This document shows, in pieces, positions 1-26,215 of a stretch of DNA of 26,215 nucleotides. The notes beneath the pieces are model-generated. The model did no database searches. It saw only the letters and a list, made by a program, of their open reading frames with translations, and was not told the origin of the DNA. The number at the start of each line of letters is the position of its first letter. Position 1 is the first letter of the stretch. This stretch comes from a virus, in the IMG/VR virus record IMGVR_UViG_3300006790_000100, positions 1-26,215 of that record; one strand, given 5' to 3'. Both the position numbers and the translations under genes were made by a program.

Positions 1-165
1 AACTACATCATGTAGTATTGCTACTATCATATAGTCTTCACCTAAATGTTTTACTTGATTCATTACCCATAATGGGTGTAAGATATAAGGCTTCCCACCT
101 TTATCTGTTTGTCCAGCATGTGCAGTAGTTGCTATTTCAATAGCTCGTCCTAACATATTCATCAT
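1..165 (-). CDS. RelA/SpoT-type HD hydrolase, partial (C-terminus outside the window)
   Basis: This open frame runs off the left edge, so only the first 55 residues are visible. They contain AHAGQTDKGGKPYILHP (residues 15-31) and end in ILHDVV (50-55). This is the signature start of the HD hydrolase domain of SpoT/MESH1-like enzymes, which remove pyrophosphate from (p)ppGpp using Mn2+. Visible metal-ligand candidates are His30, His52 and Asp53; the later aspartate would lie outside the window. ATG codons at residues 1, 2 and 4 are all possible starts. Unlike its neighbours the gene lacks the CTTATCAATTATG-like leader; its start follows an A-rich stretch. Small stand-alone hydrolases of this family are found in phages and bacteria. 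Whether it acts on (p)ppGpp, NADPH or another nucleotide cannot be told from this fragment. The family call is strong; the substrate is inference. Confidence 0.85.
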   Translation of the reverse strand, partial: MMNMLGRAIEIATTAHAGQTDKGGKPYILHPLWVMNQVKHLGEDYMIVAILHDVV

Positions 166-190
166 GTTTGTTTTTATGGTTAATATTTAA

Positions 191-320
191 TTATTAATCA
201 CTATTAGAAGCTACTCTTTGAACTTTCTATATGTACACTCTTTACTAATTCTCAAGCATCACACTACTACATTAGCTTTTAAACTAATTTGATAGGAGCT
301 TAACTAATAGTGATTAATAA
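191..320 (-). other. Structured intergenic element A, closed by a 17-bp inverted repeat
   Basis: Bases 191-207 (TTATTAATCACTATTAG) are perfectly complementary to 304-320. Inside, AAGCT at 208-212 pairs with AGCTT at 297-301, separated by a 2-base bulge. A smaller hairpin, ATTAG/CTAAT, lies around 271-288. No plausible gene lies inside. The element sits between the HD gene start and element B. It could be a non-coding RNA, an untranslated leader fold or a protein-binding site. The strand is assumed from the flanking genes. Confidence 0.55.
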
Positions 321-321
321 A

Positions 322-344
322 TATTTTATTCGATTGTTAAAAAA
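322..344 (-). repeat. Recurrent motif copy M1 (TTTTTAACAAYCGAATWA type)
   Basis: Read on the minus strand this is TTTTTTAACAATCGAATAAA. The same core recurs at 562-577 and 1217-1231, and a weaker version lies near 2200. It lies between structured elements A and B. No host-type promoter is visible near these leftward genes, so a phage-specific promoter or a processing signal is a reasonable guess. Confidence 0.5.
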
Positions 345-554
345 TACCTATCCATAAGACCAAACAGTGTTGTGTACATCTCAACTGTCCAGATACTATC
401 CCATTGATAGCTGATCTATATATTAGTGTTAGTCCACTTTTTGTGGCACTTGAACTGTAGTTCTACTACATCTTATGGAAATCCGTCTTCAAAGTATATC
501 CTCATACACATTTGTACGTTGGTAGTGACTAATCTTGTCCAGACTTATCGGTAT
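344..554 (-). other. Structured intergenic element B
   Basis: This gene-free stretch is closed by paired segments: ATACC (344-348) with GGTAT (550-554), and ATAAG (354-358) with CTTAT (544-548). An inner stem is formed by TTAGTC (429-434) with GACTAA (527-532) and ACT (436-438) with AGT (524-526), with one bulged base. A small GTAGT/ACTAC hairpin lies near 455-468. The nested layout suggests a folded RNA of about 210 bases. It is bounded on both sides by the recurrent motif (M1 and M2). I recognise no known RNA family. A plus-strand open frame here has no gene-like features. Confidence 0.45.
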
Positions 555-561
555 ATTATTA

Positions 562-577
562 ATTCGGTTGTTAAAAA
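562..577 (-). repeat. Recurrent motif copy M2
   Basis: On the minus strand this reads TTTTTAACAACCGAAT and begins four bases after the stop codon of the 65-residue gene. The spacing to the gene end matches that of copy M3, where five bases separate stop and motif. Confidence 0.55.
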
Positions 578-581
578 GGAG

Positions 582-779
582 TTAATCTTCACCTTCAATA
601 TGATTGAATACTCCTCTACAAACCAATACATTTTCAAGTTCATATATACCACATGTTATACATGCTTGTTCTTCAGTATCAAATAGATTAATTTTATTTT
701 CATTATCTTTAAAGTAATCCATTGTATTAAGATCTATAATAAAGTATTTATCTACTGCATTTTTATTTTGATTTTTCAT
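582..779 (-). CDS. Small hypothetical protein, 65 aa
   Basis: I do not recognise the family. The protein is acidic and soluble-looking, with no membrane segment. Its C-terminal half, DTEEQACITCGIYELE followed by VLVCRGVFNHIE, has three cysteines, two of them in a CxxC pair, that could bind metal or be fortuitous. The start at 779 is supported by the leader TTTAAATTTATCAACTATG, which resembles those of five other leftward genes. The stop is followed directly by motif M2. A competing plus-strand frame (426-686) lacks such a leader and has an unnatural composition. Confidence 0.6.
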   Translation of the reverse strand: MKNQNKNAVDKYFIIDLNTMDYFKDNENKINLFDTEEQACITCGIYELENVLVCRGVFNHIEGED

Positions 780-796
780 AGTTGATAAATTTAAAA

Positions 797-879
797 AACA
801 ACCAAGAGGTGACGTCCTTTACTCCCGTTTTTTGTTAATTATCTCTATATGATTGATGATTGGATAAAACTTGGTTGTT
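797..879. repeat. 10-bp inverted repeat with a 63-base interior
   Basis: AACAACCAAG (797-806) pairs perfectly with CTTGGTTGTT (870-879). The interior carries the palindrome GACGTC inside an AGG..CCT context near 807-818. The element lies just upstream of the 65-residue gene on the minus strand and may be its folded leader. Confidence 0.45.
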
Positions 880-881
880 GT

Positions 882-920
882 ATGATATTATTGAGACATT
901 TTTATGGCGAATAATATCAT
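882..920 (-). other. 11-bp perfect hairpin
   Basis: ATGATATTATT (882-892) is complementary to AATAATATCAT (910-920) with a 17-base loop. No T-tract follows on the minus strand, so it is not a classic terminator. It overlaps the end of the 20-residue frame. Confidence 0.45.
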
Positions 921-950
921 TAATATAAATAATAGTGTTACTCCTCCCAT
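888..950 (-). CDS. Possible 20-residue membrane microprotein
   Basis: The translation is MGGVTLLFILMILFAIKMSQ, almost entirely one hydrophobic helix with a lysine near its end. It starts ten bases after the stop of the 38-residue gene, so the two could be translated together. An 11-bp hairpin, ATGATATTATT (882-892) with AATAATATCAT (910-920), overlaps its 3' end. Short hydrophobic frames arise easily in AT-rich DNA, so this is tentative. Confidence 0.3.
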   Translation of the reverse strand: MGGVTLLFILMILFAIKMSQ

Positions 951-960
951 GTTAATAGAT

Positions 961-1077
961 TTATAGCATCATTGGAACAATATACATACTGTCTAATGAT
1001 AGTGTTATTATTGTGGCATATACATAGTCTAACCATGTATCACCTTTAAAGTTTGGTATTATTGATAATGTAATCAT
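961..1077 (-). CDS. Small membrane-type protein, 38 aa
   Basis: The frame encodes an N-terminus MITLSIIPNFKGDTW and then a hydrophobic stretch (LDYVYATIITLSLDSMYIV). It carries the module's start leader (TTAAAACTTATCAATTATG), which is the main reason for calling it real. A terminator-like hairpin (1102-1134) lies just upstream and its T-rich tail runs into this leader, so the gene may be controlled by attenuation. The function is unknown; a small host-membrane-directed peptide is one possibility. Confidence 0.5.
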   Translation of the reverse strand: MITLSIIPNFKGDTWLDYVYATIITLSLDSMYIVPMML

Positions 1078-1101
1078 AATTGATAAGTTTTAATTAATAA
1101 A

Positions 1102-1134
1102 ATAAAAGCTCCAACAGTCTGCTAGAGCTTTTAT
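1102..1134 (-). terminator. Intrinsic terminator/attenuator, leftward
   Basis: ATAAAAGCTC (1102-1111) and GAGCTTTTAT (1125-1134) form a perfect 10-bp stem with a 13-base loop. On the minus strand it is followed by TTTATTAATT, a fair T-rich tail. It sits between motif M3 and the 38-residue gene, so it could end transcripts from the 42-residue gene or attenuate the gene below it. Confidence 0.65.
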
Positions 1135-1216
1135 ACCTACAACTACTCTTCAGCGTGTTACATCTATCTATCGTTGGTCGAGCCTAAGATATGATGTGTT
1201 ATAGGATTAGTATTTT

Positions 1217-1231
1217 ATTCGGTTGTTAAAA
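1217..1231 (-). repeat. Recurrent motif copy M3
   Basis: On the minus strand this is TTTTAACAACCGAAT, followed by AAAATA. It starts five bases after the stop of the 42-residue gene. It shares with M2 a GATTAA stop context and a C-rich spacer (CCCCC here, CTCC there). Confidence 0.55.
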
Positions 1232-1236
1232 GGGGG

Positions 1237-1365
1237 TTAATCTCTTATTTCTTTACCACATCTAAGACATACATGATTATAAAATACTGTATATGTTTTA
1301 GTATAATATATGTCAGCTTCTGTATACCATTTATGTCCAAATATTCTACATATTAGTTTTTTCAT
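1237..1365 (-). CDS. Small Cys protein resembling DUF1660 (MKKLICRIFGHKW type), 42 aa
   Basis: The translation begins MKKLICRIFGHKWYTEA and ends VCLRCGKEIRD. The pattern C..FGHKW followed by CxxCG is typical of a very small phage protein family (DUF1660-like), likely a mini zinc-ribbon with ligands Cys6, His11 and the CxxC pair. The function of that family is unknown to me. The start at 1365 has the module leader (TTTAAACTTATCAATTATG). The stop is followed by motif M3. Upstream lies the folded region 1403-1540. The gene is too short for most gene callers. Confidence 0.7.
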   Translation of the reverse strand: MKKLICRIFGHKWYTEADIYYTKTYTVFYNHVCLRCGKEIRD

Positions 1366-1402
1366 AATTGATAAGTTTAAAGTTAAATAAGTTAGTATTT
1401 AC

Positions 1403-1540
1403 AAAGAACTCTTACAAGGTTGCTATCCTTCGGCTTATCTAATAAAAGGTACAGTCTAAAAAGTTTGAAGGTAATTACTCCTTCTTCACGCACCACTGAA
1501 ATATTTATTTTTATTTACCAGCATTGGATAAGAGTTCTTT
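1403..1540 (-). ncRNA. Putative structured RNA closed by a 12-bp stem
   Basis: AAAGAACTCTTA (1403-1414) is the exact complement of TAAGAGTTCTTT (1529-1540). The interior has a palindromic GGTAATTACTCC segment near 1470-1482. Like the next intergenic region it contains CTTCGGCT and CACGCACC on the plus strand. The region starts at the stop codon of the 68-residue gene and ends before the leader of the 42-residue gene. A folded RNA, or an intercistronic processing element, fits. No known family is recognised. Confidence 0.45.
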
Positions 1541-1745
1541 AATTGTTTTTTTGAATAACAATAGCTTCTGGAGTTTTATCTATTGATTTAATATCTCCAG
1601 CATAATGTGTTACTGTTACTTGATATAATATTGAATTGTTTAATTCATATTTATACTCAACACCACAACAACCACATGAATTAAAGTGACAGTATGATTC
1701 ATTGTTTATCATATGAATTGCTTCAATAGGTGATAGTTTTTCCAT
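1539..1745 (-). CDS. Small Cys-rich hypothetical protein, 68 aa
   Basis: The start chosen is the ATG at 1745 (MEKLSPIEAIHMINNES), preceded by the leader TTTTAAACCTATCAATCATG. An upstream ATG at 1799 would lie inside a hairpin and add a low-complexity extension. Residues 18-26 read YCHFNSCGCCG, a cluster of His and four Cys that could bind a metal ion. The rest looks like a small beta sheet (YKYELNNSILYQVTVTHYAG). No family is recognised. Its stop overlaps by two bases the 3' arm of the 1403-1540 inverted repeat. Confidence 0.6.
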   Translation of the reverse strand: MEKLSPIEAIHMINNESYCHFNSCGCCGVEYKYELNNSILYQVTVTHYAGDIKSIDKTPEAIVIQKNN

Positions 1746-1769
1746 GATTGATAGGTTTAAAATTAAAAT

Positions 1770-1797
1770 GATAGTCTTCTGTTCCAAGGTGACTATC
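1770..1797 (-). other. 7-bp hairpin upstream of the 68-aa gene
   Basis: GATAGTC (1770-1776) pairs with GACTATC (1791-1797), 25 bases upstream of the start leader on the minus strand. It may be a leader fold. Further right (1800-1890) GC-richer segments include GCGTG/CACGC pairing near 1842-1881. No gene is seen there. Confidence 0.4.
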
Positions 1798-1889
1798 AAC
1801 CCGATTGCCCAGAAGGGTCAATTTGGACTATGAGTAAACATAGCGTGTGTCACCACATCTTACTTCGGCTCTATGGCACGCACCTCTCG

Positions 1890-1982
1890 TTGTACCTAAG
1901 AGAATCGAACTCTTATAATACCATTGGTATAATATGTATTAGCTATTAATATTACTATTGATTAGTTTTTAATCAAGATACA
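1890..1982 (-). tRNA. tRNA-like element, degenerate (class II shape)
   Basis: On the minus strand the ends pair over 7 bp: TGTATCT (1982-1976) with AGGTACA (1897-1891), one G-U. A textbook T-arm is present: AAGAG, loop TTCGATT, CTCTT (1914-1898). A 5-bp long-variable-arm hairpin, ATACC AAT GGTAT, lies at 1930-1918. The total is about 92 bases, right for a Leu/Ser/Tyr-type tRNA. However, the D-loop has no GG and I cannot place a 7-base anticodon loop with U33. It may be a decayed tRNA, a tRNA mimic or another folded RNA. No CCA is encoded. Confidence 0.3.
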
Positions 1983-2007
1983 AACAACCCAGAAATAGGC
2001 TGTTTGT
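1980..2007 (-). other. 10-bp hairpin
   Basis: ACAAACAACC (1980-1989) faces GGCTGTTTGT (1998-2007). The single mismatch is A-C on the plus strand but G-U on the minus strand, so the stem is complete only in a leftward transcript. It directly abuts the tRNA-like element. Confidence 0.45.
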
Positions 2008-2079
2008 TTATTAGTAATCACATTTCTGTTACCAAGTATGTGATAAAACTCTGATTCTTAGTCAATTACCTCAAATACC

Positions 2080-2151
2080 TTAAGCATTTGGGTTGATAAT
2101 GTTATCAAGAGTTGTAAGAACACCATCAACAATAATAAAATGTCTCTTCAT
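2080..2151 (-). CDS. Possible 23-residue peptide
   Basis: The frame reads MKRHFIIVDGVLTTLDNIIN and ends PNA. The only real support is the start context, AATCTATCAATCATG, which matches the leaders of the other leftward genes. It could be a tiny gene, a leader peptide for the region below, or the remnant of a longer gene. About 330 bases of folded, gene-free sequence follow on the minus strand. Confidence 0.3.
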   Translation of the reverse strand: MKRHFIIVDGVLTTLDNIINPNA

Positions 2152-2235
2152 GATTGATAGATTGATTGGTTAATAAATATATGATTGGTAAATGTATTTG
2201 ATTTTATTATTCGTTAGTGCAACGAAAAAGAATAA

Positions 2236-2267
2236 AACCACAACACACACTCCCGTGTGCTGTGGTT
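2236..2267 (-). terminator. Strong intrinsic terminator of the 95-aa gene
   Basis: On the minus strand AACCACAGCACAC pairs with GTGTGTTGTGGTT: 13 bp with one G-U and a 6-base loop. TTTATTCTTTTT follows. It begins six bases after the stop codon of the 95-residue gene. Leftward genes beyond it therefore need their own promoters. Confidence 0.85.
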
Positions 2268-2272
2268 CAGTG

Positions 2273-2560
2273 CTACTTCTTGAAAGGAGAAGCAGTGATT
2301 TCGCCAGAGCTGAATGCAAGCTTCAGTCTAGTTTCACCCTCTGCGTTCTGCGTCTCAACAACGACCATTGTATCCAATGGTAAGTCTGTGATGTGCTGAC
2401 CAGCACTAACTTTCTTACCAGCTTCAACACCAAAGTAGATGTTTTCTGCTTCACCATCATCATTGATGAATGTGATGTATGGATAATCGTTCTTGTTTAG
2501 ACGAACAACGCTTTGCGCTTCAATCTTTCTTTCTGCATAGAATTTCTCTAATGATTGCAT
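2273..2560 (-). CDS. Conserved-looking hypothetical protein, 95 aa, separate transcription unit
   Basis: The start at 2560 (MQSLEKFYAERKIEAQSVV) is preferred over the upstream ATGs because it has the leader TTAAAACTTATCTATATG. The N-terminal 20 residues are helical and charged; the rest alternates in beta fashion, with SAGQHITDLPLDTMVVVETQ. No membrane segment, signal peptide or known motif is seen. Its base composition stands out: 2341-2400 is 48% G+C, against 22% in 2161-2220. It has its own terminator, a long structured leader and a strong upstream promoter, so it looks like a highly expressed single-gene unit. The function is unknown; an early nucleic-acid-binding or host-takeover role would be a guess. 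Confidence 0.8.
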   Translation of the reverse strand: MQSLEKFYAERKIEAQSVVRLNKNDYPYITFINDDGEAENIYFGVEAGKKVSAGQHITDLPLDTMVVVETQNAEGETRLKLAFSSGEITASPFKK

Positions 2561-2587
2561 ATAGATAAGTTTTAAATTAAACATAGC

Positions 2588-2606
2588 GGCGTGGTTACCC
2601 CACGCC
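2588..2606 (-). other. GC-rich hairpin in the 5' leader of the 95-aa gene
   Basis: GGCGTGG (2588-2594) pairs with CCACGCC (2600-2606) around a 5-base loop, in otherwise very AT-rich sequence. It lies 28 bases upstream of the start codon at 2560 and just after a possible leader peptide, so it could stabilise the transcript or control translation. Confidence 0.55.
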
Positions 2607-2611
2607 AAAAT

Positions 2612-2662
2612 TTAGTGGGGGTTATTTATTAGGTAGAACACACATTCGTTAATTTTCATCAT
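2612..2662 (-). CDS. Possible 16-residue leader peptide
   Basis: The frame MMKINECVFYLINNPH ends five bases before the GC-rich hairpin at 2588-2606, an arrangement like a leader peptide in front of an attenuator. There is no regulatory codon run and the start lacks the module leader, so this may be chance. Confidence 0.2.
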   Translation of the reverse strand: MMKINECVFYLINNPH

Positions 2663-2962
2663 TTTAAAAATTAAAAAAAAAATAAAAAATTTAATTTGTT
2701 CAAGATATTAAACGGATCTTATTATTTTGTTTAAAATAGTGAACATTATTGATTTATTATAGAATACGCCCCACCCATCAGGAAAGCGTAAAAATAACCA
2801 GTATGAAACAAGATAGAAATGAGTGGGGGCTGCACTAGAATAAGTGCATAGAAAACAGAACAGTTTAAAAAGAACTAATTTTAAAAACTTCTACAGGGGT
2901 TTCTCTTTAAAACTCTTACCCCAGAAAAGTAAACAAGTATACTATAGTAGACTAGTCTTGCA
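2663..2962. other. Gene-free divergent leader region with hairpins
   Basis: No credible gene is seen on either strand. The stretch contains an A-rich run (2669-2691). GCCCCAC (2768-2774) pairs with GTGGGGGC (2823-2830) with one bulge. TGCACT/AGTGCA forms a perfect hairpin at 2831-2848, and GGGGT (2896-2900) faces ACCCC (2918-2922). If the leftward promoter at 2963-2994 is used, this whole stretch is the 5' leader of the 95-residue gene. Confidence 0.5.
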
Positions 2963-2994
2963 CAAAGCTAGTACTTTAATTTCAGATAAGCAAG
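2963..2994 (-). promoter_or_regulatory. Leftward Bacteroidota-type promoter
   Basis: On the minus strand the -7 box is TAGCTTTG (2970-2963), a full match to TAnnTTTG. Exactly 20 bases upstream is CTTG (2994-2991), one mismatch from the -33 box TTTG. It is the only full -7 match I found on the minus strand between 1 and 3000. It faces the 95-residue gene and is back to back with the rightward promoter. Confidence 0.65.
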
Positions 2995-2996
2995 TA

Positions 2997-3028
2997 TTTG
3001 GATAAGTTTTTTTTAATCTTTACTTTTG
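2997..3028 (+). promoter_or_regulatory. Rightward Bacteroidota-type promoter P1
   Basis: TTTG (2997-3000), 20 bases, TACTTTTG (3021-3028): a perfect match to the Bacteroidota sigma-ABfr consensus. Transcription should begin near 3035, giving a short A-rich leader before the ATG at 3060. Its -33 box lies only two bases from that of the leftward promoter. Confidence 0.8.
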
Positions 3029-3059
3029 CTGTAGTTTAAACTAAATAAAATAATATATT

Positions 3060-3545
3060 ATGGGAATTGTTAAAAAACAACAACTAAAAGAAACCTTGGG
3101 TACAGATAAGCTGGATTATGTACTAGTTACTGAAAAGGGATCTGATGAACTTAAAAGAATTAATAAGACTACTTTTGATTCAGCATATGATAATAGTAGT
3201 ACTTCACAATCAGAACTTACTCTTACTCCAAAAGGGTCAGTTACACAAGCTACTAATATAGGTACAGATGTTACTCTTAATTCTAGACAAGGTAAGATTA
3301 CTACTGTAAGTAATCCAAATATTGCTGCTGGAGCAGGAGCTTTATTTGAAATGAATAACTCTGAAATTGGTGCAGATTCTATTGTATTGTTTACAGAACA
3401 TATGACAGGTACATGGACAGGTGGAGATAGAAACTTATCTTTTGCATATCAGTCTTATGCTGGAGGATGTTCTATATCTATTGTGAATAATCACGCAACT
3501 ACAACACTCTCAGATGATATTGTATTTCATTTTGTAGTATTATAA
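3060..3545 (+). CDS. Virion-associated beta-domain protein (putative), 161 aa
   Basis: The first 50 residues are charged (MGIVKKQQLKETLGTDKLDY...). From about residue 56 a beta-rich domain follows: TPKGSVTQATNIGTDVTLNS, then GKITTVS, FEMNNSEIGADSIVL and a closing DIVFHFVVL. This 'sVTQaTnigTdVtLNs' pattern is common in small structural and fibre-associated proteins of marine and environmental phages, so a virion accessory or adhesin role is inferred. The gene is alone between promoters P1 and P2, far from the other virion genes. The start follows AAATAAAATAATATATT, typical of this genome. The role in the particle is unproven. Confidence 0.65.
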   Translation: MGIVKKQQLKETLGTDKLDYVLVTEKGSDELKRINKTTFDSAYDNSSTSQSELTLTPKGSVTQATNIGTDVTLNSRQGKITTVSNPNIAAGAGALFEMNNSEIGADSIVLFTEHMTGTWTGGDRNLSFAYQSYAGGCSISIVNNHATTTLSDDIVFHFVVL

Positions 3546-3554
3546 TAGGAATTG

Positions 3555-3585
3555 TTTGTAGGTATAATATTTTTTATTATATTTG
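3555..3585 (+). promoter_or_regulatory. Rightward Bacteroidota-type promoter P2
   Basis: TTTG (3555-3558), 19 bases, TATATTTG (3578-3585): a second perfect consensus. It starts ten bases after the stop of the previous gene and about 18 bases before the ATG at 3604. It likely drives the long small-gene and packaging operon. Confidence 0.8.
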
Positions 3586-3603
3586 TCTCTGAAGAATTGA
3601 GAG

Positions 3604-3978
3604 ATGAGAAATAGAATAAATGTACCCATTCCAATTAAAGGTAAGCAGAAGCTCTACAGAGCTTATGTAGAGTTACTGCAACCTTTATTGAAGATTAGAA
3701 AACGAGAGGCTGATGTATATGCTTATCTTCTATATCTAAATAATGAGAAGAAAAATCTACCAGATAATGATAGGTTTGATCTAATATTTAGTACTAAGTA
3801 TAGAAATGTTATTACTGAAGAATTAGGTATAGCTAAGAGTGTGCTTCAGAATTGTTTTTCTGAGTTGAGAAAGAATAGTCTTATAGTAAATAACCAGATA
3901 CCAGAAGGTCATCAGGTATTTATAGACGAGAATACATTAGATATAACTTTTAAACTAAAGATAGATAACAATGAGTAA
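3604..3978 (+). CDS. Winged-helix DNA-binding-like protein, 124 aa
   Basis: The protein has a basic N-terminus (MRNRINVPIPIKGKQKLYRAY). Helices LLKIRKREADVYAYLLYLN (about 29-47) and a helix-turn-helix-like segment, TEELGIAKSVLQNCFSELRK (about 71-90), are followed by a wing-like hairpin (IVNNQIPEGHQVFIDENTLDITFKLKI). This resembles winged-helix proteins found upstream of terminase genes in Bacteroidota phages. A transcription regulator or a small-terminase-like DNA-recognition role are both possible. It is first in the operon behind P2, and its end overlaps the next gene by eight bases. No exact family is recognised. Confidence 0.65.
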   Translation: MRNRINVPIPIKGKQKLYRAYVELLQPLLKIRKREADVYAYLLYLNNEKKNLPDNDRFDLIFSTKYRNVITEELGIAKSVLQNCFSELRKNSLIVNNQIPEGHQVFIDENTLDITFKLKIDNNE

Positions 3979-4279
3979 TTACATAGTAAGTGGTAAATGG
4001 ATAATACTTAATTATATTGCTAAGAATGTAGAAGTAGATGACAATGAAGATAAGTATGTACTAGAATCAAAGCTTAATGAAGCTGATACTGTAGTTATGA
4101 AGAAAAGATTACTTAGAAAGAATATCTATGCAGTTAATGATACTAGGGAAGAGACTAAAGATACTTTTGATAGAGATGATGTATATATGTTATGTTCTTA
4201 TGATTATGGAGATATACATGTAATACTTACTGATGAAGAGGTAGTTAGTATATTAGATTATGTAGGCCCAGAGAAATGA
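3971..4279 (+). CDS. Small hypothetical protein, 102 aa (T-x-E-E motif group, member 1)
   Basis: This acidic protein of unknown family starts MSNYIVSGKWIILNYIAKNV. Its C-terminus, DIHVILTDEEVVSILDYV, contains a beta strand, then T-D-E-E-V and a helix. The same arrangement recurs in five neighbouring small proteins. The start overlaps the previous gene by eight bases and the end overlaps the next by four (ATGA), suggesting coupled translation. No catalytic motif or membrane segment is seen. Confidence 0.7.
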   Translation: MSNYIVSGKWIILNYIAKNVEVDDNEDKYVLESKLNEADTVVMKKRLLRKNIYAVNDTREETKDTFDRDDVYMLCSYDYGDIHVILTDEEVVSILDYVGPEK

Positions 4280-4455
4280 TAGAAACAATGAGCTATGAAA
4301 AAAGTGGCTTTACAGTTGAAGAGTATGTAAATAAGTTAATATGGTTAGAAGAAGTCTCAATGAATATGAAAAGTCAGGGTATGGGATGGTTAGTATGGCG
4401 TACTCATTTTGATGGAGAGACTTTTACTATAGTAGTAACACATATAGCAGAATGA
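4276..4455 (+). CDS. Small hypothetical protein, 59 aa (motif group, member 2)
   Basis: This gene fills the gap between its neighbours exactly, with ATGA overlaps at both ends, which is strong evidence that it is real. The protein starts MIETMSYEKSGFTVEEYVNKL and ends in a beta hairpin, GWLVWRTHFDGETFTIVVTH. FTVEEYVNKL matches the shared motif. The closing HFDGETFTIVV resembles TFHGAKVNVY in the product of 5390-5659. The function is unknown. Confidence 0.75.
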   Translation: MIETMSYEKSGFTVEEYVNKLIWLEEVSMNMKSQGMGWLVWRTHFDGETFTIVVTHIAE

Positions 4456-4688
4456 ATTTTAGATTACAGGAAATAATAACTAAAGTAGCTAAAGAGAATG
4501 GTATTAGCTTTGAACAAGCTAAACATATCTTTGAATCTCAGTTTAAATGTACTAGGGAGATAATGAAAGAAGGAGTACATGATAATCCAGATACTTTTAA
4601 GAATGTTAATCTAATTAATCTAGGTAAGATATATTGTAAAAAAGGAGTAATAAAAAGAATGATAGCAACTAAAAATAGTAAGAAATGA
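4452..4688 (+). CDS. HU/IHF-like DNA-binding protein, reduced form, 78 aa
   Basis: The pattern follows the HU fold. Helices at the N-terminus (LQEIITKVAKENGISFEQAK, IFESQFKCTREIMKEG) are followed by the short strand segment NVNLINLGKIYCKKGVIKRM, equivalent to the 'v.l.gfGkF' core of HU. At 78 residues it is shorter than bacterial HU (about 90) and lacks a clear long DNA-binding arm. Such reduced HU-like proteins are common in Bacteroidota phages, including crAss-like ones. Likely roles are DNA bending, packaging or a structural scaffold. It is coupled to both neighbours by 4-base overlaps. Confidence 0.65.
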   Translation: MNFRLQEIITKVAKENGISFEQAKHIFESQFKCTREIMKEGVHDNPDTFKNVNLINLGKIYCKKGVIKRMIATKNSKK

Positions 4689-4939
4689 AATGGCTAGAAA
4701 AAATAGTAAGAAAGATTGTAAACGAAGAAAGAAAAGAACGAGCTATACAAAAAGAAAGACTTCAGAAAGAGTACAACAAAAAAGTAAAGGATAGTACTTA
4801 TGTTTTAGATTTTGATGGTATTACTACTAGGTATGATCTTATTGAAGTTTTAAGATTGCTTGACAATAATGGAATGAAGTTTATATTAACAGAAGAAGAA
4901 GTAACTAAATTTGAATCAGTAATTAAGAAGAAAACATGA
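4685..4939 (+). CDS. Small hypothetical protein, 84 aa (motif group, member 3)
   Basis: A strongly charged N-terminal helix (residues 1-35, rich in Lys, Arg and Glu) is followed by STYVLDFDGITTRYDLIEVL and KFILTEEEVTKFESVI. The last part aligns by eye with TVIMTQADYDSFSDDL in the 5875-6180 product, including the helix and Gly before it. ATGA overlaps occur at both ends. The function is unknown. Confidence 0.7.
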   Translation: MKWLEKIVRKIVNEERKERAIQKERLQKEYNKKVKDSTYVLDFDGITTRYDLIEVLRLLDNNGMKFILTEEEVTKFESVIKKKT

Positions 4940-5418
4940 ATAAGAAAGAGGCACTAAACTTAAAGGTAGATGAAGAGATACTTACAAATGATGAGTATGG
5001 ATATCAATATTCTAACTATAAGATTAAAACTGAAGAAGATAATATAGTGGAGTGTAAGTTAATACATTCACTTATAAATAAGAGATTTCCAGATGAAACA
5101 TTTCTAGAATATCAAATTAGAAGGCATCATATTAAGAGGTACCAGAAGACTAGAGGCAGAATGGTATGGTTCTCAAAGAATACTGAGGCTATTGCTAACT
5201 ATAAGATAGCGAGAGGAATGGTTAAAGCAGCAGCAGATATGGAAATATCTGAAGAAGTAATGGCTAAAGGTATGGAAAACTTAGAGACTGCAGAAAAATT
5301 AGCAAGGTATTCTAATGTAGGTACTTATAATAAGAAAGAAGTTGAAGAAGCTGTTAGACTACAACAAGAACAAAAAGAAAAAGAGGATAATGAAATTAAA
5401 ACAGACATTAGCGAGTGA
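4936..5418 (+). CDS. Hypothetical charged helical protein, 160 aa
   Basis: No family is recognised. The middle has a basic stretch, EYQIRRHHIKRYQKTRGRM (about 57-75), that could contact nucleic acid. It is followed by helices with repeated Ala/Lys/Glu (KIARGMVKAAADMEISEEVM). The last 40 residues are highly charged and coiled-coil-like (AVRLQQEQKEKEDNE). The start is coupled to the previous gene by ATGA, and the end overlaps the next gene by 29 bases. Confidence 0.7.
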   Translation: MNKKEALNLKVDEEILTNDEYGYQYSNYKIKTEEDNIVECKLIHSLINKRFPDETFLEYQIRRHHIKRYQKTRGRMVWFSKNTEAIANYKIARGMVKAAADMEISEEVMAKGMENLETAEKLARYSNVGTYNKKEVEEAVRLQQEQKEKEDNEIKTDISE

Positions 5419-5659
5419 GCCTTATACTGATTTAGAAACTTTAGAGAAAAGTATAGTATATAAAATATCTGAAAGTTTTGATAATGTCAGTGAATTAGAA
5501 TTTGATGTAGAATTTACTATAGAAGAATTTAATAAATTTCAACATGATGTACAGAAATATCTTATGGTGGATGCTACCTTTAATATTAACAATGTAAATG
5601 CTAAATATACAACATTAACATTTCATGGAGCTAAAGTAAATGTATATGCAAATAGGTGA
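5390..5659 (+). CDS. Small hypothetical protein, 89 aa (motif group, member 4)
   Basis: The start at 5390 (MKLKQTLASEPYTDLETLEK) is chosen over an upstream ATG at 5342, which would add a low-complexity lysine-rich extension read out of frame from the previous gene. The core is ELEFDVEFTIEEFNKFQHDV, carrying the shared T-x-E-E-F-x-x-F motif. The protein ends in a beta hairpin, YTTLTFHGAKVNVYANR. The function is unknown. Confidence 0.7.
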   Translation: MKLKQTLASEPYTDLETLEKSIVYKISESFDNVSELEFDVEFTIEEFNKFQHDVQKYLMVDATFNINNVNAKYTTLTFHGAKVNVYANR

Positions 5660-5894
5660 TAAAATAACACAAGAAGAATTTGATAAACTTCGTAAAGACT
5701 ATAAGGAGTGCAGATTTGGTGGAAGCTATTACATCTTGGATAATGATTTGAGATTTGATAAAACTGAAGATGGAATGTTAGAGTTAACCTCAACATTTGA
5801 ACAAAGGGTTAAAGACCAGGAAACAGGTCATCCTACAATACATAGAAAAGAAAGTAAATATTTTAAGAGTTATTATGACAAGAGGCAGATCTAA
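5646..5894 (+). CDS. Small hypothetical protein, 82 aa (motif group, member 5)
   Basis: Starts at 5640 and 5646 are both possible. The second gives MQIGDKITQEEFDKLRKDY, with the shared motif right at the N-terminus. The rest is charged, with GGSYYILDNDLRF and a run of Lys, Tyr and Arg at the end. It overlaps both neighbours by 14-20 bases. The function is unknown. Confidence 0.65.
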   Translation: MQIGDKITQEEFDKLRKDYKECRFGGSYYILDNDLRFDKTEDGMLELTSTFEQRVKDQETGHPTIHRKESKYFKSYYDKRQI

Positions 5895-6180
5895 ACTAAG
5901 AATAATAAATAAGTTTACCAAAGCTACTCTAACTTGGAAGTATACATCATTAGAAGAATTGTATACATTTCTTAACCAGAGAATAGAAGCAGGTAAAACT
6001 ACAGTCATAATGACACAAGCAGATTACGATTCATTTAGTGATGACCTTGATTATGCTGATGGAGAAAATGAAAGTTACTTTGCTAACTTCTTTAGACCCA
6101 CAACAGATCAAACTAACAAGTGTACATTAGAATGGGTATTTGCAGGTAAGCTATTATTTAAAATAAAAATTAAAAACTAA
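5875..6180 (+). CDS. Small hypothetical protein, 101 aa (motif group, member 6)
   Basis: The start at 5875 (MTRGRSKLRIINKFTKATLT) gives a 20-base overlap with the previous gene. The ATG at 5797 would add 26 residues that merely shadow that gene. A basic N-terminus is followed by YTSLEELYTFLNQRIEAG and TVIMTQADYDSFSDDL, then a closing strand pair (CTLEWVFAGKLLFKIKI) like that of the 5390-5659 product. It is last in the tightly coupled set; six bases separate it from the GroES-like gene. The function is unknown. Confidence 0.7.
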   Translation: MTRGRSKLRIINKFTKATLTWKYTSLEELYTFLNQRIEAGKTTVIMTQADYDSFSDDLDYADGENESYFANFFRPTTDQTNKCTLEWVFAGKLLFKIKIKN

Positions 6181-6186
6181 ATAAAA

Positions 6187-6663
6187 ATGAGTGAGACGAA
6201 AAAACCAGAAATTATTTCTGACAAAGCTGAAAAGACAGAAGCAGCTAACATCTTAAAGGAGGGACAAAAACAACAGATTGCAGCAGGTAATGACAATGTT
6301 GGAGTATCAGTTGATGAATGCCCAGTAGTACCAATAGGTAATTCTATATGGTTAAAGTGGAATGTGAAAAAGACTTCTATCATTATGGAGCAGACACCTA
6401 TTGCATTTGAAGAACCATACTTTGAAGTAATTGGTCACGGTGCAGCCGTTAAATCTGTAAGTATTGGTGATAAGCTATATCTTAAAGATGGATACCAAGA
6501 CCAGATGGGTTCTGGTATTGATGAACGTGCTTATGTAGAATATACTAAAAAGTATGAGAAGATGCCTGGTGTTGTAAAAGACGCTAAGAAGAAAGCTTGG
6601 GATGAAGCTTTTAAATGGCATATTATTTATGAATCTATTATCTTAGGTAAATACAAAGAGTAA
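6187..6663 (+). CDS. GroES-like co-chaperonin domain protein (putative), 158 aa
   Basis: After a charged, flexible N-terminus of about 45 residues comes a beta-barrel-like segment: VVPIGNSIWLKWNVKKTSII, then PYFEVIGHGAAVKSVSIGDKLYLKDGY. This follows the GroES/gp31 layout, in which an opening 'P...vlVk' strand is followed by a strand ending in 'G', then 'vk.GD.v...dgy'. In T4, gp31 replaces GroES for capsid folding, and this gene's place just before the terminase and head genes would fit such a role. No typical mobile loop (GGI-L) is clear, so a non-chaperone barrel is possible. The C-terminal 40 residues are helical. Confidence 0.45.
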   Translation: MSETKKPEIISDKAEKTEAANILKEGQKQQIAAGNDNVGVSVDECPVVPIGNSIWLKWNVKKTSIIMEQTPIAFEEPYFEVIGHGAAVKSVSIGDKLYLKDGYQDQMGSGIDERAYVEYTKKYEKMPGVVKDAKKKAWDEAFKWHIIYESIILGKYKE

Positions 6664-7229
6664 TGAATTTATTTGAGATAGATACTAAAGACTATAGTTT
6701 GAGAGTAGACCCCCTAGCGTGGGGTCTTTCTCCATTTAAAGCTATAGCTAAGAGAGATAAAACTAAACACAAAGCCAATGCAATCAAAGAAATGCTTTTT
6801 GTTTATCTATACTGTGATATACGTTCTGATTATATGTATATACTTGATGATGACGAAAGGATAACTGAAATCAAAAAAGATATAGAATTACCAGAAGATT
6901 GGGTATACGATAAAGTCATTAAAGAAGCTGTAGATTTCTATAAAGAAAGGTCTACTACTTTATTACAGGAACTTTATAGATCTGCAGAAAAAGCTGTAGG
7001 TACAGTTAGAAAATTCTTAGAAAGAGATGACCTTCTTAATACACTAGACCAACATGGTAAACCTGTATATAAACCAGCAGATATTACTAGAGCTTTAAAA
7101 GATGTGAAAACCATTATGCAAGACCTTAAAGCCGCAGAAAAAGAAGTAATTAAAGAGAAGAAAGAAACTGAGGGTAGAATGAAGGGTTCTAAAAAGATGG
7201 GTATGTTTGAAGAGGGTCTAAAAATATAA
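6663..7229 (+). CDS. Terminase-associated protein, candidate small terminase, 188 aa
   Basis: The gene sits directly in front of the large terminase, and its stop overlaps that start by one base (TAATG). The N-terminus has the pattern DYSLRVDPLAWGLSPFKAI, then AIKEMLFVYLYCDIRSDYMYI, which I associate with a conserved pre-terminase protein of Bacteroidota phages. The C-terminal half (from about 95) is a long helix rich in Lys and Glu, ending KGSKKMGMFEEGLKI. Position and helical build suggest the small terminase or another packaging adaptor. A DNA-binding helix-turn-helix is not obvious. Confidence 0.6.
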   Translation: MNLFEIDTKDYSLRVDPLAWGLSPFKAIAKRDKTKHKANAIKEMLFVYLYCDIRSDYMYILDDDERITEIKKDIELPEDWVYDKVIKEAVDFYKERSTTLLQELYRSAEKAVGTVRKFLERDDLLNTLDQHGKPVYKPADITRALKDVKTIMQDLKAAEKEVIKEKKETEGRMKGSKKMGMFEEGLKI

Positions 7230-9520
7230 TGGAGTTTACATTTAATAAATATCAAACTGAACTAACTGCAGAACTACTTGAACAATTACCTGCAGATATT
7301 GTTGAAAGTCTTATAGAATATATAGACTCTGTGCCTATGATTGCTTCTTTAGTATCAGAGCATAGAGAAACTATTACAGCTAGAGAACTAAATGAAAAAA
7401 CTGGTAAAAGGGTAATAGATATAACTAACCCACACATCTTAGAAGATATGGACTACTTTAGAGAAAGAGCCATATTCTTTGAAACTCATGGTAGATATAC
7501 CAATATAACACCTAATCCCAATCCCAAATCAGAGTATGCTTTATTCTGGAAAGAAGAACTTAAAAGATGTAAACATGGTCTAGTTAGAGAATCTGATGGT
7601 GAATGGATACCTGGTTACTTATACTTCTACTGGAACTACTCACCAATATGGTTAGTTGAAAAAGATGTAGAAGATCTTACTTTAGAAGAATGGTTATACA
7701 AGATACTTAACCCTAAAGCTAAAGATGCAAAAACTAAACAAAAAGGGGAAAGAAAGAGAAAGTTTCCTAAACCATGGTTAGGTGATTATTTATACTACCA
7801 CTATATAGACCAAGCTAGAGAGAAAGGTAAACATGGTAAACTACTTAAAACAAGGGGGGTAGGTTTCTCATTTAAGATGGGTAGTATTTCTCCATGTAAT
7901 ATGTATACATTACCAGGGTCTGGTAACCCTAACTTTCACCTAGCATCTGAAAAAACATTCCTAGAAGGTGATAAAGGTATATGGGGTAAGGTAGTAGATA
8001 ATCTAGATTGGATTGCAGAAAATACCCCATGGCCTAGATTGAGATTAGCTAATAAACTAAGTGATATGGAAATACAGCTTGGTTTTCAAGATGAGTACGG
8101 TTCAAGAAAAGGTCTACTTTCATCTGTATTTGGAATCTCACTTAAAGATAACCCAGATAAAGCAAGGGGTATTCGTGGACCATTGATTCATTATGAAGAA
8201 GATGGTCTTTTCCCTAATCTAGAAAAAGCTTGGGGGGTAAACCGTAAAGCAGTAGAAGATGGTGATGTATCATTTGGTTTCATGCTTGCAGGTGGTACAG
8301 GGGGTACAGAAGGGGCCAGCTTTGAAGGTTCAGAAAAACTATTCTACAACCCAGATGCATATAACATTTATTCAGTACCTAATGTATATGATAAAAATGC
8401 TAATGGTGAATGTGGCTTTTTCTGGGGGGCTTATATCAATAGAAATGGTTGTTACTGTGAAGAAACAGGTGAACCAGATGTTATAAAGGCACTACTAGAA
8501 ATACTAGTAGATAGAAAATTAGTAAGAGAGAATAGTACTGACCCTAAAGCTATTACTCAAAGAATGGCTGAAGAACCTATTGTACCACAGGAAGCTGTAA
8601 TGAGAACTACTGGTACACTGTTCCCAGTATACGAACTTAAACAAAGATATGCTGAAGTTAAAGTAAATAGTTCATTAATTAATGCATCATGGAAGGGTAA
8701 GATGGTAGTTAATGGTCAAGCTATAAAACATGTTACAGGTCATAATGTAAATATAATTTCTAAGTTTCCACATACAGAACAAATGCCTGGTGGTATTGAA
8801 ATATTTGAACACCCAATTACAGACAGTGATGGACAAATACCTAGATTCAGATACATTGCAGGGTGTGACCCCGTTGATGATGACGGTTCTGGAACTAACT
8901 CACTACTCTCAACATTTATCATGAATACCCTTACTGGAGATATTGTTGCAGAATATACAGGTAGACCACAGATTACTGAAGAATACTTTGAACAACAAAG
9001 GTTACTACTTAAGTACTATAATGCTACCATGAACTATGAGAACAATAAGAAGGGGCTATATACATACTACAGAAACATGAACTCTCTAGGGTTCTTATGT
9101 GAGACACCAGAGATACTTAGAGATACAATGAATGTTACTATTAATAAGATAGGTAACAAGAGATTTGGTACACCAGCTAGTAAAGCAGTTAATGTATATG
9201 CTTTAAATCTAGTTAAGAAGTGGTTACTATCTCCAGCTCTACATCAACCAGAAGATGCTGAAGAACCAGTACTGAATCTACATAGAATACGTTCACTACC
9301 TTTACTAGAAGAATTAATTGCATGGCATCCAGATGGTAACTTTGACCGTGTATCTAGTTTAGGTATGCTTATGATCTATAGAGAAGATATTTATAAGATA
9401 TTAGATTATAGAAAAGAAGATAAAGAATTAGGTGTTTCTGGAAACCCTTTTTGGTTCCAACAATTCGGAACTAAAAATAACAGCTATATGGTAGACAAAA
9501 TAAAACGTATGAAATTTTGA
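7229..9520 (+). CDS. terL: Terminase large subunit
   Basis: This is the DNA-packaging motor ATPase and nuclease. The N-terminal ATPase domain has a degenerate Walker A, KTRGVGFSFK (residues 207-216), lacking the usual GxxxxGKT, and a Walker B-like LIHYEED (319-325) with the catalytic-type Glu pair. The C-terminal RNase H-fold nuclease shows Asp547 in IAGCDPVDDDG, Glu604 in NYENNKKG and Asp706 in NFDRVSSLGM, a complete acidic triad. The length of 763 residues fits the large terminases of crAss-like and related Bacteroidota phages. Its start overlaps the previous stop by one base. After the stop comes a 42-base AT-rich gap before the portal gene. Confidence 0.93.
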   Translation: MEFTFNKYQTELTAELLEQLPADIVESLIEYIDSVPMIASLVSEHRETITARELNEKTGKRVIDITNPHILEDMDYFRERAIFFETHGRYTNITPNPNPKSEYALFWKEELKRCKHGLVRESDGEWIPGYLYFYWNYSPIWLVEKDVEDLTLEEWLYKILNPKAKDAKTKQKGERKRKFPKPWLGDYLYYHYIDQAREKGKHGKLLKTRGVGFSFKMGSISPCNMYTLPGSGNPNFHLASEKTFLEGDKGIWGKVVDNLDWIAENTPWPRLRLANKLSDMEIQLGFQDEYGSRKGLLSSVFGISLKDNPDKARGIRGPLIHYEEDGLFPNLEKAWGVNRKAVEDGDVSFGFMLAGGTGGTEGASFEGSEKLFYNPDAYNIYSVPNVYDKNANGECGFFWGAYINRNGCYCEETGEPDVIKALLEILVDRKLVRENSTDPKAITQRMAEEPIVPQEAVMRTTGTLFPVYELKQRYAEVKVNSSLINASWKGKMVVNGQAIKHVTGHNVNIISKFPHTEQMPGGIEIFEHPITDSDGQIPRFRYIAGCDPVDDDGSGTNSLLSTFIMNTLTGDIVAEYTGRPQITEEYFEQQRLLLKYYNATMNYENNKKGLYTYYRNMNSLGFLCETPEILRDTMNVTINKIGNKRFGTPASKAVNVYALNLVKKWLLSPALHQPEDAEEPVLNLHRIRSLPLLEELIAWHPDGNFDRVSSLGMLMIYREDIYKILDYRKEDKELGVSGNPFWFQQFGTKNNSYMVDKIKRMKF

Positions 9521-9562
9521 TATTTATAGTATTTTTACAAAATGTAATATATTTTTTAAACA

Positions 9563-11989
9563 ATGAGTACAAACTTAAAATATAATAAAAAGTTTCCTAA
9601 ACAGAAATTACCTAATTCTAAGAAGACTAAGAAATGGTATGAAGAGTGTGTAGAGGCTGCTGAAGATTTAGCACTGTTTAGAGATCCTATGATTAGACAG
9701 TCATATATTAATAAACAAATTAATTATGACCTATATAATGATATTCTAGATACAAAAGATATCGAAAGAGCGTGTAACCCTTATGGGTTTGATTCAGATT
9801 CTTTTCCTGCTAAAATGCAAAACTACCCATTAGTTATACCTAAGATAGATGTACTAATAGGTGAAGAAAGAAAAAGAAGATTCGACTATCAAATTAGAGT
9901 ACTCAATGATGAAGCTATTTCTGCTAAAGAACGTGCTAAAAAAGAAGAGTATAAAAAATTTATTACATCTCAAGTTACTAAAGAAAACATAGATCGTGAT
10001 GAACTTAAAAAAGAAGTAGATAACTTCAAAGAGTACATGAACTATGAATGGCAAGACCAAGTAGAAAGACGAGCTAGACACATACTAAACTATTTATTCC
10101 AAACCAGAAACCTTAAAGAAATGTTTTCTAAAGGTTTTGAAGATGTACTTATTGCTGGTGAAGAAATATATTGTGTAGACATTGAAAATGGTAACCCTGT
10201 AGTTAGAAAAGTAAATACCCTAAACTTACATACTATTCGTTCAGGTGAATCACCTTGGATTGATGATGCAGATATTATTATAGAAGATGGGTATTTTTCT
10301 GAAGGTCAAATATTAGATAAATATTATAGTGATTTAACTGACAAACAAGTTAAATTAATTGATGACCAGTTCTCCTACGAAGGTGGGGATAATATGGTAT
10401 CTATTGGTGACAAAGAAGAAGATATTGTTTGGGATGGTATTCTTAATCTTGAAAGAGATATTAGAAGTCAATTTGGTTCTGCTTATGATACAGACGGTAA
10501 CATTAGAGTTATGCGTGTTGTATGGAAGACTAAAAGAAAAGTAGGTATCTTAACTTATTTTGATGATGATAATAATAAGTTTGAAAAGATTGTAGATGAA
10601 AGATATAAACCAGGATTAACAGACCAGATTAAATGGGTATGGATTTCTGAATGGTTAGAAGCTACTAGAATTGGTGGTGGTGGAATGGGTGAAAATGATA
10701 AGAAAGCCATTTACATCAAAATGCAGAAACGACCTATCCAATTCAGAAGCATACACAATATATCACAATGTCACTCCGGATATGTAGGTTTAGCATACAA
10801 CACTAATGTATCTAAATCTAAATCTTTAATGGATAGAATGAAACCTTACCAATACTTATACAATGTATTTATGTATAGAACAGAGTTAGCCTTTGCTAGA
10901 GCTAAAGGTAAAATTGGTAAAATATCTTTATCTAAAATGCCAGATGGTTGGGAACCAAAGATGTGGTTACAATATGCTGAAATTAATGGGTGGTTAATTG
11001 AAGATGACTTTAATGAAGTACAGAAAGGGCCAGCTACAGGTAAATTAGCAGGTCAAATGTCAGGAGCTTCCTCTGCTATAGATTTAGAAATGGGTAGCTA
11101 TATTCAACAACATATACTAATGCTCCAATTCTTAGAAGAACAACTTGGTCAGATTGCTGGTATTACTAGACAACGTGAAGGTCAAATGGAGAATAGAGAA
11201 ACTGTTAGAGGTGTTGAAAGATCTATATCTCAATCTAATATAATTACTGAGAAGTACTTTAGCTTGCATGATATGGTTAAAACTAAAGTTTTGACTATGT
11301 TATTAGAAACAGCTAAAGTTGCATGGAAAGGTAAGAAACAAGTTCTGTCTTATGTAACAGACGACCTTACAGATCAAACATTTACTATTGAAGCTGATGA
11401 CCCAGTATTAGATTGTGATGCAGGAGTAATACTTACATCTGGACATAACGATATAGAACTAATGCAGTCTCTAAAAGAATTTGCACATGCAGGACTTCAA
11501 AACGATAAGATATCATTTAAAGAAATTATTGATATCTATATGAATCCTTCTATTACTGCTACTAGAAGAAGACTTGAACAAGCTGAAGTTAAACAGAAAC
11601 AAGAACAACAAAAACAACAAGAGCAAGCTGAACGAATTAATCAGCAAAATATCCAAGCTGCAAAAGAAGCTCAAGAAGCTAATCAAAACTTCGAGATGTC
11701 TAAGATAGATAAGGAGTATACTTATAAAATGCAGATAGAAAATATGAAAGCTCAAGCTAAATTTGTTAGTGATAGAGATGCTGATAATGATGGTATTATT
11801 GATGAGATAGAACTTGAAAGAGAAGCTACCAAGTCTAATATAGCTAAGTTAAAAGCTGAAAGTGATAAGTTAATGCTTCAGTCTAAATTAGATCATGAAT
11901 CTAAAGAAAACGAGAAGGATAGAAAACACCAAAAAGAAGTAGAAAGAATAAAAGCAAGTGCTAAACCTAAAAATACTACTACTAAGTAA
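9563..11989 (+). CDS. Portal protein with C-terminal coiled coil and EF-hand loop
   Basis: This 808-residue protein follows the terminase and has portal features. An N-terminal alpha/beta wing includes PLVIPKIDVLIGEERKRRFD. The stem/crown region contains MGSYIQQHILMLQFLEEQLG, AGITRQREGQMENRETVRG and a long helix SQSNIITEKYFSLHDMVKT. Residues from about 680 form a Gln/Glu/Lys-rich coiled coil (QKQEQQKQQEQAERINQQN...). Embedded in it is DADNDGIIDEIE (739-750), a perfect 12-residue EF-hand calcium loop. The length matches crAss-like portals. The portal is the dodecameric ring through which DNA is packaged and ejected. The calcium loop is unusual and its use is unproven. Confidence 0.88.
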   Translation: MSTNLKYNKKFPKQKLPNSKKTKKWYEECVEAAEDLALFRDPMIRQSYINKQINYDLYNDILDTKDIERACNPYGFDSDSFPAKMQNYPLVIPKIDVLIGEERKRRFDYQIRVLNDEAISAKERAKKEEYKKFITSQVTKENIDRDELKKEVDNFKEYMNYEWQDQVERRARHILNYLFQTRNLKEMFSKGFEDVLIAGEEIYCVDIENGNPVVRKVNTLNLHTIRSGESPWIDDADIIIEDGYFSEGQILDKYYSDLTDKQVKLIDDQFSYEGGDNMVSIGDKEEDIVWDGILNLERDIRSQFGSAYDTDGNIRVMRVVWKTKRKVGILTYFDDDNNKFEKIVDERYKPGLTDQIKWVWISEWLEATRIGGGGMGENDKKAIYIKMQKRPIQFRSIHNISQCHSGYVGLAYNTNVSKSKSLMDRMKPYQYLYNVFMYRTELAFARAKGKIGKISLSKMPDGWEPKMWLQYAEINGWLIEDDFNEVQKGPATGKLAGQMSGASSAIDLEMGSYIQQHILMLQFLEEQLGQIAGITRQREGQMENRETVRGVERSISQSNIITEKYFSLHDMVKTKVLTMLLETAKVAWKGKKQVLSYVTDDLTDQTFTIEADDPVLDCDAGVILTSGHNDIELMQSLKEFAHAGLQNDKISFKEIIDIYMNPSITATRRRLEQAEVKQKQEQQKQQEQAERINQQNIQAAKEAQEANQNFEMSKIDKEYTYKMQIENMKAQAKFVSDRDADNDGIIDEIELEREATKSNIAKLKAESDKLMLQSKLDHESKENEKDRKHQKEVERIKASAKPKNTTTK

Positions 11990-12020
11990 TAGCTATACAT
12001 AACGCTTAAACGTAATATTT

Positions 12021-12055
12021 TTTGTTAGCCTTTATAATATTTATTATTATTTTTG
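12021..12055 (+). promoter_or_regulatory. Putative promoter P3, before the scaffold/capsid genes
   Basis: TTTG (12021-12024) and TATTTTTG (12048-12055) match both Bacteroidota boxes, but the 23-base spacing is longer than the usual 19-21. It lies in an 87-base gap between portal and scaffold genes, 22 bases before the start at 12077. An extra promoter here would raise expression of capsid protein, which is needed in hundreds of copies. Confidence 0.5.
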
Positions 12056-12076
12056 AACAAATTAAATACTTAAACA

Positions 12077-13252
12077 ATGAGTAAAGACGGAGACAATTTG
12101 TTTGGGGACTTTGATTTCAACTTAGAAGAAGCTGTAATCAATACTGGAGAAAGTACTCCCCCAACACAGACGAAAGAAGAAACAACAGTAGATACACAAG
12201 AAGAAGAAATAGTATCAACGTCTACTGATGAAACCCAAAACCAACCTAACGAGGATGGTTTAGTTGATACAGATTTATTTGTGAAAACCTCTGACACCAA
12301 CGAGACTGATAATAAGACCACTTCTTCCACTACAGAAGATGACAGTAGTGGTTCTTCTTCGTCTCCTCTTTCTTCTGGTCTTGTTTCAGCTCTCGGTGCA
12401 GAGGGCTTCATTAACGTGACTGAAGAAGAATTAGAAGGTGTTGAAGATGTTGCTCAATTCTTACGTGATAAGTTAAATGAATCTATTAACGAAAAAGTTA
12501 AAGGTGGTTTAACTGAAAAACAACAAAAAGCGTTAGAAGCATTTGAAAAAGGAGTTCCTATTGAGAATTATGTAAATTCCAACGCTAGAGAAGAGTCTTA
12601 TACACAAATAAGTAATGAACAGATTGAACAAAGAGTTGACTGGCAACAAGAACTAGTTAGGAGAATGTTAATCCAAACTGGTTTCTCAGAAGAAGATGCT
12701 GCAGATACTATTAACACCTATAAAGAAGTAGGTGGAGATAAACTAAAAACTAAAGCAATTGAAGCCAGAGACAAACTTATTAAATATGAGCAGGCTTATA
12801 AACTTCAATTAGAAGAACAGGCTGAAGCTCAAATGAAATCTTTAGAAGAAGAAAGACAGAATAAGTTAAAATCAACTGAGGAATTTATCAACTCTAAAAA
12901 TGAAATTATAACTGGTATTCCACTTACTGATACAGTAAAGAAAAACATTTATAATACCATGACTACACCAGTAGGTGAAATTGATGGTGCTAAAGTAAAT
13001 GCTATTGGTAAGTTAAGAGCAGAAAACCCAGAAAAGTTTGATATGATGATTGCATATTATTACAACTTGGGAATGTTTAATGAAATACCAGATTTTAGTA
13101 AAATAAGAAAAGCTGCAGATGCAAAAGCTGCAAGTGGACTTAACGAACTGCTTAAAGAAGGTACAGGATTCTTAAAATCTGATAAACCTAAAAATGGTGG
13201 AGGTAATAAGTCAGGTTCATTTGATGATGCACTTAACAGCTTTTTAGATTAA
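12077..13252 (+). CDS. Putative head scaffolding protein, 391 aa
   Basis: The gene lies between portal and major capsid genes, the standard place for a scaffold. The N-terminal 110 residues are acidic and low in complexity (Glu, Thr, Ser, Asp), for example VDTQEEEIVSTSTDETQ and SSTTEDDSSGSSSSPLSSG. The middle is helical and coiled-coil-like (LQLEEQAEAQMKSLEEERQN, about 245-265). The C-terminus is Lys/Gly-rich and ends DDALNSFLD. This build fits a transient internal scaffold. No protease motif is visible in it or in neighbouring genes. The start context is ACTTAAACAATG, like that of the portal gene. Confidence 0.7.
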   Translation: MSKDGDNLFGDFDFNLEEAVINTGESTPPTQTKEETTVDTQEEEIVSTSTDETQNQPNEDGLVDTDLFVKTSDTNETDNKTTSSTTEDDSSGSSSSPLSSGLVSALGAEGFINVTEEELEGVEDVAQFLRDKLNESINEKVKGGLTEKQQKALEAFEKGVPIENYVNSNAREESYTQISNEQIEQRVDWQQELVRRMLIQTGFSEEDAADTINTYKEVGGDKLKTKAIEARDKLIKYEQAYKLQLEEQAEAQMKSLEEERQNKLKSTEEFINSKNEIITGIPLTDTVKKNIYNTMTTPVGEIDGAKVNAIGKLRAENPEKFDMMIAYYYNLGMFNEIPDFSKIRKAADAKAASGLNELLKEGTGFLKSDKPKNGGGNKSGSFDDALNSFLD

Positions 13253-13280
13253 ATTGTAAATTATATAAAAACAAATAAAA

Positions 13281-14753
13281 ATGCCAAAGATTAGTAACCT
13301 TCAAATGACAGAAGCTAAGTCATGGGCAGGTCTTACAGATAAGAACCACTTAGGTTCTATCTTTGCTACTAAGCCTCAAGCTGCTAGTAAGCTAATGACT
13401 AGAATTGCTCAAACAAACTTCGGTCTGGATTTAGATTCATTCTTGGATCAATTTACACCAAAGTACTTAGAAACTGATGATGATTTTACTTGGGACTTAG
13501 TAGGTTCTGGTAAAAAGAATGTACCTCTAGTAGAAGCTAGAATTAATGGTACTGCTATTACTGCTGCTTCAGAAGCAGGTAAAGCATTCACAGAATTTGA
13601 ATTGGTTTTCCCAGAGCAATGGTTTACTGACGAACACGTTATTGTAGGTCACAAAAATGAGAGATACCAAATGCAAATTCAAGATAACCCAACTCCAGAT
13701 GGAACTAACTGGGTTTATCGAGTTAAACTATTAACTGGTGACGAAGATCTATTTGTACCTTATGAAGAACTTACTGCAGGTAAGAGATTCTCAAAAGACT
13801 TCTCTTTAGTTGAGCAAACATTGTCGAAAAAAGGTGGTGGGATTAACTTCACATCTCCATTCACAATGAGAAATGCATTTACTATGATTAGAATGGAGCA
13901 TACTACTCCTGGTAACATGATTAACAGACCACTTGCATTCCCTTGGTTGGGTGATGATGGTCAACAATATGCTACTTGGACACAGTATGAAGATTTTGAA
14001 TTTGAAAAACAATTCAGAATGGAAAAGAACAGATTGATGATGTTCTCTCGTTCAAATAGAAAAGATGACGGTACTTATCAAAATACTGGTAAGTCTGGAC
14101 ACATTAAGAAACAAGGTGCTGGTCTTAGACAACAAATGGAGTCTGCTAACACTGTTGCTTATAACGCATTTAACATTGATTTCTTACTTGACGTATTAGT
14201 TGAACTTTCTGAGGGGAAACTACCTACTGATAAGAGAGAATTTGTAATGTTAACTGGTGAGCGTGGTGCTATTCAGTTCCATAAAGCTATTGAGAACTAT
14301 TCTCAATTGTTTACTCCAGCTAGAGATGATGAAAGAATTTACACTACTTCAAAAGATGGAGTTAAGAAACCTATGGGTTACGGTGGACAATTCGTTGAGT
14401 ACATGGGGCCTCAAAACATCAGAGTTACTGTAGCTACTCATTCATTGTATGATGATAGAGAGAGAAATAAAGAACTTCACCCTTCTGGTGGTGTTGCTGA
14501 ATCTTACAGATACGATATCATGGACGTTGGTACTTCAGATGGAGAACCTAACATCAGAAAAGTATATGTTAAAGGGTCAGACGATATCATGGGTTACGAA
14601 CCAGGTTTGAGAAATCCTTGGTCTGCTAACGGTGAAAGAAGTCTTATGGCTCACTCAACTGATGGGTATACTGTACACAGAGCTACATGTTGTGGTATTA
14701 TGGTGAAAGATCCATCTAGAACTGCAACTTTGTTACCGAATATTCTTGTGTAA
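13281..14753 (+). CDS. Major capsid protein
   Basis: At 490 residues, placed after portal and scaffold, this is the expected HK97-fold shell protein. The start MPKISNLQMTEAKSWAGLTD, the segment AASKLMTRIAQTNFGLDLDS and the late segment SYRYDIMDVGTSDGEPNI with VKGSDDIMGYEPGLRNPW match what I recall of capsid proteins of crAss-like and related gut or aquatic Bacteroidota phages. There is no obvious N-terminal delta domain or cleavage signal. Codon use is richer in C-ending codons than in neighbours, as expected of a highly expressed gene. It is followed by a strong hairpin (14762-14798), which probably trims or ends the transcript. Confidence 0.88.
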   Translation: MPKISNLQMTEAKSWAGLTDKNHLGSIFATKPQAASKLMTRIAQTNFGLDLDSFLDQFTPKYLETDDDFTWDLVGSGKKNVPLVEARINGTAITAASEAGKAFTEFELVFPEQWFTDEHVIVGHKNERYQMQIQDNPTPDGTNWVYRVKLLTGDEDLFVPYEELTAGKRFSKDFSLVEQTLSKKGGGINFTSPFTMRNAFTMIRMEHTTPGNMINRPLAFPWLGDDGQQYATWTQYEDFEFEKQFRMEKNRLMMFSRSNRKDDGTYQNTGKSGHIKKQGAGLRQQMESANTVAYNAFNIDFLLDVLVELSEGKLPTDKREFVMLTGERGAIQFHKAIENYSQLFTPARDDERIYTTSKDGVKKPMGYGGQFVEYMGPQNIRVTVATHSLYDDRERNKELHPSGGVAESYRYDIMDVGTSDGEPNIRKVYVKGSDDIMGYEPGLRNPWSANGERSLMAHSTDGYTVHRATCCGIMVKDPSRTATLLPNILV

Positions 14754-14761
14754 TAAATAAA

Positions 14762-14798
14762 AAAGTTAGTTAGGGGATACTGTTCTCTAACTAACTTT
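14762..14798 (+). terminator. Hairpin after the capsid gene, probable terminator
   Basis: AAAGTTAGTTAG (14762-14773) and CTAACTAACTTT (14787-14798) form a perfect 12-bp stem with a 13-base loop. ATTTAACTTT follows, a weak T-tract, so partial termination or 3'-end protection of the capsid message is likely. Confidence 0.7.
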
Positions 14799-14819
14799 AT
14801 TTAACTTTAATAAATAAAA

Positions 14820-15710
14820 ATGGAAGAAAGAGAAGAAGAAGTGAAAACTGTAAAGGTAATTGACGCTAACGAAGGTGAATTTAAATTACCTAACAAAAAA
14901 GTAAAGGTTGTACCTGTCCGTAGAAAAGGAGCATGGTTACCACCTGCACATGAAGCTTCCCATGTATTTGGAAGTGCTAGAAAAAGATACGCTCCACCGT
15001 TAGCTGGTAAGCAAAGAATTGCTAACCCACTAACACCAGCAGAGCAAAAGTTCTTTGAAAGAGTTTTAGATGAAGATCTAAACCCGTTTAAAAAGTTCGA
15101 TAAGAACTATTGGGCGGATTATTATGTTTCTCTTGGAAATGAGGTACTAATATTAGATTTATCAGACCCAGAAGACTATATTAAATATAAAGTTCTTCTA
15201 ATGAATACAGAGCAAATTGCTCCATCTGGTAGATTAAAGTATAGTAAAGCTACAATCAAATACTTCATTGATGATATTGATTACGAAGAGAGAAGCAAAT
15301 ACAAGTCAGTTACAGCTAATACTGAAGCTTACAAACATTTAGGTAAGTTAGAAGATAGAGGTAAAGTTGCAATGGTAGACTTTTTAAAAGTTTATTATAG
15401 CAACAAGCCAGGTAAGAGAGCTGACTATAGTATGAGTATACAAAAAATATCTACAGAACTAGGTAATATTATAGATGAAGACGTAGACGGATTCTTACAA
15501 ATTGCTGGTGACGCAGAATACGATAATAGAGTATTTATCTCCAAGGCTTTATCATGTAGAGCTATCTCTAAAGATCATAGTATTTACTCTTTACCTAATG
15601 GTGAGATTATTGCTAAATCTGAAGATGAGTTAATTGCATGGTTAAAAGATGGGATTAATGATGAATACCGACTTCAAATTCAAGCGAGAATTGAAGAAAC
15701 TGATAAATAA
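14820..15710 (+). CDS. Conserved post-capsid structural protein, 296 aa
   Basis: The N-terminus is charged and extended (VKVVPVRRKGAWLPPAHEAS). The core has NPLTPAEQKFFE and a striking LDLSDPEDYIKYKVLLMNTE followed by QIAPSG. I associate that pattern with a protein that follows the capsid gene in several Bacteroidota phages, but I know no function. It may be a head decoration, a head-completion or a neck protein. The start follows TTTAATAAATAAAAATG, the clearest case of the A-rich start context. The next gene begins two bases after its stop. Confidence 0.65.
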   Translation: MEEREEEVKTVKVIDANEGEFKLPNKKVKVVPVRRKGAWLPPAHEASHVFGSARKRYAPPLAGKQRIANPLTPAEQKFFERVLDEDLNPFKKFDKNYWADYYVSLGNEVLILDLSDPEDYIKYKVLLMNTEQIAPSGRLKYSKATIKYFIDDIDYEERSKYKSVTANTEAYKHLGKLEDRGKVAMVDFLKVYYSNKPGKRADYSMSIQKISTELGNIIDEDVDGFLQIAGDAEYDNRVFISKALSCRAISKDHSIYSLPNGEIIAKSEDELIAWLKDGINDEYRLQIQARIEETDK

Positions 15711-15712
15711 CT

Positions 15713-16429
15713 ATGACAGCAAATGAAATGGCGAATGAGTTTGAAGTCTTATATGATAAGATTACAAACAATGACGCTCCAGGATATGAAGACTCTGAAA
15801 TTTCTTTGATTTTAAACAAAGCACAAGAAAGATTCTTTTTAAAAGGTTATTCTGGTACTAATAAGCTGAAAGAAGCATTAGAAGAAACTGAGAAGAGTAG
15901 AAAAGATTTTAGTGAGTTAATTAGTAATACTGAACTTACTACAGCTTCTACTACTCAAACAGGTTCTCTACCTAATGGTACTTTCTATGATTTGCCAACT
16001 AACTTTTTATATGCTATCAAAGAAGAGGTCACAGTTAGTTCAGAAGATGAATGTATAAATGGTAATAGAATCAAAGTTAAACCAATTACTCATGACGAGT
16101 ATGTAGTTAACATTGAAAACCCATTTAAACAACCATATGAAGAATTAGCATGGAGACTAGATTATAGTAGAGTTACTGATAACACTGATCCTAAACGTCA
16201 TGAAATCATAACTGATGGTAATTACACTGTAACTACTTATCATTTAAGATACCTAAGACAATTACCAGATATAGTGGTTGATAGAACTACTACTACAAAC
16301 CAAGTGAATTGTATACTAAATGAAATAACACATAGAAGATTGTTAGACATTGCAGTAGAAATTGCACTTGAGATTACAGTAGACCAGCGATTACAAACTA
16401 ATCTACTACTTAATCAGACAAACGAGTAA
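15713..16429 (+). CDS. Head-tail connector / neck ring protein (putative), 238 aa
   Basis: The N-terminus MTANEMANEFEVLYDKITNN, then ISLILNKAQERFF, is the helical opening typical of connector and tail-tube-adaptor proteins in Bacteroidota phages. The middle is beta-rich (FYDLPTNFLYAIKEEV, WRLDYSR, HLRYLRQLPDIVV). The end, NCILNEITHRRLLDIAVEIALE, is a helix like that of T7 gp11/P22 gp4-type adaptors. A ring under the portal is the likely place. The fold assignment is by pattern only. Confidence 0.65.
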   Translation: MTANEMANEFEVLYDKITNNDAPGYEDSEISLILNKAQERFFLKGYSGTNKLKEALEETEKSRKDFSELISNTELTTASTTQTGSLPNGTFYDLPTNFLYAIKEEVTVSSEDECINGNRIKVKPITHDEYVVNIENPFKQPYEELAWRLDYSRVTDNTDPKRHEIITDGNYTVTTYHLRYLRQLPDIVVDRTTTTNQVNCILNEITHRRLLDIAVEIALEITVDQRLQTNLLLNQTNE

Positions 16430-16471
16430 AACATAAATTAAATTATATTGTTAAATTAAACTACATTAAAC

Positions 16472-17791
16472 ATGTACACACAAAGAAACGTAGGATATCT
16501 ACATATTGGTGCTGATGTAACTGGATGGTCAGATAAAGCAACTCACCCACAAGATCTATTAACAGGTGAGATTGGAATTTTCAAACCAGACGGTACTGAA
16601 ATGACTGAAGCATTAGCTGCTACAGAGAACGATTTCGTTATCTACACTAGACAAGCTGATGGTAAATTAGTAGTATCTCCTGTGATTAACAAGAACCATA
16701 TTACTAAATGTATCAAAACTGACTATGCTGCAGCGACTGCTCAAGTAGACTTTATTGGATACAATGGAACAACTGGTTCTATCGAAGCTATTAACGATAA
16801 CTTGTATAAAGTTCATATCTATGTACAAGAGTTGTTAAGATCTAACTCTGATGGTAGAAAAGTTAAGCATGGTTCTTACCTATCTGACTCATCTGCAACT
16901 CAAGCTGAAGTTGCTATTGGTCTTGCTGGTAACCTAGTAAATAACTTTGTTAGAGAAGATGAGAAGTTTATGACTTTCAAAGCTATTTGTAATGTAGCTG
17001 CTTCTGCTACTAATGATATGACAAATGCTGTTACAGCAACTAATGGGTCAAAAGTTCTTTCAGTAGCCACAGCACTTACTTATAATGGTACTTCTGGTAC
17101 TCTAGTTGTTGGAGATTATATTAGATTTGCTCCAAGCACTGCAGCAACAGATTTAACTACTGATGATGCTACTACTAGAGCATACGAAGTATATGAAGTT
17201 AAAGAAATCTCTGGTTTATTTGTAACTTTGGATAGACCTTTTACAGGGGTATCTGAGCTTTACGAAGATGCTGATGATGCTTGTCAAGTTATCCCTGCTG
17301 CAACAGGTGCTGCTGCTGATTGGGGTGTTGTAATGACAGGAGCTACACTATCTGCTGATCCTGGAAAATTCAACTATTCAGTTACACTTTGGGATACTCA
17401 ATTGGTTGATTTCGGTACTACTACTGAAAACTTCAAATCAACTGCTGCTTCTAAAGGAACTAACCACCCAACTCAAATTGCTGAGATGGAATGGTTCTTC
17501 CAAGGTAACGAAGGTGAATATCACAGAGAAGGATTTAAATTCTTATTCTCGCCTAGAGCTAATGCTGTAGCTTCTCCAACTGGAGGTGGGTATGACGTAA
17601 TTGCAATTACTGTTGATGCTTCACATGTGACTTCATTCTCGAATAATGTGTCACCATACGTGGTTTACCTATGTGTACCTTCTACAGCAACTTCTGCGAA
17701 TTACGCATTAGCTGCAACAGGAGATGATTTCACTGATGTACTAGAAGTTCTTGCTTTTGGTGCTGCTGGTGGTGAATTAGCTCTTGTATAA
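16472..17791 (+). CDS. Large beta-rich virion structural protein, 439 aa
   Basis: The protein starts MYTQRNVGYLHIGADVTGWS with a DLLTGEIGIFKPDG segment. A middle domain rich in Ala and Thr (about 160-290) includes VVGDYIRFAPSTAATDL. The C-terminal domain contains WFFQGNEGEYHREGFKF. Alternating beta strands and the place after the connector suggest a tail-tube-like or other abundant particle protein. I cannot decide between a tail tube (contractile or siphovirus-like morphology) and a head/neck protein (podovirus). C-ending codons and a strong terminator directly behind it point to high expression. Confidence 0.6.
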   Translation: MYTQRNVGYLHIGADVTGWSDKATHPQDLLTGEIGIFKPDGTEMTEALAATENDFVIYTRQADGKLVVSPVINKNHITKCIKTDYAAATAQVDFIGYNGTTGSIEAINDNLYKVHIYVQELLRSNSDGRKVKHGSYLSDSSATQAEVAIGLAGNLVNNFVREDEKFMTFKAICNVAASATNDMTNAVTATNGSKVLSVATALTYNGTSGTLVVGDYIRFAPSTAATDLTTDDATTRAYEVYEVKEISGLFVTLDRPFTGVSELYEDADDACQVIPAATGAAADWGVVMTGATLSADPGKFNYSVTLWDTQLVDFGTTTENFKSTAASKGTNHPTQIAEMEWFFQGNEGEYHREGFKFLFSPRANAVASPTGGGYDVIAITVDASHVTSFSNNVSPYVVYLCVPSTATSANYALAATGDDFTDVLEVLAFGAAGGELALV

Positions 17792-17813
17792 TAGCTATAC
17801 AGAATGACATAGA

Positions 17814-17847
17814 GAGTACCCCCTAATTGTGGGGGTATTCTTTTTTT
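17814..17847 (+). terminator. Strong intrinsic terminator
   Basis: GAGTACCCCC (17814-17823) pairs with GGGGGTATTC (17831-17840) over 10 bp with one G-U and a 7-base loop. Seven T residues (17841-17847) follow directly. This is the clearest rho-independent terminator on the plus strand and closes the head/structural block. Confidence 0.9.
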
Positions 17848-17858
17848 CATTATTTTTG
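17826..17858 (+). promoter_or_regulatory. Putative promoter P4, nested with the terminator
   Basis: TATTTTTG (17851-17858) is a full -7 match. The only -33 candidate is ATTG (17826-17829), one mismatch and 21 bases upstream, inside the terminator loop. The ATG at 17874 follows 15 bases later. Transcription thus seems to stop and restart within 45 bases. Confidence 0.5.
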
Positions 17859-17873
17859 TTAAAATAGAATATT

Positions 17874-18419
17874 ATGGCTTTTTCCCCAACATTAGAAATG
17901 TGTCAAATAACTTGTAGTAAAATCAGATTTACTGATACTACTGGTCTATACCACGCTAGTAATAATACAGGGGGGTGGTTAGGCCCTAATATAAACGCTG
18001 AAGATGTTACTGCAGCTACAATTGTAATAACAGACAGTGACGGTGATACAGAATTTACATATGATGTATTATCTCAAATTCCAGATCCTGTATCTGGAGA
18101 TATAACTTACACAGATTATTCATACGCTTTAGCTGATGGTACTTGGACAGTAACTTATACAATTACCACATCTACAGATATTTATACACATAGTCAAACT
18201 GTTATTACTACATGTAATTTTGAATGTTGTATAAGTAAGCAGTTAGCTAAAATAGCTAAAGCAGTTTGTGAAAACCCCTGCAATACTTCTTTGATAGACG
18301 ATTTCTTAGTTATTGAGGGTATGCTATTTGCTTATAAAGCAGCAGGTATGTGTGAAAAAGTTAAAACTGAAATGGAAAAAAGGTTACAGAGATTCTGTGA
18401 CTATCAATGTGATTGTTAA
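17874..18419 (+). CDS. Virion-type protein with beta domain and Cys-rich helical tail, 181 aa
   Basis: Residues 1-115 are a beta-sandwich-like domain (AATIVITDSDGDTEFTYDVL, DGTWTVTYTITTSTDIYTH). From about 116 a helical, Cys-rich domain follows: CNFECCISKQLAKIAK, CENPCN, and an ending RFCDYQCDC. That helical domain resembles the whole of the 95-residue product of 19093-19380. Cysteine pairs suggest a bound metal ion or disulfides formed after lysis. It is the first gene after the terminator/promoter junction. The role is unknown; a small particle protein or assembly factor is inferred. Confidence 0.6.
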   Translation: MAFSPTLEMCQITCSKIRFTDTTGLYHASNNTGGWLGPNINAEDVTAATIVITDSDGDTEFTYDVLSQIPDPVSGDITYTDYSYALADGTWTVTYTITTSTDIYTHSQTVITTCNFECCISKQLAKIAKAVCENPCNTSLIDDFLVIEGMLFAYKAAGMCEKVKTEMEKRLQRFCDYQCDC

Positions 18420-18421
18420 TT

Positions 18422-19093
18422 ATGGGATGTTCAACTTGTGACGATAATAAAATACCTTTATCATTAGCCACTGGGTCTGATGGTAGAAGTGTATATATAG
18501 CTTTTGCTTCTGATAATGTTGGAAGTAATTTTTCATATACTCCTAGTGATACACTAGAGTATGTTTCTTTTGTGAGTAAAATAGGTTCGAGTGTTACTCA
18601 AGCTGAATTTACTACTTGGGTTAAGTATCATGGTGAAGATGGTACCAATGGTACTAATGGAATTTCAGTAACTAGTGCTACTATTAATGACGAAGGTGAA
18701 CTAGTATTAACAATGAGTGATGCTAGTACTATTAATGCTGGTTCAGTTACTTGTTGTGATCTTACTTGGAGGCCACTAACCTTAATAAATGGTTGGGATT
18801 CTCAAGATGCTACTTTAAAAACTAAAGCTGAGTACGTTATAGATGGTATGGGCTTTATTCATTTTAGAGGTACTTTAAATGATGCTGCTGCAACTTCTGC
18901 AACCTTTGCTCAAACAGCTATTACAGGATTAACCCAAAATTTATTCTCTTCTATTAGTGATACTTCTACAGCAAGTTCGCATTCTAGTTTTGAATTAAAC
19001 TATGCTACAGCAGGGTTGAAAATAAATAATTACGGGAGTGGTGGTACTACATATTGGATATTAGATTCAATCCCACCAATATTAGTTAGATAA
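18422..19093 (+). CDS. Minor fibre-like protein with short collagen-like segment, 223 aa
   Basis: The start MGCSTCDDNKIPLSLATGSDG is chosen at the ATG at 18422; the longer frame would begin with TTG. Residues about 73-84 are GEDGTNGTNGIS, a short Gly-x-y run as in trimeric phage fibres. The following ATINDEGELVLTMSDAST looks like a beta-helix or fibre shaft turn. The C-terminal about 120 residues form a beta-rich head, with Tyr, Gly and Thr near the end. The CxxC at the N-terminus joins the Cys-rich ends of both neighbours. A tail-fibre or spike role is likely. Confidence 0.65.
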   Translation: MGCSTCDDNKIPLSLATGSDGRSVYIAFASDNVGSNFSYTPSDTLEYVSFVSKIGSSVTQAEFTTWVKYHGEDGTNGTNGISVTSATINDEGELVLTMSDASTINAGSVTCCDLTWRPLTLINGWDSQDATLKTKAEYVIDGMGFIHFRGTLNDAAATSATFAQTAITGLTQNLFSSISDTSTASSHSSFELNYATAGLKINNYGSGGTTYWILDSIPPILVR

Positions 19094-19380
19094 TGACAAC
19101 TGATCTAGATAAACAGAAAATAGTAACAACTTACCAATGTAAGTTAGCATGTCTTGGTGAAACCATAGCTACTAAGTTAGGTAAGTATAAAGACTGTGAT
19201 CTAGCTAATGAAATAAGAGATTTAAAATACGCTAGAGCATTGCTCTATAGAATTACCTCATATGATACATCTGCAGGTGATGATGATACAAATGAAGAAG
19301 TAAATGGTTTAACGAAAGAGGAGATTTGCCAAATGCTAAATTCGCTTTATTGCACTTTAGATAAATATTGTGATTGTTAA
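19093..19380 (+). CDS. Small Cys-rich helical protein, 95 aa
   Basis: The start overlaps the previous stop (TAATG). It is all-helical: YQCKLACLGETIATKLG, CDLANEIRDLKYARALLYRI, then EEICQMLNSLYCTL and the terminal DKYCDC. The arrangement aligns by eye with the C-terminal 65 residues of the 17874-18419 product, which also ends in CDC. Six cysteines in 95 residues is high. A metal-bound helical bundle that joins or caps the fibre proteins is possible but unproven. Confidence 0.6.
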   Translation: MTTDLDKQKIVTTYQCKLACLGETIATKLGKYKDCDLANEIRDLKYARALLYRITSYDTSAGDDDTNEEVNGLTKEEICQMLNSLYCTLDKYCDC

Positions 19381-19396
19381 ATAAATAAAATAAAAA

Positions 19397-19975
19397 ATGG
19401 GAGTAACAGTTTTTGAAGTGAGTGGTGCCATGACATTGAACAGTGTTAAACTGAACAGTGGTAACATCAATCCTTCTGGTACAAAAAAATACATTCTAGA
19501 CGGTGATGAAGATACCTACATCACTTCTGGTGCTGATGATGACATCAGTATTTATATTTCTGGTTCTGAAGATTTTTCTTTTGAAGCAGATAAATTCGTA
19601 GTAGAAACAGGTAGTGAAATTCAAGCAGCTTCTGCAATTGTAGTAAGTGGGCCAGGATTTATACCTAATGCTGCACAATCGTCTAATAGTGGGCCTGGTG
19701 CTATTAGTAATGTAGTTTACTATACTACTATGACAACAACAGGTGCTGATGCATTTACATTAGCTGATGCTGATGTTAAAGGTCAAATCAAAAAAATTCA
19801 GATGATTGTTGATGCTGGTGACGGTACGCTAACACCTGCTAACTTGTCTGGTGGAACTACTATTACATTTGCTGATGTAGGTGATACATGTGAACTTTTA
19901 TGGAATGGTTCTAGCTGGACAGTACTAGCTTTATATAATGTTGTAGATGGTGCAACTGCTCCAGTATTAGCATAA
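19397..19975 (+). CDS. Virion accessory / fibre-type protein, 192 aa
   Basis: Residues 1-75 form a short beta domain, with DGDEDTYITSGADDDISIYI like the pectin-lyase-type or 'shaft' turns in fibres. The C-terminal part, GPGAISNVVYYTTMTTTGAD then FTLADADVKGQIKKIQMIVD and TTITFADVGDTCELLWNGSSW, is a beta-domain widely found in environmental phage structural proteins. The start has a long A-rich leader. It is probably a surface decoration or tail accessory. The exact place is unknown. Confidence 0.65.
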   Translation: MGVTVFEVSGAMTLNSVKLNSGNINPSGTKKYILDGDEDTYITSGADDDISIYISGSEDFSFEADKFVVETGSEIQAASAIVVSGPGFIPNAAQSSNSGPGAISNVVYYTTMTTTGADAFTLADADVKGQIKKIQMIVDAGDGTLTPANLSGGTTITFADVGDTCELLWNGSSWTVLALYNVVDGATAPVLA

Positions 19976-20003
19976 TAATTAAACTAATTAAAATTAAACA
20001 AAA

Positions 20004-20690
20004 ATGGCAATAGCAAAAAAAGTAACTGCAAATAATCATCTACCGGGTGAAGGGGATGCTAGATTTCCAGTTTACTCAAAACAATTTAATGAATTAGTAG
20101 ATGCTGTATTAGAAATTGAAGGATCTGATGGTACTTTAACTGCAGATACTATTCAAGAACAAACATCTGGTAATGGTGTCGTTGTAGATGGTGTTACATT
20201 AAAAGATAACGCTGTAACTGCTACAGGAGTTAATAGCTTAACAGGTGGTATTACTATTTCTACAAATGTTGTAGAATATACTACTGAGGTAACATTAACT
20301 GCTACTGAAATTGTAGGAACTGATGCAGGTGATTTAGGTCATGCAGGTGGTGCAGAACTAGTTGCAGCAGCAGGTGCAGGAACAGCTTTACAATTTGTAA
20401 ATGCAGTATTGATTTATGATTATGATACTGCTGCTTATACAGGTGGTGCAGGAGATGATCTTACAATCTATATTAATTCAGTAGCCGTATCTCCATCAAT
20501 TGCAACTGCAGACTTAATTACAAAAGCAGGTGATACTGTTATCAATCTTAGTGCGTTAGCTGCTGCTGACTATGTATTAGGAGTAAATTCTAATATTAAC
20601 TTAGCGTCAACTGCAGTAACTCAACCAGGTACTGCTGCTGGAGTAATTAGAGCAATTGTAACATACCGAGTTATTACTACTAATTTATAA
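20004..20690 (+). CDS. Virion structural / fibre-type protein, 228 aa
   Basis: The short N-terminal helix contains FPVYSKQFNELVDAVLEIE. It is followed by GTLTADTIQEQTSGNGVVVD and GVTLKDNAV, a repeat-like 'D-T-I-x-E-x-T-x-x-x-G-V' pattern seen in phage fibre shafts and minor structural proteins. The C-terminal 140 residues are Ala/Gly/Thr-rich beta sheet (VNAVLIYDYDTAAYTGGAG, ending AIVTYRVITTNL). The start context is A-rich. A trimeric fibre or decoration protein is likely. Confidence 0.65.
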   Translation: MAIAKKVTANNHLPGEGDARFPVYSKQFNELVDAVLEIEGSDGTLTADTIQEQTSGNGVVVDGVTLKDNAVTATGVNSLTGGITISTNVVEYTTEVTLTATEIVGTDAGDLGHAGGAELVAAAGAGTALQFVNAVLIYDYDTAAYTGGAGDDLTIYINSVAVSPSIATADLITKAGDTVINLSALAAADYVLGVNSNINLASTAVTQPGTAAGVIRAIVTYRVITTNL

Positions 20691-20701
20691 TTTGTATTAT
20701 A

Positions 20702-20974
20702 ATGTTAAGAGACAAGAGAGACAAAGCTTCTCAACAGTTAGTTGGGAAAGCTTTATTGAATACTAACCCATACTTTATATCTGATACTACTGAAGTAACA
20801 GGTCTAGAGGGGTACGCTATTCAAGCAATAGAAGATACTGTAATTGCATCAATTGATTCAAATTGCAAAGGTAATACATTAGTAGGTGAGACTATATTAG
20901 CTGGTCATGTTTGGTATATGAATGTATACTCTATTAAATTAACTTCTGGAGCAGTATTTATTCACAGACACTAA
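20702..20974 (+). CDS. Small virion protein, 90 aa
   Basis: The protein reads as a compact beta domain: TTEVTGLEGYAIQAIEDTVI, then GNTLVGETILAGHVWYMNVY and LTSGAVFIHRH. This pattern ('GyaIqaIedTvi.....G.tl..g.vwyg....itLtSGavi.y') is common in small environmental phage structural proteins. Starts 11 bases after the previous stop. A decoration or fibre-tip role is inferred. Confidence 0.65.
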   Translation: MLRDKRDKASQQLVGKALLNTNPYFISDTTEVTGLEGYAIQAIEDTVIASIDSNCKGNTLVGETILAGHVWYMNVYSIKLTSGAVFIHRH

Positions 20975-20990
20975 AAACTTTTTCTAGAAT

Positions 20991-21731
20991 ATGTTAGGTT
21001 TAGCTTTACATACTAGAGGTGGTTCTGGGGGTGGTTCTGGTGATAATGTAGCTAACCTTTACAAAACAGGTGTTACTACTTCATCTAGAACTGGTGATGA
21101 TGGTGATACTGAAAGAGGTAGAGGTACTGATTTCTTTGAATTAAGTTACACGAACCCTTGGGGTCACACCTATAGATATTGTGGTAATACTGGTGGTTAT
21201 ACAGATGGCACCAGTTATTATGATGTAAACGGTGTTGGTACTACTAGAGCTTTAGCATTCCCTTCTGAAGAAGTATGTGATTTTGCCTATTACGATCAAG
21301 TTAATGGTACAGTACCAATGTGGTATGCACTACCATTTGGGACTACAACACCAAGTCCAGTATTACCTAATGGTGGTACAGTAGGTGGTACTTCAGGTAA
21401 TGCAGCTATTGATGCTTGTGTAGCAAGTACTCAGAATAGTTATACAGATTGGTATTTACCTAATGAGTCAGAATTACATTCAATTGTTTACAGAGCACAA
21501 GCTATTAATCAGAATGGTGGATTAGATTATCCTCCTTTTGATTATTTGTTTTCAGGTTCACCAACAGCATCAAACTGGAGAGTGTTAAGTTCTAGTATAA
21601 ATGTTGGTAATACGAGAATAATGTATTATATTACAGAAAATGGTAGTATGTCTATGGTGTCACCAACTACAGCATCATATACTTACTTTATGATAAGAAT
21701 TGCTGATACAGCAGCAGATTTAGGATTATAA
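20991..21731 (+). CDS. DUF1566 / lectin-like adhesin, putative receptor-binding protein, 246 aa
   Basis: A Gly-rich N-terminal attachment segment (MLGLALHTRGGSGGGSGDN) leads into a C-type-lectin-like domain. Characteristic pieces are TDFFELSYTNPWGHTYRYCG, SYTDWYLPNESELHSIVYRA (the 'DWrLPt..EL' signature of DUF1566) and NWRVLSSSINVGNTRIMYYI with a closing FMIRIADTA. In this family the last 50 residues form the ligand face, and in some phages they are varied by diversity-generating retroelements. No reverse transcriptase or template repeat is visible in this window. Host-surface binding is the likely role. Confidence 0.75.
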   Translation: MLGLALHTRGGSGGGSGDNVANLYKTGVTTSSRTGDDGDTERGRGTDFFELSYTNPWGHTYRYCGNTGGYTDGTSYYDVNGVGTTRALAFPSEEVCDFAYYDQVNGTVPMWYALPFGTTTPSPVLPNGGTVGGTSGNAAIDACVASTQNSYTDWYLPNESELHSIVYRAQAINQNGGLDYPPFDYLFSGSPTASNWRVLSSSINVGNTRIMYYITENGSMSMVSPTTASYTYFMIRIADTAADLGL

Positions 21732-21733
21732 TT

Positions 21734-21982
21734 ATGGCAACTTATAAATTTGATTGGTTAAATGGTGGAAGTGAAATAGTAGATCCTACTATAACTATTA
21801 ACTCGGATAATATTACAATATTTCCATCTAACATGACTATTGATGTAGATGTAATCTTAGAAACACCTAATGGTTCAAAATTTGGTGTAAGATTATTTCA
21901 AGTACCAGTAGTAAATATGAATTATGATTCTGAGACTCTAGGTACTAGAGTTATGGCTAAATTAGCAGAATACGAAATATAA
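21734..21982 (+). CDS. Small beta protein, virion-associated (putative), 82 aa
   Basis: The protein is short, almost all beta strand (YKFDWLNGGSEIVDPTITIN, SNMTIDVDVILETPNGSKFG), and ends in a small helix. It starts two bases after the adhesin gene and its stop shares one base with the next start. It may be a chaperone or base for the adhesin. No family is recognised. Confidence 0.6.
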   Translation: MATYKFDWLNGGSEIVDPTITINSDNITIFPSNMTIDVDVILETPNGSKFGVRLFQVPVVNMNYDSETLGTRVMAKLAEYEI

Positions 21983-22137
21983 TGGCTAAAGAAAAAATAT
22001 TAATATCACACTTAGATAACCCTTTAGATAGAATGTCTAAAGCTAAATTAAAAGTTGTGGTAAAGCCAAACAAAAAACCAAAAGTGGTTAAATACAATTG
22101 GTTACAAAGATTAATTATAAAACTTTTTAAATTATGA
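21982..22137 (+). CDS. Small basic hypothetical protein, 51 aa
   Basis: Too short for many gene callers, but the frame fits exactly between neighbours, overlapping one base upstream and four bases (ATGA) downstream. The sequence is very basic (KAKLKVVVKPNKKPKVVKYN) and ends in an amphipathic helix, WLQRLIIKLFKL, that could lie on a membrane. The function is unknown. Confidence 0.65.
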   Translation: MAKEKILISHLDNPLDRMSKAKLKVVVKPNKKPKVVKYNWLQRLIIKLFKL

Positions 22138-22193
22138 TGGGGTTAGGATTGGGTTTACCAAAACCACCTATTGCGCCACCTGTAGTGCCGTAA
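22134..22193 (+). CDS. Proline-rich micropeptide, 19 aa
   Basis: The translation is MMGLGLGLPKPPIAPPVVP. Support comes from the ATGA overlap with the upstream stop, from the stop sitting just before the next gene's leader, and from its non-random Gly-Leu and Pro-Pro composition in an AT-rich genome. It may be a tiny structural or tip peptide. It could also be chance. Confidence 0.4.
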   Translation: MMGLGLGLPKPPIAPPVVP

Positions 22194-22203
22194 CTAAATA
22201 AAT

Positions 22204-22899
22204 ATGAATATAACACAAGAAGGAGAACAACAAAGAGCTATGGCTGAAAATAAACTACAAGACATACAAGCAAAATCAAAATACTTATGGGTCATAGATC
22301 CGGGTCATGGTGGTATGAAGAATGGTGTTTATCAAACTAAAGGTAAAAGAAGCCCTGTATGGGATGATGGTACTCAATACTTTGAAGGTGTTGGTAACAG
22401 ACAAATTGCTGAAAGAGTTGGTAGAAAGCTAAGAGATTATGATATTGATTTTGCTTATACAGTAGACCCTAAAGATGGTACAGACGTACCTTTAAAAGAT
22501 CGAGTTAACTGGATTAACAAACTACCTTATAAAAATAAAATATTAGTATCAATTCACTCTAACGGACATAGTAATGAAAATGCACAAGGTTGGGAGATAT
22601 TTACTTCTGTAGGAGAAACTACTTCTGATAAGATTGCGTCTATCTTTTATAATAGATTCCAGGATAAATTCATGGATAGAAAATTTAGAAAAGATACTAA
22701 AGATGGTGATGTAGATAAAGAAGCTAATTTTTATATAATTAAAAAAACCGTATGTCCCGCAATTTTATTAGAGAATTTCTTTCATACCAACGAATACGAG
22801 TGTAAAGAAATACTAATGAGTGACGAAGGACAAGAAAAAATAGTTGATGCTATTATAGAATGTATTATATTTATAGAAGCTAACGGTATACCTAAGTAA
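22204..22899 (+). CDS. N-acetylmuramoyl-L-alanine amidase (Amidase_3), endolysin
   Basis: This zinc enzyme cuts the amide bond between MurNAc and the stem peptide of peptidoglycan at lysis. All family motifs are visible: IDPGHGG (His35), YFEG (Glu61), SIHSNGH (His118) as zinc ligands, and ILLENFF with the catalytic Glu190. The length of 231 residues equals one catalytic domain plus a 28-residue N-terminal extension; there is no separate wall-binding domain. No signal peptide is seen, so release needs a holin. The start at 22204 follows TAAATAAATATG. Spanin-like and holin-like genes follow directly, forming a lysis cassette. Confidence 0.92.
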   Translation: MNITQEGEQQRAMAENKLQDIQAKSKYLWVIDPGHGGMKNGVYQTKGKRSPVWDDGTQYFEGVGNRQIAERVGRKLRDYDIDFAYTVDPKDGTDVPLKDRVNWINKLPYKNKILVSIHSNGHSNENAQGWEIFTSVGETTSDKIASIFYNRFQDKFMDRKFRKDTKDGDVDKEANFYIIKKTVCPAILLENFFHTNEYECKEILMSDEGQEKIVDAIIECIIFIEANGIPK

Positions 22900-23504
22900 T
22901 GGAAACAGATTGGTCACATACTATAAAAAATCTAGTTATTGTACTATTAATGGCTTTAGTAGTAATAAGATGTGGTGGTCGGGAAGAACCTGAAGATATA
23001 GAGGTTGACCACTATACAGATACTACATATATTACACACATTGATACTACTTTATTTTATGATACAATAGTAAAGACCAAAACATTGCTTTCATACACAA
23101 ATATTACAAATATTGAAAAAGACACTAGTAAATTATATACTTTTAAAACACATGTAAGTGATAGTTTAATTACTGGTGATATTACAACAAACATTAAAGT
23201 TAAGGATAGTGTAGCTACTTTGATAAATCAAGACATAGCATATAAACCACTATTCCCAAAATATATACATCAAACAGATAGTATCATTATACATGATTCT
23301 ACTGTAGTTACTATTTACAAAAGTAAACCTAAAATGTTTATAGGGGCTGATGTTGCAATAGGTAATAGTACCAATAATGGTACCATAGTACCTAAGTTAG
23401 GTATTGATTTTAACAGTACTATACTAGAAACAGGTTATGACATATTTAATAAACAATTTGTTATAGGTGCAAAATATAAACTCAACTTTAAAAAGAAAAA
23501 GTAA
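22899..23504 (+). CDS. Putative spanin-like membrane-periplasmic protein, 201 aa
   Basis: It begins one base into the amidase stop (TAATG). A single hydrophobic segment, LVIVLLMALVVI (residues 12-23), is followed by RCGGREEPEDIE. The cysteine has Arg before it, so a classic lipobox is lacking. Residues 40-150 are Thr/Asp/Ile-rich and extended (THIDTTLFYDTIVKTKT). The last 60 show alternating strands: KMFIGADVAIGN, KLGIDFNSTILETGYDI, QFVIGAKYKLNF. An inner-membrane anchor, a periplasmic spacer and an outer-membrane-like hairpin end would suit a one-component spanin. This is inference from build and position. Confidence 0.5.
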   Translation: METDWSHTIKNLVIVLLMALVVIRCGGREEPEDIEVDHYTDTTYITHIDTTLFYDTIVKTKTLLSYTNITNIEKDTSKLYTFKTHVSDSLITGDITTNIKVKDSVATLINQDIAYKPLFPKYIHQTDSIIIHDSTVVTIYKSKPKMFIGADVAIGNSTNNGTIVPKLGIDFNSTILETGYDIFNKQFVIGAKYKLNFKKKK

Positions 23505-23508
23505 TACA

Positions 23509-23760
23509 ATGGATTCAGTAATAAATTCACCTATTGGTGAAGCTGGTGGAGTAGCTACTCTATTAGCATCAATAACGTTTCAAGCAGCAAGTATGTTAAA
23601 TTTAGCAGACATAAACCCATATCTAACTTTTTTCACTACTGTAGGTGGTGTGATATACTTGTGGTATAAAATCAAAAATGAACGTTTAAAGAATAAAAAA
23701 CTTAAACAAGAATTAGAAAATGCCAGAGAGACTAACGAAGATAGGGAACCTACTGAATAG
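23509..23760 (+). CDS. Holin-like small membrane protein, 83 aa
   Basis: The start at 23509 (MDSVINSPIGEAGGVATLLA) is preferred to 23467, which lies inside the previous gene. Two hydrophobic helices are visible, GVATLLASITFQAASML (about 14-30) and YLTFFTTVGGVIYLWYKI (about 37-54), followed by a charged tail (KNERLKNKKLKQELENARE). This is the two-helix holin layout. It stands four bases after the spanin-like gene. It could form the pore that releases the amidase. Confidence 0.6.
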   Translation: MDSVINSPIGEAGGVATLLASITFQAASMLNLADINPYLTFFTTVGGVIYLWYKIKNERLKNKKLKQELENARETNEDREPTE

Positions 23761-24052
23761 TTGGACTGCTATAATTATAGTAGTTTTTGGTATGATAAGT
23801 GGGGTATTTGGTTTAATTTATACAATTAGATCAAATAGCTCCGGTATAGAAGAACTTAAAATAGTTATTCAAGATAACAACAAATTAGTTACAAGAGAGT
23901 TTGAAATTCAATCACAACGAAGTGATAAAAGGTATACCAGAGCAATGAGAACTGCTGTCGAAATAAAAATGTTTATCGAAAAGATTGAAGACAGACAGTA
24001 CGAACTAACTAAAGAAGTTTTTTATTTAAAGGGTAAAGTAGACAATGAGTAA
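23720..24052 (+). CDS. Membrane-anchored coiled-coil protein, 110 aa
   Basis: The start lies 41 bases inside the previous gene in another frame. One strong membrane helix, WTAIIIVVFGMISGVFGLIY (about 15-34), is followed by about 70 charged helical residues (ELKIVIQDNNKLVTREFEIQ..., ending EVFYLKGKVDNE). The layout fits an inner-membrane spanin (Rz-like) or an antiholin. No Rz1 lipoprotein is nested inside it that I can see. It is part of the lysis cassette. Confidence 0.55.
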   Translation: MPERLTKIGNLLNSWTAIIIVVFGMISGVFGLIYTIRSNSSGIEELKIVIQDNNKLVTREFEIQSQRSDKRYTRAMRTAVEIKMFIEKIEDRQYELTKEVFYLKGKVDNE

Positions 24053-24305
24053 GTTAAGTAACATATGGAATTGGTTTAAAAAATTCTTTGATGGAGAAAC
24101 TGCTGCATCAATGATGAGACTTTTAAACTTCTTAGCTGTAGTTAATGGTCTAGGTATTATTTGGTACTGCTCTATAGCAGAAACTGAAGGATATGCTCAT
24201 TATGGTTTAGAGCTAGTAATGATTGGTATATTCGGTAAAGGTTATCAAGACTATAATAACTATCGTAGAGATAAAGAAAAAAATAATAATGGCGAAACAG
24301 TATAA
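24045..24305 (+). CDS. Second holin-like membrane protein, 86 aa
   Basis: The amphipathic N-terminus MSKLSNIWNWFKKFFDGETA is followed by two hydrophobic helices, LLNFLAVVNGLGIIWYCSIA (about 26-45) and YGLELVMIGIFGKGYQDY (about 53-70). The charged tail is RRDKEKNNNGE. Small proteins of this type beside endolysins in Bacteroidota phages are usually called holins. It overlaps the previous gene by eight bases and the next by 17. It may work with or against the holin-like product of 23509-23760. Confidence 0.6.
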   Translation: MSKLSNIWNWFKKFFDGETAASMMRLLNFLAVVNGLGIIWYCSIAETEGYAHYGLELVMIGIFGKGYQDYNNYRRDKEKNNNGETV

Positions 24306-24561
24306 TATAGATAAGCTTCGTGAAATTCACATCAATAGAAAAGCTCAAAGGGGTATCAAATACCATACCAAATACAGAGTTTTTATTGGTGACGATAGAG
24401 GGTATTTAGTTGATATTACTGATCTTCAGCATAACGAAGATTCTAATGATAGGTTTAATACTGTAGAAATTAGTATAGAAACTAATAGTGAAGCCATTGC
24501 TGAACTAGATGCTAGAAAAGCTGATAAATGTCAAGCATTAGCTTGGTCAATTATATTTTAA
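24289..24561 (+). CDS. Hypothetical protein, 90 aa
   Basis: The start at 24289 (MAKQYNIDKLREIHINRKAQ) is preferred to 24223, which would prepend an out-of-frame shadow of the holin-like gene. It has a basic helical N-terminus, a strand pair (KYRVFIGDDRGYLVDITDLQ) and a C-terminal part with ETNSEAIAELDARKADKCQA. No family is recognised. The next gene starts immediately after its stop and looks structural, so this may be a small virion protein. Confidence 0.6.
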   Translation: MAKQYNIDKLREIHINRKAQRGIKYHTKYRVFIGDDRGYLVDITDLQHNEDSNDRFNTVEISIETNSEAIAELDARKADKCQALAWSIIF

Positions 24562-24942
24562 ATGGAAAAAGTTATATTAGATAGTACTAATTATAGTTTT
24601 GATGCTTCAGCTAAAACTGTAACTTTTACTCAAAGTTATGGAGCTGTAGAATTAAATCATATATTATTAATTACTAATGTTACAGATAACGTAATTATAT
24701 ATAACTTTGGATGTGCTGGGTATGGTGGCTCAATGTCTAGTTTAACTTTAACTTTAGATTATGATACTACTAGCATGGCGGATACTGACGATTTGCAAGT
24801 AGTATTATATGTAGAGAGTACTGAAAATGATTCTAATATGTTAAAGGAGTTAGAAGTACAATCTGAGACATTGAGCTGTTTACAAAACATACTAGAAGAA
24901 TTAAAGTTAAATAATAAATTAATTAAAGAAATTCTAAGATAA
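24562..24942 (+). CDS. Virion beta protein with C-terminal coiled coil, 126 aa
   Basis: A beta-domain with the pattern VELNHILLITNVTDNVIIYN and LTLTLDYDTTSMADTDDLQV is followed by a helical tail, KELEVQSETLSCLQNILEEL then NNKLIKEILR. The 'L-x-Y-D-T-x-x-M-x-D-T-D-x-L' piece is frequent in small structural proteins of environmental phages. The helix probably makes a trimeric stalk. It is flanked by stop/start contacts on both sides. A fibre or decoration role is inferred. Confidence 0.65.
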   Translation: MEKVILDSTNYSFDASAKTVTFTQSYGAVELNHILLITNVTDNVIIYNFGCAGYGGSMSSLTLTLDYDTTSMADTDDLQVVLYVESTENDSNMLKELEVQSETLSCLQNILEELKLNNKLIKEILR

Positions 24943-25529
24943 TGGCAGAATATAAAATAAAAGACGGTACTGGTACTGGAGAACTTGTCAAGGTAAATGG
25001 TGATAATAGACTATATACCCAAGCAGTTACTACTACTGAAAATGATGATGCTAACAAAAAGGGTGTAGCATATAACATTAACACTGGAGTTATTACTCTT
25101 ACAGATTCAGTAGATACTGCAGTAATGTATCTAAAAAATGATGAAGAAAAAACTCTTCACATTACAGCTATTGCTGTAGGATTAGGCCCCTCAACAGGTG
25201 GTTCTGGAGGTATACCTAAAATTACTGTAGTTAAAAACCCTACCAGTGCTAGTTTTAGTACAGATGTTGATATTAAAAGTAACAGAAATTATGGTTCTCA
25301 AAATACTTTAGGTGATGTTACAGCTTATAAAGGAGCTACAGGAGCTACATTAACAGGTGGAGAAGATCATTTAATATTCTTCCAAACATCTAATGGTAGA
25401 TTATTTGCTCAAATAGATGAGGTATTACCTAAAGGTAGTACTATAGGAGTTAAGATTGATCCACAACCAAGTAATACATCTCAAGATGTTTATGTAGCCT
25501 TTATATGTCATCAAGAAATACTTGATTAA
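24942..25529 (+). CDS. Virion decoration/fibre-type protein, paralogue 1, 195 aa
   Basis: The N-terminus MAEYKIKDGTGTGELVKVNG then DNRLYTQAVTT is the hallmark of a phage structural family ('I.DGTGsg..a.V...grL.t.avt'). The remaining 150 residues are beta-rich: VMYLKNDEEKTLHITAIAVG, SNRNYGSQNTLGDVTAYKGA, VLPKGSTIGVKIDPQPSN. It aligns by eye with the next gene over its full length (IKDGTG; NRN.G...TL; PKG..IG). Probably a trimeric surface or tail protein that touches the host. It starts one base into the previous stop. Confidence 0.7.
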   Translation: MAEYKIKDGTGTGELVKVNGDNRLYTQAVTTTENDDANKKGVAYNINTGVITLTDSVDTAVMYLKNDEEKTLHITAIAVGLGPSTGGSGGIPKITVVKNPTSASFSTDVDIKSNRNYGSQNTLGDVTAYKGATGATLTGGEDHLIFFQTSNGRLFAQIDEVLPKGSTIGVKIDPQPSNTSQDVYVAFICHQEILD

Positions 25530-25546
25530 TAAAATTATAAAAAATT

Positions 25547-26104
25547 ATGGAAACTACAATAAAAGATGGTACAGGTTCTCAACAAGAAGCACATGTTGAT
25601 GGTTTTGGCAGATTACATGTTTTTGCAGTAACAGAACCAGAAGACAAACATATTGCTAGAGAGGGTAAAACTTGGAGTTATTACTTTACTACTACTCCTG
25701 TAGGAGCTAATGATTATTTTTTCTACTTTGAAAATACTGGGGAAGAGATTTACACTATTACAGATATTAGAGTTATGTCTGCTTCAGCTGATACTATTAA
25801 TATAAATGGGGTTAGTGGAACTCCTTCTTACACAGCTAGTGCAGATGTGGATGCAGTAAATAGAAACAGAGGACTAGTTTCTACTTTACCTTCAGCTACT
25901 GCAAAAAAAGATACAGATACTACAGGTTTAACTAATGATGGTACAGTCTTTTTTATAAGATGTGACACTGCAAATAAAATGGAACATCTAAGAACATCTT
26001 CTAATATTCATATACCTAAAGGAGCAGCTATTGGTTTACAAGCTGTTACAGGTACTGCATTAATTACCTGTGTAGTATCAGTAAGTATTCTTGAAGAACT
26101 TTAA
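25547..26104 (+). CDS. Virion decoration/fibre-type protein, paralogue 2, 185 aa
   Basis: It starts METTIKDGTGSQQEAHVDGF and GRLHVFAVTEPEDKH. Later landmarks, NRNRGLVSTLPSATAKKDTD and NIHIPKGAAIGLQAVTG, mirror those of paralogue 1, though overall identity is low. The tandem copy suggests duplication and divergence of a host-contact or cement protein. The start leader is A-rich (AAAATTATAAAAAATT). Confidence 0.7.
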   Translation: METTIKDGTGSQQEAHVDGFGRLHVFAVTEPEDKHIAREGKTWSYYFTTTPVGANDYFFYFENTGEEIYTITDIRVMSASADTININGVSGTPSYTASADVDAVNRNRGLVSTLPSATAKKDTDTTGLTNDGTVFFIRCDTANKMEHLRTSSNIHIPKGAAIGLQAVTGTALITCVVSVSILEEL

Positions 26105-26108
26105 TTAA

Positions 26109-26215
26109 ATGGGACTAGAAACTAAAATAATAGATGGTGAAGGTTCCAAAAAAAGAGTAGGCTCTAAAACTACTGAAGAATTTGGTACTGGTTTAAAGGT
26201 ATATACTTTTGAAGG
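26109..26215 (+). CDS. Virion decoration/fibre-type protein, paralogue 3, partial
   Basis: Only 35 complete codons are visible before the window ends. The start MGLETKIIDGEGSKKRVGSK repeats the IxDGxG N-terminal signature of the two genes before it. It begins four bases after the previous stop, so the tandem array has at least three members and may go on beyond the window. Confidence 0.65.
   Translation, partial: MGLETKIIDGEGSKKRVGSKTTEEFGTGLKVYTFE

Follow-up and report, generated by a model that had tools for sequence, protein, structure and literature searches.

A start-locked leader shared by six leftward micro-genes of a crAss-like phage fragment is most likely a Bacteroidota-type initiation signal

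Six leftward micro-genes of a virus contig carry an almost identical leader of about 16 letters immediately 5' of ATG. We favour, with a probability of roughly 0.7, the reading that this leader is a translation-initiation region (TIR) of the SD-less Bacteroidota type, elaborated by the phage. The contig (IMGVR_UViG_3300006790_000100, positions 1 to 26,215) was analysed over its whole length of 26,215 bases, referred to here as the window. Start-codon choice in the SD-less Bacteroidota is only partly understood, and a start sequence that a phage has standardised across unrelated genes shows the letters that matter; standardised leaders are also natural start parts.

The leader and its genes

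The form common to the leftward micro-genes is AAAYYTATCAAYY-ATG (Table 1). Near-identical sequence had been reported in the initial annotation before the ATGs at 779, 1077, 1365, 1745, 2151 and 2560, and we confirmed this for all six, the copy at 2560 being a variant one base shorter. The frame at 2560 could also be read from an in-frame ATG at 2584, which lies 5' of the leader, and PHROG and Pfam searches with this 95-aa gene (2273..2560) gave no match. The leftward gene at 165 is without the leader. Homology of the 23-aa frame to a 27-aa frame of the related contig L009 was considered and rejected, as the two gave no alignment.

Table 1. Leaders, micro-genes and the intergenic RNA of the leftward block (window coordinates)
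Feature	Position	Strand	Remarks
Leader AAATTTATCAACT	780..792	-	Precedes ATG 779
Micro-gene, 65 aa	582..779	-	Weak sub-threshold DUF7953 match
Leader AAACTTATCAATT	1078..1090	-	Precedes ATG 1077; about 11 nt past hairpin 1102-1134
Micro-gene, 38 aa	961..1077	-	Sequence and frame length
Leader AAACTTATCAATT	1366..1378	-	Precedes ATG 1365; surrounding 36 nt 97% identical to L009 730-695
Micro-gene, 42 aa, DUF1660 family	1237..1365	-	Pfam E 2e-5, 25.5 bits against a cut-off of 21.4
Leader AAACCTATCAATC	1746..1758	-	Precedes ATG 1745
Micro-gene, 68 aa	1539..1745	-	ATG frame; the ORF list starts it at a TTG upstream
Leader CAATCTATCAATC	2152..2164	-	Precedes ATG 2151
Micro-gene, 23 aa	2080..2151	-	Sequence and frame length
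Leader AAACTTATCTAT, one base shorter	2561..2572	-	Precedes ATG 2560; outside the scan matches
Gene, 95 aa, first leftward gene beside the divergent region	2273..2560	-	Open reading frame
Intergenic RNA, 137 nt, terminator-like hairpin	1099..1235	-	96% identity to L009 416-280 (-); fold z -3.55

Genomic setting

By sequence resemblance the window is a Crassvirales fragment, because its capsid protein (13281-14753) shows 43-44% identity over 99% to crAss-like phages of Bacteroides and the human gut. Terminase, portal and capsid genes lie in the rightward block, which begins at 3060. By position, the leftward genes below 2584 are the counterpart of the early blocks of phi14:2 and crAss001. The early block of phi14:2 is transcribed by its virion RNA polymerase (PMC10136315), and the corresponding block of crAss001 is the first to be expressed (PMC8375218). 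Synteny with these two phages leads us to infer early expression of the leftward block, whose left end is cut off in this fragmentary contig. The host is presumably a flavobacterium-like member of the Bacteroidota. Positions 1-165 (-) hold the N-terminal piece of an HD_4-domain protein interrupted by the contig end, with a Pfam match under the cut-off.

Conservation around the start codon

The window was scanned with the pattern AAAYYTATCAAYYATG, allowing up to two mismatches. Six matches were obtained where 0.82 were expected, a count reached in 0 of 100 shuffles, and five of them were listed leftward ATGs, each with at most one mismatch. With the ATG no longer required, all five leftward copies of the core still ran into an ATG and a frame; the remaining core match, with one mismatch at 12881 on the plus strand, lay inside a gene and had no ATG after it. 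The same held for 2 of 2 core copies in L009 and for 8 of 8 coding-strand copies in contig L130, which also had one stray one-mismatch match on the opposite strand. An open frame followed each intergenic leader copy, both in the window and L009 and among the 8 copies of the more distant G001. The initial annotation had named leaders equally often lacking a frame as the result that would speak against it, and this was not what we observed in the window, L009 or L130.

A motif-free test was also performed, in which pairwise identity at a fixed distance from the ATG was compared with shuffles of each sequence. Mean pairwise identity of the six leaders over -20..-1 was 0.60, against 0.37 when shuffled (z 8.6, shuffle z-scores here and below taking related genes as independent). 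Addition of the gene at 165 to the six gave z 7.1, and the rightward genes of the window z 2.1. Four L009 genes reached z 3.9 and 16 genes of G001, with starts taken from open frames and not from annotation, z 19.6. Late genes, genes past the G001 cluster, the first early and late genes of phi14:2 and the early genes of elemoA all fell within z 0 to 2.3.

In the window six and the eight G001 copies, conservation was limited to -20..+12 around the ATG, which is approximately the mRNA stretch under an initiating ribosome. The window six gave z 4.9 at -20..-11 and z 5.7 at -10..-1, and the G001 copies z 12.2 and z 18.7, respectively. Farther upstream, the window six showed a weak trend at -35..-21 (p about 0.03) and no conservation at -70..-36.

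Two start contexts had been proposed for this genome. The leftward one stands; AAATAAA-type contexts precede 5 of the 14 rightward starts that have an intergenic gap, which makes the rightward context a tendency. The suggestion of a translational signal specific to the leftward genes is likewise supported within the window, where the leader is locked to the ATG, has the size of a ribosome footprint and is followed by a frame at every intergenic copy.

Leader copies in related phages

L009 (contig 3300006790_000106), with a capsid protein 80% identical to that of the window, has three more leader copies in its matching block. When the 3-kb leftward region was compared in full with L009 by BLASTN, only four pieces could be aligned: the 137-nt intergenic RNA at 96% identity, the divergent region at 78%, and two leaders, one at 97% over 36 nt and the other at 100% over 24 nt. 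In L009, the leader of ATG 573 shares letters with the stop codon that ends the leadered frame before it, leaving a gap of 11 nt. Eight copies lie in one 6-kb cluster of G001 (128 kb), where the leader before 37882 follows the upstream stop codon with a 12-nt gap. The G001 leader, TAAAACTTATCAATC, has A at -14..-11, and A-3 is present in 8/8 copies. No match to the window capsid protein was found in G001, and its terminase distantly resembles those of crAss-like and elemo phages. G004, which encodes a distant crAss-like capsid protein, contains one exact leader copy.

A different locked leader, with another spacer and the same A positions, is found in G418 (A-13 in 24/25, A-12 in 23/25 and A-3 in 22/25 starts; the z values for this set are descriptive, as the 25 starts came from open frames of a single same-strand gene cluster and were chosen once the pattern had been noticed). 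About 25 of the G418 genes at 23988-42157 (L352-L353, on the contig of L303) share this locked context, with A-14..-11 and CAATT before the ATG, often after TTCACC. Another class-specific start context was noticed by inspection in crAss001 (L214, L216), in which a run of at least seven A lies just upstream of 11/26 early or middle starts and 0/16 late starts (p 0.0018). No leader at a fixed position was seen in the first early genes of phi14:2 (z 0.0). TTAAAAC as an early leader throughout the Crassvirales, a post hoc candidate, was rejected (11/44 early against 19/120 late starts, p 0.13), and a short-query BLAST of the leader against phage records returned noise.

Occurrence in cellular genomes and other viruses

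The exact leader gave 6 matches in 199 Flavobacteriaceae genomes, against 4 control matches. With counts at chance level in these and in 196 clostridial-class genomes, an ordinary host-wide leader of this exact form was rejected. The leader is rare in hosts, and its repeated use is therefore a property of these phages. Among exact cellular copies of an 18-mer, 43 of the 59 in Bacteroidota and 3 of the 19 elsewhere begin a frame of 60 aa or longer (p 1.4e-5); the Bacteroidota copies include, by eye, those at genes for ribosomal proteins S20 and L20 and at Winogradskyella LemA-like genes. In the viral collection elsewhere, 12 of 117 exact 16-mer copies start a frame of this length, and the copies are mostly incidental.

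The leader had also been put forward as a means of finding hidden micro-genes. Since it is rare in hosts and not Crassvirales-wide, this applies only within these phages, where it marks frames as short as 23-42 aa, a size often overlooked by gene finders. They belong to the early block of crAss-like genomes, most of which has no assigned function.

Neighbouring intergenic elements

The 137-nt intergenic RNA has a stable fold, ends in a hairpin and a T run, and is independent of the leader; its counterpart in L009 has no leader after it. Two differences between the window and L009 retain pairing as G-U in the hairpin. Searches of the intergenic regions of the window for tRNA and Rfam families found none, including for the 137-nt RNA. 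The motif TTTTAACAACCGAATAAAATA occurs at 342, 576 and 1231 of the window (minus strand, motif starts) and at L009 412 (-), in each case just before an intergenic structured region, and two of the window copies directly follow a stop codon. It is possibly a promoter or processing element for the intergenic RNAs. Other viral matches to TTTAACAACCGAAT were inspected, and none lay in the same context. A T-arm-like AAGAGTTCGATTCTCTT lies in the intergenic region at about 1889-1974 (-), perhaps from a degenerate tRNA, and ARAGORN reported none there. ARAGORN did predict a tmRNA with the tag GSSVQKLAMVA in the early region of Cellulophaga phage phi14:2 (L167 4031-4500), for which no RNA gene is annotated.

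Interpretation of the leader

The leader is a real signal, and most likely one of a type already known in general terms. Work in Flavobacterium johnsoniae, of an SD-less phylum, has shown by ribosome profiling and reporter assays that A-14..-11, A-6 and A-3 raise initiation, that the -14..-11 group adjoins protein S1 and that A-6 is a graded enhancer and not obligatory (PMC6847099). Adenines at -14..-11 and at -3 are found in the window and G001 leaders, and the leaders are without a G-rich element. In the early starts of the window, A-12 and A-11 occur in 6/6, A-13 and A-3 in 5/6, and A-14 in 0.17; A-6 is likewise present in 0.17, the consensus being T-6. The leader would thus serve as the TIR of individually started early micro-genes. 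The adenines at -13..-11 would sit in the part of the mRNA that runs past ribosomal protein S1, A-3 would be a Kozak-like determinant, and the pyrimidine-rich fixed spacer between them, YYTATC, would have been standardised by this phage lineage; a leader of this composition may raise ribosome loading. The initial annotation had invoked altered ribosomes or binding of a phage factor. Altered ribosomes found no support, and a phage factor is not a required explanation, since the known Bacteroidota pattern of A-12/A-13 and A-3 covers most of the signal (PMC6847099).

Several observations count against a TIR of this type. Hosts do not standardise the exact leader, YYTATC is more fixed than the known Bacteroidota determinants require, and at -6, where A favours initiation, the leaders mostly have T. 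The spacer is not one of those determinants, and a RegA-like regulator, a host factor or a preference of S1 would each explain it. The idea that the leader is less structured than late starts was also rejected, predicted accessibility being 0.54 for both. Pairing with 16S rRNA was examined in a duplex test on the ends of fetched loci, which stand in only approximately for the 16S 3' end, and was taken as chance: a 13/14 complementarity at a Cellulophaga 16S locus was equalled by 5/60 shuffled leaders, and with Winogradskyella nothing rose above chance.

The fixed spacer would be the recognition site of a protein if the leader were an operator bound by a translational regulator of the phage, such as RegA of T4, a small protein switching early mRNAs off or on together. 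In T4, RegA and ribosomes compete for the TIRs of some 30 mRNAs (PMC3014915), and this precedent, the overlap of a class-restricted leader with the TIR in the window, and a spacer fixed beyond the needs of Bacteroidota initiation all speak for such an operator. Against it, no regulator was identified, the early region being only partly contained in the window. Nor is a phage protein needed for the copies of this leader before host genes such as the Winogradskyella LemA-like ones, or in G001, where the capsid protein shows no recognisable likeness to those of crAss-like phages. We regard an operator as unlikely. Similarly improbable is the wider proposal that a phage- or host-encoded factor recognises YYTATC and switches the early micro-gene class at translation in an SD-less host, as a RegA-like regulon of crAss-like phages.

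Identity by descent, with the leader a remnant or recombination seam of duplicated or recombining cassettes and without selected function, is slightly less probable still. The core has exactly the same letters in two copies from L009 and two from the window, as descent would have it, but the six share a fixed leader and no relatedness in their coding or upstream sequences. Moreover, apart from the leaders, only the 137-nt RNA and the divergent region of the 3-kb early region can be aligned with L009, which argues for selection. The lowest standing, slightly below descent, goes to a virion RNA polymerase promoter or initiator on crAss-like early genes, yielding leaderless or near-leaderless mRNAs. 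Its appeal lies in the synteny of the leftward block with the early blocks of phi14:2, transcribed by the virion polymerase (PMC10136315), and crAss001, and in several leaders that lie directly past terminator-like hairpins, with scant room for another promoter. However, the gaps of 11-12 nt at L009 573 and G001 37882 hardly fit separate promoters, the distance from leader to ATG varies by no more than one base, and upstream of -20 there is no conserved block, the weak trend aside. Host genes also carry the leader sequence, and the first early genes of phi14:2 lack a locked counterpart.

Comparison with known systems

Phages such as SPO1 have arrays of small early genes for host takeover, equipped with standard expression signals. 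The leftward block resembles these arrays in its numerous tiny and presumably early genes, each started on its own from a shared signal; unlike in them, the signal here is SD-less and structured intergenic RNAs separate the genes. The operators of T4 RegA (PMC3014915) offer a TIR sequence common to many mRNAs of one expression class, as here, whereas the present leader comes without a known repressor. With the Bacteroidota SD-less TIR (PMC6847099) the leader shares A-13..-11, A-3, A/U-richness, the lack of a G-rich SD-like element and a position at the ATG. In contrast to that TIR, the phage leader has nearly fixed 13 letters with YYTATC that are common to unrelated genes, mostly has T at -6, and is limited to one gene block.
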